DNA of 56,556 bases from Rhodospirillales bacterium (lineage in GTDB: Bacteria > Pseudomonadota > Alphaproteobacteria > Reyranellales > Reyranellaceae): NCBI GenBank assembly GCA_947466085.1, contig CANIEC010000010.1, forward strand, positions 1-56,556, read 5' to 3'. Below the pieces are notes generated by a model. That model saw only the letters and a program-made list of their open reading frames with translations. It was not told where the DNA came from and did not search any database. Below are positions 1 to 56,556 of this stretch, one piece after another. Every line of letters starts with the position of its first letter. Within the stretch, counting starts at the first letter, position 1. The translations under genes and the position numbers were made by a program.

Positions 1-237
1 GATGGCCCTCATCGTCATCAGAGACTGGGAACCGGCGCCTTCGCGTGTCGAGGGAACGCAAGTGATCCTGTCGATCCTTCCGCGTCCGCTGAGCTGCCGC
101 ACATATTGCCGGAACAGGAAGTCATCGGCGGTGAAGTGCGACGGCCGTCCGAGTGCTCCTTTCACGACGTTCTTGGCGAGGCTGCTTGCGTAGCCGAGCG
201 ATCCGAAGGTCAGCAGGCGCAGCGCGGCCGCGTTCAC
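1..237 (-). CDS. N-terminal part of an unknown protein (runs off the window)
   Basis: Only the first 79 codons are present; the gene continues past the left edge. It starts with GTG at 237, whose last two bases and the next base form the TGA of the upstream ABC gene (4-base overlap), so the two are probably translated together. The visible protein begins VNAAALRLLTFGSLGYASSL and ends in a segment reading STREGAGSQSLMTMRAI. That glycine/serine-rich strand followed by a helix is reminiscent of the start of fucosyltransferase-like glycosyltransferases, which would fit a neighbour of an exporter, but the fragment is too short to decide. Confidence 0.55.
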   Translation of the reverse strand, partial: MNAAALRLLTFGSLGYASSLAKNVVKGALGRPSHFTADDFLFRQYVRQLSGRGRIDRITCVPSTREGAGSQSLMTMRAI

Positions 238-1913
238 ACCAGCCTGCCCTCGACCAGCACGACGTGACGGTCGGCTGCCGTGATGACGGCGGGACGGTGG
301 GTGACGAGCAGGATCGTCGCCCGCCCCTTCAACCCCGCGATGGTCTCCAGGATGCGCTCCTCGTTGGGGGCATCGAGCGCGCTGGCCGGTTCGTCGAGCA
401 GGATCAGGCGTGGCGCGCGCAGCAGCAGGCGCGCCAGGGCCAGTCTCTGCCGCTCACCGCCCGACAGGCTGGCGCCGCGATCGCCGACGACCGTATCGAG
501 ACCCTGCGGCAGCGCGGCGACGAAGTCGCCGAGGCCGGCCAGCCGCAGCGCCTCCTGCATCGCTTCGTCCGGGGCGTCGGGCCGCGCCCAGGCGAGATTG
601 GCGCGGATCGAGGCATGGAAGAGGAAGGCCTCCTGCGCCATCGTGCCGACCGAGCGCCGCCACGCCGGGGCGAGTGTTGGCGTGAGCTCGCGCCCGTCGA
701 TCAGGATGCGGCCCGATTGCGGCGTGAGCAGGCCGCCCAGCAGGTCGAGGATCGTGCTCTTGCCGGCGCCCGACACGCCCGACATCACCGTGAGAGAACC
801 GGCCGGCAGCGACAGGTCGACGCCGCGCAGGATCTCCGGCTGGCTGTCGTAGCCGAAGCGCACTCCCTCCACCCGGATCTCGCGCTCGAAGGTTACGGTC
901 GCCTGCACGGCTATATCCGGTACATCGGCCGCCGCCTCGCAATCCTCGATCGCGTCGGCGACGAGCCTGAAGGCGGGCGACGCATGGACGAATTGCTGGC
1001 CGAGCTCCTGCACGCCCTGCAGCATCGGCAGCAGGCGCTGGAAGACCAGGATCAGCACCAGCAGGTCGGCCAGCGGCAGGGCGGCCCAGCTTGCCGCCAT
1101 CCACAGGAAGCCCGCCAGTGCGACGGCGACGAGGCAGTCGAGCAGGAAGCGCGTGTCGGCCTGCAGGCGATTCGCCGCGAGGTCGGCGCCCTCGGCGCTG
1201 CGGGCGGCGTCGGCGAAGGCCTGCACATGCCGGGCTTCCGCGCCATAGGCCTTGGTGAGCTTCAGCGCCTGGAGGAATTCGCTGATCTCGCGGCTGACGC
1301 GCATGTTGGCGTCCGACGCCATCTCGCCCAGTCGCCGGCTTTCGGCGAGCTTGTGCCGCATAAGCCAGAACAGGGCCGCGCCGAAGGCGAGGGCGAGGGC
1401 GGTGAAGCCCGGTGCGATGGCGAAGGCGACCACGAAATGCGCCGCCAGGATGGACAGGCGTGCCGGCACTTCCAGCAGCAGATGGGTCGCGTATTCGACC
1501 CGGTTGATCTCGGTCGAGAACAGAGCGTGGAAGTCGGCCACCCGCTGGCGCCGCAGGTATGACCAGGAGGCGCGCGCGATGGCGCCATAAGCCCTGACTC
1601 GCAGCGCCACCGCGAAGTCGAAGGAGAGGCGGGCCGTCACCAGCTGCCGCGTGCGACCGACCAGCGCGCGGATCAGCACGATGGCCAGGAAAACCAGCAG
1701 CAGGCCGGTGAGGGTCCGGGGCAGGAAGGCGAACAGCCCCTCCTGCGGAGCGGCATCGGTCGCGCCGAGCGAATTCAGCAGTGGCACGAGCAGGGCGAGG
1801 CCCAGCCCGTCGGTGGCCCCCGCGAGCACGATCAGGAAGCTGAGGAAGGCCAGACGTCCCGGTCCGGCCTGTCCGCTGCGCAGGCGCCAGGCCGCCCTCA
1901 GATCAGCGAGCAT
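234..1913 (-). CDS. ABC transporter, fused permease and ATPase (exporter type)
   Basis: This 559-residue protein has the half-transporter layout of MsbA-like exporters: a hydrophobic N-terminal region with several membrane spans up to about residue 310, then a nucleotide-binding domain. The Walker A motif (SGAGKST) is near residue 380, the signature LSGGERQR near 486, and the Walker B segment LILLDEPASALD near 509, followed by the H-loop in LLVTHRP. All ATPase motifs are intact, so it should function as a homodimeric or heterodimeric exporter in the inner membrane. It is translationally coupled to the partial gene at the left edge. The substrate cannot be told from sequence; lipid, glycan or peptide export are all possible. 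Confidence 0.88.
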   Translation of the reverse strand: MLADLRAAWRLRSGQAGPGRLAFLSFLIVLAGATDGLGLALLVPLLNSLGATDAAPQEGLFAFLPRTLTGLLLVFLAIVLIRALVGRTRQLVTARLSFDFAVALRVRAYGAIARASWSYLRRQRVADFHALFSTEINRVEYATHLLLEVPARLSILAAHFVVAFAIAPGFTALALAFGAALFWLMRHKLAESRRLGEMASDANMRVSREISEFLQALKLTKAYGAEARHVQAFADAARSAEGADLAANRLQADTRFLLDCLVAVALAGFLWMAASWAALPLADLLVLILVFQRLLPMLQGVQELGQQFVHASPAFRLVADAIEDCEAAADVPDIAVQATVTFEREIRVEGVRFGYDSQPEILRGVDLSLPAGSLTVMSGVSGAGKSTILDLLGGLLTPQSGRILIDGRELTPTLAPAWRRSVGTMAQEAFLFHASIRANLAWARPDAPDEAMQEALRLAGLGDFVAALPQGLDTVVGDRGASLSGGERQRLALARLLLRAPRLILLDEPASALDAPNEERILETIAGLKGRATILLVTHRPAVITAADRHVVLVEGRLV

Positions 1914-1983
1914 TTCGGTCAGCCAGCATGGGCTGCGATCACATCCATGCCGCAGCGTATCAGGAGGATCGATGCCGCGCCTT

Positions 1984-3111
1984 CTACTCCGCAGCGGCGG
2001 CGAAGCGCAGGTCGGGCAGGGGCCGTGACCGGTCGACCGGTGCGCCGGCGTCGAACTTCTTCAGCTCGGGCATCACGGTGTCGGCGAACATCCGCATGTT
2101 CCGCGCCGCCTCCTCGTGCGGCATGCCGGCATAGGAGAACACGCCGACATAGCCGCAATTGTTCGTCTGCTTGTGGATCGCCATGATCTTCTCGTGGACC
2201 TGCTCGGGCGTGCCGTAGACCTGCAGGTCAGCGAAGAACTCGATGGCCTTCTGGTCGCCGTAGACCGCGAGCTTCTCGTTCATCTTGGCGTAGTACTCGT
2301 AGCCGCGCTGGTTCTTCATGTGCGCGCCTGCGAACTGGTAGTGGTCGAGCACCGTGCGGTAGTAGCCGCCGATGTACTTCACGGCCATCTCGCGCGCCCG
2401 CTCGGCGCTCTCGTCGACGAAGGTCCAGCCGGCCGAGATCGGCTGCGGCGCGTCGGTGCCGTTGATCTCGCGATACAGCGCATTGTACTCGGCAAGCTCC
2501 TTCTCGACCTCGCGCCACGGCTTCTGCGGGATGATCAGCAGGCCGACTCCGAGCCGCGCCATGATGCGCGCGCTCTCCGGCGAGACCGCGGCGGCATAGG
2601 TGCGGCCGCGGAAGCTCTTGAAAGGCGCGGGGCGGATCTCGACCGGCGGCTGCCGGTAGTGTTTGCCCTCGTGTTCCATGACGCCGGTCTCGAGGCCCTT
2701 CAGCAGCGCCTCGCCGTATTCGACGAACAGCTCGCGGCTGTCGCCCATGTCGAGCCGGAAGCCGTCGAACTCGACCTTCCCGGCGCCGCGGCCGAGGCCC
2801 AGGATCATGCGGCCACCCGACAGATGGTCGAGCATGGAGATCTGCTCGGCGACCCGCACCGGATCGTGCCAGGGCAGCACCACGACCATCGAGCCCAGCC
2901 GCACGTGTTTGGTGCGGCCCGCCATGTAGGACAGGAACTGCACCACGTCGGGGCACATCGTGTAGTCGGTGAAGTGATGCTCGACCGACCAGATCGAATC
3001 AAAGCCCAGGGGCTCGGCCATGTCGGCCAGCGCCAGCTCGTTCAGGTAGATCTGGCGGTCGCTCAGCGCCCGGCCGGTGTTCTGGAAGACTGCAGCCATT
3101 CCGACATGCAT
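1984..3111 (-). CDS. LLM-class flavin-dependent oxidoreductase
   Basis: The 375-residue product belongs to the bacterial luciferase-like monooxygenase family, which uses reduced FMN or F420 in a TIM barrel. Diagnostic stretches are the N-terminal MHVGMAAVFQN, the SVEHHF segment near residue 44, and the LSGGRMILGLGRG segment near 115 that contributes to flavin binding. I chose the ATG at 3111 because an AGGAGGT ribosome-binding site lies just upstream; an in-frame ATG nine codons earlier overlaps that site. It stands alone, divergent from the LolA-like gene. The substrate is unknown; family members act on alkanes, aldehydes, sulfonates or xenobiotics. Confidence 0.88.
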   Translation of the reverse strand: MHVGMAAVFQNTGRALSDRQIYLNELALADMAEPLGFDSIWSVEHHFTDYTMCPDVVQFLSYMAGRTKHVRLGSMVVVLPWHDPVRVAEQISMLDHLSGGRMILGLGRGAGKVEFDGFRLDMGDSRELFVEYGEALLKGLETGVMEHEGKHYRQPPVEIRPAPFKSFRGRTYAAAVSPESARIMARLGVGLLIIPQKPWREVEKELAEYNALYREINGTDAPQPISAGWTFVDESAERAREMAVKYIGGYYRTVLDHYQFAGAHMKNQRGYEYYAKMNEKLAVYGDQKAIEFFADLQVYGTPEQVHEKIMAIHKQTNNCGYVGVFSYAGMPHEEAARNMRMFADTVMPELKKFDAGAPVDRSRPLPDLRFAAAAE

Positions 3112-3176
3112 GGCGTTACCTCCTGCTGGTTGCCGCATGGTAAACGGACGTTCACACGATTGGGAAGTGCCCGCCG

Positions 3177-3863
3177 ATGCTTGATTCCGCCTTATTCGAC
3201 CGTCATATCCGCCAGATGCGCACCCTGCTCGCCGCTCTCTCCTCGGTTGCTCTCCTGTCCTTCGGTCCCGTCCAGGCGCAGGCCCAGGCGCCTGCCCTCG
3301 CCCAGGCGCCGGCGTCCAACCCGCAGGTTGCCGAGGTGGAACGCTACTTCAACGCCATCCGCACGATGCAGGCCCGTTTCGTCCAGTCCAACCCGGGGGG
3401 CACGGTGGTGCAGGGCACCCTCTCGGTCAGCCGGCCCGGGCGCATGCGCTTCGAATACGACCCGCCGTCACAGCTCAAGATCGTGGCCGACGGCAGCCAG
3501 GTGACGATGTGGGATATCGCCAACCGCGACTTCGGCCAGTGGCCGATCGGCTGGACCGCGGCTTCCTTCCTGGTGCGCGAGCCGATGGTGCTGCAGGGCG
3601 GCGACCTTACGGTCGAGAAGGTCGAGCGCACAGACGGGATGCTGCAGCTCACCATGAGCCAGACCCGCAAGCCGAACGAGGGCAAGGTCATCGTGCGCCT
3701 CGGCGAAAACCCGATGGTGCTGCGCGGCTGGTCGATCATCGACAACCGAGGTCAGCGGGTCGACGTTGCGCTGAACGGCCTGCAGACCGGCCTGCCGCTC
3801 GCGGCTTCGCTGTTCAAGTTCGATGGTCCGGACGCCGGCGCCATTCGGCGCGGCGCCAATTGA
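3177..3863 (+). CDS. lolA: Outer-membrane lipoprotein carrier LolA-like protein
   Basis: The 228-residue product has a signal peptide ending in an AQAQA run, then a LolA-type fold: QVAEVERYFNAIRTMQARFVQ, a beta-rich core with GTLSVSRPGRMRFEYDPP, and a C-terminal DNRGQRVDVALNG segment. LolA shuttles lipoproteins across the periplasm from LolCDE to LolB. Two starts are possible. The ATG at 3177 has a GGGAAG sequence at a reasonable distance; the ATG at 3216 gives a tidier signal peptide but lacks a visible ribosome-binding site. Many alphaproteobacterial LolA-family proteins lack a partner LolB nearby, as here. Confidence 0.82.
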   Translation: MLDSALFDRHIRQMRTLLAALSSVALLSFGPVQAQAQAPALAQAPASNPQVAEVERYFNAIRTMQARFVQSNPGGTVVQGTLSVSRPGRMRFEYDPPSQLKIVADGSQVTMWDIANRDFGQWPIGWTAASFLVREPMVLQGGDLTVEKVERTDGMLQLTMSQTRKPNEGKVIVRLGENPMVLRGWSIIDNRGQRVDVALNGLQTGLPLAASLFKFDGPDAGAIRRGAN

Positions 3864-3904
3864 GTCTATAGTCCCCGCCGGAACTGGCGTGGGGATCTGA
3901 AGAC

Positions 3905-4432
3905 GTGAGTGGACTGACGGTGAGGGCCTCGACCGAGGCCGACGTGGCGCGTTGCGCCGAGATCTACGGACATCATGTGCTGCACGGCACGGCCTCCTTC
4001 GAGGTCGATCCGCCCGACCTCGCGGAGATGAGGCAGCGCCGCGCCGCGGTGCTCGACCTCGGCCTTCCCTATATCGTGGCCGAGAAGGAAGGGCGCCTGC
4101 TGGGCTATGCCTATGCCGGCCTCTACCGCACCCGCCCGGCCTACCGCTTCACCGTCGAGAACTCGATCTACATCGACAAGGATGCCGTGGGGCAGGGCGT
4201 CGGCAAGGCGCTGCTGGTGCCGCTGATCGACCTGTGCGCCCGCGACGGGCGGCGCCAGATGATCGCGGTGATCGGCGATTCCAAGCATGTCGCGTCGATC
4301 AACCTCCACGCCTCCTGCGGCTTCGCGATGGTCGGCACCCTGAAGAGCGTCGGCTTCAAGTTCGGCCGCTGGCTCGACAGCGTCCTCATGGAACGGCCGC
4401 TGGGACCGGGTGATACCACGCTGCCGGGCTGA
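3905..4432 (+). CDS. GNAT acetyltransferase, phosphinothricin/amino-acid acetyltransferase type
   Basis: The 175-residue protein matches the PAT/MnaT branch of the GNAT superfamily, which moves acetyl from acetyl-CoA to phosphinothricin, methionine sulfone or related amino acids. Typical elements are the N-terminal VRASTEADVARCAEIYGHHV, the YAYAGLYRTRPAYRFTVENS strand pair, the acetyl-CoA loop GQGVGKALL near residue 98, and the C-terminal GFKFGRWLDSVLMER. It uses a GTG start preceded by a GGGGATCTGA stretch; no better ATG is available. It follows the LolA-like gene by 41 bases on the same strand. The exact amine substrate is not determined. Confidence 0.85.
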   Translation: MSGLTVRASTEADVARCAEIYGHHVLHGTASFEVDPPDLAEMRQRRAAVLDLGLPYIVAEKEGRLLGYAYAGLYRTRPAYRFTVENSIYIDKDAVGQGVGKALLVPLIDLCARDGRRQMIAVIGDSKHVASINLHASCGFAMVGTLKSVGFKFGRWLDSVLMERPLGPGDTTLPG

Positions 4433-4475
4433 GCATGCTTGAGAACCTAATCGGTTGGGTTTATGGTCGTTCTCG

Positions 4476-4724
4476 ATGCCGACGGTCCTGAGGGCGGCCG
4501 GTCTTCGCTTCGTGATCTATCCGGGCGATCATCGACCGGCTCACGTCCATGTCATCGGGCAAGGTGGCGAAGCCGTCTTCAATCTGAACTGCCGCAGGGG
4601 CGTGCCGCTGTTGCGTGAAGTCTACGGGCTGTCCCGCAGCGACACGGCGCGTATCCGGGCGTTGGTCGTGACGAACAAATCGGTCCTGTGTGCTGCTTGG
4701 GAGGCGATCCATGGCGAAGCGTGA
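4476..4724 (+). CDS. DUF4160 domain protein
   Basis: The 82-residue protein opens MPTVLRAAGLRFVIYPGDHR and continues PAHVHV, the core of DUF4160, with the expected GDHxPxHxH histidine cluster. I use the ATG at 4476 because family members begin at exactly this MPTVLR; a TTG seven codons earlier is less likely. The gene overlaps the next one (DUF2442) by 14 bases. This pairing recurs widely in bacteria and is often suspected to be a toxin-antitoxin-like module, but no activity is established. Its position just before an acyl-CoA ligase appears incidental. Confidence 0.78.
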   Translation: MPTVLRAAGLRFVIYPGDHRPAHVHVIGQGGEAVFNLNCRRGVPLLREVYGLSRSDTARIRALVVTNKSVLCAAWEAIHGEA

Positions 4725-5124
4725 CGAGTTCGAGCGGGCGCAGGCCCGCGGGCTGAAGCGGAAAGCCAACGAGCCCTTCGCCGTCGACGTGCGCTACGAC
4801 AGGCGGCAGCAGCGCGTGATCGTGCAGTTGAATACAGGCCTTCTTGTATTGTTCGGGCCGGAGATGGTCGAAGGGCTTCAGGACGCAACGCCTCGGGATC
4901 TTCAGGAAATCGAAATCACCCCGTCGGGTCTCGGGCTCCACTTCCCGCGGGTCGACGCCGACGTCTATCTCCCGGGACTGCTCAGCGGGGAGTTCGGCTC
5001 AAGCCGGTGGATGGCTGCGAAGCTCGGCCAGCGGGGAGGAAGCGTGCGGAGTGCGGCAAAGACGGTTGCCGCCCGCGCCAACGGCAAACTGGGCGGACGG
5101 CCCCGCAAGAGCGAGGCGGCCTGA
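4711..5124 (+). CDS. DUF2442 domain protein
   Basis: The 137-residue product carries a DUF2442 domain (roughly residues 20-90: DVRYDRRQQRVIVQLNTG, then GLGLHFPRVDADVYLPGLL), followed by a basic alanine-rich tail ending GKLGGRPRKSEAA, which looks like a nucleic-acid contacting tail. The start at 4711 is chosen because the protein then begins MAKRDEFERA and the start codon lies within the last codons of the DUF4160 gene. DUF2442 and DUF4160 proteins commonly form adjacent pairs. It ends one base before the ATG of the acyl-CoA ligase, so these genes are probably cotranscribed. Confidence 0.78.
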   Translation: MAKRDEFERAQARGLKRKANEPFAVDVRYDRRQQRVIVQLNTGLLVLFGPEMVEGLQDATPRDLQEIEITPSGLGLHFPRVDADVYLPGLLSGEFGSSRWMAAKLGQRGGSVRSAAKTVAARANGKLGGRPRKSEAA

Positions 5125-5125
5125 C

Positions 5126-6661
5126 ATGCGCCTGATCGACTATTTCGACCGCGGGGCGGATCTTTATCCGGAGCGGCATTGCCTGCATGACGGCACGCAG
5201 GGCTGGACCTATCGCGAGGTGCGGGGGCAGACGCATCGCGTCGCCAACGGGCTGCTCGCCATGGGGCTCGGGCGCGGCTCGAAGGCCGCCGTCTACAGTC
5301 CCAACCATGCCGCGGCCTATGCCTGCCTGCTGGGCATCGTGCGTGCCGGCGTCACCTGGGCGCCGGTCAATGCGCGCAATGCGCTGGAGGAGAACCTCTA
5401 CATCCTGAACAACACGGACGTGGAGGTGCTGTTCTATCATTCGAGCTTCGAGGGCTATCTCGCACGGATCCGCGAAGCCTGCCCGCGCATCACCGGCTTC
5501 ATCTGCATCGACACGCCGTCCTTCGAGACATGGCTGGCCGCGCAGAAGGAAGAGGCGCCGGATCTTCCCGACGCGCCCGACGACGTGGCGTTCCTGGCGA
5601 GTTCCGGCGGTACCACCGGCCGGCCCAAGGGCGTGCAGATCACCAACCGCAACATCGAGACGATGAACTCGATCTTCTGGGCCTGCATGCCGGTGAAGTC
5701 GCCGCCGGTCCACCTGATGGTGGCGCCGATGACGCATGCGGCCGGGGTCTGCTCGTTTCCGCTGCTGCCCTTCGGCGGCACCAACATCTTCATGGGCACG
5801 GCCGATCCCGGCGGCATTCTGGCCGCAATCGAGAAGCACAAGGTGACGCATGTCTACATGCCGCCGACCCTGATCTACATGCTTCTCGCGCATCCCGACG
5901 TGGGCAAATACGACTACAGTTCGCTGCAGCACCTCGTATATGCCTCGGCGCCGATGTCGGTCGACAAGCTGGTCGAGGCCGTGAAGGTGTTCGGCCCGGT
6001 GCTGACCCAAACCTACGGCCAGGCCGAGGCCTGCATGATCTGCACCTTCTTCTCGCCGGAAGACCATGTGGCCGCGCTCGAGAGCAACAACCGCCACAGG
6101 CTCGCGAGCTGCGGCAAGGTCTCGCCGCTGGTGCGGCTCGAGGTGATGGACGATCACGGCAATCTTCTGCCGCGGGGCCAGCGCGGCGAGATCGTCGTGC
6201 GCGGCAACCTCGTGATGAAGGGCTACTACAACAACGTCGAGGCGACGGCCGAGGCGTCGGCCTTCGGCTGGCACCATACCGGCGACATCGGCGTCATCGA
6301 CGAGGACGGGTTCGTCTACATCGTCGATCGCAAGAAGGACATGATCATCTCAGGCGGCTTCAACGTCTTCCCCGGCGAGGTCGAGCAGGTCCTGTGGAGC
6401 CATCCCGCCGTGCAGGACTGCGCGGTGATCGGCATTCCCGACGAGAAGTGGGGCGAGGCGGTGAAGGCCGTTGTCGAGCTGAAGCCCGGCATGACGGTGG
6501 AAGCCGACGCGCTGATCCAGCTCGCCAAGGAGAAGCTGGGCGGCGTCAAGGCGCCGAAGTCGGTGGACTTCGTCGACACGCTGCCGCGCAGTCCCGTCGG
6601 CAAGGTGCTGAAGAAGACCCTGCGCGAACCGTATTGGGTCGGTCACGAGCGGAAGATCTGA
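5126..6661 (+). CDS. AMP-binding acyl-CoA synthetase/ligase
   Basis: The 511-residue protein is a class I adenylate-forming enzyme that activates a carboxylic acid as acyl-AMP and then acyl-CoA. The P-loop-like motif SSGGTTGRPKG is near residue 160, the TYGQAEA motif near 300, HHTGDIG near 386, and the hinge and C-terminal lysine region VDRKKDMIISGGFNVFP near 400 and PRSPVGKVLKK near the end. All core motifs are present. The ATG at 5126 follows the DUF2442 stop directly. Its TGA overlaps the ATG of the following transporter gene. Substrate could be a fatty, aromatic or other organic acid; sequence alone does not decide. Confidence 0.88.
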   Translation: MRLIDYFDRGADLYPERHCLHDGTQGWTYREVRGQTHRVANGLLAMGLGRGSKAAVYSPNHAAAYACLLGIVRAGVTWAPVNARNALEENLYILNNTDVEVLFYHSSFEGYLARIREACPRITGFICIDTPSFETWLAAQKEEAPDLPDAPDDVAFLASSGGTTGRPKGVQITNRNIETMNSIFWACMPVKSPPVHLMVAPMTHAAGVCSFPLLPFGGTNIFMGTADPGGILAAIEKHKVTHVYMPPTLIYMLLAHPDVGKYDYSSLQHLVYASAPMSVDKLVEAVKVFGPVLTQTYGQAEACMICTFFSPEDHVAALESNNRHRLASCGKVSPLVRLEVMDDHGNLLPRGQRGEIVVRGNLVMKGYYNNVEATAEASAFGWHHTGDIGVIDEDGFVYIVDRKKDMIISGGFNVFPGEVEQVLWSHPAVQDCAVIGIPDEKWGEAVKAVVELKPGMTVEADALIQLAKEKLGGVKAPKSVDFVDTLPRSPVGKVLKKTLREPYWVGHERKI

Positions 6662-7614
6662 TGCGCGACTGGCTGCGGCGTCTCCCGCCCAACGTGCAGG
6701 GGGCGCTGTGGCTGGTGAGCGGCGGCTTCATCTTTACCTCGACGGGCGTGATGATCCGCCTGCTCTCCGAACAGGTCGAGAGCGTCCAGACCGCCTTCTT
6801 TCGCGCGATCCTCTCGGTGATCATGTTGTTGCCGCTGATGATGACGGGGAAGGTAAAGCCCTGGCTCAGCAAGCGCATCAAGGGGCATTTCTGGCGCACC
6901 TTCATGGGCACCACCTCGATGGTGCTGGGTTTCTACGCCATCTCGATGCTGCCGCTGGCCGACGCCACGGCCATCGCCTTCTCGCAGCCGCTCTTTTCCG
7001 TCGTCGTGGCGGCCGTCATCGCCAAGGAGAAGGTCCGCTGGCGACGCTGGACCGCGACCGTCGTGGGCTTCATCGGCGTGCTGGTCATGGTGCGACCGGG
7101 CGAGGGCAGCCTGCAGCTCGGCGCGCTGGTGGCGCTGGCCAATGCCGCCTGCGTCGCCATCTCGATCCTGCTGGTGAAGCGCCTCTCGGATTCCGAATCG
7201 CCGCTGATGATCCTGACGCAGTTCGCGATCTTCTCGACCCTGCTGCTGGCGCCGCCGGCGATCTGGGTCTGGCGTTGGCCCGACCTGTTCGGCTGGGTGC
7301 TGGCGATCGGCATCGCATCGACCGCCACGGTCGGTCAGTATTTCTGGGTGCAGGCCTTCAAGGCCGGAGAGATGTCGGCCATCGCGCCGTTCGAGTACAT
7401 GCGCCTGCCCTTCGCGGTGTTCATGGGCTGGCTGATGTGGAACGAGATGCCGGTCGTCTGGACCTATGTCGGCGCCGCCATCGTCATCGCCTCGGCGCTC
7501 TACATCGCCCATCGCGAGCATGTGGTCGCGCGCGAGCGGCGGCGCGCCGCTGCCGCTGCGGTCAGCCCGCCGCCGAAGCCCCCGGTTGGGCCTGGGTCTG
7601 GCCCTGCTCCTTGA
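6661..7614 (+). CDS. DMT-family (EamA) transporter
   Basis: The 317-residue protein has the ten-span drug/metabolite transporter layout made of two EamA repeats (about residues 12-145 and 155-285). Landmarks are the FFRAILSVIMLLPLM segment after span 1, PLADATAIAFSQPLFSVVVAA in span 4, and the equivalent SAIAPFEYMRLPFAVFMGW in the second repeat. The start codon shares an A with the stop of the acyl-CoA ligase, so the two are coupled and the transporter may move a related metabolite; that link is an inference. The Pro-rich C-terminal tail overlaps the 3' end of the opposite-strand DUF1232 gene by 53 bases. Confidence 0.87.
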   Translation: MRDWLRRLPPNVQGALWLVSGGFIFTSTGVMIRLLSEQVESVQTAFFRAILSVIMLLPLMMTGKVKPWLSKRIKGHFWRTFMGTTSMVLGFYAISMLPLADATAIAFSQPLFSVVVAAVIAKEKVRWRRWTATVVGFIGVLVMVRPGEGSLQLGALVALANAACVAISILLVKRLSDSESPLMILTQFAIFSTLLLAPPAIWVWRWPDLFGWVLAIGIASTATVGQYFWVQAFKAGEMSAIAPFEYMRLPFAVFMGWLMWNEMPVVWTYVGAAIVIASALYIAHREHVVARERRRAAAAAVSPPPKPPVGPGSGPAP

Positions 7615-7939
7615 GCAGCCAGGCCCGTGCCCGGGCACGGTGGTCTTCCGTGATGTGCATGCGGGCGGCGGTGAAGGCCGCGACCATGATCGCGGCATCG
7701 TCGGTGAAGCCGAGGCCCAGCAACAGGTCGGGAATGGCGTCGAATGGCAGGACGAAATAGGCCAGCGCCCCGAACAGGGTCGCGCGGATCGGCAGCGGCG
7801 TCGCGCTGTCACTGGCGCAGTAGAAGGCCGCGACCGCATCCTCGGTGAAGGGCACGCGACCCAGGTTGCGGCGCGCCTTCTGCCAGAAGTTCCGGCGGAC
7901 GGTGGTTTCGTTCCGGACCAGGTCGGATGTGTCGCTCAT
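7562..7939 (-). CDS. DUF1232 (YkvA-like) membrane protein
   Basis: The 125-residue protein contains the DUF1232 signature, a hydrophobic segment reading [20 protein letters not shown] followed by FTDDAAIM. This is the usual YkvA core, predicted to associate with the membrane; the biochemical role is unknown. I take the ATG at 7939 ([11 protein letters not shown]) because the longer reading frame upstream would run into the promoter and ribosome-binding region of the divergent SDR gene. The 3' end overlaps the convergent transporter gene. Confidence 0.8.
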
Positions 7940-8018
7940 GCCGGGAAAGGTTGGGTCGGCGGGCCCGCTTGGCAAGGGGGATGGAAATGCTAAAAGCGCG
8001 CAACCACGGAGGACACGG

Positions 8019-8780
8019 ATGAACGTCAAGGGTCAGGCCGCCATCGTCACGGGCGGCGCGTCGGGATTGGGCGGCGCCACGGCGTCGGCACTGGCGGCCG
8101 CGGGCGCCAAGGTCGCCATCTTCGACCTGCAGGACGAGCTGGGCGAGCAGAAGGCCAGGGAAATCGGCGGTCTCTTCGTGAAGACCAACGTCGCCGACGC
8201 GGCCAGCGTCGAGGCCTCGGTGAAGACGGTCGTCGAGAAGCTGGGCACGCCGCGCGTCGTCGTGAACTGCGCCGGCATCGGCCGGTCCGGCCGCACCATT
8301 TCCAAGTCCGGTCCGCATGACCTGGCGATGTTCGCCCAGGTCATCCAGGTCAATCTGATCGGCACCTTCAACGTGATCCGCGTCGCGGCCTATGCCATGA
8401 GCCAGTCGGAGCCGCTGGACGGCGGCGAGCGCGGCGTCATCGTCAACACCGCGTCGGTCGCGGCCTTCGATGGCCAGATCGGCCAGGCGGCCTATTCGGC
8501 CTCGAAGGGCGGCGTCGTCGGCATGACCCTGCCGATCGCGCGCGACCTCGCGAGCCTCGGCGTCCGCGTCTGCACCATCGCGCCGGGCCTGTTCCTCACG
8601 CCGATGATGATGAGCCTGCCCGCGGAAGCGCAGAAGAGCCTGGGCGCCCAGGTCCCGTTCCCCTCGCGCCTCGGTGATCCGAAGGAATATGCCCAGCTCG
8701 CCATGAGCATCGTCGAGAATCCCATGCTGAACGGCGAGACGATCCGTCTCGACGGCGCCATCCGCATGGCGCCGAAGTAA
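8019..8780 (+). CDS. SDR-family dehydrogenase, probably 3-hydroxyacyl-CoA dehydrogenase
   Basis: The 253-residue protein is a classical short-chain dehydrogenase. The NAD-binding TGGASGLG motif is at residues 11-18, the NCAG motif near 88, the catalytic serine in NTASVAAF near 147, and YSASKGG near 159 supplies the Tyr and Lys. The sequence ([37 protein letters not shown]) closely follows type II 3-hydroxyacyl-CoA dehydrogenases (HSD17B10-like), which oxidise beta-hydroxyacyl-CoA in fatty-acid and isoleucine breakdown. A GGAGGA ribosome-binding site precedes the ATG at 8019. Confidence 0.88.
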
Positions 8781-8798
8781 ACGGCCCGGGGGGTTCCG

Positions 8799-9167
8799 AT
8801 GCGGTTTCCGACGTTGCTGACGGCGGCGGTCGTATTGGCCACCGTCGCCACTCCCGCCCGTGCCGAGCCGCGCTGGCTCGCCTGCAAGGTCACCGACCAG
8901 GGCGGGCAGGTGCGCAATTTCAGTGTCGTGTTCGACGATCGGCGCAACACGGTCGGAGTCTGGGACGGAATCTCGATGGCCGAGGGGACGAGCGTGGTCA
9001 TCACGTTCCAGGCGCTGCGGGCGACCTTTCCCAACTTCTCGATGACCTACAATCGCAACGACGGCGCCTTCTCGATGACGCCGCTCGGCGCCAACTACGG
9101 CGGCCTGCTGCACGGCGAATGCCGCCGCAGTCCGCCGCCGCCCGGCGTTCCGGCCGGGCAGCGGTAG
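8799..9167 (+). CDS. Secreted protein of unknown function
   Basis: The 122-residue protein has a clear signal peptide (MRFPTLLTAAVVLATVATPARA, cleavage after ARA), so it is exported to the periplasm or beyond. The mature part, about 100 residues, is polar and predicted mostly beta; it has two cysteines (in LACKVTD and HGECRRS) that could form one disulfide. It ends in a proline-rich tail. I do not recognise a family. It follows the SDR gene by 18 bases and may be cotranscribed, but no functional link is visible. Confidence 0.65.
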   Translation: MRFPTLLTAAVVLATVATPARAEPRWLACKVTDQGGQVRNFSVVFDDRRNTVGVWDGISMAEGTSVVITFQALRATFPNFSMTYNRNDGAFSMTPLGANYGGLLHGECRRSPPPPGVPAGQR

Positions 9168-9177
9168 CGACGCTTCG

Positions 9178-9792
9178 TCAGTAGCCGAGATCGGCCGGCT
9201 GCTCGCAGCGCAGGTCGGCGACGCTGTTCTCCGTCGCCTGGCGGCCCGGCGTCGTCTGGCCGTTGCAGGTGTAGCGGATGCGCAGCGTCTTGGTGAGGCG
9301 ATCGGGCATGCCGAAGATATAGGCCATCGCCGGCACCTGGCAGCGGGTCGAGCCTTCGCCACAGATGTCGCGGACCTGCTGGGTGACGTCGATGGTCGAG
9401 GACGGGCCGCCCCATGAGGCTTCGAGGATATCGATCCGACGCGGCACGATGGGCGCCTGGCCGACGCAGGCCATGCGGGCCTTGAAGGTCGGCGGCACAA
9501 CCTCGGCCAGTACGAAGTTCTGGGGCTGGCAGGTCCAGATCACGGTGAGCTTCTTTGCCAGATCTGCCCGATTGTCGTTGAAGGCCGGTCCATTGGCGAA
9601 CACGTCGCAGGGATAGCCTCCGGGGCAGGTGACCATGCTGGTCACATCGGCGCCGGGCCCCGCCTGTGGCAGGCCCCAGTAGGCGCGCTTGATCTGCGCC
9701 GTCGATTGCACCACCACGCGCGAGCCTTGGCTGCATGCGACGGCCGTGCCCACGATGGCCAATGCCAGAAGAAGTAGACGACCCCAAGCCAT
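9178..9792 (-). CDS. Secreted protein with two copies of a cysteine-containing domain, unknown function
   Basis: The 204-residue product begins MAWGRLLLLALAIVGTAVAC, a signal peptide that may be lipidated at the Cys, though the lipobox (AVAC) is weak. The mature region holds two related units, about residues 25-90 and 110-180. Each has an A-x-WG pattern, then DVT, then a two-cysteine segment, then a hydrophobic strand ending in TC (IWTCQPQN in the first, IRYTCNGQT in the second). The pattern resembles small lectin-like or DnaJC11-C-terminal-like beta domains, but this is tentative. The ATG at 9792 is preferred to an upstream one since it begins the signal peptide. Confidence 0.62.
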   Translation of the reverse strand: MAWGRLLLLALAIVGTAVACSQGSRVVVQSTAQIKRAYWGLPQAGPGADVTSMVTCPGGYPCDVFANGPAFNDNRADLAKKLTVIWTCQPQNFVLAEVVPPTFKARMACVGQAPIVPRRIDILEASWGGPSSTIDVTQQVRDICGEGSTRCQVPAMAYIFGMPDRLTKTLRIRYTCNGQTTPGRQATENSVADLRCEQPADLGY

Positions 9793-9879
9793 GAAACCCC
9801 CGGTCTTAAACTGCACTGCCAGTCCCAATATCCCGTGGGCAAACTAACGTCCGAGCGCGGTCGCGGCAATCGGCCATGC

Positions 9880-9907
9880 TTGACACTATTTGCACTCTCT
9901 TTAAAAG
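9880..9907 (+). promoter_or_regulatory. Candidate promoter for chrB-chrA
   Basis: A perfect TTGACA -35 hexamer at 9880-9885 is followed, after a 16-base spacer, by TAAAAG at 9902-9907 as a partial -10. It lies about 80 bases before the chrB start in an AT-richer patch, which is rare in this genome. Confidence 0.5.
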
Positions 9908-9916
9908 CAATGGCGA

Positions 9917-9936
9917 TGGGGATCGCGATCTCCCCA
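9917..9936. promoter_or_regulatory. Dyad-symmetric candidate operator upstream of chrB
   Basis: A 20-base dyad reads TGGGGATCGCGATCTCCCCA. Its core GATCGCGATC is a perfect palindrome, and GGG/CCC arms extend it with one unpaired T. It begins 10 bases after the proposed -10 element, so a bound protein would cover the transcription start. ChrB proteins are known chromate-responsive regulators of chr operons, so this is a plausible binding site; binding has not been shown. Confidence 0.4.
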
Positions 9937-9988
9937 CGAGGCGACAGCCGAAGCATCGCGTCCTGCTCCACTCAACAAGGACGCCGAC

Positions 9989-10819
9989 ATGACTTCGCCC
10001 AACGCAATTTCTCCCGACAAGCTCGCCCGCCTCATCGGCCGCCCCGACTCACCGTTACTGATAGACGTCTGCACCGAGGAGGACTTCGTTGCCAATCCGC
10101 ACCTCGTGCCCGGTGCGGTGCGTCGGCCGTGGGCCGAGGTGCCCGTGTGGGGACCGGCCCTGGTCGCCGCGCGGCGGCCCGCCGTGGTGGTCTGCAAGAA
10201 AGGCCTGAAACTCAGCCAGGGCGTCGCCGCATGGTTGCGCCACGAAGGTGTGCCGGCCGACGTGCTGGAGGGCGGGATTCTCGCCTGGCAGGCGGCCCGG
10301 CTGCCGACGGTGCCGGTCGAACGCCTGCCGCGGCGAGACACCAGCGGCCGCACCGTCTGGGTGACCCGCAGCCGTCCCAAGGTCGACCGCATCGCCTGCC
10401 CCTGGCTGATCCGCCGCTTTGTCGATCCACAGGCGGTCTTCCTTTTTGTGGCGCCGGCGGATGTGCTCGAGGTCGCCGACCGGTTCGGCGCGACGCCGTT
10501 CGACGTCGACCACCCGGACGTGCACTGGAGCCATCGCGGCGAGCGTTGCACGTTCGATCTCATGATCGAGGAATTCGGTCTGGAGACCCCGCCCCTGAAG
10601 CGGCTGGCCACGATCGTGCGCGGCGCCGACACGGGCCGCCCCGAACTTGCCCCCGAATCGGCGGGCCTGCTGGCTGCCTCGCTCGGCCTGTCGCGCATGT
10701 ATGCCGACGACCTCGCGCAACTCGAAGCGGGGCTCGCCCTCTACGATGCCTTCTATCGCTGGTGCCGCGACGCCGTCGACGAAGGTCACGACTGGCCGCC
10801 GACCGCGAGGAAATCATGA
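9989..10819 (+). CDS. chrB: ChrB-type chromate resistance/sensor protein with rhodanese domain
   Basis: The 276-residue protein has an N-terminal rhodanese-like domain (about residues 8-110) with the active-site cysteine Cys69 in VVVCKKG, and a C-terminal ChrB domain (about 125-260) that includes VTRSRPKVDRIACPWLIRRF and TFDLMIEEFGL. The ATG at 9989 is preceded by CAAGGA. ChrB proteins regulate or assist chromate efflux. The gene overlaps chrA by four bases (ATGA), so the pair forms one operon behind the promoter and dyad at 9880-9936. Many ChrB proteins have a longer N-terminal regulator domain; the rhodanese version is a known variant. Confidence 0.86.
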   Translation: MTSPNAISPDKLARLIGRPDSPLLIDVCTEEDFVANPHLVPGAVRRPWAEVPVWGPALVAARRPAVVVCKKGLKLSQGVAAWLRHEGVPADVLEGGILAWQAARLPTVPVERLPRRDTSGRTVWVTRSRPKVDRIACPWLIRRFVDPQAVFLFVAPADVLEVADRFGATPFDVDHPDVHWSHRGERCTFDLMIEEFGLETPPLKRLATIVRGADTGRPELAPESAGLLAASLGLSRMYADDLAQLEAGLALYDAFYRWCRDAVDEGHDWPPTARKS

Positions 10820-12180
10820 GTGAGCCGAGAGCGCACGGCGTCTCGTTTGGCGAGGCGATGAAGGTCTGGGCACGCGTTGCGGCCCTTTCCTTCGGCGGCC
10901 CCGCCGGCCAGATCGCGGTGATGCATCGCATCATCGTCGAGGAGAAGAAGTGGATCGGCGAGCAGCGGTTCCTGCAGGCGCTGAACTACTGCACCCTGCT
11001 GCCCGGTCCCGAGGCGCAGCAGCTGGCGACCTATATCGGCTGGCTGATGCACCGCACGGCGGGCGGCCTGCTGGCCGGGACGCTGTTCGTCCTGCCCGGC
11101 CTCGTGGCCATCATGGCGCTGTCATGGGTCTACGTGCTGCTGGGCAAGGTCACCCTGGTGCAGGGCCTGTTCTTCGGGCTGAAAGCCGCCGTGCTGGTCA
11201 TCGTGATCGAGGCGGTGCTGCGGGTGGGGCGGCGGGCGCTGCGCAACAATGCCATGCGCCTGCTGGCGGCCGCGGCCTTCGTCGCGATCTTCTTCTACGG
11301 CGTGCCGTTCCCTCTGATCGTCGTCGCAGCAGGGCTGATCGGTTTCACCGCCACGAAGCTCGGCCGGTCCGAATTCCAGGCCGGTGGCCACGGCGCGGGC
11401 GGCCATGCCGGGTTGGGAGATGCGCAGTCGCTGCTGGGCGAGGCGACCCCCGCGCATGCCAGGCCCAATCTCGCCTGGACGCTGTCGATCGGCGCCATAT
11501 TCCTGATCCTTTGGCTGGCGCCGGTCGGGCTGTTGTGGCTCCTGCGCGGACCCGACGACATCTTCACGCAGATCGCCGTGTTCTTCAGCAAGATGGCGGT
11601 GGTGACGTTCGGCGGCGCCTACGCCGTGCTGGCCTATGTCGCACAGCAGGCGGTCGAACAGTATGGCTGGGTCACCGCCGGCGAGATGCTGGACGGGCTC
11701 GGGCTGGCGGAATCGACGCCCGGGCCGCTGATCATGGTGACGCAGTTCGTGGGCTTCCTCGGCGCCTGGCGCGACCCGGGTGGACTGTCCCCGTTGCTCG
11801 CCGCAACCCTGGGCGGGCTGCTCACCACCTGGGTCACGTTCGTGCCCTGCTTCCTGTGGATCTTCGTCGGCGCGCCCTATGTCGAGGCGCTGCGGTCCAA
11901 CAAGGCGCTGTCGGGCGCGCTGGCGGCCATCACCGCGGCGATCGTGGGCGTGATCCTGAACCTCGCGGTCTGGTTTGGGCTGCAGGTGCTGTTCGCCGAA
12001 CTGCGCCCGGTCAGCCTGCTCGGCGCCACCCTCGACGTGCCGGTGCTTGGGTCGGCGAACGTCGCGGCCGTCGCACTGGCGGCGGCCTGTGCGGTTGCTG
12101 TATTCCGCTTCCGCTTCGGGATGATCCCGGTCCTGCTGGCCAGTTCGATGGCCGGCATCGTCTACGCATTGATGTTATAG
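10816..12180 (+). CDS. chrA: ChrA chromate efflux transporter
   Basis: The 454-residue membrane protein is a long-chain CHR transporter made of two homologous halves. The first carries [15 protein letters not shown] near residue 25 and [17 protein letters not shown] near 65; the second carries [14 protein letters not shown] near 265 and [19 protein letters not shown] near 305. These FGGP/FGGA and PGP motifs are family hallmarks. It exports chromate from the cytoplasm. The start codon overlaps the chrB stop, so expression follows chrB. Confidence 0.93.
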
Positions 12181-12186
12181 GAAGCC

Positions 12187-12432
12187 ATGACCGACACTCT
12201 CCCCGATCGCCTGTCCACCAATCCCAAGAGCCCGCATTATGACGAGGCGCTTCTCCAGCGCGGCATCGGCATCAAGTTCGATGGCCAGGAGAAGACCAAC
12301 GTCGAGGAGTATTGCGTGAGCGAGGGCTGGATCCGTGTGGCCGTCGGCAAGACGGTGGACCGCAAGGGCAATCCGCTCACCATCAAGCTCAAGGGCACTG
12401 TCGAGCCGTTCTTCGAGACCAAGAAGTCCTAG
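12187..12432 (+). CDS. DUF3297 family protein
   Basis: The 81-residue protein ([20 protein letters not shown] at the start; [17 protein letters not shown] in the middle) matches DUF3297, short soluble proteins common in Proteobacteria and often annotated as glutathione peroxidase-associated, with no proven activity. It lies six bases after the chrA stop with a TAGGAAG ribosome-binding site overlapping that stop, so it probably belongs to the chr operon transcript. Confidence 0.82.
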
Positions 12433-12442
12433 AGAAGACTGA

Positions 12443-13432
12443 ATGGCATGGCCGCACGCGGATGACGACCTACCGAAGCGGCAGCCGCGCCGGCGCGCGA
12501 TGCTGGGCGGTGCGCTCGGCCTGCTGCTCGCGTCCGGGCCGGCCGGAGCGCAGCCCGTGAAGGTCCGCCTCGGCACGGCGACGCCGGGCGGCGGCTTCCC
12601 GGTCTATGGCGCGGCCTTCGTCGAGGGCGTGCGCCGCTTCGATCCGGCACTCGAGATCGAGGCGATCAACACCAAGGGCAGCACCGAGAACGTGCCGATG
12701 CTCGAGGCCGGCACGCTCGACATCGCGCTGGTCCAGGGCGAGGTCGTCCATGCGGCGCTGCAGGGCGTGGGCCGCGCGCCGGCCGACCTGCGTGTGCTGA
12801 CGGCGATGTATCCGACGGCCGGCATGTTCGTCGTGCGGGCCGATTCGCCCTATCGCACCATTGCCGATCTCAAGGGCAAGCCGGTCGCCTGGGGCGCCGG
12901 CGGTTCGGGCCTGGTGATCCTCGGTCGCTATGCCATGGACGGGCTCGGCCTCGATGCCGCCAGGGACTTCCAGCCGATCTATCTCGAGCGCGCCGGCGAT
13001 GGCCCGGCGATGGTGCTCGACGGCCGGGTTGCCGCGTTGTGGGGTGGCGGCAATGGCTGGCCGGGCTTCATGACCATGGCCCGGAGCCAGGACGGCGCCC
13101 GCTTCATCGCGCCCGATGGCGACGAGATCCGGCGGATCCTCGCCAAACACCCGTTCCTCAAGCCCGTCACGCAGCCCGCCGGAAGTTTCCCCGGGCAGGC
13201 CACGGCCATACCCTCTGTTGGCTCCTGGAGTTTCGTGCTCGCTCGTCCCGGGCTGGACGAGACCGCGGCCTACCGCATCGTCAAGGCGCTGCACGCCCTG
13301 CAGCAGGCCAGCAACCCGCCGCCGCAGCTCGTCGACACGACAGCCGCCAACACGGTCGCCGTGGTGCCCGGGCGCGAGAAACTGCACCCCGGTGCCGCCC
13401 GATTCTACCGCGAGATCGGCCTTCTCACGTAA
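12443..13432 (+). CDS. TAXI-family solute-binding protein
   Basis: The 329-residue protein is a TRAP-associated extracytoplasmic immunogenic (TAXI) binding protein. After a Lys/Arg-rich start (KRQPRRRAMLGGALG) that resembles a twin-arginine or Sec signal ending near AGAQP, the mature part has the family's VRLGTATPGGGFPVYGAAF, an INTKGSTENVPMLEAG ligand-loop segment, and LVQGEVVHAAL. TAXI proteins deliver organic acids such as glutamate or 2-oxoglutarate to a TRAP membrane subunit, but no such subunit lies in this window. It begins 10 bases after DUF3297. Confidence 0.85.
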   Translation: MAWPHADDDLPKRQPRRRAMLGGALGLLLASGPAGAQPVKVRLGTATPGGGFPVYGAAFVEGVRRFDPALEIEAINTKGSTENVPMLEAGTLDIALVQGEVVHAALQGVGRAPADLRVLTAMYPTAGMFVVRADSPYRTIADLKGKPVAWGAGGSGLVILGRYAMDGLGLDAARDFQPIYLERAGDGPAMVLDGRVAALWGGGNGWPGFMTMARSQDGARFIAPDGDEIRRILAKHPFLKPVTQPAGSFPGQATAIPSVGSWSFVLARPGLDETAAYRIVKALHALQQASNPPPQLVDTTAANTVAVVPGREKLHPGAARFYREIGLLT

Positions 13433-13481
13433 CCAACGGCAGCCCAGAGGGGCCGGGCGCGGCCAAGGCGAAGTAGCCAGG

Positions 13482-14456
13482 CTACTCCGGCTTCAACAGC
13501 CCCTTCTTCGCGAGTTCGCCGATCCCGGCATCCTCGGTCTTGAGGAAGGCCGCGAATGCCTCCGGTGTCGACGGGCGGACCGTCGCGCCGAGCTCGGCGA
13601 ACTTCTGCTTGATCGCCGCGTCATCGAGCGCGGCGGCCACGGAAGCGTTGAGCGTGGAGATGATCGCGGGCGGCGTGTCTTGCCTGACGAAGAGTCCCAA
13701 GGTCGTGCCGCCGTCGAAGGCCGTACAACCGGTCTCGGCCAGGGTTGGCACGTCGGGAAGTTCCGGGGCGCGCTTCTCGCCGACGACGACCAGCGCGCGC
13801 AGCTTGCCGGACTTGATGTGAGGGAGCGAGCTGCTGAGCTGGTCGCAGTAGCTGTCGATCTGTCCGGCCAGCGCGTCGTTCAGGCCGACACCCGAGCCGC
13901 GATAGGGCACGATCGCGAAGCTCACCTTCTCGTTCTCCTGGATGCGCAGGATGTCGGTATGGTTCGGCGTCCCGTTGCCGGCATGGCCCATGCTGATCGT
14001 GCCGGGCTTCTCCTTGGCCGCGGCCAGCAACGACTGCCAATCCTTGAAGCGGCTGTTGGCCGGCACCACGACGATCATGGGCACGGTGCTCAGCATGCTG
14101 ACCGGGGCGAAGGAGGGAACCATCGACGGCTTGCCGGCCATCAGCGGCGAGACGTAGAGCGTGCCGAAAGCCGCGATCACCATCGTGTAGCCGTCCGCGG
14201 GCGCCTGCAGCACCAGCTCCTGGCCGACGACCCCGCCCGCGCCGGGACGGTTGTCGATCAGCACCGGCTGTCCCAACTTGCGCGACATGCCTTCGCCCGC
14301 AAGGCGCGCGGTGACGTCGGCATTGCCGCCGGCTGCGAAGGGAACGATGAGGCGAAGGGGCTTGGTCGGAAAGGACTGGGCCCGGGCGCCGAAGCCGGTC
14401 GCCAGGGCCGTCGTTGCCGCCAGCCCGCCGAGCAGGAATTTCCGTCTGTGTGCCAC
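13482..14456 (-). CDS. Bug/TctC-family solute-binding protein (orphan)
   Basis: The 324-residue periplasmic binding protein has a signal peptide (MAHRRKFLLGGLAATTALATGFGARAQ) and the Bug family core: KPLRLIVPFAAGGNADVTARLAGEGMSRKLGQPVLIDNRPGAGG, then ADGYTMVIAAFGTL, and DVPTLAETG near residue 240. Bug proteins bind carboxylates and amides; the tctA/tctB membrane genes are absent here. It ends in a short AGTAGCC-A-GGCTACT hairpin that overlaps the stop. It faces the TAXI gene convergently. Confidence 0.9.
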   Translation of the reverse strand: MAHRRKFLLGGLAATTALATGFGARAQSFPTKPLRLIVPFAAGGNADVTARLAGEGMSRKLGQPVLIDNRPGAGGVVGQELVLQAPADGYTMVIAAFGTLYVSPLMAGKPSMVPSFAPVSMLSTVPMIVVVPANSRFKDWQSLLAAAKEKPGTISMGHAGNGTPNHTDILRIQENEKVSFAIVPYRGSGVGLNDALAGQIDSYCDQLSSSLPHIKSGKLRALVVVGEKRAPELPDVPTLAETGCTAFDGGTTLGLFVRQDTPPAIISTLNASVAAALDDAAIKQKFAELGATVRPSTPEAFAAFLKTEDAGIGELAKKGLLKPE

Positions 14457-14614
14457 GATGCGTTTCCTCCATTATCGATTGGGGGAAGCATCCGCCTGGA
14501 TGCCGGGCTGGGCTACTGCAATCGCCGGGTACTTTCGCGGCCCGAAAAGGTCACGTCGCAGCTCTTGCCGCGCGATCGCGAGCGGCTTCGCCACGCGCGC
14601 GGGCGGCTGGTGCC

Positions 14615-14992
14615 CTAGTTGCTGTTCTCCAGGTGCCTCAGCACATATCGACGGCCCTCGCGTTCGACATCGAAGCGCACGCGATCGCCGGCGCTCAGAC
14701 CTTTCAGCATTGCGGGATCCTCGACGGCAAAGACCCGCACCCCGCCCTCGGGAAGCAGGGGCAAGGGACGGTACTCCAGAGTGATCCGACCCGCGGCGGG
14801 ATCGACGGCCACGACCCGGCCGCTGCCGAGAGGCGTGTCATCCGGCACTTCGGCGGTGCAGTTCTGGAGATCCGTTTCGCCGTCCATATCGGCAAGGGTC
14901 GGCAGGGTGGCTGCCGAAAGCGGCGAGACAACGAAGGGCGAAAACGCCAGCGCAGCAAGCGCCGCAGCAAGCGTGATGGACTTGGTGAACAT
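14615..14992 (-). CDS. CusF-like periplasmic protein lacking the copper ligands
   Basis: The 125-residue protein has a signal peptide (MFTKSITLAAALAALAF, cleaved near LSAA) and a CusF-type small beta-barrel from about residue 55: VVAVDPAAGRITLEYRPLP, then VEDPAMLKGLSAGDRVRF, then RRYVLRHLEN. In true CusF the ITLxH histidine and the WPxMxM motif bind Cu(I)/Ag(I). Here the His is Tyr and the WPxMxM stretch reads LPEGGVRVF, so the known metal site is missing. The ATG at 14992 is chosen because the signal peptide begins there. Confidence 0.65.
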   Translation of the reverse strand: MFTKSITLAAALAALAFSPFVVSPLSAATLPTLADMDGETDLQNCTAEVPDDTPLGSGRVVAVDPAAGRITLEYRPLPLLPEGGVRVFAVEDPAMLKGLSAGDRVRFDVEREGRRYVLRHLENSN

Positions 14993-15103
14993 CGGGCTGA
15001 ACTTTCCAGAATGAACGCTACTCAGGGCATGCAATCTGGGACCGTGCTGCCGGATTTCCAGTGGCTACAGGCCGTTTACGAACCAACGATCACGCTTGTC
15101 ACA

Positions 15104-15129
15104 GCCCCGAAAGCGCGTGTTTTCGGGGC
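15104..15129 (-). terminator. Hairpin between phhB and the CusF-like gene
   Basis: A perfect 9-bp stem (GCCCCGAAA with TTTCGGGGC) encloses an 8-base loop. It lies after the phhB stop on that strand and before the next gene. There is no T run, so it may be a weak terminator or only a processing site. Confidence 0.4.
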
Positions 15130-15196
15130 CGATCAATTTGCGCGGGACCGGTAGGTAACCTCGAGTTGAACTGCGGTTGAAGACAGTGGCCGGCCC

Positions 15197-15484
15197 TCAG
15201 GCGACGGAGTCGATGACCTTGGCCAGCGCCACGTCCTTCTCCGACAGGCCGCCGGCGTCATGCGTCGACAACACGATCTCGACCTTGTTGTAGACGTTGG
15301 ACCATTCAGGATGGTGGTCGGCCTTCTCGGCCGCCATCGCGACGCGGGTCATGAAGCCCCAGGCCTCGTTGAAGTCGGCGAACTTGAAGCTCTTCTGCAG
15401 GGCGTCGCGCCCGCGCACCTTCTTCCAGCCCTTGATCGAGGCCAGGGCCTGGGTGCGGGCCTTGCCGGCGAGTTTGGCGGTCAT
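15197..15484 (-). CDS. phhB: Pterin-4a-carbinolamine dehydratase (PhhB)
   Basis: The 95-residue protein is a 4a-hydroxytetrahydrobiopterin dehydratase. The active-site signature E-K-A-D-H-H-P-E-W spans residues 53-61, with the catalytic His pair 57-58. The enzyme recycles the pterin formed by aromatic amino-acid hydroxylases and also serves molybdopterin-related roles. No hydroxylase gene lies nearby. It is divergent from the substrate-binding protein gene. Confidence 0.9.
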
Positions 15485-15565
15485 CTGTTCTCTCCTCGGT
15501 TGGCGTGAAGCTTGCCTCATCGCGGGCCAGCAGCCTAGGCTCGCCGCAACAAACCGGAGGCGTTC

Positions 15566-17104
15566 TTGAAAATCACCCGTCGCACTGCCCTGCTTTCGAC
15601 CACCGCCGCCATGCTCGGTGCCGCCGCCGCGACGCCTGCCTCTGCCCAGAAGGCTGCCGACCAGCTGCGCATCCTGTTCAACGACGCCGTGCCCAACGTC
15701 GACATGTATTTCAACAGCCAGCGCACCGGACTGATCCTGGCGCACCAGGCCTGGGACATGCTGGTGCACCGCGATCCCGCGACCTTCGAGATCAAGCCGT
15801 CGCTGGCCACCGACTGGAAGTTCACCGACGACAGCACGCTCGATCTCACGATCCGCCAGGGGGTGAAGTTCCACGACGGCAGCACGCTCTCGCCCGACGA
15901 CGTCGTCTACACGATCAACATGGCGGCCGATCCCGCCTCCAAGGTCGCCACTCCGTCGAACTACGCCTGGATCGACAAGGCCGAGAAGACCGGCGACTGG
16001 ACGGTGCGCATCAAGATGAAGCGGCCGACGCCGGCGGCGCTCGAATACCTCGCCATGGTGACGCCGATCCATCCCAAGGCCTATCGCGAGAAGGTGGGAC
16101 CCGAGGGCTTCTCCGCCAAGCCGGTCGGCGCCGGCCCGTACAAGATCGTCAAGAATGACCAGGGCAAGGAAGTGTTCTTCGAGCGCTTCGACGACTACTG
16201 GAAGGGCTCGCCCAAGGGCGTCCCGGCGATCAAGAAGCTGCATGTCCGCTTCGTGCCCGACCTCGCCACCGCGGTGACCGAGCTGCTGGCCCAGCGCGCG
16301 GACTGGATCTGGAACATCAATCCCGACCAGACCAACGACATCAACAAGATGCCGTTCCTCCAGGCCGTGCGACAGGAGTCGATGCGAGTCGGCTATCTCT
16401 CGATCGACGCCGCGGGCCGCTCCGGCGCCGACAACCCGCTCACCAAGCTCAAAGTGCGCCAGGCCATCTGGCACGCCGTCGACCGCAAGCAGTTCGCCGA
16501 CAAGCTGGTCGGCGGCGGCAGCCGCGTGCCGCCGGCACCGTGCTTCCCCAGCCAGTTCGGCTGCGATGCCGACGCCGCCGTGAAGTATGACTTCGATCCG
16601 GCCAAGGCCAAGGCGCTGCTGGCCGAGGCGGGTTATCCCAACGGCTTCGACGTCGAGATGGTGAGCTACGTCCAGCCGACCTCGTGGGGCGCGGCGATCC
16701 AGAACTATCTCACCGCCGTCGGCATTCGCGTCAAGATCACCCAGCTTCAGGTCTCGCCGGCCATCCAGAAGGCCCAGAAGGGCGAGGCGCCGCTCTACAT
16801 GGCAAGCTGGGGCAGCTACTCGATCAACGACGTCTCGGCGATCCTGCCCGTCATGTTCGGCGCCGGCGCGCTCGACAACTATTCGAAGGATCCCGAACTT
16901 GAGAAGCTGGTCGCCGAAGGCGGCGCCACGTCCAATACCGAGGCCCGCAAGAAGGCCTATTCGGCCGCGGTGAAGATCGCGACCGAGAAGGCCTACTGGC
17001 TGCCGATCAACACCTATGTGAACACCTACGCCTTCTCGAAGGGCCTGGAGTTCAAGACCTTCCCGGACGAGCTGCCGCGCTTCTACTTCGCCAAGTGGAA
17101 GTGA
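15566..17104 (+). CDS. ABC transporter substrate-binding protein, family 5 (peptide/dipeptide type)
   Basis: The 512-residue protein belongs to SBP family 5 (DppA/OppA/NikA). It has a signal peptide ([20 protein letters not shown], cleaved after ASA), then [17 protein letters not shown], the [22 protein letters not shown] segment near residue 95 and [13 protein letters not shown] near 188, typical of the family. It uses a TTG start at 15566 with a strong CCGGAGG site five bases upstream. The four membrane and ATPase genes of a matching transporter lie convergently just downstream on the other strand, so the system is probably complete though split over two transcripts. Confidence 0.9.
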
Positions 17105-17123
17105 CGCGCGTAAGCGCGTCACT
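17100..17123. terminator. 10-bp hairpin at the convergent gene ends
   Basis: A perfect 10-bp stem (AGTGACGCGC and GCGCGTCACT) with a GTAA loop includes the stop codon of the substrate-binding protein gene. It lies between two convergent genes and could end transcription from either side, although no T run follows. Confidence 0.5.
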
Positions 17124-17150
17124 TCCATCCCGAGCGTAGCCGAGGGATCT
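17124..17150. repeat. Single REP-like arm (CCCGAGCG...GAGGGATCT type)
   Basis: The stretch reads TCCATCCCGAGCG then TAGCCGAGGGATCT. It matches one arm of the inverted repeats at 28201-28272, 28571-28667 and 35990-36088 with a few differences. No partner arm is nearby, so it appears to be a decayed solo copy, again located between convergent gene ends. Confidence 0.55.
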
Positions 17151-17155
17151 CTCTG

Positions 17156-18121
17156 CTAAGGAACCAGCAGACACTCCACGCCGCCGCCGGGCCGAGGCCT
17201 GAGCGGCGGCGTTTCCGTCGAGCAGCGCGGTTCGGCGATCGGGCAGCGCGGATGAAAGCGGCAGCCCGGCGGGATGTTGGCGGGATCGGGCATGACGTCG
17301 CCCAGGCCGACATCGGGCACGCCGAGGCCGGGCTCCGGCGTCAGCACCGAAGCCAGCAGTGCCTTGGTGTAGGGATGCTCCGGCTGGTGGAACAGCGCCT
17401 GCGTCGGCTTCTTCTCGACGATGCGGCCGAGATACATGACCGCCACCTCGCTCGCGACATGCTCGACGACCGCGAGATTGTGGCTGATGAACAGATAGGT
17501 GAGGCCCAGGTCGCGGCGCAGCTCGGCCAGCAGGTTCAGGATCTGCGCCTGCACCGAGACGTCGAGGGCCGAGGTCGGCTCGTCGCACACCACGATGCGC
17601 GGCCGCAGCACGAGCGCGCGCGCGATGGCGACCCGCTGGCGCTGGCCGCCTGACAGTTCGGCCGGCAGGCGGTTGCCCATCTCGCCGGGCAGGCCGACAC
17701 GCTCCAGCATTTCGTCGACGCGCTTGGCGATCTCGGCCCGCGAGAAGCTGCCCTGCGCCTGCAGGGGCATCGCCACGATGTCGCGAATGCGGGTCAGCGG
17801 GTTGAGCGAGGAGAAGGGGTCCTGGAACACCGGCTGGATCAGGCGCGCGCGCGCCTTGCGGTCCATGTCGACGATGCGCTGGCCCTCGACCGCGATGTCG
17901 CCGGAATCGGGCGTGAGCAGGCCCAGGATCAGGCGGGCGAGGGTGGACTTGCCGCAGCCCGACTCGCCCACGACACCCAGCACGCCGCCCGGCGGCACGG
18001 CAAAGGAGACGCCGTCGACGGCCACCACGCGGCGATCCTTGCCGAGGAGGCCGCCGGAGACACGGAAGGTCTTGCCGACCGACTTGAGTTCGATCGCCGG
18101 CAGGGTTGTCGTCGCGGTCAT
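17156..18121 (-). CDS. ABC transporter ATPase, DppF/OppF type
   Basis: The 321-residue ATPase has Walker A GESGCGKST near residue 54, signature LSGGQRQRVAIARAL near 153 and Walker B IVVCDEPTSALD near 175. The C-terminal oligopeptide/dipeptide extension includes the cysteine-rich PPGCRFHPRCPIAEPRC segment that in this family binds an iron-sulfur cluster. It pairs with the DppD-type ATPase encoded just upstream (4-base overlap) to energise peptide import. It is the last gene of the four-gene operon 20848 to 17156. Confidence 0.92.
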   Translation of the reverse strand: MTATTTLPAIELKSVGKTFRVSGGLLGKDRRVVAVDGVSFAVPPGGVLGVVGESGCGKSTLARLILGLLTPDSGDIAVEGQRIVDMDRKARARLIQPVFQDPFSSLNPLTRIRDIVAMPLQAQGSFSRAEIAKRVDEMLERVGLPGEMGNRLPAELSGGQRQRVAIARALVLRPRIVVCDEPTSALDVSVQAQILNLLAELRRDLGLTYLFISHNLAVVEHVASEVAVMYLGRIVEKKPTQALFHQPEHPYTKALLASVLTPEPGLGVPDVGLGDVMPDPANIPPGCRFHPRCPIAEPRCSTETPPLRPRPGGGVECLLVP

Positions 18122-19074
18122 GGCGCCAGCCGACAGAGATAGTCGTGGCCCGGCGCCGCGGTCTGATGCGGCACGGCGTGGGCACAGGTCGCGTCGGCGA
18201 AGGTGCAGCGATCACGGAAGCCGCAGCCTTCGAAGCCCGGTCCGATGCGCGGCACCGTACCGGGAATCGAGCCCAGCGGCTCGTCCTGGCGCTGCTTGCC
18301 CGGCACCGGCACGCAGCGGAGCAGGCCCTGCGTATAGGGATGCTTGGGATCGGCGAAGAGCTGGGCGGTGGCCGCGCTTTCGACGACTTCGCCCGCGTAC
18401 ATGACCGACACGCGATGGGCGATGCGGGCCACGATGCCGAGATCGTGGGTGATCAGCAGCAGACCGAGACCGAGGTCGCGCTGGAGCTGCGCGAGAAGGC
18501 GCAGGATCTGCGCCTGCACCGTGACGTCGAGCGCCGTGGTCGGCTCGTCGGCGATCAGGAGCTGCGGCTCGCACATCAGCGCCATGGCGATCATCACCCG
18601 CTGGCGCAGGCCGCCCGAGAGCTGGTGCGGGAACTGGCCGAGACGAAGCCCCGGCGCGGTGATGCCGACCTGGCCCAGCAGGTCGGCGGCGCGGTCGATG
18701 GCGACCCGCTGGCTCACCTTCTTGTGGCGGCGCATCACCTCGGTCATCTGCGAGCCGATCGTGTAGGCCGGATTGAGGCTGGTCATCGGCTCCTGGAAGA
18801 TCATCGCCATGGCATTGCCGCGCAGCCGCGCCATGCCCCGGTCGTCGAGCTTCAGCAGGTCGTCGCCCTGGAAGGTGAGGCGCTGCGCCGTGCGGTGGCC
18901 GCCGCGCGCCAGCAGGTTCATGATCGCGAGCGCGGTCACCGACTTGCCGCAGCCCGATTCGCCCACCAGGCAATGGGTCTCGCCGCGCTCCACCGTGAGC
19001 GAGGCGCCGCGTACCGCGGAGGTGCGGCCGCCGAAGCCGACTTCGAGCCGCTCGACGTCGAGAAGAGCGCTCAT
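18118..19074 (-). CDS. ABC transporter ATPase, DppD/OppD type
   Basis: The 318-residue ATPase has Walker A GESGCGKS near residue 40, signature LSGGLRQRVMIAMAL near 150, and Walker B LLIADEPTTALD near 170, followed by the family's C-terminal extension with cysteines in GCGFRDRCTFADATC. The ATG at 19074 overlaps the last bases of the upstream permease gene, and its own stop overlaps the next ATPase start, as expected for a tightly coupled dpp/opp operon. Confidence 0.92.
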   Translation of the reverse strand: MSALLDVERLEVGFGGRTSAVRGASLTVERGETHCLVGESGCGKSVTALAIMNLLARGGHRTAQRLTFQGDDLLKLDDRGMARLRGNAMAMIFQEPMTSLNPAYTIGSQMTEVMRRHKKVSQRVAIDRAADLLGQVGITAPGLRLGQFPHQLSGGLRQRVMIAMALMCEPQLLIADEPTTALDVTVQAQILRLLAQLQRDLGLGLLLITHDLGIVARIAHRVSVMYAGEVVESAATAQLFADPKHPYTQGLLRCVPVPGKQRQDEPLGSIPGTVPRIGPGFEGCGFRDRCTFADATCAHAVPHQTAAPGHDYLCRLAP

Positions 19075-19937
19075 GTGCGCGACCGCGTGCCGAAGGCGTC
19101 GCGCAAGCCGTCGCCCAGCAGGTTGATGCCGAGCACCAGCACGAACAGCGCCACGCCCGGAATGACGATCACCCAGGGGCTGAAGAACATGTAGTCCTTG
19201 GCCTCGGCGATCATCAGGCCCCACGAGGGGAGCGGCGGCGGAACGCCGAGGCCGAGGAACGACAGCGTCGCCTCGAGCAGGATCGCCAGCGCCACCTCGA
19301 GGGTCGCCACCACGACGAGGTGGCTCGCGATGTTGGGCAGGACCTCGCGCGACAGGACGCGGAAGCGCGAACAGCCGGCACACCAGGCGGCGGCGACGAA
19401 GTCGAGATTGCGGACCTGCATGGAGGTCGAGCGTGCAACCACGGCGAAGCGGTCCCACAACAGCAGACCGAGAGTCAGGACCAGCAATGTCATCGAGGTG
19501 CCGAGCAGGCCCACGACGGCGAGCGCCACCAGGACGACCGGGATGGAGAGGCGCGTGGTGATGGCGAACAGCACCGCGTCGTCGATGCGGCCGCCGAAGA
19601 AGCCGCCCAGCACGCCGATGGTGATGCCGATCACGCCGGAGACGATGGTGACGGTGACCCCGATCAGCATCGAGATGCGGCAACCCCAGATCAGGCGCGA
19701 GAGATAGTCACGGCCGAGCTGGTCGGTGCCGAGGATGAAGTCCGGATTGTGGCCCTCCATCCAGAACGGCACGAGCAGGCGGCGGTTGAGATCCTGCGTG
19801 AACGGATCGTGCGGCACGATCAGCGGCGCGAAGATCGCGCAGAACAGCGCAAGACCGACGATGACCGCGCCGATCCACGTGCCGGCGCTCTTCCAGCCCC
19901 GGCGCGGGCCGGCATTGACAGCCACGGCAGTGCTCAT
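19071..19937 (-). CDS. ABC transporter permease, DppC/OppC type
   Basis: The 288-residue inner-membrane permease has the N-terminal OppC-type region (DPFTQDLNRRLLVPF), the HxLGTDQLGRDYLSRLIWG segment near residue 72 that defines this subfamily, and an EAA-type loop (ATLEVALAILLEATLSFLGLG) near 215. About six membrane spans are visible. Start and stop both overlap the neighbouring genes by four bases. Confidence 0.92.
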   Translation of the reverse strand: MSTAVAVNAGPRRGWKSAGTWIGAVIVGLALFCAIFAPLIVPHDPFTQDLNRRLLVPFWMEGHNPDFILGTDQLGRDYLSRLIWGCRISMLIGVTVTIVSGVIGITIGVLGGFFGGRIDDAVLFAITTRLSIPVVLVALAVVGLLGTSMTLLVLTLGLLLWDRFAVVARSTSMQVRNLDFVAAAWCAGCSRFRVLSREVLPNIASHLVVVATLEVALAILLEATLSFLGLGVPPPLPSWGLMIAEAKDYMFFSPWVIVIPGVALFVLVLGINLLGDGLRDAFGTRSRT

Positions 19938-20848
19938 GCGCGCAGCCGCGGATCGAGCACGGCATTCAACAGGTCGGAGACCATTGTCAGGGCCACATAG
20001 ATGACGGCGAGCACCAGCACGACGGCCTGCACGACCGGGAAATCGTTCTTGGCGATGCTTTCCCAGGCAAGGAAGCCGACACCGTGCAGGGCGAAGACCT
20101 GCTCGATGACGATCGAGCCGCCGAGCATGAAGCCGAGCTGCACGGCGGCGATGGCGACGACGGGAATGGCGGCGTTGCGCAGGGCGTGCTTCAGCAGGAT
20201 CGAGGCGCGCGACAGCCCCTTGGCGCGCGCGGTGCGGATGTAGTCGCTGGCCATCGCCTGGATCATGCCGGCGCGCGTGAGGCGGGTCAGGGCCGGCACC
20301 GCCGAGAAGGCGAGCACGATGCCCGGCATCACGAAATGCTCCCACGAACCGGTGCCCGAGATCGGCAGCCAGCCCAGGCTGAGGCCGAAGACGATCATCA
20401 GCAGAAGGCCCAGCCAGAAGGACGGCATGGCCTGCCCGATCAGGGCGACCATCTGCACCGCGCGATCGAAGTTGGTGTTCTCGCGGACCGCGGCGAGGAT
20501 CCCCATGGGAATCGAAATGAGGAGCGCGAGCGAGAGGCCCGTCAGGCCGAGCGTCAGGGTCACCGGCATGCGCTCGGCGATCAACGTCGAGACGCGCGTC
20601 TGGAAGAAGTAGCTGTTGCCGAGATCGCCGGTCACCGCGCGCCCGACCCAGTCGAGGAACTGCTCGAGCACGGGGCGGTCGAGGCCGTAGGCCTTGCGCA
20701 CCGCCTCGATGTCGGCCGCCGTGGCGTTGGGCCCGGCGATCGAGATGGCGAGGTCGCCCGACAGCCGTGTGAGGATGAAGGCGAGGGTCATGACCGTGGC
20801 CGCGACGAGCAGCGCCACGATCAGGCGGCGGACGAGAAAGCGAAACAT
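19934..20848 (-). CDS. ABC transporter permease, DppB/OppB type
   Basis: The 304-residue permease starts MFRFLVRRLIVALLVA and has the DppB layout: a short N-terminal span, the periplasmic ADIEAVRKAYGLDRPVLEQF segment, and the TRLTRAGMIQAMASDYIRTARAKGLSR EAA-type loop region near residue 200 that contacts the ATPase. It is first in the operon with the other three transporter genes. Confidence 0.92.
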   Translation of the reverse strand: MFRFLVRRLIVALLVAATVMTLAFILTRLSGDLAISIAGPNATAADIEAVRKAYGLDRPVLEQFLDWVGRAVTGDLGNSYFFQTRVSTLIAERMPVTLTLGLTGLSLALLISIPMGILAAVRENTNFDRAVQMVALIGQAMPSFWLGLLLMIVFGLSLGWLPISGTGSWEHFVMPGIVLAFSAVPALTRLTRAGMIQAMASDYIRTARAKGLSRASILLKHALRNAAIPVVAIAAVQLGFMLGGSIVIEQVFALHGVGFLAWESIAKNDFPVVQAVVLVLAVIYVALTMVSDLLNAVLDPRLRA

Positions 20849-20983
20849 GTGCGGCGGGAGCTTAATGCGGATCGATCACGAAGGCGACCATGCGAATACC
20901 GCGCCAACTTCGGGATCGGGAGATACCCCAACGATCACGACGGGGCGCTTGGCGCGGGCGCGCTGGTCCTATAAGGGGGAGTC

Positions 20984-21439
20984 ATGCCGGTCTTCAACAA
21001 TCCTCGGCGCATGCCCTGCTTCGGCCTGGCGCCCACACTGGAGGATTTCGAAGCGATCGCCGCCGAGGCGCTCGCGACGATCCCCGAGGAATTCCGTCGT
21101 CACGTCGGCAACGTGCGCATCCAGATCGACGACTTCCCGTCCGACGAGGTCGAGAAGCAGATGGAACTCGAGACCCCGTTCGACCTGCTCGGTCTGTATC
21201 AGGGCGTGTCGATGATGGAGCGCGGTGCCGGTCATGTCGCCAACGACATCGACCGCATCTTTCTCTATCGCCGTCCGATCCTCGATTACTGGTGCGAGTC
21301 GGGCGAGGATCTGCCGCACATCGTGCGCCATGTATTGATCCACGAGATCGGCCACCATTTCGGCCTGAGCGACGACGACATGGAAGCGATCGAAGCGAAG
21401 GCCGAAGAAGAATCGCATCGCATTCAGCCGGGGGCTTGA
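20984..21439 (+). CDS. Zincin-like metallopeptidase family protein
   Basis: The 151-residue protein belongs to the short possible-metallopeptidase family (DUF1025). The zinc motif HEIGHHFGLSDDDM begins at His120, giving HExxH plus the downstream acidic cluster typical of the family, and the stretch LGLYQGVSMMERG in the middle is also conserved. Family members are 110-150 residues, so this is full length. No substrate is known. It is followed by an inverted-repeat element and then by a convergent gene. Confidence 0.85.
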   Translation: MPVFNNPRRMPCFGLAPTLEDFEAIAAEALATIPEEFRRHVGNVRIQIDDFPSDEVEKQMELETPFDLLGLYQGVSMMERGAGHVANDIDRIFLYRRPILDYWCESGEDLPHIVRHVLIHEIGHHFGLSDDDMEAIEAKAEEESHRIQPGA

Positions 21440-21459
21440 GCGGGCCCGGAAGTTAACGC

Positions 21460-21585
21460 CGTCGTCCTGAGCGGAGCTGCCCGAAGGGCTGCGCAGTCGA
21501 AGGACCCCTTTTCGTTTCGATCAGACGTGCGCTGGAAAAGAGGCCCTTCGACTGCGCGCCTGCGGCGCTTCGCTCAGGGCGACGA
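21460..21585. repeat. REPIN-like inverted repeat, about 45-bp imperfect arms
   Basis: The left arm (21460-21505: GTCGTCCTGAGCGGAGC, then GCGCAGTCGAAGGACC) and the right arm (21543-21585, its imperfect reverse complement) enclose about 37 bases. Each arm itself holds an internal hairpin. The outer GTCGTCCTGAGCG sequence is shared with the repeat at 54762-54842. No gene lies between the arms. It sits in the 292-base gap between convergent genes. Confidence 0.7.
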
Positions 21586-21609
21586 TTGTTTATAGTTGTT
21601 TGCAAGGGA

Positions 21610-21735
21610 TCATACCCGCATCGCCTCGCGATAGAGGCGCTCGGCGTTCGTCCACTTGATCGACTGCATAAAGGCCTCGATGTACTTCGCCGTGCCGGCG
21701 CCCGCGGCCAGAGAGCGGCAGGAAATGTCGGTCAG
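21610..21735 (-). pseudogene. Possible 3' remnant of an amidohydrolase-like gene
   Basis: On the minus strand a frame reads SLAAGAGTAKYIEAFMQSIK and then WTNAERLYREAMRV before a TGA at 21612-21610. The NAERLYR ending is how many amidohydrolase-2 proteins finish (helix, then NAxRLY). No start codon or upstream domain belongs to it because the next gene's 3' end occupies 21732 onward in another frame. It may be a leftover from a deletion. The frame's amino-acid composition is plausible but the assignment is tentative. Confidence 0.35.
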
Positions 21736-23144
21736 GGAGCGGAGTTGCGACGCACCGCCGGCACGCGGTAGCGGCCATCGATCATCGCCTCGTCGGGTTG
21801 ATAGGCGCGCAGGACCAGTCGCATCGGCCCGCCCGGTGCCGGCAGCCAGTTGGCGGCGCGCTCGCCCTGGGGGCGTTCACGCTGGATGTAGATCGTGAGG
21901 GACCCATCGGCGCCGCGCATCAGGTCGGGGGTGTGATCGCCGATCGAATAGCGGGCGATCGGATTGCCGACGAAGAAGGCGCGACCCTCCGGTGTCACTT
22001 CGTAGGCCGACAGCGACCAGAAGGCGCGTGCCGGCGGCAGGCCGTCGGCCGGAAAGGTGAGCGTGTAGCGCTGGGCGCCGGAGAGAGGGCGTCGGTCCGC
22101 ATCGACCGCGCAGCTCACATAGACCGCCTCGCCCGGACTCAAGGCGCCGAGTGCCGTCAGCGCCGTGGCGGCGCGATAGAGATAGTCGTCGCCGAAGTTG
22201 CCGAGGTGCCGCTCGCCGTAGGTCCAGCCGTCGATCGTGGGGCCGCGCCCGGCGGCAGCACGGATGTCTGCATGACCCTGCTCCATGCCGGTGAGAATGG
22301 CGCGCCGTTCGGCATCGCTGAAGGCGCGCTGGTCGAACCTGCGTCCGGGTTTCAGCTTCAGCGGGGCGAGCGCCTCCAACAGCGGGCGGTCGCGTTCGGG
22401 CAGTGGGCTCTCGCCCAGCGCCCGCATGCCGATGTCGAACAGATCGAACGGGTCAGCGGGATGAGGGGCCGGCCAGTCGGCCACGGGTTCGGGCGGCGCC
22501 TGCGTGCGGAAGCGCATCAGCTCGCCGGTCTCGAGGATGCGCCGTTCGTTGCGCATGTCGGGCGTCTCGAGCAGCACGCGGTTCTGCAGGATGCGCACGC
22601 GGTCGAGTTCCCCGGGGCCGTCGACAAGGATGCGGCCAAGCAGCCATACCGAGGTCGTGGGCGCGCGGACCAACGTCACGTCGCCCGGCGCGTCACCGTT
22701 CCACTTCGGCCCGACGATCATGTGCGTCGCCAGGCCGTTGCCTTTGAGGCGATTGCTGACCACGAGGAAGTTGTCGGTGAACAGGTCGACGAAGGCATAG
22801 CTGTAGTAGAGATCGCCGACCGGCGGCACGGTCAGGAACAGCGGTTCCAGCGAGAGGTCGAGCCAGGCGGAAGAATAGAGCGTGTCGGCGTTCGACGTCG
22901 TGACGTCGCGTGTGGTCGGATCGGCGAGCGTCGGCATATGACGCAAGCGGTTGAGCCGCTGACGCTGCGGGTTCGTCTCGTCGACCGTCGCGCGCCAGCG
23001 GGCGCGATACATTTCGTAGACCGGGAAGAGGTAGATCGTGGCGCGTCGTGCGAGGTCGCGCAGCGTCGCGGCGGCGTCCTGGGCTTCTGCCAGCGCAGGC
23101 AGGCCCATCAGCCCAGCCAGCGCGGCGCGGCGGCCGATCCTCAC
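21732..23144 (-). CDS. DUF1254/DUF1214 domain protein
   Basis: The 470-residue protein has a signal peptide (MRIGRRAALAGLMGLPALAEAQ) and the two-domain DUF1254-DUF1214 layout. The N-terminal domain includes YLFPVYEMYRARWRATVD and TTSNADTLYSSAWLDLSLEP; the C-terminal one includes PPARAFWSLSAYEVTPEGRAFF and WLPAPGGPMRLVLRAYQPDE. These proteins are periplasmic and of unknown enzymatic role. The start overlaps the mug stop by four bases, so it ends an operon Bug-mug-DUF1254. Confidence 0.9.
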   Translation of the reverse strand: MRIGRRAALAGLMGLPALAEAQDAAATLRDLARRATIYLFPVYEMYRARWRATVDETNPQRQRLNRLRHMPTLADPTTRDVTTSNADTLYSSAWLDLSLEPLFLTVPPVGDLYYSYAFVDLFTDNFLVVSNRLKGNGLATHMIVGPKWNGDAPGDVTLVRAPTTSVWLLGRILVDGPGELDRVRILQNRVLLETPDMRNERRILETGELMRFRTQAPPEPVADWPAPHPADPFDLFDIGMRALGESPLPERDRPLLEALAPLKLKPGRRFDQRAFSDAERRAILTGMEQGHADIRAAAGRGPTIDGWTYGERHLGNFGDDYLYRAATALTALGALSPGEAVYVSCAVDADRRPLSGAQRYTLTFPADGLPPARAFWSLSAYEVTPEGRAFFVGNPIARYSIGDHTPDLMRGADGSLTIYIQRERPQGERAANWLPAPGGPMRLVLRAYQPDEAMIDGRYRVPAVRRNSAP

Positions 23145-23683
23145 GCCGCGCGCTCGCGCAGATGTCGCCGTTCGGCGACAAAGGCGGCGGCTTCCTTCCA
23201 GGGCGCCAGCGTCCAGAAGGAGCGCGCGCGGCCCGAGGGCGAGGCCAGCACGAAGGCCACCGCGCCTTCGAGAAGCTCCACCTGCCGTCCATAGGCCGGC
23301 GCCTTGATGCCAAGGGCGAGCGACGCGGCGTTCTTGGAGGTGAAGGCGATGGCGGCGGGCTGAAAACGCCGCAGCTTCGCGTGCAGCGACGGCGCATCCA
23401 TCGCCCCGGGCGTCAGCTCGTGATCGGATCCGACCTCGGTCTTGTTGAGGTCGGTCAATCCCAGCCCGAGACCCAGCAGTTCAGGAAAGCGCTGCGGTGC
23501 CAGCCGCTCGGGCGTCAGGCCGACCGCATGCAGGGTCGGCCAGAACGCATTGCCGGGATTGGCGTAGTAAGCCCGCGCCTTGTAGGACGCGGGGCTGGGC
23601 GCGGTGCCGCAAAACACCAGGTCGAGCGCTGGTGCCAGCAGGTCCGGGATGAGAGGGCTACTCCGGCTTGATGCCCGCGGCAC
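23141..23683 (-). CDS. mug: Mismatch-specific DNA glycosylase (Mug/TDG)
   Basis: The 180-residue protein matches G/T(U) mismatch-specific uracil/thymine DNA glycosylases of the Mug branch. The N-terminal motif LVFCGTAPSPASYKARAYYANPGNAFWP contains the family's CGxxP and NPGNxFW active-site elements, LTDLNKTEVGSD follows, and the insertion loop SPSGRAR lies near residue 150. It removes uracil or ethenocytosine from DNA. The ATG at 23683 lies inside the end of the upstream Bug gene (26-base overlap), an unusual operon partner for a repair enzyme. Confidence 0.88.
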   Translation of the reverse strand: MPRASSRSSPLIPDLLAPALDLVFCGTAPSPASYKARAYYANPGNAFWPTLHAVGLTPERLAPQRFPELLGLGLGLTDLNKTEVGSDHELTPGAMDAPSLHAKLRRFQPAAIAFTSKNAASLALGIKAPAYGRQVELLEGAVAFVLASPSGRARSFWTLAPWKEAAAFVAERRHLRERAA

Positions 23684-24632
23684 GAATGACCTCGCCCCAG
23701 CGCTTGATCTCGGTCTGGATATAGGCGTCGATCTCGGGAACCGTCATGATGCCGGGCTCGAAGCCGCCCGCCTTCATGCTCGCCATGACGTCGGGCGACT
23801 TCAGCGCCTTCTCCGTCGCCACGCGCAGCCTGTCCTTGATCTTGGCCGGCGTGCCGGTCGGCACGGCCCAGATCGACCACGACGTCACCACGAGATCGGG
23901 CGATACGACCTCGGCGAAGGTCGGCGTGTCGGGCGTCACCGGCGAACGCTTGGCGCCGCTCGACGCCATGGGCTTCAGCTTGCCCGCGCTCACCTGGCTC
24001 ATCAGAGAATCGATGTTGGAGATGACCATCGGCACGTGGCCGGCCAGCACGTCTGCGGCGGCCGCGGCGGCGCCGCGATAGCTGATGAAGGTGATGTCGA
24101 CGCCGGTCTTCTGCTTGAACAACTCCATCGTCAGGGTCGGCGAGGTGCCGAGGCCGGATGAGCCGAAGGAGTACTTGCCGGGCTCCTTCTTCGCCGCCTC
24201 GATCAGCTTGGGCAGCGTATCGTGCGGGAAGTTTGGATTGCAGCACAGCAGGTTGGGCTGTGTGCCGATCCAGGCCACGGTCTCGAGGTCGGTAACGGCG
24301 TTGTAGGCGGGCCTGCGATAGAGGTGGGGCACCAGCGCGTGGCTGCCGATGTTGCCCAGCAGCACCGAGTAGCCGTCAGGCGGCGACTTGGCGACATTGT
24401 CGGCGGCGATCGATCCGCCGGCGCCGGTGCGGTTTTCGACCACGAAGGTCTGGCCGAATTCTTCGCTGAGTTTCACCGCAAGGCGGCGGGCGATATTGTC
24501 CTGCGAGCCACCGGGCGTGAACGGGCAGACGATGCGGACGTTGCGGTTGGGCCAGTCGTCGCCCTGCGCCAGGGCGAAGGTGGGAACGAACGGTAGCGTC
24601 GCCAGGCCGGCCGTGAAGTGACGTCTCCTCAT
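23658..24632 (-). CDS. Bug/TctC-family solute-binding protein (orphan)
   Basis: The 324-residue protein starts MRRRHFTAGLATLPFVPTFALAQ (signal peptide) and continues with the Bug core: VRIVCPFTPGGSQDNIARRLAVKL, then VVENRTGAGGSIAADNVAKSPPDGYSVLLG. A GGAAAG site precedes the ATG at 24632. It overlaps mug downstream, giving an operon with a DNA glycosylase and DUF1254. It is divergent from the acyl-CoA dehydrogenase gene, so the two promoters share the 153-base gap. No TctA/TctB partner is present. Confidence 0.9.
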   Translation of the reverse strand: MRRRHFTAGLATLPFVPTFALAQGDDWPNRNVRIVCPFTPGGSQDNIARRLAVKLSEEFGQTFVVENRTGAGGSIAADNVAKSPPDGYSVLLGNIGSHALVPHLYRRPAYNAVTDLETVAWIGTQPNLLCCNPNFPHDTLPKLIEAAKKEPGKYSFGSSGLGTSPTLTMELFKQKTGVDITFISYRGAAAAAADVLAGHVPMVISNIDSLMSQVSAGKLKPMASSGAKRSPVTPDTPTFAEVVSPDLVVTSWSIWAVPTGTPAKIKDRLRVATEKALKSPDVMASMKAGGFEPGIMTVPEIDAYIQTEIKRWGEVIRAAGIKPE

Positions 24633-24785
24633 CGCGTCTTTCCTTTTGTATGGAGTTTGTTGCGCGCGATGATGCACGAGGTGTGTCGCGCCGCCTAGGG
24701 CCGTCCCTCGCCTGGATTTCGTCCTGAGGTTCCGCGGCCTTGTCCGCCCCCGGCTGTCGGGCATGATGGCGGCCGGGAGGATCGA

Positions 24786-25946
24786 ATGAAGACGATCGAC
24801 AAGGCCGACGAAGCCCAGCTGCTTGCCACCATCGACCGCTGGATCGAGCGGGAGGTGGCGCCGCGCGTGAAGGAATTCGACCATGCCGACAAATGGCCGG
24901 CGGAGATCGTCGAGCAGATGAAGGAACTCGGTCTGTTCGGCGCCACGATCAGCCCGGAATATGGCGGGCTCGGCCTGCCGGCCACGACCTACGCCGAGAT
25001 CGTGATGCGCGTCTCGTCGGTGTGGATGGCCATCACCGGCATCTTCAACTCCCACCTGATGTTGGCGCTGGCGGTCGAGAAGTTCGGCACGCCGCGGCAG
25101 AAGGAGCGATGGCTGCCCAAGTTCGCCACGGGCGAGATCCGGGGCGGTCTTGCGTTGACCGAACCCGATGCCGGCACCGATCTCCAGTCGATCCGCATGG
25201 TCGCCAGGCGCGACGGCAACGACGGCTACGTGATCAACGGCACCAAGACCTGGATCTCCAACGGAATCGAGGGCCACTGCTTCGCCATGCTGGTGAAGAC
25301 CGATCCCGAGGCCAGCCCGCGCCACACCGGCATGAGCCTGTTCATCACGCCCAAGGGACCGGGCTTCACGGTCGGCCGCAAGCTCGAGAAGCTCGGCTAC
25401 AAGTCGATCGATTCGGGCGAGCTGGTGTTCGAGGACTACAGGATCCCGGCCGATCACCTGATCGGCGAGGTCGAGGGGCAGGGCTTCGCGCAGGTCGCGG
25501 GCGGGCTCGAGCTTGGACGAATCAACGTGGCCTCGCGCGGTGTCGGCATCGCCGAGGGCGCGCTCAGGCTGGCGACGAGCTATTCGCAGATGCGCAGGAC
25601 CTTCGGCAAGCCGATCTGCGAGCACCAGGCGATCCAGCTCAAGCTCGGCGAGATGGCGACGCGCGCCCGCGCCGCCCGCCTGCTCACCCTCGATGCCGCC
25701 GCCATCTTCGATCGCGGCGAACGCTGCGACATGGAAGCCGGCATGGCGAAATACTTCTCGTCCGAGGCCGCCCTGGAGAACAGCATCGAATCGATGCGCA
25801 TCCACGGTGCCTACGGCTATTCCAAGGAATACGACATCGAGCGGCTCTATCGCGACGCGCCCCTCACCTGCATCGGCGAGGGTACCAACGAGATGCAGCG
25901 CATCATCATCGCGCGGCAGTTGATCAAGCGGAACCCGATCTCGTGA
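24786..25946 (+). CDS. Acyl-CoA dehydrogenase
   Basis: The 386-residue flavoprotein has the full acyl-CoA dehydrogenase layout: N-terminal helical domain, the ALTEPDAGTDLQSI FAD/substrate motif near residue 122, the TKTWISNG segment near 155, and a C-terminal helical domain with RIHGAYGYSKEYDIERLYRDA and a GEGTNEMQRIIIARQL ending. It oxidises an acyl-CoA to the enoyl-CoA using FAD. Its stop overlaps or touches the start of a CaiB-like CoA transferase, followed by a second one, suggesting a catabolic operon for a CoA-activated acid. Confidence 0.92.
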   Translation: MKTIDKADEAQLLATIDRWIEREVAPRVKEFDHADKWPAEIVEQMKELGLFGATISPEYGGLGLPATTYAEIVMRVSSVWMAITGIFNSHLMLALAVEKFGTPRQKERWLPKFATGEIRGGLALTEPDAGTDLQSIRMVARRDGNDGYVINGTKTWISNGIEGHCFAMLVKTDPEASPRHTGMSLFITPKGPGFTVGRKLEKLGYKSIDSGELVFEDYRIPADHLIGEVEGQGFAQVAGGLELGRINVASRGVGIAEGALRLATSYSQMRRTFGKPICEHQAIQLKLGEMATRARAARLLTLDAAAIFDRGERCDMEAGMAKYFSSEAALENSIESMRIHGAYGYSKEYDIERLYRDAPLTCIGEGTNEMQRIIIARQLIKRNPIS

Positions 25947-25948
25947 GT

Positions 25949-27091
25949 ATGACCGGCAAGCCGCTGGAAGGCATCCGCGTCCTCACGCTGGAACAGTTCG
26001 GCGCCGGCCCCTATGGCACCATGTTCCTGGCCGAGCTGGGCGCCGAGGTGATCAAGATCGAGGCGCCGCAGGGCGGGGATCCCTCGCGGCAGGTCGGGCC
26101 GTACAAACTCGGCGAGAACGACAGCGAGTATTTCCAGGCGTGGAACCTCGGCAAGAAGAGCGTGACCCTCGACATGAAGTCGGCGGAGGGGCGTCGGCAG
26201 TTCGAGGCGCTGGTGAAGGGCGCCGACTGCGTCGTGAACAACATGCGCGGCACTCAGCCGGTGAAACTCGGGATCGACTATGCGAGCCTGAAACACCTGA
26301 AGCCCGCGATCGTCTGTCTGCACATCTCCGCCTACGGCCGAGACAACGAGCGCAGAGACTGGCCCGGCTACGACTTCCTGATGCAGGCCGAGGCCGGGCT
26401 GATGGAGCTGACCGGTGAGCCCGACGGGCCGCCGACGAGGGTCGGCGTTTCGATGATCGACAGTATGAGCGGCCTGACGGGCATCGTCGGTCTCCTGAGC
26501 TGCCTGCTGCGCGCCCGAACCACGGGGCAGGGCTGCGATGTCGACACCTGCCTCTATGACGTCGCCATGCACCAGCTCACCTATCCCGGCCTCTGGTACC
26601 TGAACGAGGGCGATGTCTCGCCGCGCGTGCCGCGAAGCGCGCATCTTTCGCTGGCGCCGGTCCAGACCTTCCCGACGAAGGACGGCTGGATTTTCATCAT
26701 GTGCATGACGCAGAAATTCTGGCTGAACCTCTGCGAAGTGACGGGACGTGGCGATCTCGTCGCCGATCCGCGCTTTCCCGATCCCAACACGCGGGCGCGC
26801 AATCGCGCTTCGATGTCGGCCGAACTCGACGTGACGTTCCGCACGCGCACGACGGCGGAGTGGCTGGCCGCGATGAACGGGCTGCTGCCGGCGGCGCCCG
26901 TCTATCGGCTCGACCAGGCGCTCGACAGTTCGTTTGCGAGCGAGACCGGCATGGTCGCCGCCGTGCCGCATCCGGTGAAAGGCGAGCTGCGTGTCCTCGC
27001 CAATCCGCTGCGCATCGACGGCGAGCGACTGGCGCAGTCCGCCTGCGCAGCCCTCGGCGCCGACAACGAAGAACTGCTGGGCAAGTCATGA
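25949..27091 (+). CDS. CaiB/BaiF-family CoA transferase (first of two)
   Basis: The 380-residue protein is a class III CoA transferase, which moves CoA between carboxylic acids. It starts MTGKPLEGIRVLTLEQFGAG and holds the GAEVIKIEAPQGGDPSR and LGKKSVTLDMKSAEGR motifs, with the catalytic aspartate expected in the YDFLMQAEAGLMELTG region. A GTG at 25943 overlapping the previous TGA is an alternative start. The downstream gene encodes a paralogue with a four-base overlap, so the two may form a heteromer or act in sequence. Confidence 0.9.
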   Translation: MTGKPLEGIRVLTLEQFGAGPYGTMFLAELGAEVIKIEAPQGGDPSRQVGPYKLGENDSEYFQAWNLGKKSVTLDMKSAEGRRQFEALVKGADCVVNNMRGTQPVKLGIDYASLKHLKPAIVCLHISAYGRDNERRDWPGYDFLMQAEAGLMELTGEPDGPPTRVGVSMIDSMSGLTGIVGLLSCLLRARTTGQGCDVDTCLYDVAMHQLTYPGLWYLNEGDVSPRVPRSAHLSLAPVQTFPTKDGWIFIMCMTQKFWLNLCEVTGRGDLVADPRFPDPNTRARNRASMSAELDVTFRTRTTAEWLAAMNGLLPAAPVYRLDQALDSSFASETGMVAAVPHPVKGELRVLANPLRIDGERLAQSACAALGADNEELLGKS

Positions 27092-28197
27092 TGAAACTTC
27101 AGGGCATCAAGGTCGTCGATCTCTCCTGGTTCCTGCCGGGCCCCTATCTCACCACCTCGCTCGCCGATCACGGCGCCGAGGTGATCAAGGTCGAGCCGCC
27201 GGGCGAGGGCGATCCCGGCCGCCACATCCTGCCGCCCGACCAGCGCACCTCGGTGTTCTTCCGCAACATGGGCCGCGGCAAGAAGAGCGTCGTGCTCGAT
27301 CTCAAGAGCGAGCAGGGCCGTGCCGATCTCTTCCGTCTCGCCTGCGAGGCCGACGTGCTGGTCGAATCGTTCCGACCCGGCGTCGCCGCCCGCTTCGGCA
27401 TCGGCTACGACGCCGTCGCCGCGAAGAACCCCGGCATCGTCTATTGTTCGATCAGTGCCTTCGGCCAGGACGGCGCCTATCCCGGCCGTGCCGCGCACGA
27501 TCTTGCACTGGAGGCGATGACCGGCGTGCTGAGCCTGACCCTGGGCGACGACGGCCGGCCGGCGATCCCCGGCATCCCGGTCGCCGATCTGGTGAGCGGT
27601 CTCCACGGCCTCGCCGGCGTGCTGATGGCGCTGCTGCGCCGCAAGGATACAGGCCGCGGCGACTACATCGACGTCTCGATGCACGAATCGCTGATGGCCT
27701 CGTGTGCGAACGTCGTCGGCACGACCTTCGCCGAGAACAAGGCGCCTGATGTGAAGCAGCAGCGCACGACCGGCGGTTCGGCCTTCTACCGCGTCTACGA
27801 CACGTCCGACGGCCGCCAGCTCGTGATTGCGGGCCAGGAGATGAAGTTCATCAAGAATCTTTTGGGAGCGCTCGGCAAACCGGAGATGGCCGGGCTCTGC
27901 GAATGGCCTGGCGCGCATCAGAAGCCGGTGGTCGACTTCCTCGCCGGAACCTTCAGCTCGAAGCCGCTCGCCCACTGGATGGACACCCTCGCCACGCTCG
28001 ACATCTGCTACGGCCCGGTCAACACGCTCCCCGAAGCCATCGCAGACGCCAACCTGCAGAAGCGCGGCTTCATGGTGACCGACGTGACCGGCCGCCTCCA
28101 CTTCGGCCCTGTGGTGCGCTTCAAGGACGAACCATCGAGCCCGGTCTATCGCGAGCCGCTGCTGGGCGAGCATACGGAGGAGGTACTCAAGCGTTAG
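27088..28197 (+). CDS. CaiB/BaiF-family CoA transferase (second of two)
   Basis: The 369-residue class III CoA transferase starts MMKLQGIKVVDLSWFLPGPY and has GAEVIKVEPPGEGDPGR and GKKSVVLDLKSEQGR near residue 65. The catalytic region around HDLALEAMTGVLSLT carries the conserved aspartate. It is related to, but clearly different from, the preceding copy. Its start overlaps that gene by four bases. Four bases after its stop begins the repeat that brackets the GIY-YIG gene. Confidence 0.9.
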   Translation: MMKLQGIKVVDLSWFLPGPYLTTSLADHGAEVIKVEPPGEGDPGRHILPPDQRTSVFFRNMGRGKKSVVLDLKSEQGRADLFRLACEADVLVESFRPGVAARFGIGYDAVAAKNPGIVYCSISAFGQDGAYPGRAAHDLALEAMTGVLSLTLGDDGRPAIPGIPVADLVSGLHGLAGVLMALLRRKDTGRGDYIDVSMHESLMASCANVVGTTFAENKAPDVKQQRTTGGSAFYRVYDTSDGRQLVIAGQEMKFIKNLLGALGKPEMAGLCEWPGAHQKPVVDFLAGTFSSKPLAHWMDTLATLDICYGPVNTLPEAIADANLQKRGFMVTDVTGRLHFGPVVRFKDEPSSPVYREPLLGEHTEEVLKR

Positions 28198-28200
28198 AGG

Positions 28201-28272
28201 AAAGGTCCCTCGCTGCGCTCGGGATGACAGTCATGGTTGAAATTGTCATCCCGAGCGCAGCGAGGGACCTTT
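28201..28272. repeat. REPIN-like perfect inverted repeat (29-bp arms, left of GIY-YIG gene)
   Basis: Two perfect 29-base arms (28201-28229 and 28244-28272) flank a 14-base loop. The left arm begins AAAGGTCCCTCGCTGCGC and ends GGGATGACA. The right arm overlaps the last codons and the stop of the GIY-YIG gene on the minus strand. Confidence 0.9.
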
Positions 28273-28560
28273 GCCAACGCCCGTCTCAAGCAAATCGGCC
28301 CAAGTCGGATTGGCCGCCTCGACCAACGCATCCTTCTTGGATCGTCGCCAGCCTTTGATCTGTTTTTCCCGCACGATCGCATCTTCGATCTGCTGATGCT
28401 CCTCGGCGTAGACCAACGTATGCACGCGATACTGCCGCGTGAAGGCGCCGCCCGTGCCGGCGCGATGCTCAGCCACTCGCTTTCCCAAGTCATTCGTGAC
28501 GCCGACATACATCACGTTCCGCTTCACGTTCGTGAGAATATAGACGTAGTAGGTGAACAT
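28246..28560 (-). CDS. Small GIY-YIG nuclease-domain protein, bracketed by inverted repeats
   Basis: The 104-residue protein is a single GIY-YIG domain of the short stand-alone type: VYI at residues 6-8, YVG at 18-20, the conserved Arg28, Glu65 in REKQIKGW, and Asn84 in NPTW. All expected catalytic residues are present. Its last eight codons (KGPSLRSG) and stop are supplied by the right arm of the 28201-28272 repeat. Another copy of the same repeat (28571-28667) begins 11 bases upstream of its start. A paralogue at 54850-55140 is about half identical and has the same arrangement with a different repeat. The biological role is unknown; mobility or repeat processing is possible. Confidence 0.87.
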   Translation of the reverse strand: MFTYYVYILTNVKRNVMYVGVTNDLGKRVAEHRAGTGGAFTRQYRVHTLVYAEEHQQIEDAIVREKQIKGWRRSKKDALVEAANPTWADLLETGVGKGPSLRSG

Positions 28561-28570
28561 CGGCCGGCCG

Positions 28571-28667
28571 AAAGGTCCCTCGCTGCGCTCGGGATGACAA
28601 TTTTTCGTAACGAATTGTATGCGTCAACAACCCAAGATTGTCATCCCGAGCGCAGCGAGGGACCTTT
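28571..28667. repeat. REPIN-like perfect inverted repeat (29-bp arms, right of GIY-YIG gene)
   Basis: The arms at 28571-28599 and 28639-28667 are identical in sequence to those at 28201-28272, but the loop is 39 bases and unrelated. It lies upstream of the GIY-YIG gene and five bases after the 3' end of the acyl-CoA dehydrogenase gene. Confidence 0.9.
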
Positions 28668-28672
28668 TGTTG

Positions 28673-30466
28673 CTATGCCGCCACCAACGCCGTCGCCCTC
28701 GCCAACGGCACCGGCGCGTCGTCGAGGAGGAGGTTGATCGCTTCTTCCTCCCAGCCCTGCTCGCCGAGCGACAGCGGGTCCTGCGGGGCCAACCGATGCT
28801 CGATGACGAGGCGTGACAGGAGCAGGCGGCGGGCGTCGCCGCCTTCGGCGCCGAGGGTCGCGCCTTCCCAGGCCAGGAGTGCCGCCGTCGTGGCGTGATA
28901 GAGCGCGCCGGCGGCGAGGCGGGAGCGCTTTTCCTGTTTGGGGTCGGCGGCAACCGCCTCGACGAATCGTTCGACCCGGTCGAGCGTGGCGCTGAGCAGG
29001 CCCTTGTACTGGCCGGGCAGGGCGCCACTCGGCTCGTACTTCGCCTTGAGCGCAGCGGAGAGCGTCTTGTGGCCGCCCGACTTGCCGACGGCGCGCTGTA
29101 CCACGTCGAGCGCGTTGATGCTGGAGGTGCCCTCCCAGATCGTGCCGATCTGTGCGTCGCGCACCAGCCGTGCCGTCACCCATTCCTCGATGTAACCGAT
29201 GCCGCCGCGGACCTCGAGGGCGGCGCTGGCGACTGGGATGTTGTCGCGGCAGGCGCGGAACTTGTAGACCGGCGTCAGGATGCGCAGCAGGTTCGCCGCC
29301 TCCTTGTCGCCCTTGTCCGCGCGGCCCATCGCGTCGGCGGAGAAGGCGAACATCGACAGCGCTTGCTCGGTCGGCAGCATGATCTTCATGAGCTGGCGGC
29401 GCAGCAGCGGGTATTCCGACGTGGGTTTGCCGAAGGCGCGGCGGCCGCGTGCGGCGGCCAGCGCTTCGTTGAGGCAGCGGCGCATCATCGAGGCGGCGCG
29501 CACGCCATGGCTCAGCCGCGACAGGTTGACCTGGCTCATCATCTGCTTGAAGCCGTGGTTCACGTCGCCGACCAGATAGGCGGTGGCGCCGTCGAGCACG
29601 ATCTCGCCCGACGCCATGGAGCGCGTGCCGAGCTTGTCCTTCAGGCGCACGATCCGGTAGCTGTTGCGGGAGCCGTCCTCGAGGCGCCGCGGCAGGGCGA
29701 ACATGGCGAGTCCCCGTGTGCCCGCCGCTGCGCCGCGCGGGCGCGCGAGGATCAACGCGATGTCGGCATCGGCATGGCTGCAGAACCACTTCTGGCCGTA
29801 GATCTTCCAGCGCTCGATCCCATCGGCGCCGACGGCGATGCGCTCGGCCTCGGTCTCCAGCGCGCCGACGTCGGAGCCGCCGGCCTTCTCCGTCATGAGC
29901 TGCGCGCCCTTCATCATGTGGGCCGGGTCCTGGCTCAGCAGCCGGTCCATCAGGAGGCGCTTCAGTTCGGGCGAGGCATGGGTCTTCATCGTGAAGTTCG
30001 ACGTGTCCGACATCGAGACCGGGCACATCAGGCCGAACTCGCCCTGCACGAACAGATAGGTGAAGGCGTACTTCACCAGCGGATGGGCGGGCTCCGCCAT
30101 GCCGAGCACGCCGGCGCGATGGCTCATCGCGTGCAGGCCGAATTCCTCGTAGGCGATCTTCTCCATCTCGCGATAGGCGGGATGATAGTCGATCCAGTCC
30201 TCATCGCGGCCGAAGCGGTCGCGCGGCTGCAGCACCGGGACGTTGCGGTCAGCGATCATCGCCAGCTCGTCGAGCCGGCCACCGGCCAGCCCGCCCAGCC
30301 GTTCGAAATGCGGTGTCATCTGCCGCAGCAGGGCGGGCTCCATGTAGAGCCGCATCAGGTCCTGCAACTGCCGGTCGATCGAATAGAAATTCTGGCCGTG
30401 CACATCGGCGGCGATGTGATGCGCGCCGTGCGGCCCTTCGTTCCGTCCGTGGTTCATGTCGGGCAT
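28673..30466 (-). CDS. Acyl-CoA dehydrogenase family protein, AidB-like
   Basis: The 597-residue protein is larger than typical acyl-CoA dehydrogenases and matches the AidB/isovaleryl-CoA-like branch: an N-terminal extension, LMCPVSMSDTSNFTMKT near residue 155, the flavin motif QLMTEKAGGSDVGALETEAE near 200, and KWFCSHADADIALILARP near 233. The C-terminal half includes a NLLRILTPVYKFRACRDNIPVASAALEVRGGIGYIEEW segment, the usual end of the dehydrogenase core, followed by about 130 further helical residues. E. coli AidB is linked to alkylation response; whether this is a metabolic enzyme or an AidB is not settled. Confidence 0.88.
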   Translation of the reverse strand: MPDMNHGRNEGPHGAHHIAADVHGQNFYSIDRQLQDLMRLYMEPALLRQMTPHFERLGGLAGGRLDELAMIADRNVPVLQPRDRFGRDEDWIDYHPAYREMEKIAYEEFGLHAMSHRAGVLGMAEPAHPLVKYAFTYLFVQGEFGLMCPVSMSDTSNFTMKTHASPELKRLLMDRLLSQDPAHMMKGAQLMTEKAGGSDVGALETEAERIAVGADGIERWKIYGQKWFCSHADADIALILARPRGAAAGTRGLAMFALPRRLEDGSRNSYRIVRLKDKLGTRSMASGEIVLDGATAYLVGDVNHGFKQMMSQVNLSRLSHGVRAASMMRRCLNEALAAARGRRAFGKPTSEYPLLRRQLMKIMLPTEQALSMFAFSADAMGRADKGDKEAANLLRILTPVYKFRACRDNIPVASAALEVRGGIGYIEEWVTARLVRDAQIGTIWEGTSSINALDVVQRAVGKSGGHKTLSAALKAKYEPSGALPGQYKGLLSATLDRVERFVEAVAADPKQEKRSRLAAGALYHATTAALLAWEGATLGAEGGDARRLLLSRLVIEHRLAPQDPLSLGEQGWEEEAINLLLDDAPVPLARATALVAA

Positions 30467-30492
30467 TACTTCCTCCGTCTCTTCTTCTCGTT

Positions 30493-31227
30493 CTATCGCC
30501 AGCCCTGCCTCAGCACGCGCGCCACATAGGGCGGCACGGTCCCGGTGGCGGGGCCATAGATATGTTCCTGGAACAGGCTCTTGTTGTCGGTCGGCTCGAG
30601 GTTGAGCTCGACCGTACGGGCGCGTGGCGCGTGGCGGCGCACGTGCAGCACGAAGCCGGCGGCGGGATAGACCTCGCCCGAGGTGCCGATCGCCAGGAAG
30701 AGGCCGCAGCGCTCCAGCACCTCGTAGATCTCGTCGAGATGCAGTGGCATTTCGCCGAACCAGACGATGTTGGGCCGGAGCTCACCCACCGAATTGCAGT
30801 GAGGGCAGATCGACGTGGGATTCAGGTCGTGATCGGATGCGAACACCGTCTTGCATTCCATGCAGCGGATTTCGCCGTCCTGCCCATGCATGTGGATCAC
30901 CCGTTTTGACCCGGCCTGCTCGTGCAGCAGGTCGATGTTCTGGGTGATGATCGTCACTTCGCCGTCATACTCCCGTTCGAGCCGGGCCAGCGCCTTGTGC
31001 GCGTCGTTCGGGGCGATGCCGGCCGCGCGGAACAGGGCGCGTGTCCCGTTATAGAAGTCGAGCACCTTCTTCTTGTCGCGGTGCCAGGCTTCCAGGGTCG
31101 CGACCTCCTCGAGGTTGACCCGGTTCCACAGCCCGTCAGCGTCGCGGAACGTGTCGATTCCGCTTTCCTTGGAAATGCCGGCGCCGGTCAGCACCGCGAT
31201 GCCGGGCGGGAAGAAATCCTGATGCAT
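30493..31227 (-). CDS. cobB: SIR2-family NAD-dependent protein deacylase (CobB type)
   Basis: The 244-residue sirtuin removes acyl groups from lysines using NAD. It has the N-terminal GAGISKESGIDTFRDADGLW motif (about residues 16-35), TQNIDLLH near 95, catalytic His in the IHMHGQDGE motif near 112, and four zinc-binding cysteines in CMEC and CPHC. The IWFGE-type motif reads IVWFGEMP. It lacks the class III Y/R pair check positions that I can verify by eye, so acyl preference is open. It is divergent from the phosphatase gene and lies 26 bases downstream of AidB-like start. Confidence 0.92.
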   Translation of the reverse strand: MHQDFFPPGIAVLTGAGISKESGIDTFRDADGLWNRVNLEEVATLEAWHRDKKKVLDFYNGTRALFRAAGIAPNDAHKALARLEREYDGEVTIITQNIDLLHEQAGSKRVIHMHGQDGEIRCMECKTVFASDHDLNPTSICPHCNSVGELRPNIVWFGEMPLHLDEIYEVLERCGLFLAIGTSGEVYPAAGFVLHVRRHAPRARTVELNLEPTDNKSLFQEHIYGPATGTVPPYVARVLRQGWR

Positions 31228-31262
31228 GCCACCACTCTAGCGCCGTGCTAGGGTCGGCGACC

Positions 31263-31748
31263 ATGACCATTGGCATCCTGTTCGTCTGTACCGCAAACCT
31301 CTGCCGTTCGCCCACGGCCGAGGGCGTGTTCCGCTCGCTGGCCACCAAGGCCGGCCTCGCTGACGCCTTCGAGATCGATTCCGCCGGCACCGGCGCCAGC
31401 CATGTCGGCCAGCCGCCGACCAAGCCCGCCATCGATGTGGCAACGGCGCGGGGTTACGACATCACCGGCATCCGCGCCCGGCAGATCACGGGCGAGGACA
31501 TCCGGCACTTCGACCATGTGCTGGCGATGACCCGGGGCCATCTCGCCGAGATGCGCTGGCTGGCGCCGCGTGAACTCGCGGACAAGCCGCAGCTCCTGAT
31601 GAGCTACGCCCCGCCGCTCGGCATCTTCGACATTCCCGATCCGTTCGGCGGCACAGTCGACGATTACGAGCGTGCCATCGGCCTGATCGAGTCCGCCACC
31701 CGCGGCCTGCTGGCGCGGCTCACGCCGCAGGTCAAAAAGGCCATTTGA
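31263..31748 (+). CDS. Low-molecular-weight protein tyrosine phosphatase
   Basis: The 161-residue protein has the LMW-PTP loop V-C-T-A-N-L-C-R-S with catalytic Cys9 and Arg15, and the acid-base aspartate in DIPDPFGG near residue 125. It dephosphorylates tyrosine residues, or arginine phosphate in some members. I use the ATG at 31263; an upstream GTG in frame would add six residues without a ribosome-binding site. Its 3' end overlaps the convergent dimethylformamidase-like gene by 17 bases. There is no tyrosine kinase or capsule cluster nearby. Confidence 0.9.
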   Translation: MTIGILFVCTANLCRSPTAEGVFRSLATKAGLADAFEIDSAGTGASHVGQPPTKPAIDVATARGYDITGIRARQITGEDIRHFDHVLAMTRGHLAEMRWLAPRELADKPQLLMSYAPPLGIFDIPDPFGGTVDDYERAIGLIESATRGLLARLTPQVKKAI

Positions 31749-33882
31749 GGCCGAGCTCACCGAATTTGTTCAGCACGTTGAAGGTGAGCCGCGACACGTC
31801 GTTGTCGAACTTGTTGTGGGGCAGGCTGCCGCAATAGGTGATCGAGCCGACCGAGAAGACCGCGCCACCCTTGGGCTTCTCGATGTAGGTCATGTCGGCG
31901 CGGATGAGCTGTTCCAGCGTCTGGCCTGGAATGGTCGTCGTGAATCCCAGCCGCTCCTCGTGGACCACGACGAAGTTCCGGCGGTCGTGGCCTTCCGACG
32001 AGGCCAGCACCACCGCATTCAGCGGGCTGCCCAGCCGGTGGTCGAGCCGGTCGAGTTCGAAGCCCGCCGCGCCGCCGCCCGAGAAGCCGTAGCCCCCGAA
32101 CAACTCGTCCTTCACGCCCTCGAACACCCAGGCGTGGGTATTGTCGCGCGCCGCCGGCGATTGCCGGTAGGAATCGCCCACGAAGGTGCCCTGGCTGGAG
32201 AAGCCGATGCCGCAGAGGAGATTCGGCGGCCGGTCCGAACGCCGCCACAGGCCGCCATAGGCGCCGTCGAAGGCGTGGTAGTATTCCCCGGGTTCGGCGG
32301 CCCAGGTGCGGATGCCGCCCTCGGTCCGTCGCACCTCGATGGCGCCGGGCACCTTGGGTGACAGCGCCACGCGCCAATAGAAGCCGTTGCCGCCGAGATA
32401 CATCAGTCGGCCGCCGCTCTCGGTATAGGCCTGCAGCGCATCGAGCGTGCCTTCGGTGTGATATTCCGGATGCGAGCCGGTCAGCACGACCTTGTAGGAG
32501 GCGAGCAGCTCCACGCCCTTCTCGTCGAGATCGTGATCGGTCACCACGTCGAAGGCGATGCCCATGCGGTCGAGCCAGCCGGTGAGGTGGGTGTCGGCCG
32601 GCAGGTGGCGCAGGCCCGATCCCGCCTCGTCGTTGAAACTGAGAAAGTTCGGCCGCCAGGTCAGGAGCGGCCGCAGCCGCGAGGAATAGGCCACGCCCGA
32701 ACCGTCGCGATGATGGTTGTAGGTCGAGAGGCCGTAGTCGCGATGCTCGTCGGGATTGTGCGGATAGGCCTTCCAGTCGGCGACCCTCTTGCGGAAGGCA
32801 TCGTCATACATGCCGCGCGAGAAGTTGGAATAGACCTGATAGGTGAAGGTCGAGGCGAGGTAGCAGACCTTGGCCTGCGGCTTGCCGACCTGCGGCCGCA
32901 CGAAGAACGGGATGACGTCGCGGTGCGTCCCGCAGGAGAGCTGCATGCCGTAGATGCCGCTCTTCATTTCCTTGGGGATGGTGAAGCTGAAATCGTCGAG
33001 CCAGCTGCAATCGTGCAGGTCGTCGTCGTGGAAATGGATCGCTGCATAATGATGCGGCGCGCGCCGCCAGTCGCGTTCCGCACCGGTCCAGGCCGATCCC
33101 TTCATGGCGCGCGTCGGGAGGTTGATCAGCTTCCCGTGCAGCCCGTTGGGGCCGGTATCCTCGATCTCCATAGAGTCCATGCGACGCGTGAAATCCCAGG
33201 CGGCAAAGCCCTGGATGCGCGGCGCCTCGATCTTGCCATTGAAGCAGCGACGGGCCGGCCGGTCGGTCGCCGGCTCCGCGCCGATCATCACTGCGGCAGC
33301 GGTCTCCAGGGCGGGAGACGACGCCTTGCCGCTCGCCTCGCCCTCGTCGTCGGTGCCGAAGGCGCGCGCGAGCGGCTGCTGGCCGACGCGCAGCGTGCCG
33401 GTCTCGGGATCGGCGCTGGCCCAGACGCGATACCAGATGCGCGCTCGCAGCTTCTTGCCCACCACCACGCGATCCGTACCGGTTTCCAGCGCCATGCCGT
33501 CCGGCGTCAGCACCAGCGCGAAGCCCGTGCCGGTCGCGGCATCTCTCCGCGAGATCACGGTCTGAGGCCCGTCCTCGGGAAGGGTCGGCCAGATCAGCGC
33601 CTCGACCTGCAGCGCGCCGGGCAGTTCGACATCCTTCGCTGCCTCGACCAGACCGTAGGAGCCGGGCCAGGCCTGTTGCACGCGGGAGGCGAAGCGGCCG
33701 TCGAACAGGTCGGACAGGTCCTCGAGCTTTGGCGGCGGTCCGCCGGGATTGGGATCGCCGCGCACGATGCGGACCAGCATGGCGTGATAGGGGGTCGGTC
33801 CCGCGCTCGAGACCTTGAAGCTGATCTTTTCGCCGCTCCGGACCGAAATGCGATCTGTGTACCCAATCAAAGCTGCGGTCAC
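31732..33882 (-). CDS. N,N-dimethylformamidase large-subunit-like protein
   Basis: The 716-residue protein matches the beta (large) subunit family of N,N-dimethylformamidase, which hydrolyses dimethylformamide to dimethylamine and formate. The proposed iron ligands lie in the GSHPEYHT motif (His471, Glu473), and a candidate tyrosine ligand is in the YGLSTYNHHRDGSG segment. A concanavalin-like lectin domain is suggested by the N-terminal half. The usual small subunit gene is absent; whether it acts alone or on another amide is unknown. The stop lies inside the end of the convergent phosphatase gene. Confidence 0.85.
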   Translation of the reverse strand: MTAALIGYTDRISVRSGEKISFKVSSAGPTPYHAMLVRIVRGDPNPGGPPPKLEDLSDLFDGRFASRVQQAWPGSYGLVEAAKDVELPGALQVEALIWPTLPEDGPQTVISRRDAATGTGFALVLTPDGMALETGTDRVVVGKKLRARIWYRVWASADPETGTLRVGQQPLARAFGTDDEGEASGKASSPALETAAAVMIGAEPATDRPARRCFNGKIEAPRIQGFAAWDFTRRMDSMEIEDTGPNGLHGKLINLPTRAMKGSAWTGAERDWRRAPHHYAAIHFHDDDLHDCSWLDDFSFTIPKEMKSGIYGMQLSCGTHRDVIPFFVRPQVGKPQAKVCYLASTFTYQVYSNFSRGMYDDAFRKRVADWKAYPHNPDEHRDYGLSTYNHHRDGSGVAYSSRLRPLLTWRPNFLSFNDEAGSGLRHLPADTHLTGWLDRMGIAFDVVTDHDLDEKGVELLASYKVVLTGSHPEYHTEGTLDALQAYTESGGRLMYLGGNGFYWRVALSPKVPGAIEVRRTEGGIRTWAAEPGEYYHAFDGAYGGLWRRSDRPPNLLCGIGFSSQGTFVGDSYRQSPAARDNTHAWVFEGVKDELFGGYGFSGGGAAGFELDRLDHRLGSPLNAVVLASSEGHDRRNFVVVHEERLGFTTTIPGQTLEQLIRADMTYIEKPKGGAVFSVGSITYCGSLPHNKFDNDVSRLTFNVLNKFGELGLKWPF

Positions 33883-33935
33883 ATTTTACTCCCAATTGAT
33901 GGGCGATATAGTCGCCCGAATAAGGGAGCTTCGCC

Positions 33936-34937
33936 ATGACCAAGAAGACAATAGGGCGCCGCAGCCTGATCGCGGGCGCCGTCGCCGTTCCTCTCGCCGC
34001 CCCGATGCTGGCCCGCCACGGCTGGGCGCAGTCGACCTACCCCAACAAGCAGGTCCGCGTGGTCGTGCCCTTCGCGCCGGGCGGGACGACCGACCTTCTG
34101 GGCCGCATCGCCTCGGCGCACCTTCAGGAAGTCTGGGGCCAGACGTTCGTGGTCGACAACAAGAGCGGCGCCGGCGGCAATGTCGGGGCCGAGATCGTCG
34201 CCAAGTCCCCCGCCGACGGCTACACGCTGCTGCTCGGCACCGTCGGCACGGCCGTCACCAACCAGTTCCTCTACAAGAACATGCCCTACGACAGCGTGAA
34301 GAGCTTCGCGCCGGTCGCGCTGTTCGGCGAGGTTGCCAATGTGCTCGCGGTGCATCCCGACGTGCCGGTGAAGACGGCCAAGGAGTATGTCGAGTATTGC
34401 AGGAAGCAGGGTCCCAACAAGGTGAGCTTCGGCTCCCCGGCGATCGGCGGTACCGGCCACCTGGCGATGGAATACTTCGAGACGCGCGCGGACTTCAAGG
34501 TCGAGCATGTCGTCTATCGCGGCAGCTCGCTGGTGCTGAAGGACCTGCTGGCCGGGCACATTCCCAGCACCATGGACAATCTTCCGCCCTACCTGCCGCA
34601 CATTCAGTCCGGTACGCTCCGGGCGCTGGGCGTGAGCTCGGGCAAGCGCTGGTTCGCGCTGCCGGACGTGCCCACGATCGCCGAACAGGGCTTCCCGGGC
34701 TTCGATGCGGCGCCGTGGTGGTACGTGGCGGCCCCGGCCGGCACGCCGCCGGAGATCGTGAAGAAGCTTTCCGACGAGCTGGTGAAAGCCTCCAAGTCTC
34801 CCGACGTCATCAAGAAGATCCGCGACGCCGGCGCTGCCGAGCTGGGCGGCTCCTCCGAGGACCTCTCCAAGCACATGACCGCCGAGTACGCGAAGTGGAA
34901 GAGGGTGGTCGAGGCCGCCAAGCTGGAGCCGCAATGA
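33936..34937 (+). CDS. Bug/TctC-family solute-binding protein, coupled to phosphotriesterase-like gene
   Basis: The 333-residue binding protein has a signal peptide (MTKKTIGRRSLIAGAVAVPLAA; the RRS hints at Tat export) and the Bug core: VRVVVPFAPGGTTDLLGRIA, then VVDNKSGAGGNVGAEIVAKSPADGYTLLLG. It has an AAGGGAG ribosome-binding site. The following phosphotriesterase-like gene overlaps it by four bases (ATGA), so uptake of a compound and its hydrolysis may be linked; that is inference. It is divergent from the dimethylformamidase-like gene. Confidence 0.9.
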   Translation: MTKKTIGRRSLIAGAVAVPLAAPMLARHGWAQSTYPNKQVRVVVPFAPGGTTDLLGRIASAHLQEVWGQTFVVDNKSGAGGNVGAEIVAKSPADGYTLLLGTVGTAVTNQFLYKNMPYDSVKSFAPVALFGEVANVLAVHPDVPVKTAKEYVEYCRKQGPNKVSFGSPAIGGTGHLAMEYFETRADFKVEHVVYRGSSLVLKDLLAGHIPSTMDNLPPYLPHIQSGTLRALGVSSGKRWFALPDVPTIAEQGFPGFDAAPWWYVAAPAGTPPEIVKKLSDELVKASKSPDVIKKIRDAGAAELGGSSEDLSKHMTAEYAKWKRVVEAAKLEPQ

Positions 34938-35977
34938 GTCGCCTGGAGCTGAAGGGAAAGATCCAGACCGTCCTCGGGCCGATCGAGCCCGAGCGACTGG
35001 GGCGCACGCTGATGCACGAACACGTGCTGTGCGACATCCGCCCGCCCGGCACGCGCTCCGACAACGATCTCGGCCCCGAGATCACCCTGGAGAATGTCTG
35101 GCAGATCAACTACGGCCACGGCATCAAGCGCGCCGGCCGCAAGTACATGCTCGACCTCGAGGACATCGCCACCCGCGAAGTGGCGATGATGAAGCACGAG
35201 GGCGGCGACGCCATCGTCGAACTGTCCTGCGGCGGCCTCTCGCCCGATCCGAACGGGCTGCGCCGCATCGCGGCCGGCACCGGCGTCCATCTGGTCATGG
35301 GCTGCGGTTACTACGTGAACGACTATCAGGACCCGCGGAATCACGACCGCACGGTCGAGGATTTCGCCGCCGAGATGATCGGCCAGATTCACGATGGCGC
35401 CTGGGGCACCGACGTCTGCGCCGGCATGATCGGCGAGATCGGCTGCCAGGCGCCGTGGACCGACACCGAGAAACGCGTGATGCAGGGCGCCTTCATCGCC
35501 GCCAGCGAGACCGGCGCCGCGATCAACGTCCATCCCGGCCGCGATCCCGACCAGCCGCAGGAGATCGCCGACTTCGCCAAGGCGGCCGGCTTTCCGACCG
35601 AACGCATCGTCATCAGCCACATCGACCGCACCGTCTTCGACGAGCCGCGCCTGCTGAAGCTCGCCGACTCGGGCGTGACGGTCGAGTTCGACCTGTTCGG
35701 CCAGGAATCGAGCTACTACGGCCTCTCCGACATCGACATGCCGAACGACGCGACGCGGCTCAAGCTGATCCGCGCGCTGATCGAGGCCGGCCATCTCGAG
35801 CGTGTCGTGATCAGCCACGACATCTGCTACCGCACCCGCCTCGCGAGCTTCGGCGGCCACGGCTACGGCCACATCTTCCGCAACGTCGTGCCGATGATGC
35901 AGAAGCGCGGCTACAGCGAGGCCGAGATCGATGCGATTCTGGTCGGCAATCCGCGGCGGCTGCTGACGTTCGTATGA
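34934..35977 (+). CDS. Phosphotriesterase-family hydrolase (PHP subfamily)
   Basis: The 347-residue protein is a binuclear metal hydrolase of the phosphotriesterase family. Metal ligands visible are HEH at residues 28-30, a bridging Glu in GMIGEIG near 170 (so not the carboxylated Lys of true phosphotriesterases), His in NVHPGRD near 198, His in ISHIDRT near 228, and Asp in ISHDICYRT near 297. That set matches the E. coli PHP subfamily, whose natural substrates are mostly unknown; lactonase or amidase activity is possible. It is coupled to the upstream binding protein. Confidence 0.9.
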   Translation: MSRLELKGKIQTVLGPIEPERLGRTLMHEHVLCDIRPPGTRSDNDLGPEITLENVWQINYGHGIKRAGRKYMLDLEDIATREVAMMKHEGGDAIVELSCGGLSPDPNGLRRIAAGTGVHLVMGCGYYVNDYQDPRNHDRTVEDFAAEMIGQIHDGAWGTDVCAGMIGEIGCQAPWTDTEKRVMQGAFIAASETGAAINVHPGRDPDQPQEIADFAKAAGFPTERIVISHIDRTVFDEPRLLKLADSGVTVEFDLFGQESSYYGLSDIDMPNDATRLKLIRALIEAGHLERVVISHDICYRTRLASFGGHGYGHIFRNVVPMMQKRGYSEAEIDAILVGNPRRLLTFV

Positions 35978-35989
35978 CGAGAGGAAGCG

Positions 35990-36088
35990 AAAGGTCCCTC
36001 ACTTCGTTCGGGATGACACCGGCTTTTGCATCGGCGCACTGCGCCAATCCCACCAATGTTGTCATCCCGAACGAAGTGAGGGACCTTT
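35990..36088. repeat. REPIN-like perfect inverted repeat (29-bp arms, covarying with 28201 family)
   Basis: The arms are at 35990-36018 and 36060-36088 with a 41-base loop. Compared with the repeat at 28201-28272, three positions differ (arm positions 12, 15 and 18), and in each case the opposite arm carries the matching change, so pairing is kept. It lies between convergent genes, with no gene inside. Confidence 0.9.
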
Positions 36089-36101
36089 CCCACTTTCATG
36101 G

Positions 36102-36647
36102 TCAAAACGTCAGCGGATACTCCGCTTCCGCCGTGTAGATCGGACCGCCTCTCCCTGTGCGGCTCGAATAGAGCGAGAAGTGCTCGGCGACCCAGGGCTC
36201 CAGACGGAACGTGCCGTGGCTCGCCATGAACTGTGCGATGTGATGGCCGGTTTCGCCGCCCGCGGGGAAGCGCGCCAGGGTGACGTGCGGGCGGTATTTG
36301 CGGCGGTCGACCTCGATGCCGCAGTTGCGGGCGACGGTCGTCACCTTCTGCTGCAGCCAGTCGAGGCGCTCACTGCGCTCGACGAGGGCGACCAGCGCGC
36401 GCGGCTGCTTGCCGTTGCTGAACTGGTCGACGCCAGCGATCGCCACGGAAAACGGCGGGCCGGCGATGTCGGCCAACTCCTCCTCGAAGTCGCGCATCGT
36501 GCCGCCCTGGACCTCGCCCGCGAAGCAGAGGGTGACATGCAGGTTCTCGGCCGGCACCCAGCGCGCATCGGGGACTCCCGATTGCAGCGCCGACAGTTCC
36601 TCCGCGATCTCGTCAGGGACGGGCAGGGCGACGAACAGACGCGGCAT
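36102..36647 (-). CDS. thpR: RNA 2',3'-cyclic phosphodiesterase (ThpR, 2H family)
   Basis: The 181-residue protein has the two HxTx motifs of the 2H phosphoesterase family: HVTL at residues 37-40 and HVTL again in RPHVTLARFP near 120. It hydrolyses 2',3'-cyclic RNA ends, and was formerly called 2'-5' RNA ligase. It begins inside the 3' end of the arylesterase gene (35-base overlap), so the two are cotranscribed on the minus strand. Confidence 0.92.
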   Translation of the reverse strand: MPRLFVALPVPDEIAEELSALQSGVPDARWVPAENLHVTLCFAGEVQGGTMRDFEEELADIAGPPFSVAIAGVDQFSNGKQPRALVALVERSERLDWLQQKVTTVARNCGIEVDRRKYRPHVTLARFPAGGETGHHIAQFMASHGTFRLEPWVAEHFSLYSSRTGRGGPIYTAEAEYPLTF

Positions 36648-37317
36648 CGTCGAGATTTTTCGTAACGAAAGGAAGGATGCGCTCGACGATGACGTCGACG
36701 CCTTTGGCGTTGGGATGGATGCCGTCGGGCTGGTTGAGCGCGGGATCCTGGGCCACGCCGTCGAGGAAGAAGGGATAGAGCGGCACGCCGTGCTTGTCGG
36801 CGAGCTTCTTGTAGATGCCGTCGAACTGATTGACGTACTCCGGGCCGAAGTTGCGCGGCGCCATCATGCCGACCAGCCAGACCGTGGTGCCGGCCTGCTT
36901 CAGCTTGCCCATGATGGCGTCGAGATTCCTTTCGGTGCTGGCCGGATCGAGGGCGCGCAGCATGTCGTTGCCGCCCAGCTCGACCATCACGATGTCGGGC
37001 TTGTCGGCCATCATCCAGTCGACGCGCTCGAGACCGCCCATCGTCGTGTCGCCCGAGACACCGTGATTGATGACGGTGACGTTGCGGCCCTTGTCCTTCA
37101 GCGCCGCCTGCAGGCGGTTGGGAAAGGCCTGGGCCGGGGCGAGACCGTAGCCCGCGGCCAGGCTGTCGCCCAGGATCGCAAGCTTCACAGGCTCAGTTTG
37201 TGCATGGACCGTCGCGGGCGCCATTGAGGCCGTAAGGCAAAGGATCAGCGCCACGAATGCCGCGATCCGTGAATTGACCGTCGCCGTAAAACCACCATAT
37301 CGAGTTTGCAGTTTCAT
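36613..37317 (-). CDS. tesA: SGNH-type arylesterase/lysophospholipase (TesA-like)
   Basis: The 234-residue secreted hydrolase has a signal peptide near residues 16-40 (ending in ATVHAQ), the GDSL block at residues 50-53 (AILGDSLAAGYGL), the GGND motif near 117, and the catalytic Asp/His in QPDGIHPNAKG near 205. It hydrolyses esters in the periplasm. It is transcribed away from a YbbA/YbbP-type ABC pair, exactly as tesA is from ybbA-ybbP in E. coli. The N-terminal extension before the signal sequence is longer than usual, so a start at a later codon is possible. Confidence 0.9.
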   Translation of the reverse strand: MKLQTRYGGFTATVNSRIAAFVALILCLTASMAPATVHAQTEPVKLAILGDSLAAGYGLAPAQAFPNRLQAALKDKGRNVTVINHGVSGDTTMGGLERVDWMMADKPDIVMVELGGNDMLRALDPASTERNLDAIMGKLKQAGTTVWLVGMMAPRNFGPEYVNQFDGIYKKLADKHGVPLYPFFLDGVAQDPALNQPDGIHPNAKGVDVIVERILPFVTKNLDDAASVRRPARP

Positions 37318-37341
37318 TCCTTGCCTGTCCCAGGAGCCCGC

Positions 37342-38064
37342 TTGGCCGAGCCGCTTCCCATCGCACAATTTCCGATCGTTCGCCTGACCGACGTGCATCT
37401 CGACATGGCGAGCGATGCCGGCACGGTCAATATCCTGCGTGGCATCACGCTGGACATCGCGGCCGGCGAGATTACGGCGGTGGTGGGGCCGTCGGGTGCC
37501 GGCAAGTCGAGCCTGATGATGGTGGCGGGCGGGCTGGAGCGCGCGACCTCCGGCAAGGTCGAGGTCGCCGGCAACGATCTCGGGCCGATGGGCGACGACG
37601 ACCGGGCGCGGCTGCGGCGCGACCATATCGGCATCGTGTTCCAGGGCTTCCATCTCATTCCCACCATGACGGCGCACGAGAACGTGGCGCTTCCTCTCGA
37701 GTTCGCCGGCCGTTCCGATGCGTTCGACCTCGCTGAGGCCGCGCTGAAGCGCGTCGGGCTCGGCCATCGCATCGGCCACTATCCCGCGCAGCTTTCCGGC
37801 GGCGAGCAGCAGCGCGTGGCGGTTGCCCGCGCCTTCGTCGGTCGACCCAAGCTGATCCTGGCCGACGAGCCGACGGGCAATCTCGATGGCGCGACGGGCC
37901 GGCAGGTGATGGATCTCCTGTTCGAGGTCTCGCGGGCCGACAACACGACGCTGATCCTGATCACGCACGACATGGGCCTCGCCGAGCGGTGCGACCGCGT
38001 GCTGCGCATCGCCGATGGCCTGCTGGTCGCGGACGATCGCCTGCGCGCGCTCGCCGCGCAGTGA
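37342..38064 (+). CDS. ybbA: ABC transporter ATPase, YbbA/LolD-like
   Basis: The 240-residue ATPase has Walker A GPSGAGKS near residue 48, signature LSGGEQQRVAVARAF near 150, and Walker B LILADEPTGNLD near 172, all of the LolD/MacB class. I chose the TTG at 37342 because an AGGAG site lies six bases upstream; a TTG at 37306 would overlap the divergent tesA start. It is followed by a FtsX-type permease and together they probably form a mechanotransmission-type ABC system rather than a classic importer. Confidence 0.9.
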   Translation: MAEPLPIAQFPIVRLTDVHLDMASDAGTVNILRGITLDIAAGEITAVVGPSGAGKSSLMMVAGGLERATSGKVEVAGNDLGPMGDDDRARLRRDHIGIVFQGFHLIPTMTAHENVALPLEFAGRSDAFDLAEAALKRVGLGHRIGHYPAQLSGGEQQRVAVARAFVGRPKLILADEPTGNLDGATGRQVMDLLFEVSRADNTTLILITHDMGLAERCDRVLRIADGLLVADDRLRALAAQ

Positions 38065-38074
38065 CGGCGTCCCC

Positions 38075-40594
38075 ATGAGCCTCGCCTTCCGCCTCGCCCG
38101 TCGCGAGATGCGCAGCGGCCTCGGCGGCTTCCGCCTGTTCATCGCCTGCCTGGCGCTGGGTGTCGGCGCCATCGCCGCGATCCTGTCGTTCAGCCGCGCC
38201 ATCGAGGAAGGGCTGCGCGCCGACGCGCGCGAGATCCTGGGCGGCGACGTCGCGATCTCGCTGCTCTACCGCGAGGCGACGCCGGAGCAGATCGCCTTCA
38301 TGCGCGAGCAGGGCGAGTTCGTGCGCTGGCTCGACAGCCGTGCGATGGCGCGGCCGACCAAGCCCGACGGCCGTCCCACGCTGGTGCAGCTCAAGGCCGT
38401 CGAGCCAGCCTATCCTCTCTACGGCAAGGTCGAGATGGCCGATGGCGGCACCCTCGCCAACGCGCTGGGCAAGCGCGACGGGATCTGGGGCGCCGCGGTC
38501 GAGGATTCGGCGCTGCGCCGCATGAACATGGCGCCGGGCGACATGCTGAAGGTGGGTGACACGGCGGTCGAAGTGCGCGGCATCATCGCGCGCGAGCCCG
38601 ACCGCGGCCTGAACGCCTTCGCGAGCCTGGGGCCGCGACTGATGATGCCCCTGGACGCCGCGCTGGAAGCGGGCCTGGTCCAGCCGGGCAGCCTGCTCAC
38701 CTGGGAGTATCGCCTGCGCCTCCCGCCCGGCCGCTCGGACCGCGCGGTCATCGCGGCCCTGAAGGCCCGCTTTCCCGACGCCGGCTGGCGGGTGAGGGGG
38801 CTCGACGATGCCGGTGGCGGCATCCGCTTCTGGCTCGACCGGCTGACGCAGTTCATCGGCCTGATCGGCCTCGCCTCGCTGCTCGTCGGCGGGGTCGGCG
38901 TGGGCAATGCCGTCTCGAGCTTCCTGGCCGCGCGGCTGCGCACCATCGCGACCCTGAAGTGCCTGGGCGCGCCGGAGCGGCTGGTCTTCACGACCTACTT
39001 CATCCAGCTCGGCGCGCTCGCGGCCCTGGGTGTGGGCATCGGCCTGGTGATCGGCGCGGCCTTGCCGTTCGTGGCCCAGTCGGCGATCGCCGACGTGTTG
39101 CCGGTCCGGGCGCGGGTCGCGATCTACGCCGGACCGCTGGCGACGGCCGCGGGATTCGGCCTGCTGGTCTCGCTCCTGTTCGCCCTGGTGCCGCTGATGC
39201 GGGCCCGCAGCGTCTCGGCGGCGACGCTGATGCGCGGCGCCGTGGTCCAGCAGGGCGGCCGGCTGGCCTGGCGCGATGCGCTGGCGATCGCCGCCGTCGC
39301 GGTCGCGCTGGCGGCCTTCACGATCTTCACCGCCGACAGCCGCCGGATCGCTGCCTATTTCGTGGTGGGTTCGGTCGGCGCCTTCATCGCCTTTCCCCTA
39401 TTGGCGCGGCTGCTGATGTTCGGAGCCGCAAGGATCGGCAAGCCCAAATTCGCCGCCCTTCGTCTGGCGCTCGCCAACCTGCACCGGCCGGGCGCGCCGA
39501 CGCCCATCGTCATGCTCTCGCTCGGCCTCGGCCTCACCGTGCTGGTGGCGACGGCGCTGATCGAGGGCAATCTCCGCGAACAGCTCACCCGGCGCATTCC
39601 CAGCGACGCGCCGGCCTTCTTCTTCGTCGACATCCAGTCGAGCCAGATGCCGGCCTTCGAGAAGGCGATCGCCGGCATTCCCGGCGCCGGTCCGCTCGAC
39701 AAGGTGCCGTCCTTGCGCGGCCGCATCGTCAAGATCGGCGGCAAGCCGGTCAGCGAGGTGGCGGTGCCGTCCGACGCGCGCTGGGCGGTCGAGGGCGACC
39801 GCGGGGTGACTTATTCGGCGACGCCGCCCGAGGGTTCGCGCCTCGTCGCTGGCGAATGGTGGCCGGCCGACTATCGCGGGCCGCAGCTCATCTCCTTCGA
39901 CGAGAATCTGGCCAACCAGTTCGGCCTGAAGCTGGGCGACAGCATCACCGTGAACATCCTGGGGCGCGACATCGAGGCGAAGATCGCCTCGCTGCGGCGT
40001 ATCGAATGGACGACACTGTCCATCAATTTCGTGTTCGTCTATTCGCCTGGCACGCTCGACAAGGCGCCGCATACGTTCCTCGCCACGGTGAAATCGACGC
40101 CGGAGGCGGAGGACGAGATCTTCAAGGCCGTCACCGACCAGTTCCCCAACGTCACCGTGGTGCGCATCCGCGATGCCATCGAGACGGCGGCCGGCGTGCT
40201 GGGCAATATCGGGCTGGCCAGCCGGGTGATCGGCTTCCTCAGCATCCTGGCCGGCGTGCTCGTTCTGGCGGGGGCCATGCTCGCCACCCAGCGCCGCCGC
40301 GTCCACGAGGCGGTGGTGATGAAAGTCCTGGGCGCCACCCGGGCCCGCATCGCCGGGACCTTCGCCTGGGAGTTCGCCTTCCTGGGCCTCGCCACCGCCG
40401 TGGCGGCCCTGGGGGTGGGGACATTGGCCGCCTACCTCGTGGTGCGCCGGATCATGAACCTCGAATGGACGTTCCTGCCGACCGTCGCGGTGGCGGTCGC
40501 CCTGGGCGCCATGGCTCTGACCCTTGCCTTCGGCCTGGCGGGAACTTTGGCGGCATTGAGGCAGCGGCCGCTTGCCTTGTTGCGCAACGAATGA
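38075..40594 (+). CDS. ybbP: FtsX-like ABC permease (YbbP type)
   Basis: The 839-residue membrane protein is a large duplicated FtsX/MacB-type permease: an N-terminal span (RLFIACLALGVGAIAAIL), a large periplasmic domain, three spans near residues 265-400, a second periplasmic region, and a second span bundle near 725-835 with the LATQRRRVHEAVVMKVLGATRARI segment conserved in this family. The second half shows GAMLATQRRRVHEAVVMK and the final VVRRIMNLEWTFLP. It pairs with YbbA; tesA is divergent. The exact substrate or role in E. coli is not established. Confidence 0.9.
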   Translation: MSLAFRLARREMRSGLGGFRLFIACLALGVGAIAAILSFSRAIEEGLRADAREILGGDVAISLLYREATPEQIAFMREQGEFVRWLDSRAMARPTKPDGRPTLVQLKAVEPAYPLYGKVEMADGGTLANALGKRDGIWGAAVEDSALRRMNMAPGDMLKVGDTAVEVRGIIAREPDRGLNAFASLGPRLMMPLDAALEAGLVQPGSLLTWEYRLRLPPGRSDRAVIAALKARFPDAGWRVRGLDDAGGGIRFWLDRLTQFIGLIGLASLLVGGVGVGNAVSSFLAARLRTIATLKCLGAPERLVFTTYFIQLGALAALGVGIGLVIGAALPFVAQSAIADVLPVRARVAIYAGPLATAAGFGLLVSLLFALVPLMRARSVSAATLMRGAVVQQGGRLAWRDALAIAAVAVALAAFTIFTADSRRIAAYFVVGSVGAFIAFPLLARLLMFGAARIGKPKFAALRLALANLHRPGAPTPIVMLSLGLGLTVLVATALIEGNLREQLTRRIPSDAPAFFFVDIQSSQMPAFEKAIAGIPGAGPLDKVPSLRGRIVKIGGKPVSEVAVPSDARWAVEGDRGVTYSATPPEGSRLVAGEWWPADYRGPQLISFDENLANQFGLKLGDSITVNILGRDIEAKIASLRRIEWTTLSINFVFVYSPGTLDKAPHTFLATVKSTPEAEDEIFKAVTDQFPNVTVVRIRDAIETAAGVLGNIGLASRVIGFLSILAGVLVLAGAMLATQRRRVHEAVVMKVLGATRARIAGTFAWEFAFLGLATAVAALGVGTLAAYLVVRRIMNLEWTFLPTVAVAVALGAMALTLAFGLAGTLAALRQRPLALLRNE

Positions 40595-40687
40595 CCTAAT
40601 CGTTACAGGGGGCGGGCAAATTTGGCTTCTCGAACCGACTCTTGGCTATTGATTCAGTCGCGCTGTAACCCCAGATTACTCGTCGGA

Positions 40688-40708
40688 GGGGCTCGGCAAA
40701 CGAGCCCC
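40688..40708 (+). promoter_or_regulatory. Hairpin in the leader of the Bax-inhibitor gene
   Basis: A perfect 8-bp stem (GGGGCTCG and CGAGCCCC) with a GCAAA loop ends 20 bases before the start codon, just ahead of the GGAGG ribosome-binding site at 40712-40716. It could act as a leader structure or terminate upstream transcription, although it lacks a T run. Confidence 0.4.
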
Positions 40709-40727
40709 CTTGGAGGCTTGAAACCAG

Positions 40728-41477
40728 ATGGTAAATCCGAACTTCGGCACCTTTAATCGCGCCGGCACCGTTGCCGACCAGGCGTCGTTCGATGTCGGTC
40801 TGCGCGCTCACATGGTGCGCGTGTACAACTACATGGCTTCGGGGCTCGCTCTGTCGGGCATCGTGGCCTTCGGCCTGTTCAGCTCGCCGGAACTCGCGGG
40901 CATGTTCTTCCAGCTTCAGTCCGGCCGCGTGGTTGGCCTGAATGTGTTGGGCTGGGTCGCGATCTTCGCTCCGCTCGGCCTGCTGCTGCTCGTCTCGTTC
41001 CGCGCCGCTCAGATGAGCACCGGGGCGGTACAGGCGGTCTACTGGACGGTCACGGCATTGATGGGCGTCAGCCTGTCGCTGCTGCTGTTCCGCTACACCG
41101 GCGCCAGCGTCGCGCGCACCTTCTTCGTGACGGCCGCCGCCTTCGGCGCGCTCAGCCTCTACGGCTACACGACGAAGCGTGACCTGACGGCGATGGGCAA
41201 GTTCCTGTTCATGGGCGTGATCGGCCTCATCCTGGCCGGCATCGTCAACATGATCTGGCCGTCGGGCACGATGAGCTTCATCATCTCCGCCGCGGGCGTG
41301 CTGATCTTCTCGGGCCTGATCGCCTACGACACCCAGAAGATCAAGGAGCAGTACTCCGAGGCCTGGGGCACGGACATGATCGAGAAGGTCGCCGTGTTCG
41401 GCGCTCTCAGCCTGTACCTGGACTTTGTGAACCTGTTCCAGTTCCTGATGAGCTTCATGGGTCAGTCGCGCGACTAG
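40728..41477 (+). CDS. Bax inhibitor-1/YccA family membrane protein
   Basis: The 249-residue protein has about seven membrane spans and the BI-1 hallmarks: MVRVYNYMASGLALSGIVAFG near residue 25, YWTVTALMGVSLSLLLFRY, FGALSLYGYTTKRDLTAMGKFLFMG near 145, and AYDTQKIKEQY near 202, with the aspartates that line the proposed calcium path. Bacterial members affect FtsH activity or ion homeostasis. It has its own leader and a strong terminator, so it is a single-gene unit. Confidence 0.93.
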   Translation: MVNPNFGTFNRAGTVADQASFDVGLRAHMVRVYNYMASGLALSGIVAFGLFSSPELAGMFFQLQSGRVVGLNVLGWVAIFAPLGLLLLVSFRAAQMSTGAVQAVYWTVTALMGVSLSLLLFRYTGASVARTFFVTAAAFGALSLYGYTTKRDLTAMGKFLFMGVIGLILAGIVNMIWPSGTMSFIISAAGVLIFSGLIAYDTQKIKEQYSEAWGTDMIEKVAVFGALSLYLDFVNLFQFLMSFMGQSRD

Positions 41478-41507
41478 CCGACTGGACCTTCTAGAAATCG
41501 CTAAGGG

Positions 41508-41540
41508 CGCCCGGGTCGAAAGACCCGGGCGTTCTGCTTT
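41508..41540 (+). terminator. Rho-independent terminator of the Bax-inhibitor gene
   Basis: A 10-bp GC-rich stem (CGCCCGGGTC and GACCCGGGCG) with a GAAA tetraloop is followed by TTCTGCTTT. It lies 30 bases after the stop codon. Confidence 0.85.
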
Positions 41541-41598
41541 GGGCCGAACGCAGCGGTCCCAAGATTGCGCCGTCCGCCTGCGGCCCTATAATTTCGGG

Positions 41599-42105
41599 AT
41601 GCGGCGCACCTCCTACGAACAGATGAATTGCTCGATCGCGGCGGCGCTCGACGTCGTCGGCGAGCCGTGGACGCTGCTCATCGTGCGCGATGCCTTCTAC
41701 GGCGTGCGCCGCTTCGACGACTTCCAGGAAAATCTCGGAATCGCGCGCAACGTCCTCACGGCGCGGCTGAAGAAGCTCGTGGAGGCCGGAGTCTTTCGCA
41801 AGACCGCCTATCGCCAGCGTCCGCTGCGCCACGAATACCGCCTCACCGAAAAGGGCGCCGCGCTGTTCACGGTGATCGTCGGGCTGAAGCAATGGGGCGA
41901 CCGCTTCGGCCCAGCCGCCCGCGGCGGCAAGCCGATGGACCTGGTCGATCGTGCCGACAGCAGGCCGCTCGAGCCCGTTCTGATCGACGCCGAGAGCGGC
42001 CGGCGCCTCGAACTCACCAACGTGCGCGCGATCGCGGGACCGGGCGCCGACGAGAACACGCGCACCTTCTTCGAGCGGCTCGCCCTCAACCGGCCGGCGC
42101 GGTAG
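41599..42105 (+). CDS. HxlR-family transcriptional regulator
   Basis: The 168-residue protein is a winged helix-turn-helix regulator of the HxlR (MarR-like) family. Hallmarks are the near-N-terminal cysteine in MNCSIAAALDVVGEPWTLLIVRDAFYG, then RRFDDFQENLGIARNVLTARLKKLVEAGVF, then RQRPLRHEYRLTEKG. The start at 41599 gives the usual length before the helix-turn-helix. The C-terminal extension of about 60 residues is typical of aromatic-responsive members. No target operon is obvious beside it. A REP-like inverted repeat follows its stop. Confidence 0.9.
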   Translation: MRRTSYEQMNCSIAAALDVVGEPWTLLIVRDAFYGVRRFDDFQENLGIARNVLTARLKKLVEAGVFRKTAYRQRPLRHEYRLTEKGAALFTVIVGLKQWGDRFGPAARGGKPMDLVDRADSRPLEPVLIDAESGRRLELTNVRAIAGPGADENTRTFFERLALNRPAR

Positions 42106-42110
42106 CGAAG

Positions 42111-42263
42111 CCCGTCGTCTCGACCGGAGCACCGAAGGTGCGGAGTGGAGAGACCTTCGCTCCACTAAAAGCCGACCGGCTGTTGAGAGAAGATCTCTCC
42201 GCTACGCCTCGCGGAGTTTACCCCGAGGTACTCGAGGGGCTCGGCTCCGGTCGAGATGACGGG
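42111..42263. repeat. REP-like inverted repeat with GTCATCTCGACCGGAG-type ends
   Basis: Outer ends CCCGTCGTCTCGACCGGAGC (from 42111) and the matching reverse complement ending at 42263 enclose further partly complementary sequence including GGAGAGACCTT and AGATCTCTCC. The element occupies nearly the whole 161-base gap between two convergent genes. Its ends resemble, but differ from, the other repeats in the window. Confidence 0.65.
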
Positions 42264-42266
42264 AAC

Positions 42267-42455
42267 TCAGTCTTTTTGATCGGGTTCGAGCCGCTTGCCG
42301 TCGATCAGACGCGCGGAGCGTTCCGCGGTGTCCTTGTCGGTGTCCTTCTCCCCACGCGTACGACCGAAGCGGCGGCGGTTCGCGTCCGCTTCCGCCTCGC
42401 GTTCGCGTTTCGCCTTGTCCTTGCGGGCGCGTCGCAGGTTGACGATCTCGGCCAT
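42267..42455 (-). CDS. DUF4169 family protein
   Basis: The 62-residue protein begins MAEIVNLRRARKDKAKRERE and is highly charged, helical and rich in Arg/Lys/Glu, matching the DUF4169 family of short alphaproteobacterial proteins. Function unknown. It ends directly against the inverted repeat at 42263. Confidence 0.82.
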   Translation of the reverse strand: MAEIVNLRRARKDKAKREREAEADANRRRFGRTRGEKDTDKDTAERSARLIDGKRLEPDQKD

Positions 42456-42522
42456 GGATTTCTCTATGCCGCGCCTGCAGTCGATGCGCTAGTCTTGCGG
42501 CGCCGGACCGGGGAGCCCTGCC

Positions 42523-45500
42523 ATGACACCAACAACCCGCAAGCGTCTCCTGATCGGCGGCGGCGGCATCGTCGCGCTGCTGGTCGCAGCCCTCGTGGCC
42601 TTGCCCGCGCTGATCGACGTCAATTCATACAAGCCGCTGATCGTCTCGCAGGTGAAGACGGCGACCGGCCGCGACCTGGTGATTGACGGACCGATCTCGC
42701 TGTCGCTGCTGCCGACGCCGACCGTCTCGGTGACGGGCGTGAAGTTCTTCAACGCGCCGGGCTCCCAGAACGCCAACATGGTCGAGGTGAAGTCGGTCAC
42801 CGTGAAGCCGTCGCTGCTGGCCCTGCTGGGCGGCAGCATCGAGGTCAGCGAGGTGACGCTGGTCGAGCCCAAGATCGTGCTGGAGATCAATGCCGAGGGT
42901 AAGCCGAACTGGGAGTTCACGCCCTCGGTCGCCGAAGCGAAGCCAGCCGCCGCCAAACCCAGCACGCCGCGGCCGCTGTCGCTCGGCCGGCTGACCATCG
43001 ACAACGGCACGCTGATCTTCAGCGATTCCAAGGCGGGCCTCTCGGTGGTCGCCGACAAGGCGAACTTCACCGCCTCGGTCGGCTCGATCGACGGCCCCTA
43101 TTCGCTGGCAGGCGGCGCCTCGATCAACGGCGCGCCACTCAAGCTCGACCTCGCCGTCGGCGCGCGCGGCAGCAAAGGCCACACCGCCGATCTCGCCCTG
43201 CAGGCAGGCGGCGGCAAGCTCGGCTTCAAGGGCACGCTGAGCGAACTGGGCGCGGCCGCGAAGATTTCAGGTGTGGCCTCCGCTTCGGCCGACTCCCTCA
43301 CGACCTTCGTCGGCACGCTGGTCAAGCTCGCGGGCCAGCCCGAGCCCGCCCTGCCGCCCATTCTTGCCGGCAAGTTCAGCTTCGACGGCGGCATCGAGGT
43401 ATCCCAGACGGCGTTCGCCGCGCGCGATTTCAAGATGGCGCTCGGGCAGGACAGCGGCTCGGGATCGCTGTCGGTCGCGCTGAAGCCGAGGCTCGCGGTA
43501 GAGGGCAAGATCGCCGTGCCGAAGCTCGACCTCGACCGGTGGCTGGCCGCGCTCCAGCAGCCAGCGCCTGCCGCAACGCCCTCTGCTCCCGCGGCGGCGC
43601 CCGCGAGCGCGCCGGTTGCGGCGTCGCAGAGCTACCTCGGGGATCTCACGGCCAAGCTCGCCTTCGACGTCGGCGAGGTGATCTACAACAAGCAGCCGGT
43701 CCGCAATGTCGTGGTCGAGATCGACGCCAAGGGGGGCGCCGTCGCGGTACCGAAGCTCACGGCCACACTGCCGGGCGACATGGTCCTGCAGGCGCAGTCG
43801 ACCCTGACGGGCGATGCCGCGCGACCCGGCGTCACCGGGCAATTCAGCCTGGTCGGGCCCAAGCTGCGCGAGACGCTGTCCTGGCTCGCGGTCGACCTGT
43901 CGGCGGTGCCGCCGTCCAAGCTGCAGAAGCTCAGCCTGCGCGGCCGCATGTCCTCGACCGGCGGCAACGTCCAGGTGAGCGATGCCGTCTTCGAACTCGA
44001 CGAGTTGAAGGGCACCGGCGGCGTGACGGTCACCTTCACCGTGCCGCTGTCGATCGTGACCAGCGTCAGCCTCGACACGCTCGACCTCGATTCCTTCCTG
44101 GTTCCGGTCGCGGCGCAGCAGAAGCCTGCCGCGGCGTCCGGTGCCTCGGCGCCGCCGTCAGGACCGGTCGTGCCCGGCCCCTCGGTCGGGCTCAAGGCCA
44201 AGGTGGCCCGGCTCATCTACAACAAGGAGACGATCCAGGGCGTCGATGTCGACGTCGCGCTGCAGGGAAGCACGCTCCGGCTGAACGACGTCAAGGTGTC
44301 GAACCTGGGCGGCGCCCGTCTCGCGGTCCGCGGCACCGTGGCCAACTATTCGGCGCCGCAGCCGCGGGCCGACATCGCCTTCAACTTCGAGGCGCCCGAC
44401 ATGAGCCGTGTGCTCAAGGTCGCCGGGACCACGGCGCCGGGCGACCTCGGGGCGGTGAGCGCCAGCGGAGGCGTCGCCGGCACGGTCGAGCAGCTCACCC
44501 TGCGTGACCTCAACGTGAATGCCATGGGCCAGAGCGTGAAGGCGACCGGCACCCTGGCGATGCCGGGCGCGTCCAGGGGCGCGCCGCAGTCGGCCACCTA
44601 CAAGGGTAACCTGGTGCTCAACGGCCAGGCGCTCGACGGATCGATCGACGCCCGGCTGACCGGCCGCACGACGATCAATGCCGACTTGCGGGCCAGCACG
44701 CTCGACCTCGACCGGATCGGCGGCAGCGGCGGAGCGCCCGCGCGGCCGGCCGCGCGCGGCCAGGCGGCCTCCAAGCCGATCGACACGGCGCCGCTGCGCA
44801 GCATCGACGGCTCGCTGAAGCTGGTGGCCGGGACCCTGGTCAGCTCGCCGCTGCGCATCGGCAATGCCGACCTCTCGGCGTCGCTGAAGGACGGCATCCT
44901 GACGGTCCAGCACTTCAAGGGCTCGCTCTATGGCGGTTCGCTGGCGCTCGCGGGAACCGTCAACGCCACCCGGCCGGCGCTCTCCTTCGACTTCAAGGGC
45001 GACGCCAACAACATCATCCTGGGCGAGATGCTGCGCAGCACCTCCGGCTCCAATGAGTTCGGCAGCGCGGTCAAGGTGACGGTCGACGGCAAGCTGAACG
45101 CCAACGGCATCACCCTGCGTGGCGGCGGCACGACCTCCGACCAGATCAGGGCCTCGATGGCGGGCGGCGCGCAGCTCGGCGGGCACATCTTCATCGGCGC
45201 CGACCGGGCCCTGCAGATGCTGGGCTCGATGGCGGCCGGCGCGGCCAGCACGGTGATCGATCAGACCCTGGGCAATGTGCTGGGCGCGGTCGGCCAGCGC
45301 GGGATGTCGCCCACCAGCATGCTGAACGCGATCTCGCTGGTGCTGAACCGCTTCGTCAATCACGACAGCCCGATCGGAGGGCAAATCGACATCGCGGGCG
45401 GCGTGCTCACCGACAGGGGCCTCACCGTCCAGGGCAACCGCGCGACGGCGCGGATCTCCACCCGCACCAATCTCGGCGCCTCGACGACCGACACGACGGT

Positions 45501-45744
45501 CAATTTCTACATCGCCGAGGACGGGTCGGCGCCCTACCTGATCACGACCGCACGGGGCTCGATGTCCTCGCCGTCGCTCAACGTCTCGCGCGGCAGCGCC
45601 AAGGACCCGCCGGGCATGGCCAGCACCCTGCCCGGCGCGCAGCAGCTGCAGCAGCTGGAGCAGATGCTGCCGGGCCAGTCGCGCTCGCTGGTCCCCAGTA
45701 TTCCGATCCCCAACATTCCGATCCCCAACATTTTCGGCCGTTAG
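42523..45744 (+). CDS. AsmA-family protein
   Basis: The 1073-residue protein starts with a membrane anchor (RLLIGGGGIVALLVAALVALPALIDV) followed by the AsmA/YhdP-like repeated beta-rich bridge: VNSYKPLIVSQVKTATGRDLVIDG, many GxLxVxxLxL repeats, and a C-terminal AsmA_2 segment (DFKGDANNIILGEMLRSTSG, then LNAISLVLNRFVNHDSPIGG). Such proteins move phospholipid between inner and outer membranes or affect outer-membrane assembly. Ala/Pro-rich linkers interrupt the repeats near residues 345-370 and 525-545. The nitroreductase gene follows nine bases after the stop. Confidence 0.9.
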   Translation: MTPTTRKRLLIGGGGIVALLVAALVALPALIDVNSYKPLIVSQVKTATGRDLVIDGPISLSLLPTPTVSVTGVKFFNAPGSQNANMVEVKSVTVKPSLLALLGGSIEVSEVTLVEPKIVLEINAEGKPNWEFTPSVAEAKPAAAKPSTPRPLSLGRLTIDNGTLIFSDSKAGLSVVADKANFTASVGSIDGPYSLAGGASINGAPLKLDLAVGARGSKGHTADLALQAGGGKLGFKGTLSELGAAAKISGVASASADSLTTFVGTLVKLAGQPEPALPPILAGKFSFDGGIEVSQTAFAARDFKMALGQDSGSGSLSVALKPRLAVEGKIAVPKLDLDRWLAALQQPAPAATPSAPAAAPASAPVAASQSYLGDLTAKLAFDVGEVIYNKQPVRNVVVEIDAKGGAVAVPKLTATLPGDMVLQAQSTLTGDAARPGVTGQFSLVGPKLRETLSWLAVDLSAVPPSKLQKLSLRGRMSSTGGNVQVSDAVFELDELKGTGGVTVTFTVPLSIVTSVSLDTLDLDSFLVPVAAQQKPAAASGASAPPSGPVVPGPSVGLKAKVARLIYNKETIQGVDVDVALQGSTLRLNDVKVSNLGGARLAVRGTVANYSAPQPRADIAFNFEAPDMSRVLKVAGTTAPGDLGAVSASGGVAGTVEQLTLRDLNVNAMGQSVKATGTLAMPGASRGAPQSATYKGNLVLNGQALDGSIDARLTGRTTINADLRASTLDLDRIGGSGGAPARPAARGQAASKPIDTAPLRSIDGSLKLVAGTLVSSPLRIGNADLSASLKDGILTVQHFKGSLYGGSLALAGTVNATRPALSFDFKGDANNIILGEMLRSTSGSNEFGSAVKVTVDGKLNANGITLRGGGTTSDQIRASMAGGAQLGGHIFIGADRALQMLGSMAAGAASTVIDQTLGNVLGAVGQRGMSPTSMLNAISLVLNRFVNHDSPIGGQIDIAGGVLTDRGLTVQGNRATARISTRTNLGASTTDTTVNFYIAEDGSAPYLITTARGSMSSPSLNVSRGSAKDPPGMASTLPGAQQLQQLEQMLPGQSRSLVPSIPIPNIPIPNIFGR

Positions 45745-45752
45745 GAGTTCCC

Positions 45753-46583
45753 GTGCTTGATCGCTTGAAGTCCGTGCTGAAGGCGCGGTTCGGTTCCGCG
45801 CCCGCCCTGTCGGAAGCCCCCAGGGGCGTCGAGGTCCTGGCCGAGATGGCCAACCGGCGGGTCGTGCGGCGCTATTCCGACAAGCCGCTGGATCTGGCGC
45901 TGCTGGACACGCTCTGCGCCGTGGCGCTGTCGGCGCCCTCCAAGAGCGACCTGCAGCAGGCCGACATCGTGATCGTCACCGACAAGGAACAGCGCGAGAA
46001 GCTCCAGGCCCTGATTCCGGAGAATCCGTGGGCCGCCGCCGGTCCGGCGCTTCTGGTCTTCTGCGGCAACAACCGCCGGCACCGGCTGCTGTTCGACTGG
46101 CGCGGCCGGCCCTTCGTGAACGACCATCTCGATCCGTTCTTCAATGCCGCCGTCGATGCCGGCATCGTGCTCGCCACCTTCATCGCCGCCGCCGACCGGG
46201 TCGGGTTGGGGACCTGCCCGATCAGCCAGATCCGCAACCAGGCGGCGCGCGTCTCCGAGGTGCTGGGCCTGCCGCCGCATGTCTTCCCGGTGGCCGGGCT
46301 CGGTGTCGGCTGGCCGTCCTTCGAGGGCGTGATGAGCCCGCGCCTGGGACTCGACGTGTCGATTCATCGCGATCGCTACGACGAGACGGGTCTCAAGGAG
46401 AAGGTCGAGGCCTACGACCGGCGGCGCAACGAGACCCAGCCCTACAAAACCCAGCGCTTCGTGGAGAAATTCGGCGAGGACCCGGCCTATGGCTGGTCCG
46501 AGGACAAGGCGCGGCAATATTCGGTGCCGGAGCGCGCCGATTTCGGCGCATTCGTGCGCGCGAAGGGCTTCAATCTCGACTGA
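45753..46583 (+). CDS. Nitroreductase family protein
   Basis: The 276-residue FMN-dependent protein has the nitroreductase N-terminal motif RRVVRRYSDKPLDLALLDTLCAVALSAPSKSDLQQ, and the core GIVLATFIAAADRVGLGTCPISQIR near residue 142. It reduces nitro, quinone or related compounds with NAD(P)H. It uses a GTG start with an AGGAG site. The C-terminal YSVPERADFGAFVRAKGFN end is common in alphaproteobacterial members. Its 3' end overlaps the RHH gene by 14 bases. Confidence 0.9.
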   Translation: MLDRLKSVLKARFGSAPALSEAPRGVEVLAEMANRRVVRRYSDKPLDLALLDTLCAVALSAPSKSDLQQADIVIVTDKEQREKLQALIPENPWAAAGPALLVFCGNNRRHRLLFDWRGRPFVNDHLDPFFNAAVDAGIVLATFIAAADRVGLGTCPISQIRNQAARVSEVLGLPPHVFPVAGLGVGWPSFEGVMSPRLGLDVSIHRDRYDETGLKEKVEAYDRRRNETQPYKTQRFVEKFGEDPAYGWSEDKARQYSVPERADFGAFVRAKGFNLD

Positions 46584-46794
46584 TCGTGCGTTGCTTCAGT
46601 TCGTTCAGCACGTGAAGCCGGAGCGCGCTCGACAGGTTGGTCTGCCCCTGTGCCCGGCCGCGGTCGATCTCCGCCACCAGGGCGTTGAGCGACAGGCCGC
46701 GCGCCTGGGAGAGGGCTGAAAGCTCGGTCCAGAAGGCATCTTCCAGCGAGATGCTGGTGCGGTGGCCGTCGATTGTGACCGAGCGTTTACGCAT
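46570..46794 (-). CDS. Ribbon-helix-helix domain protein
   Basis: The 74-residue protein starts MRKRSVTIDGHRTSISLEDAFWTELSALSQARG, the pattern of the RHH_4 ribbon-helix-helix family (beta strand RSVTIDGHRTSISLE, then two helices). Likely a DNA-binding regulator or antitoxin-like protein; no toxin gene is adjacent. I chose the ATG at 46794 since upstream residues are unlike the family. Confidence 0.85.
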   Translation of the reverse strand: MRKRSVTIDGHRTSISLEDAFWTELSALSQARGLSLNALVAEIDRGRAQGQTNLSSALRLHVLNELKQRTISRD

Positions 46795-46909
46795 GACGGG
46801 ACTGTGGCAGCGGCCCCCGGCAGCGGCAACACGCCTCCGCATGCTGCCTTGCCGCCGTCACAGAGCGTGCGTATAAGCGCGCCCAATCAACCCCTCCGGA
46901 CACATCATT

Positions 46910-48739
46910 ATGGACATCCGCAACGTCGCGATCATCGCGCACGTCGACCATGGCAAGACCACACTGGTCGATTGCCTGCTGAAGCAGAGCGGCACCTTCC
47001 GCGAGAACCAGCAGGTGGCCGAGCGCGCCATGGATTCGAACGACCTCGAACGCGAACGGGGAATCACCATCCTGGCCAAGGCGACCTCGGTCGAGTGGCA
47101 TGGCACCCGCATCAACATCGTCGACACGCCCGGCCACGCCGACTTCGGCGGTGAGGTCGAGCGCATCCTGTCGATGGTCGATGGCGTGGTCCTGCTGGTC
47201 GACGCCGCCGAAGGGCCGTTGCCGCAGACCAAGTTCGTGCTGGGCAAGGCGCTGCGCCTCGGCCTGAAGCCGATCGTGCTGATCAACAAGGTCGACCGTT
47301 CCGACGCCCGCGCCCACGAGGTGCACGACGAGGTGTTCGACCTGTTCTCGGCGCTCGAGGCCAACGACGAGCAGCTCGACTTCCCGACGCTCTTTGCCTC
47401 GGCCCGCCAGGGCTGGGCCGCGACTTCGCTCGAGGCCGAGCACACCGACATGACGCCGCTGTTCGAGCTTCTGGTGAAGCACGTGCCGGCGCCGAAGGTC
47501 GATCCCGATCCGGCGTTCCGCATGCTGGTGACGACGCTCGAGGCCGACAACTTCCTGGGCCGCATCCTGACGGGCCGCATCCTCTCGGGTTCGATCAAGC
47601 CCAACACGATGGTCAAGGCGCTGGCCCGCGACGGCAAGGAACTCGAGCAGACCCGCATCACGCGCATCCTGGCCTTCCGCGGCCTCGAGCGTGTGGCGCT
47701 CGAGTCGGCCGAGGCGGGCGACATCGTGGCGATTGCCGGCATGAAGGTCGCCACCGTGGCCGACACGATCGGTGACGTGACGATCTCCGAGCCGATACAC
47801 TCGCAGCCGATCGATCCGCCGACCCTCGCCATGACCTTCATGGTGAACGACTCGCCGCTCGCCGGCACCGAAGGCGACAAGGTCACGACCCGCATGATCC
47901 GCGCGCGCCTGATGCGCGAGGCCGAGGGCAACGTCGCGATCCGCGTCACCGACACCGAGAACGCCGATTCCTATGAGGTCGCGGGTCGCGGCGAATTGCA
48001 GCTCGGCGTGCTGATCGAGACGATGCGCCGCGAGGGCTTCGAACTCGCCGTCGGCCGTCCGCGCGTGCTGTTCCAGACCGATCCGGTCACCGGCCAGCGC
48101 CAGGAGCCGATCGAGGAAGTCGTGATCGACGTCGACGACGCCTATACCGGCGCCGTCGTCGAGCAGATCTCGCTGCGCAAGGGCGAGCTGCAGGACATGC
48201 GGCCGTCGGGCGCCGGCAAGACCCGCCTGGTGTTCTACGCCCCGTCGCGCGGCCTGATCGGCTATCACGGCGAGTTCCTGACCGATACGCGCGGTACCGG
48301 CGTGATGAACCGCCTGTTCCACGAGTACGGCGCCTTTCGTGGCCCGATCGCCGGCCGCCGCAACGGCGCGCTGATCGCCAATGCCGCGGGCAACGCGGTG
48401 ATGTACGCGATGTGGAACCTCGAGGATCGCGGCCCGATGTTCATCGAGCCGGGCGTGCCCGTCTACATGGGCATGGTGATCGGCGAGCACAGCCGCGGCA
48501 ACGACCTCGAAGTGAACGTCCTCAAGGGCAAGCAGCTCACCAACATCCGCGCTGCGGGCAAGGACGAGGCCGTGCGCCTCACGCCGCCGCGCAAGATGTC
48601 GCTCGAGCAGGCAATCGCCTATATTGAGGAAGACGAACTGGTCGAGATCACCCCGAAATCGATCCGGCTGCGCAAGCGCTTCCTCAATGCCGAGGACCGC
48701 AAGCGCGCCAAGAAGCAGGCCGCTGCGGCGGCGGAGTAA
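46910..48739 (+). CDS. typA: Translational GTPase TypA/BipA
   Basis: The 609-residue GTPase has G1 AHVDHGKTT at residues 10-18, switch I RGITI near 49, G3 DTPGH near 75, and G4 NKVDR near 126, followed by EF-G-like domains and the BipA C-terminal domain (LVFYAPSRGLIGYHGEF, DLEVNVLKGKQLTNIRAAG). It binds the ribosome and supports growth at low temperature and under stress, with a role in 50S assembly. Length matches the family. Confidence 0.96.
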   Translation: MDIRNVAIIAHVDHGKTTLVDCLLKQSGTFRENQQVAERAMDSNDLERERGITILAKATSVEWHGTRINIVDTPGHADFGGEVERILSMVDGVVLLVDAAEGPLPQTKFVLGKALRLGLKPIVLINKVDRSDARAHEVHDEVFDLFSALEANDEQLDFPTLFASARQGWAATSLEAEHTDMTPLFELLVKHVPAPKVDPDPAFRMLVTTLEADNFLGRILTGRILSGSIKPNTMVKALARDGKELEQTRITRILAFRGLERVALESAEAGDIVAIAGMKVATVADTIGDVTISEPIHSQPIDPPTLAMTFMVNDSPLAGTEGDKVTTRMIRARLMREAEGNVAIRVTDTENADSYEVAGRGELQLGVLIETMRREGFELAVGRPRVLFQTDPVTGQRQEPIEEVVIDVDDAYTGAVVEQISLRKGELQDMRPSGAGKTRLVFYAPSRGLIGYHGEFLTDTRGTGVMNRLFHEYGAFRGPIAGRRNGALIANAAGNAVMYAMWNLEDRGPMFIEPGVPVYMGMVIGEHSRGNDLEVNVLKGKQLTNIRAAGKDEAVRLTPPRKMSLEQAIAYIEEDELVEITPKSIRLRKRFLNAEDRKRAKKQAAAAAE

Positions 48740-48749
48740 AGACTAGGAC

Positions 48750-49175
48750 ATGAGCGGCAGGAACGTGGATTTCGGCGATCGCCTTGCGACCGCCGCGGCG
48801 GCCAAGCAGGCCTTGCTCGAGAAGGCCAAGGCCAAGGCCAACGATCCGGAACTGATCAAGAAGCAGGCCGAGCGCGCCGCCATCGCGGCCGCCCGCGAGG
48901 CTCGCGAGGCCGAGCGCCGGGAGGCCAAGCGGCTGGAAGACGAGCGCATCGCCGCCGAGCTGGCGGCGGCGAAGGAAGCGGCGGACGCGGCAGCTGCAAT
49001 AGCGGCCGCAGAGGCTGCAGCCGCGGCAGCAGAAGCCGCTGCGGCGGCCGAAGCCGCGGAGGCCGAGCGTGCCGCCCGACGGGCCGCTGCCAAGCCGGTC
49101 CTGACCGAGGCCGAGCAGAAGGCCGCCCGCGACGCCCGCTACGCCGCCCGCAAGGCGCGCAAGGGCAAGCGATAG
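48750..49175 (+). CDS. DUF6481 alanine-rich helical protein
   Basis: The 141-residue protein is a long helix dominated by Ala, Glu, Lys and Arg (for example KLEDERIAAELAAAKEAADAA-type runs; the Ala run spans about residues 75-108). The basic ends (KARKGKR) could bind RNA or DNA. It lies 10 bases after typA and is often found near it in related genomes as DUF6481; function unknown. Low sequence complexity makes finer homology calls unreliable. Confidence 0.75.
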   Translation: MSGRNVDFGDRLATAAAAKQALLEKAKAKANDPELIKKQAERAAIAAAREAREAERREAKRLEDERIAAELAAAKEAADAAAAIAAAEAAAAAAEAAAAAEAAEAERAARRAAAKPVLTEAEQKAARDARYAARKARKGKR

Positions 49176-49196
49176 AGTGCCTGCCGGCGGAGTGCC

Positions 49197-49877
49197 TTAG
49201 AGCGCTCCGCCCGTTAGCGACGCACGCTGGCTGATCTCGATGTGGTTGCCGTCGGGATCGCAGACGAACGCAAAACGCACTGTCTCGCCCAGCACGCGCG
49301 GCTCGCCGCCCGAGGCGCCGCCGCGCTCCAGGATGCCGGCATACTCGGCCAGGCAATCCCACACCTGCACCGTCATGTAGCGATAGCCAGGCCCGCGCCA
49401 CTGGCCGACCGCGCTCTCGACCTTGCCCTGCTCGGCGACCACGACCAGCGAGTCGCCGCAACGGTAGCGGCCCTCGCCCACGCGCTCGAACTGCATGGCG
49501 TGCGTCCAGAACCGGTCGTGCGCAGCCGGGTCGTTGACCCGGAGCAGGATCGCGATCCCCTCGACGCCGTTGTGGCCCTTCGGCACCAGGGTCACCTTGT
49601 TGCCGTCCGGATCGGCGAGCGGCTGCGGCGCCGCCAGCCCTTCGCGCGCGATTTCCAGGCCGACGATGCCCGAGGGCGGCACGTCGGGCAGGGGCCCGCG
49701 CGCATGGTTCATCTTCAGGATCGAGCCGTTCATGTGGTGGCGGTGCTGCTGCATGCCGCCCCCCAGCTTGCCCATATGGTCGTAGGGCAGGCCGACCGTC
49801 TGCTGCCAGAAGGCGAGCTGTTCGTCGCGCGTGGTGGAGAACAGGCCGACGTCGAGATGCTGCTTGGCGAGGTTCAT
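49197..49877 (-). CDS. VOC-family (glyoxalase/dioxygenase fold) protein
   Basis: The 226-residue protein has two VOC (betaalphabetabetabeta) modules: LAKQHLDVGLFSTTRDEQLAFWQQTVGLP, and VEGIAILLRVNDPAAHDRFWTHAMQFERVGEG, with DPDGNHIEISQ near the C terminus supplying the usual glutamate metal ligand. Members include glyoxalases, dioxygenases and antibiotic-resistance proteins; the function here is not assignable. ATG at 49877 is chosen since a longer frame upstream lacks family similarity. Confidence 0.85.
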   Translation of the reverse strand: MNLAKQHLDVGLFSTTRDEQLAFWQQTVGLPYDHMGKLGGGMQQHRHHMNGSILKMNHARGPLPDVPPSGIVGLEIAREGLAAPQPLADPDGNKVTLVPKGHNGVEGIAILLRVNDPAAHDRFWTHAMQFERVGEGRYRCGDSLVVVAEQGKVESAVGQWRGPGYRYMTVQVWDCLAEYAGILERGGASGGEPRVLGETVRFAFVCDPDGNHIEISQRASLTGGAL

Positions 49878-50016
49878 GGGGGCCAGTGTAGCGCGGGACG
49901 GGAAACAAATCTTACAAAGCCCGCCACGACGAGGCTGCACAGCGGTCCTAGAACGGCGCCGGGGTGAAGGGACTGGCCGCTGGGGAGCCGCCGGTGGAAA
50001 CGTGGGAAGGGCTTCG

Positions 50017-50487
50017 ATGATTCGCGTCATCATCGGCACGGTCGCCGTGCTTGCCGGGTTCGCCGTCGTCGAACGATCGGTCGATGCCAGTACCGGTCAG
50101 GCCGGATCGTGCACGCCAACCGAAGTTCATGCGCTGCCGCCCGCGGGAGACCCCGTGGCGGTGAGGTCAGGGCCGACGATGAATTCGCCCGTGATCGGGG
50201 TGCTTCGCGGCCGCGCGGCCGCCCGCCTGTCCGGCGGCCAGGGCGGGTGGGCGCATATCGCAATCGCCGACGCTCCGCACCTCGATGGCTGGGTGCCGGC
50301 GGACCAGCTCTGGGTCGACGTCGAGGCGGGTCGTGCGCTCTATAGCTTGCCGGGGCCGATGAGCCGGAAACTCGGGATGTCCGACGGCGATACGGGCAGC
50401 TTCCGCGTGCTCGGTTGCCACGGCCCCTGGCTGCACGTCATCAACGCCCGCACCGGCGCCGTGTGGGTCGACAAGTCCCGGTCCTGA
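50017..50487 (+). CDS. SH3-domain-type exported protein
   Basis: The 156-residue protein has a signal peptide (MIRVIIGTVAVLAGFAVVERSVDAS) and a bacterial SH3-like region (ALPPAGDPVAVRSGPTMNSPVIGVLRG, then WVPADQLWVD) of the kind that contacts cell wall or polymers. There is a second related segment (LPGPMSRKLGMSDGDTGSFRVLGCHGPWLHV). A GGGAAGG site precedes the ATG. Role unknown; possibly a wall-binding module. Confidence 0.8.
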   Translation: MIRVIIGTVAVLAGFAVVERSVDASTGQAGSCTPTEVHALPPAGDPVAVRSGPTMNSPVIGVLRGRAAARLSGGQGGWAHIAIADAPHLDGWVPADQLWVDVEAGRALYSLPGPMSRKLGMSDGDTGSFRVLGCHGPWLHVINARTGAVWVDKSRS

Positions 50488-50523
50488 GGCGGCGTCTCAG
50501 GAAAACGAAAGGTCTCTCGAACC

Positions 50524-52140
50524 TCAGATCTTCAGGTCGCTGAAGAAGTCGTTGCCCTTGTCGTCGGTGATGATGAAGGCCGGGAAGTTCTCGACCTGGA
50601 TTCGCCAGATCGCTTCCATGCCGAGCTCGGGATATTCCAGCACCTCGACCTTCTTGATGACGTCCTGAGCCAGGATGGCGGCCGGGCCGCCGATCGAGCC
50701 GAGATAGAAGCCCTTGTGCTTGCGGCAGGCGTCGACGACCTGCTTGCTGCGGTTGCCCTTGGCCAGCATGACCATCGAGCCACCATTGGCCTGGAAGAGG
50801 TCGACGTAAGAGTCCATGCGCCCCGCCGTGGTCGGGCCGAACGAGCCCGAGGCCATGCCGGTCGGCGTCTTGGCGGGGCCGGCGTAGTAGACCGGGAACT
50901 GCTTGAAATAGTCGGGCAGGCCCTCGCCGCGGTCGAGGCGCTCCTTGAGCTTGGCATGCGCGGAGTCGCGCGCCACGATCAGGGTGCCGCTGAGGTTCAC
51001 GCGGGTCTTCACCGGATGCCTGGTCAGCACGGAGAGCGTGTGGGCCATGCCCTTGTTCAGGTCGACCGAGACGACGTCGCCCGAAAGCTGTGCCGGCTCG
51101 ACCTCGGGCAGGAACTGCGCCGGATTGTGCTCGAGCTGCTCGAGGAAGACGCCATCCTTCGTGATCTTGCCGACGGCCTGGCGGTCGGCCGAGCAGGAGA
51201 CGCCGATGCCGATCGGCACCGAGGCGCCGTGCCGGGCGATGCGGATCACGCGCACGTCGTGGCAGAAATACTTGCCGCCGAACTGCGCGCCGATGCCCAT
51301 CTGGCGCGTGAGCTCCAGCACCTTCTGCTCCATCCCGCGATCGCGGATGGCGACGCCCTTGTTGTTGCCCTCGCCGGGCAGGTCGTCGAGGTAGCGCGTC
51401 GAGGCGAGCTTCACCGTCTTGAGGTTCATCTCCGCCGAAGTACCGCCGACCACGATGGCGAGGTGATAGGGCGGGCAGGCGGCGGTGCCGAGCGTGCGGA
51501 TCTGCGTGTCGAGGAACTTGAGCAGCGAGGCCTCGTTCAGTACGGCCGGCGTCTGCTGGTGCAGGTAGGTCTTGTTGGCCGAGCCGCCGCCCTTGGCGAC
51601 GAACAGGAACTTGTAGGCGTCGCCGTCGGTCGCATAGATGTCGATCTGCGCCGGCAGGTTGGTGCCGGTCTGCACTTCCTTGAACATCGACAGCGGCGAG
51701 ACCTGCGAATAGCGCAGGTTGGTCTCGGTGTAGGTCTTGTAGACGCCCTTGGCGATCGCTTCCTCGTCGCCGCCGCCGGTCCACACCGCCTGGCCCTTCT
51801 TGGCCATGACGATGGCGGTGCCGGTGTCCTGGCACATCGGCAGCACGCCGCCGGCCGAGATGTTGGCGTTCTTCAGCAGTTCGAGCGCCACGTAGCGGTC
51901 GTTGGCCGAGGCCTCGCCGTCGTCGAGGATGTTGCGCAGCTGCTGGAGATGGCCCGGGCGCAGCAGGTGGGAAATGTCGTGGAAGGCCGCGGCCGTCAGG
52001 GTGGTCAGCGCCTCCGGCGCGACGGTGAGCACGTCGCGGCCGTTGAATTTCGTGGTGCCGACGAAGTCCGAGGTGAGCTTGCGGTAGGGCGTCGTGTCCT
52101 CGTGGCTCGGGAACATTTCCTGAAACTGGAACTCGGGCAT
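50524..52140 (-). CDS. Class I fumarate hydratase (4Fe-4S)
   Basis: The 538-residue protein is an iron-sulfur fumarase that converts fumarate to malate in the TCA cycle. It holds the N-terminal alpha-domain ([29 protein letters not shown], which contains one cluster cysteine) and the beta-domain that carries [26 protein letters not shown] and [33 protein letters not shown]. Cysteines at about 112, 232 and 324 are the likely cluster ligands. It is fused alpha-beta, as usual for class I enzymes. It has no neighbours of the pathway. Confidence 0.95.
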
Positions 52141-52207
52141 GCGGCTTCTCTCCTGGCGACCCTGTCGGGGCGCCGGTTTCCTGCCGCAGCCGGGCCGCGG
52201 CGTCTAC

Positions 52208-52762
52208 CTACTTCTTTCGGAAACTGTCGAGCTTGACGACCTTGGAGGCCGCGTCCTCGGGCTTGGCCGTTTCGGCGGTCGCTGCCTCGCCCTCGTCGCC
52301 GGCGGTCTCGCCTTCCGGCGGGGCCGGACGCTTCTCCGGCACGGGCAGCGGGGTCGGCTCGGCCGCGCCTTCCGGCTTCTCGGCGGAGATCTTTTCTCCC
52401 GTGGCCTTGTCGCGGCGATCGAACTGCAGGCCGAAGCGGACCGACGGATCGACGAAGGCCGAGAGGGCGGCGAACGGGACCTTTATGCGCTCCTGCTGCT
52501 TGTTGAAGCTGACCGTCACCTCGAAATCGTCCTCGCGGATGATCAGGCCCCAGTACTGGTGCTGGAGCACGATGGTCATCTCGTCGGGATACTTGGCGCG
52601 CAGATAGTCCGGCAGTTCCACGCCGGGATCGTTGCTGCGGAAGCTGATGTAGAAATGGTGCGAGCCCGGCAGTCCCGTTTCCGCGACCTGAGTCAGCACG
52701 CGTCGAACGACGCTGCGCAGCGCATCGTCGACGAGAGCGTCGTAGTGAAAGCGATCGTTCAT
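52208..52762 (-). CDS. sspB: SspB-type ClpXP adaptor
   Basis: The 184-residue protein is the alphaproteobacterial SspB. The tag-binding domain covers residues 1-130 (FHYDALVDDALRSVVRRVLT, then YPDEMTIVLQHQYWGLIIRED), and the tail ends in a ClpX-binding motif (ASKVVKLDSFRKK). SspB captures ssrA-tagged proteins and hands them to ClpXP. The ssrA (tmRNA) gene lies just upstream on the same strand at 52851-53130, with a strong hairpin between them. Confidence 0.93.
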   Translation of the reverse strand: MNDRFHYDALVDDALRSVVRRVLTQVAETGLPGSHHFYISFRSNDPGVELPDYLRAKYPDEMTIVLQHQYWGLIIREDDFEVTVSFNKQQERIKVPFAALSAFVDPSVRFGLQFDRRDKATGEKISAEKPEGAAEPTPLPVPEKRPAPPEGETAGDEGEAATAETAKPEDAASKVVKLDSFRKK

Positions 52763-52850
52763 GGCCTGTCGGAAATTTGTGTGAAAGCATCGACCCGCCC
52801 TGCCGGAGAGTCAACGATGGCAATAGCCGTCAATTGGCCGGAAGGAAAGT

Positions 52851-53130
52851 GGGGGGCTTCTGTTGCCCGGTGCCCCCCGGACCGCGCTTACGTCCGCTGT
52901 TTAGGCGGCAGCAGCGAGTGTAACGGTGTTATCGTTAGCACTTGTGAATGGCCCGTCACGGCGGAACCATACCGAGCAAAAACCGCGTCTTTACCACGCC
53001 CGTCGATCCTGGTTCGCCCCCATCGGTTCCACCCAAGGGTGGAGAAATAGTGGTGGAGGCGCCGGGTACTGCCCCCGGGTCCGAAACGCTTATGTCACGC
53101 GGCGTTTATCGCCATAGTCGGTTTCCCGAC
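52851..53130 (-). ncRNA. ssrA: Transfer-messenger RNA (ssrA), permuted two-piece form
   Basis: The tRNA-like end is split: an acceptor piece (about 53130-53051) ends in CGCCTCC-A-CCA, preceded by a T-arm with a 5-bp stem (CCGGG/CCCGG) and a 7-base loop. A 29-base spacer (53050-53022) with a CCACCC/GGGTGG hairpin separates it from the coding piece, which starts GGGGGCG at 53021. That end pairs with the acceptor piece over seven base pairs including a G3-U70 wobble, the AlaRS identity element. The coding piece continues with AACCAGGATCGACGGG as in other tmRNAs, then the tag ANDNTVTLAAAA and stop TAA (52939-52901). A H2-like pairing CGGTCC/GGACCG exists near the ends. A GGGGGGC hairpin at 52878-52851 closes the gene. 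Confidence 0.94.
52901..52939 (-). other. tmRNA tag-peptide coding segment (ANDNTVTLAAAA, stop)
   Basis: The 13-codon reading segment begins GCTAACGATAAC on the minus strand and ends with TAA. It encodes A-N-D-N-T-V-T-L-A-A-A-A. The AND start and Ala-rich end are the hallmarks of ssrA degradation tags; SspB recognises the N-terminal part of such tags and ClpX the Ala end. Confidence 0.92.
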
Positions 53131-53136
53131 ACCCTC

Positions 53137-53165
53137 CATATAGGCCCTTCCATCGGCTTTTTGAA
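53137..53165 (-). promoter_or_regulatory. Candidate promoter for ssrA
   Basis: On the minus strand, TTCAAA (53165-53160) and TATATG (53142-53137) are 17 bases apart, each matching the consensus at four of six positions. A start about 6-8 bases beyond gives an acceptor piece of about 80 bases, consistent with other permuted tmRNAs. Confidence 0.45.
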
Positions 53166-53248
53166 GGCGTCTGGCGCCTTCGATCCTTTCTTGCCCGCCG
53201 GAGCCGATTCCCCGCATAACGTCCGGCGAAACCAAGGACAGCGAAACG

Positions 53249-54187
53249 ATGCCCCTCTCCAGCGACCAGCAGGCAGAAATCGACCAGGCCCGGGCCGGGG
53301 CCCAGCCGACCTTGCGCCCGGTCGCCCCGGCGCTGGAGGAAATCCTCTACAGGGCGATGCCGGTGCTGGATCACGGCTTCGTCCGCGTCGTCGACTACAT
53401 GGGCGACGACGCCGCCGTGGTGCAGGCGGCGCGGGTGAGCTACGGCCGCGGCACCAAAAAGGTCAGCGAGGATCGCGGCCTCATCAACTATCTCATGCGG
53501 CACCGCCACACGACGCCGTTCGAGATGTGCGAGATCAAGTACCACGTGAAGCTGCCGATCTTCGTGGCGCGGCAGTGGATCCGCCATCGCACCGCCAACG
53601 TGAACGAATACTCCGCGCGCTACTCGATCCTCGACAACGAGTTCTACGTCCCCAAGCCCGAGCATCTCGCCGCCCAGAGCGCGATGAACCGGCAGGGCCG
53701 CGACGCGGTGCTGGCCGGCAAGGAAGCCGAGCGCGTCTTCAACCTGCTGAAGCAGGACGCCGAGCTGGTCTACGAGCACTATCTGGAGATGCTGAACGAG
53801 GGAGAAGCCGGCGCGCCACTCGATCCCGAACGGTCCGGCCTCGCGCGCGAGCTGGCGCGCATGAACCTGTCGCTCGGCTTCTATACGCAGTGGTACTGGA
53901 AGACGAACCTCCACAATCTCATGCATTTCCTCTCGCTGCGCGCCGATGCCCATGCGCAGTACGAGATCCGCGTCTATGCCGAGACGATGCTCGATACGCT
54001 GAAGCGCTGGTGCCCGATCAGCCACGACGCCTTCGTCGAGTACCGCCTGGGCGGCACGCACCTCTCCAAGACCGGCCTCGCCATCGTGAAACGCCTGCTG
54101 GCCGGCGAAAAGGTCGAGCAGAAGTCGAGCGGGCTCAGCGCCCGTGAATGGCGTGAGCTGATGGCGGCGCTCGGGCAGGAGACGTGA
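53249..54187 (+). CDS. thyX: Flavin-dependent thymidylate synthase (ThyX)
   Basis: The 312-residue protein makes dTMP from dUMP with methylenetetrahydrofolate, FAD and NADPH. The signature [11 protein letters not shown] begins at Arg112, and the usual [23 protein letters not shown] precedes it. Other conserved parts are [28 protein letters not shown] near residue 222. Its stop overlaps the start of the GNAT gene by four bases (GTGA). Length is at the long end of the family. Confidence 0.95.
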
Positions 54188-54726
54188 TCCGCGATCCCGG
54201 CCGGCTGCGGCTGCTGCGCGAGCGGCCGCGCGACAACACGGCGGTCGAGGAGATGAACGAGGCGGCGTTCGGCCCCGACCGGCAGCAGAAGACGGTCTAC
54301 CGGCTGCGCGAGGGCGTGAAGCCGATCCGCGAGCTGTGCTTCGTGGCGATCGACCAGAAGGACAGAATGGTGGCCTCGATCCGCAACTGGCCGATCCTGA
54401 TCAACGCCAAGTGGCCGGCGGTCATGCTGGGGCCGCTCGCCATCTCGCCCGAACTGCGCGGCCTCGGATACGGCAAGGCGTTGATGTGGCACTCGATGGC
54501 GCAGTCGCGCATGCTGGGCCACAGCCGCATCATCCTGGTCGGCGACCCGGAGTACTACAACCAGTTCGGCTTCCGCCGCGATCTCGCGTTGAACATCCAG
54601 CTCCCCGGCTGGGTCGAGGACCGTCGCTTCCTCGCTCTGGAACTGGTCGCCGGCTCGATGATCGGCGTCCACGGCCTGATCGGCAAATGGCGCCCCGGCT
54701 GGCGTCCGGCCAAGCGGCGCAAGTAG
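54184..54726 (+). CDS. GNAT-family N-acetyltransferase (YhbS-like)
   Basis: The 180-residue protein begins at a GTG overlapping the thyX stop. It has the GNAT acetyl-CoA loop in [15 protein letters not shown] near residue 97, the preceding LGPLAISPE strand, and the [21 protein letters not shown] segment near 124, which places it in the COG3153 branch with unknown substrate. Cotranscription with thyX is likely because of the overlap. A REP-like inverted repeat follows its stop by 36 bases. Confidence 0.88.
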
Positions 54727-54761
54727 CGACAACGCCGAGAGTTCGTGTCTGGCCGCTCGGC

Positions 54762-54842
54762 GAGGTCCTTCGCTGCGCTCAGGACGACCTGGGGTAGGTT
54801 CCTGTACTGCATTTTGTCGTCCTGAGCGCAGCGAAGGACCTC
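54762..54842. repeat. REPIN-like perfect inverted repeat (27-bp arms), left of second GIY-YIG gene
   Basis: Perfect arms at 54762-54788 and 54816-54842 flank a 27-base loop. The left arm begins GAGGTCCTTCGCTGCGC and ends CTCAGGACGAC. It shares its GTC(A/G)TCC...GAGCGCAGCGA core with the 28201 family but differs at several fixed positions (T/C, A/G), so it is a distinct variant. Confidence 0.9.
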
Positions 54843-54849
54843 ACGCCAG

Positions 54850-55140
54850 TTACTCGCTCGGCATCAGATCTCGAAATTCTGGATTGATCGTACGCACGAG
54901 CTCGTTCTTGCGTTCGCGCCGCCAGCCCTTCAGCTGCTTTTCGCGTGCGATGGCGTCGTTCGGATTGTCGTATTCCTCAGAGTAGACCAGCCGGGTCGCC
55001 CGGTATCTCTTGGCGAACTCGCTGCCTTGCCCGTTCCGGTGTTCCCAGATCCGGCGTTCGAGATAGCTCGTGACGCCGATGTACATCGCGTTTCCGGAGC
55101 CGCTGACCAGAATGTAGATCCAGTACTGGCGGGGGCCCAT
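54850..55140 (-). CDS. Small GIY-YIG nuclease-domain protein (second copy), next to a repeat
   Basis: The 96-residue protein has IYI at residues 8-10, YIG at 20-22, conserved Arg30, Glu67 in REKQLKGW, and Asn86 in NPEF. It is about half identical to the copy at 28246-28560, with the same length and active-site pattern. Its 3' end lies eight bases from the repeat at 54762-54842, and another arm of the same variant follows its start. This parallels the first copy but with a distinct repeat sequence. Function unknown. Confidence 0.87.
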   Translation of the reverse strand: MGPRQYWIYILVSGSGNAMYIGVTSYLERRIWEHRNGQGSEFAKRYRATRLVYSEEYDNPNDAIAREKQLKGWRRERKNELVRTINPEFRDLMPSE

Positions 55141-55152
55141 CTCTGAGGTCCT

Positions 55153-55195
55153 TGTCTGGCCGCTCGGTGAGGTCCTTCGCTGCGCTCAGGACGAC
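55153..55195. repeat. Direct copy of a repeat arm plus flank
   Basis: This 43-base stretch matches 54746-54788 except for one base (C/T at the sixteenth position). It contains one 27-base REP arm (55169-55195) and 16 bases of flanking sequence. A partial arm start (GAGGTCCTT) lies immediately before it at 55145-55153. Confidence 0.85.
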
Positions 55196-55202
55196 TTTTG
55201 GC

Positions 55203-56354
55203 CTACTGCACCACGATGTTCGGGGCCTTGCGGGCGCCGCGCTGGTTGGCGGAGAGCTGTTTCCAGACGCGGCCGGCGATGTTCTTGTAGACCTGCGCGT
55301 GGGCGCTGTCGGGCTTCGACACGACGATGGGATGGCCACTGTCGGACGTCGTTCGGATGTCGAGATGAAGCGGGACCTCGCCGAGGAACGGCACGCCGAG
55401 CTTGTCGGCTTCCTCGCGGGCGCCGCCATGGCCGAAGATTTCCGAACGCTCGCCGCAGTGGGGGCACAGGAAGTAGCTCATGTTCTCGACGATGCCGAGC
55501 ACCGGCACCGCGACCTTGCGGAACATGTTGAGGCCCTTGCGGGCGTCGACCAGGGCAATGTCCTGCGGCGTCGAGACGATGACGGCGCCCGCAAGGGCCA
55601 CGCGCTGGGCCAGCGTGAGCTGGGCGTCGCCGGTGCCCGGCGGCATGTCGACCACCAGCACGTCGAGGTTGCCCCACTCGACGTCGCGCAGCATCTGCTC
55701 CAGCGCGCTCGACACCATGGGACCGCGCCAGATCATCGGCGTGTCCTCGTTCACGATGTAGCCGATCGACATGGTCTTGAGCCCGAACTTCTCGATCGGC
55801 TTCAGCATCTTGCCGTCGGCCGACTCGGGCTTTTCCGTCACGCCCAGCATGCGTGGCATCGAGGGGCCATAGATGTCGGCATCGAGCAGCCCCGTCGCGA
55901 GGCCGTTGGCGGCGAGGCCGAGCGCCAGGTTGACGGCGGTGGTCGACTTGCCGACGCCGCCCTTACCGGATGCCACGGCGATGATGTGCTTCACGCCCGG
56001 TACGTCGATCCGACCGCCGCCGCCGGTCGTCTTGGCTGCGGGCGCGCCGTGGCTGTGGCTGTGGCCGTGATGGCCGCCCTGTGCCGGCGGCGGGGGTGGT
56101 GCGGCGCGCTCCGCCGTCATCACCGCGGTTGCCGAGAGGACACCGGGCATGGCCCGGATCGCCTGTTCGCAGGCCTGGCGCAGCGGCTCGAGCGCCGTGC
56201 CGCGCGCCGGATCGACCTCGAGGGTCACCGCGACATGGCCGGCGCGGGTTACGACACCGCTCACCATGCCGAGTGCCGCGACGCTGCGGCCCGTCACAGG
56301 ATCGATCACGGTGTCGAGAACCTTGCGGACGGTCGATTCGGTGATTTCCGCCAT
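55203..56354 (-). CDS. mrp: Mrp/ApbC (NBP35-type) Fe-S cluster carrier ATPase
   Basis: The 383-residue P-loop protein has an N-terminal MIP18/DUF59 domain (residues 1-90), a His/Gly-rich linker (HHGHSHSHG near residue 97), then the deviant Walker A ASGKGGVGKSTTAVNLA near residue 130, and the CPHC pair (LCPHCGERSE near 305) that binds a bridging 4Fe-4S cluster. It carries and inserts Fe-S clusters. The His-rich linker may bind metal. The gene's 3' end abuts the direct copy of the repeat arm. Confidence 0.94.
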   Translation of the reverse strand: MAEITESTVRKVLDTVIDPVTGRSVAALGMVSGVVTRAGHVAVTLEVDPARGTALEPLRQACEQAIRAMPGVLSATAVMTAERAAPPPPPAQGGHHGHSHSHGAPAAKTTGGGGRIDVPGVKHIIAVASGKGGVGKSTTAVNLALGLAANGLATGLLDADIYGPSMPRMLGVTEKPESADGKMLKPIEKFGLKTMSIGYIVNEDTPMIWRGPMVSSALEQMLRDVEWGNLDVLVVDMPPGTGDAQLTLAQRVALAGAVIVSTPQDIALVDARKGLNMFRKVAVPVLGIVENMSYFLCPHCGERSEIFGHGGAREEADKLGVPFLGEVPLHLDIRTTSDSGHPIVVSKPDSAHAQVYKNIAGRVWKQLSANQRGARKAPNIVVQ

Positions 56355-56505
56355 GTTCTGCTGCTTCCGCTGCGGCGCAATTTCACGTCTGCCGCTTGAT
56401 TGAAGGTGGGCCTGTGGTCACATATATGCACAGCGACTGGAAATCAAAAGCGACAACGCGCCTTAGCGCGGTAAAGAAGCGGCAGCAGGGGCCCTTGAGG
56501 TGAAA

Positions 56506-56556
56506 ATGGCGTGGAACAATAACGGCGGCGGCGGCCCCTGGGGCGGCGGCGGCGGC
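56506..56556 (+). CDS. hflK: Start of HflK (partial)
   Basis: The first 17 codons read MAWNNNGGGGPWGGGGG, the Gly-rich start of HflK, a membrane protein that with HflC modulates FtsH. The rest lies past the right edge. The upstream gap (56355-56505) holds no gene and probably the promoter for both directions. Confidence 0.8.
   Translation, partial: MAWNNNGGGGPWGGGGG

Follow-up and report, generated by a model that had tools for sequence, protein, structure and literature searches.

A short GIY-YIG nuclease gene bracketed by a hairpin repeat resembles a REPtron without an HUH transposase

We describe a short GIY-YIG nuclease gene that lies between copies of a palindromic repeat scattered through its genome, in a 56,556-nucleotide stretch of a Rhodospirillales contig (CANIEC010000010.1) that we refer to as the window. 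The unit works like a REPtron and is not a member of the RAYT group. In the reading that we favour, with a probability of about 0.6, the gene and the inner arm on either side of it form the GIY-YIG counterpart of a REPtron: the nuclease would cut its own hairpin repeat, and repair would spread that repeat. A REPtron-like architecture with a GIY-YIG domain in place of the HUH domain had been proposed in an earlier sequence-only reading of this DNA, and it is borne out by bracketing within the genus and beyond and by co-variation of protein and repeat within the genus.

The window unit and its protein

The gene is an open reading frame for 104 residues on the minus strand (28246..28560, stop included), and Pfam matched its product to GIY-YIG with 61.9 bits, in agreement with the sequence-only reading that a complete GIY-YIG protein is encoded here. 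On either side of the gene, at 28201-28667, lies a head-to-head pair of the same 29-nt repeat arm, TGTCATCCCGAGCGCAGCGAGGGACCTTT. Pair A consists of an outer arm at 28201..28229 (minus strand) and an inner arm at 28244..28272 (plus strand), which are 100% complementary over their 29 nt; the inner arm has its tail towards the gene and overlaps the gene's 3′ end. Pair B repeats the arms of pair A, with an inner arm at 28571..28599 (minus strand), tail towards the gene and 10 nt from the ATG, and an outer arm at 28639..28667 (plus strand), and in its extended version reaches 34 nt at 97%. The GGACC tails of the inner arms face the gene on both sides, as had been described. The same description had placed the gene exactly between perfect 29-bp inverted repeats; the arms are indeed identical and fully complementary, but the last codons lie within the repeat, which at 28246-28272 encodes GPSLRSG and the TGA stop. 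The arrangement also contains a 30-nt direct repeat, with copies at 28200..28229 and 28570..28599, and the whole unit occupies almost the entire gap between two convergent open reading frames (26701-28197, plus strand, and 28673-30466, minus strand). C termini resembling the SLRSG of the window protein occur at L037, L041, L069 and L071 (SLRSG) and at L044 (SLRSE).

Each window pair consists of two opposed REPs and a spacer, which is the definition of a REPIN, and the gene is bracketed by a genome-scattered repeat, as in the architecture of a REPtron. The head of the arm is TGTC, one of the heads of CGTC-tagged REPs (CGTC, TGTC or CCTC). Its stem is made of 4 bp, a tandem G.A and 2 bp, with a loop of 3 nt and a CC(T) tail, and the whole repeat pairs form a long hairpin when folded (z -14.15 and -13.13). 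In the source genome assembly (5.17 Mb, 89% complete), 155 copies of the 25-nt arm core were counted with up to three mismatches (82 on the plus and 73 on the minus strand), against 0 copies of a backwards control in the same 5.17 Mb, so the window repeats are not there by chance.

A further unit, distinct from the first, spans 54764-55195. It has an outer arm of the flavour GTCGTCCTGAGCGCAGCGAAGGACC at 54764..54788 (minus strand), an inner arm at 54816..54840 (plus strand), a 96-residue GIY-YIG open reading frame at 54850..55140 (minus strand, stop included) and, on the opposite side, an inner arm at 55171..55195 (minus strand); the tails of both inner arms point to the gene. A head-to-head repeat pair without a gene (GTCATCCCGAACGAAGTGAGGGACC) is found at 35993..36085. 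The source genome as a whole has five PF01541 matches, comprising four short genes and one UvrC-sized frame, and all four short genes are bracketed, each with its own repeat flavour; the weakest of these brackets, at L002, has an inverted score of 19.

The GIY-YIG catalytic set of the window protein is intact. The protein has the conserved Tyr, Tyr, Arg and Glu of the superfamily, and among 44 aligned sequences, including the window protein, Y7, Y18, H32 and E65 are invariant and R28 is conserved in at least 90%. An AlphaFold2 model built from this 44-row alignment has a pLDDT of 88, with low confidence in the repeat-encoded tail (residues 96-104), and its best matches among solved folds are UPF0213 BH0048 (1zg2), Slx1 and UvrC, with an E value below 0.001 for UPF0213 BH0048 alone. 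Beyond GIY-YIG, the Pfam search of the window protein gave a weak match to T5orf172, and neither the HUH (Y1) domain that defines RAYTs nor NUMOD or any other DNA-binding domain was among its matches; NCBIfam returned a sub-threshold match to an intron endonuclease and nothing else. With no additional DNA-binding domain, specificity would have to reside in the GIY-YIG domain itself. The nearest named relatives of the window protein, among the best 80 of 477 relatives, belong to Reyranella, which we assume to be the genus in question.

Bracketing, pairing and the repeat hairpin

To survey bracketing, we collected 136 PF01541 matches (E ≤ 0.001) in 41 genomes and dropped 38 UvrC-like matches, whose open frame exceeds 600 residues, along with another five (G029:C11:149823, G031:C197, two rows of G025:C95, and G025:C193). 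This left 93 places, 61 in 25 genomes of the same genus and 32 elsewhere in the order and class. The 300-nt flanks of each place were aligned, each to the reverse complement of the other, and an inverted flank score of at least 17 was the threshold for bracketing. Within the genus, 48 of 59 scorable places were bracketed, with two more at contig ends, and 46 of 59 reached a score of at least 20 when direct repeats were also counted. The 11 misses were three class X genes, three genes of other GIY-YIG types (L097, L099 and L103) and five members of the family itself (L042, L052, L075, L095 and L104), with partial arms at L042 and L075. Outside the genus, half of the places (16 of 32) were bracketed at the same threshold (class A, 13/25; class B, 3/4; class X, 0/3), some through inverted repeats that lack a clear GTC head (L036, L040 and L105). 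The prevailing orientation is that of the window unit: by a rough motif match, 52 of the 64 bracketed places had the GTC or CTC head outward and the tail to the gene, four had the head inward and eight were unclear. The distance from arm to open reading frame in these other loci ranges from tens of nucleotides to more than 100 nt.

A set of named loci, the best 80 of 477 GTDB relatives matched by short exact peptide patterns, gave a similar picture, with 51 of 78 scorable loci bracketed at a score of at least 17. Ten near relatives in this set, which share 70% or more identity with the window protein, overlap the genus set, some on the same contigs, and when they were left out 42 of 68 loci were bracketed. 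Enrichment of flanking repeats near homologues, the check that the sequence-only reading had suggested, was strongly positive both in the genus and beyond it. Judging by record titles, bracketed loci among these best 80 of 477 come from Bacteroidota, Clostridia, Chloroflexi, Verrucomicrobia, Gemmatimonadota, Omnitrophota and Proteobacteria. Chance flanking was rejected as an explanation on the basis of controls, in which random spans in the fetched loci reached a score of at least 20 in 4 of 930 cases and genes neighbouring the genus loci reached 17 in 2 of 187 cases; for the named set, a score of at least 17 was reached by one random span in 800 and by four neighbouring genes in 240. We also rejected the idea that bracketing is a property of GIY-YIG genes at large, as class X genes (L047, L073, L076, L079, L110 and L123) were bracketed in none of six cases and E. 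coli yhbQ, with a flank score of 8, was unbracketed. Most class X proteins have FERYLKSGSG or a similar motif, and the class serves as a natural negative control. Together, these data indicate that the bracketing is real and general and is unlikely to be due to chance.

Five records hand-picked from 25 among the matches listed, scored with 400-nt flanks, gave 52.5 for Neisseria gonorrhoeae, 42 for Azospirillum lipoferum, 31 for Novosphingobium aromaticivorans, 26 for Sinorhizobium meliloti pSymB and 17.5 for Planktothrix. The Neisseria relative is an open frame with 43.5% identity to the window protein over 82%, and its bracketing arms, CGTCATTCCCGCGCAGGCGGGAATCC, are dRS3-like. A classic-form arm, CGTCATCCCCGCGAAGGCGGGGATCCA, brackets L056, a relative from another family. 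One N. gonorrhoeae record (L296, NZ_CP119142.1) is chromosome-sized (2.17 Mb), is filed as a plasmid and has 17 annotated features. In A. lipoferum 4B, the bracketed GIY-YIG gene (L298, 1489-1782) is flanked by sufB and sufC, and on a Planktothrix plasmid a family member (L300, 1501-1785) has an MmeI-type restriction gene on one side and drmA of DISARM on the other, with several TGTCATTCTGAG repeats around it.

Proteins and repeat flavours are paired within the genus. Across pairs of loci from different genomes, protein identity correlated with arm similarity (Mantel test on genus loci bracketed at a score of at least 16; r = 0.587, n = 49, 0 of 5,000 permutations), with arms trimmed by script and with at least two poorly trimmed loci, L068 and L102, kept in. 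The correlation was 0.664 after dereplication at 80% (n = 25) and 0.704 at 70% (n = 13). For 30 of the 49 genus loci, the nearest protein from another genome had an arm within the closest 10%. Outside the genus, the correlation was weak (r = 0.214, n = 17, 167 of 5,000 permutations). Two clades have distinct protein motifs: class A (YVYIL..GVTNDL..REKQIKGW..NPxWxDL) has mostly GTC-headed arms, and class B (RCADGSYYxGSAR..ERQIKGWSRAKKEALI) has CTC-headed arms in the genus.

The hairpin of the repeat is conserved. We gathered 95 arm copies with the middle of the arm left free (a backwards seed pattern yielded six). Positions 8 and 20 form CG in 63 copies and TA in 31, or 94 paired against 73.4 expected, and positions 11 and 17 form GC in 88 and AT in four, or 93 paired against 88.4 expected; positions 12 and 16 showed no covariation in these 95 copies (90 paired, 90.1 expected). 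The tandem G.A pairs are present in 91 of the 95 copies, and the loop is G-N-A, where N is C in 47, T in 29, A in 16 and G in three. For the class-B repeat, 41 distinct copies, drawn from 42 among the matches listed, contain 36 different inner stems, and 33 of them are fully paired, compared with a mean of 0.3 and a maximum of 3 in shuffles. Their loops are GNA in 34 of 41. The energy model assigns one 29-nt arm an unremarkable stability (z -0.20), but it may underrate the G.A pairs and the GNA loop of the arm; GCGNAGC is a very stable DNA mini-hairpin. These patterns of pairing suggest that selection on the repeats acts on a folded single strand, which would be DNA rather than RNA.

Movement, copy number and competing explanations

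Units are present in some genomes and absent from others at orthologous sites. At the window site, G015 (flank identity 91-92%) carries a single gene-less repeat pair in place of everything from the first copy of the 30-nt direct repeat to the end of pair B, the difference corresponding to 28201-28570; this contrast could equally well reflect gain of the unit or its loss through recombination between direct repeats. A half-arm scar marks the window site in G008, and in G003 the flanking genes are about 0.2 kb apart with the arm absent by eye; in the remaining genomes one flank or the spacing differs. At the site of the second unit, inspection by eye showed one degraded arm in each of G008 and G015 and an empty site in G003 and in G010. 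In G013, the flavour GTCATTGCGAGC occurs twice (up to one mismatch), both copies bracketing one short (77-residue) GIY gene, with no copies beyond this bracket, as if the unit and its repeats had arrived together. Two species, G005 and G017, carry different GIY-repeat units at the same intergenic site (L067, 4026-4244; L071, 1299-1517), where the left flank is 88% identical between them. Four genes have a head-to-head repeat pair on both sides; at L051 and L071 the pair is directly duplicated together with its spacer, and at L001 and L093 the spacers are unrelated. Carriage by plasmids or phages was rejected as the main vehicle: 37 plasmid-collection and 12 phage records match, several of the 25 plasmid-collection matches listed are megaplasmid- or chromosome-sized, and none of the 12 phage-record matches spans 80% of the query.

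Genomes rich in repeats but lacking the gene, which the sequence-only reading had named as evidence against its proposal, do exist. Three same-genus genomes whose sole PF01541 match (E ≤ 0.001) is UvrC-sized contain arm copies (G003, 44 copies in a 91% complete assembly; G007, 65 in a 73% complete one; G015, 74 in a 99% complete one). Class-B copies are likewise found in genomes in which we found no class-B gene (94 in G015, 75 in G000 and 67 in G008), and in some gene-less genomes these repeats are as common as in carriers of a class-B gene. Repeats that are present without the gene appear to outlast or outrun it, as non-autonomous elements can. The suggested comparison of copy number with gene presence gave a mixed answer. 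Copy number was associated with the cognate gene, but weakly, for F1/F2 (p = 0.006), for F3 (p = 0.024, with a gene set defined by the bracketing arms and hence partly circular) and for class B (p = 0.046, or 0.071 without the bracket copies, with a gene set defined by protein), and it was equally associated with the presence of a Y1 gene (p = 0.0085), which confounds the test.

This last association, together with the occurrence of Y1-family matches in 15 of the 25 same-genus genomes, is what one would expect if a RAYT or another transposase moved the repeats and these merely settled next to a GIY-YIG gene. We consider this highly improbable. A scan for F1/F2 arms at up to four mismatches found one at none of 22 Y1 loci (within L270-L292; of 24 in the genus), on which basis we rejected RAYTs as partners of the F1/F2 repeats; 12 of the 22 are bracketed, at a score of at least 25, by other repeats, several of the form GGACCGCG...GCGCTCA. 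Ten same-genus genomes with no Y1 match still hold the repeats, for example 172 copies in G006 and 93 in G002, and chance settling would yield no pairing between protein and repeat. It appears that these genomes house two REP systems side by side. Scarcely more probable is that the repeats serve only the expression of the gene, as Shine-Dalgarno sequence, stop codon or terminator, and spread by unrelated means. One window arm does provide the stop codon and the other ends 10 nt before the ATG, but elsewhere the arms can stand more than 100 nt from the open reading frame, and most of the more than 100 genomic arms are not beside a GIY gene.

A weightier alternative, although still an unlikely one, is that the protein is a housekeeping nuclease of the Ssn type. 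It would be a site-specific single-strand nuclease for which the scattered repeats are cutting sites and the gene-side repeats are targets or regulators; its function would be to police DNA that enters the cell or lies on the lagging strand, or else to adjust recombination, and spreading the repeats would not be its job. The dRS3-like bracket of the Neisseria relative is consistent with this, as are the cutting of single-stranded DNA and the effect on transformation that are reported for Ssn, and so is the finding of units at the same site in different species (L081, L089, L096 and L100, with both flanks in common, and likewise L070, L088 and L098). However, units differ among close relatives at both window sites, several copies are shortened (L096, L101 and L104) and G005 contains 11 PF01541 matches, including a UvrC-sized one, a pattern that resembles the behaviour of a selfish element.

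The reading as a GIY-YIG counterpart of REPtrons starts from the bracketing, the prevailing orientation of the arms, the flavour pairing within the genus, the conserved hairpin, the intact catalytic set and the presence or absence of units at orthologous sites. To these it adds recognition and cutting of the hairpin, a preference for single strands and spread driven by repair. Each nuclease would have its own flavour of CGTC-like palindromic repeat as partner. When the DNA is single-stranded, as on the lagging strand or during conjugation or uptake, the repeat would form a small hairpin, which its own nuclease would recognize and cut. The cut might then be repaired by copying another repeat or a repeat-gene-repeat locus, whereby repeat pairs would spread as non-autonomous elements and the gene would sometimes be inserted into a resident repeat site. 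GIY-YIG enzymes hydrolyse DNA and are not known to join ends, so spread of the repeats would require host repair. We think it likely that the nuclease recognizes its own hairpin repeat; that it takes part in spreading the repeat is an even bet. A broader proposal, to which we give somewhat less than even odds, is that short GIY-YIG nucleases of this family drive CGTC-class REPs in general across bacteria, homing into and spreading a hairpin repeat present in many genomic copies, and represent a second origin of REP systems independent of HUH transposases.

If these ideas are correct, bacteria arrived at REP systems twice, starting from two unrelated nuclease folds that occur side by side in one genome, and flanking DNA would reveal the targets of a large natural collection of sequence-specific hairpin nucleases. 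They would also be convenient to study at the bench, with one small protein, one short hairpin and many natural pairs.

Comparison with known systems

The repeats most similar to those of the window are the CGTC-tagged REPs, which have an 8-9 bp stem, a 4-5 nt loop and a CCA tail, which include the neisserial dRS3 repeats as CGTC-1, and with which, according to the available part of the 2013 article that described them, no transposase gene was found (Di Nocera et al. 2013, PMC3733652). Window-type repeats share with them a GTC, TGTC or CTC head tag, head-to-head dimers and a CC tail. They differ in that the window stem is broken by a tandem G.A and has a 3-nt loop, and in that a GIY-YIG gene is associated with the repeats here. 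If GIY-YIG nucleases are the partners of this class, which was described there with no dedicated enzyme, the question of what moves it becomes testable at the bench. Among the matches listed in a search of open-licence literature, no title or start of an abstract linked GIY-YIG with REP or dRS3. In the portions available, GIY-YIG and 'rayt' are merely separate rows of a gene table in PMC9465073 and co-occur through chance words only in PMC10928387, and no word starting with 'palindrom' occurs in the main text of the 2006 survey of GIY-YIG enzymes (PMC1564403).

The window protein has the fold and length of UPF0213/YhbQ; in contrast to the window gene, E. coli yhbQ stands outside any bracket and its product lacks the NPxWxDL end. 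A Neisseria GIY-YIG family, Ssn, reportedly cuts single-stranded DNA at a genomic repeat and is said to affect transformation (Chenal, Veyrier and colleagues, around 2025). Ssn resembles the window protein in being a short GIY-YIG protein, and the Neisseria frame bracketed by the dRS3-like repeat is, we presume, the published SsnA. Window-type nucleases and Ssn are probably one protein family, which may already have a described member in Ssn. Should that work report flanking repeats, the general link is known and the window unit is a new member; otherwise the link is new.

Free-standing GIY-YIG homing endonucleases (I-TevI and the phage Seg type) may have their gene inside their own target, and the window gene possibly does too. 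They differ from the window protein, in which Pfam found no NUMOD or other DNA-binding domain and whose target would be a multi-copy genomic repeat. The closest parallel in architecture is the RAYT/REP (REPIN) system, with the REPtrons of GTAG REPs. In both, a small nuclease gene is bracketed by a palindromic repeat scattered through the genome, the type of gene is matched to the type of repeat, and pairs of repeats behave as non-autonomous elements. The two differ in that the window protein has a GIY-YIG domain rather than an HUH/Y1 domain and is paired with another class of repeat, and the Y1-family genes in the same genomes stand apart from the F1/F2 arms.
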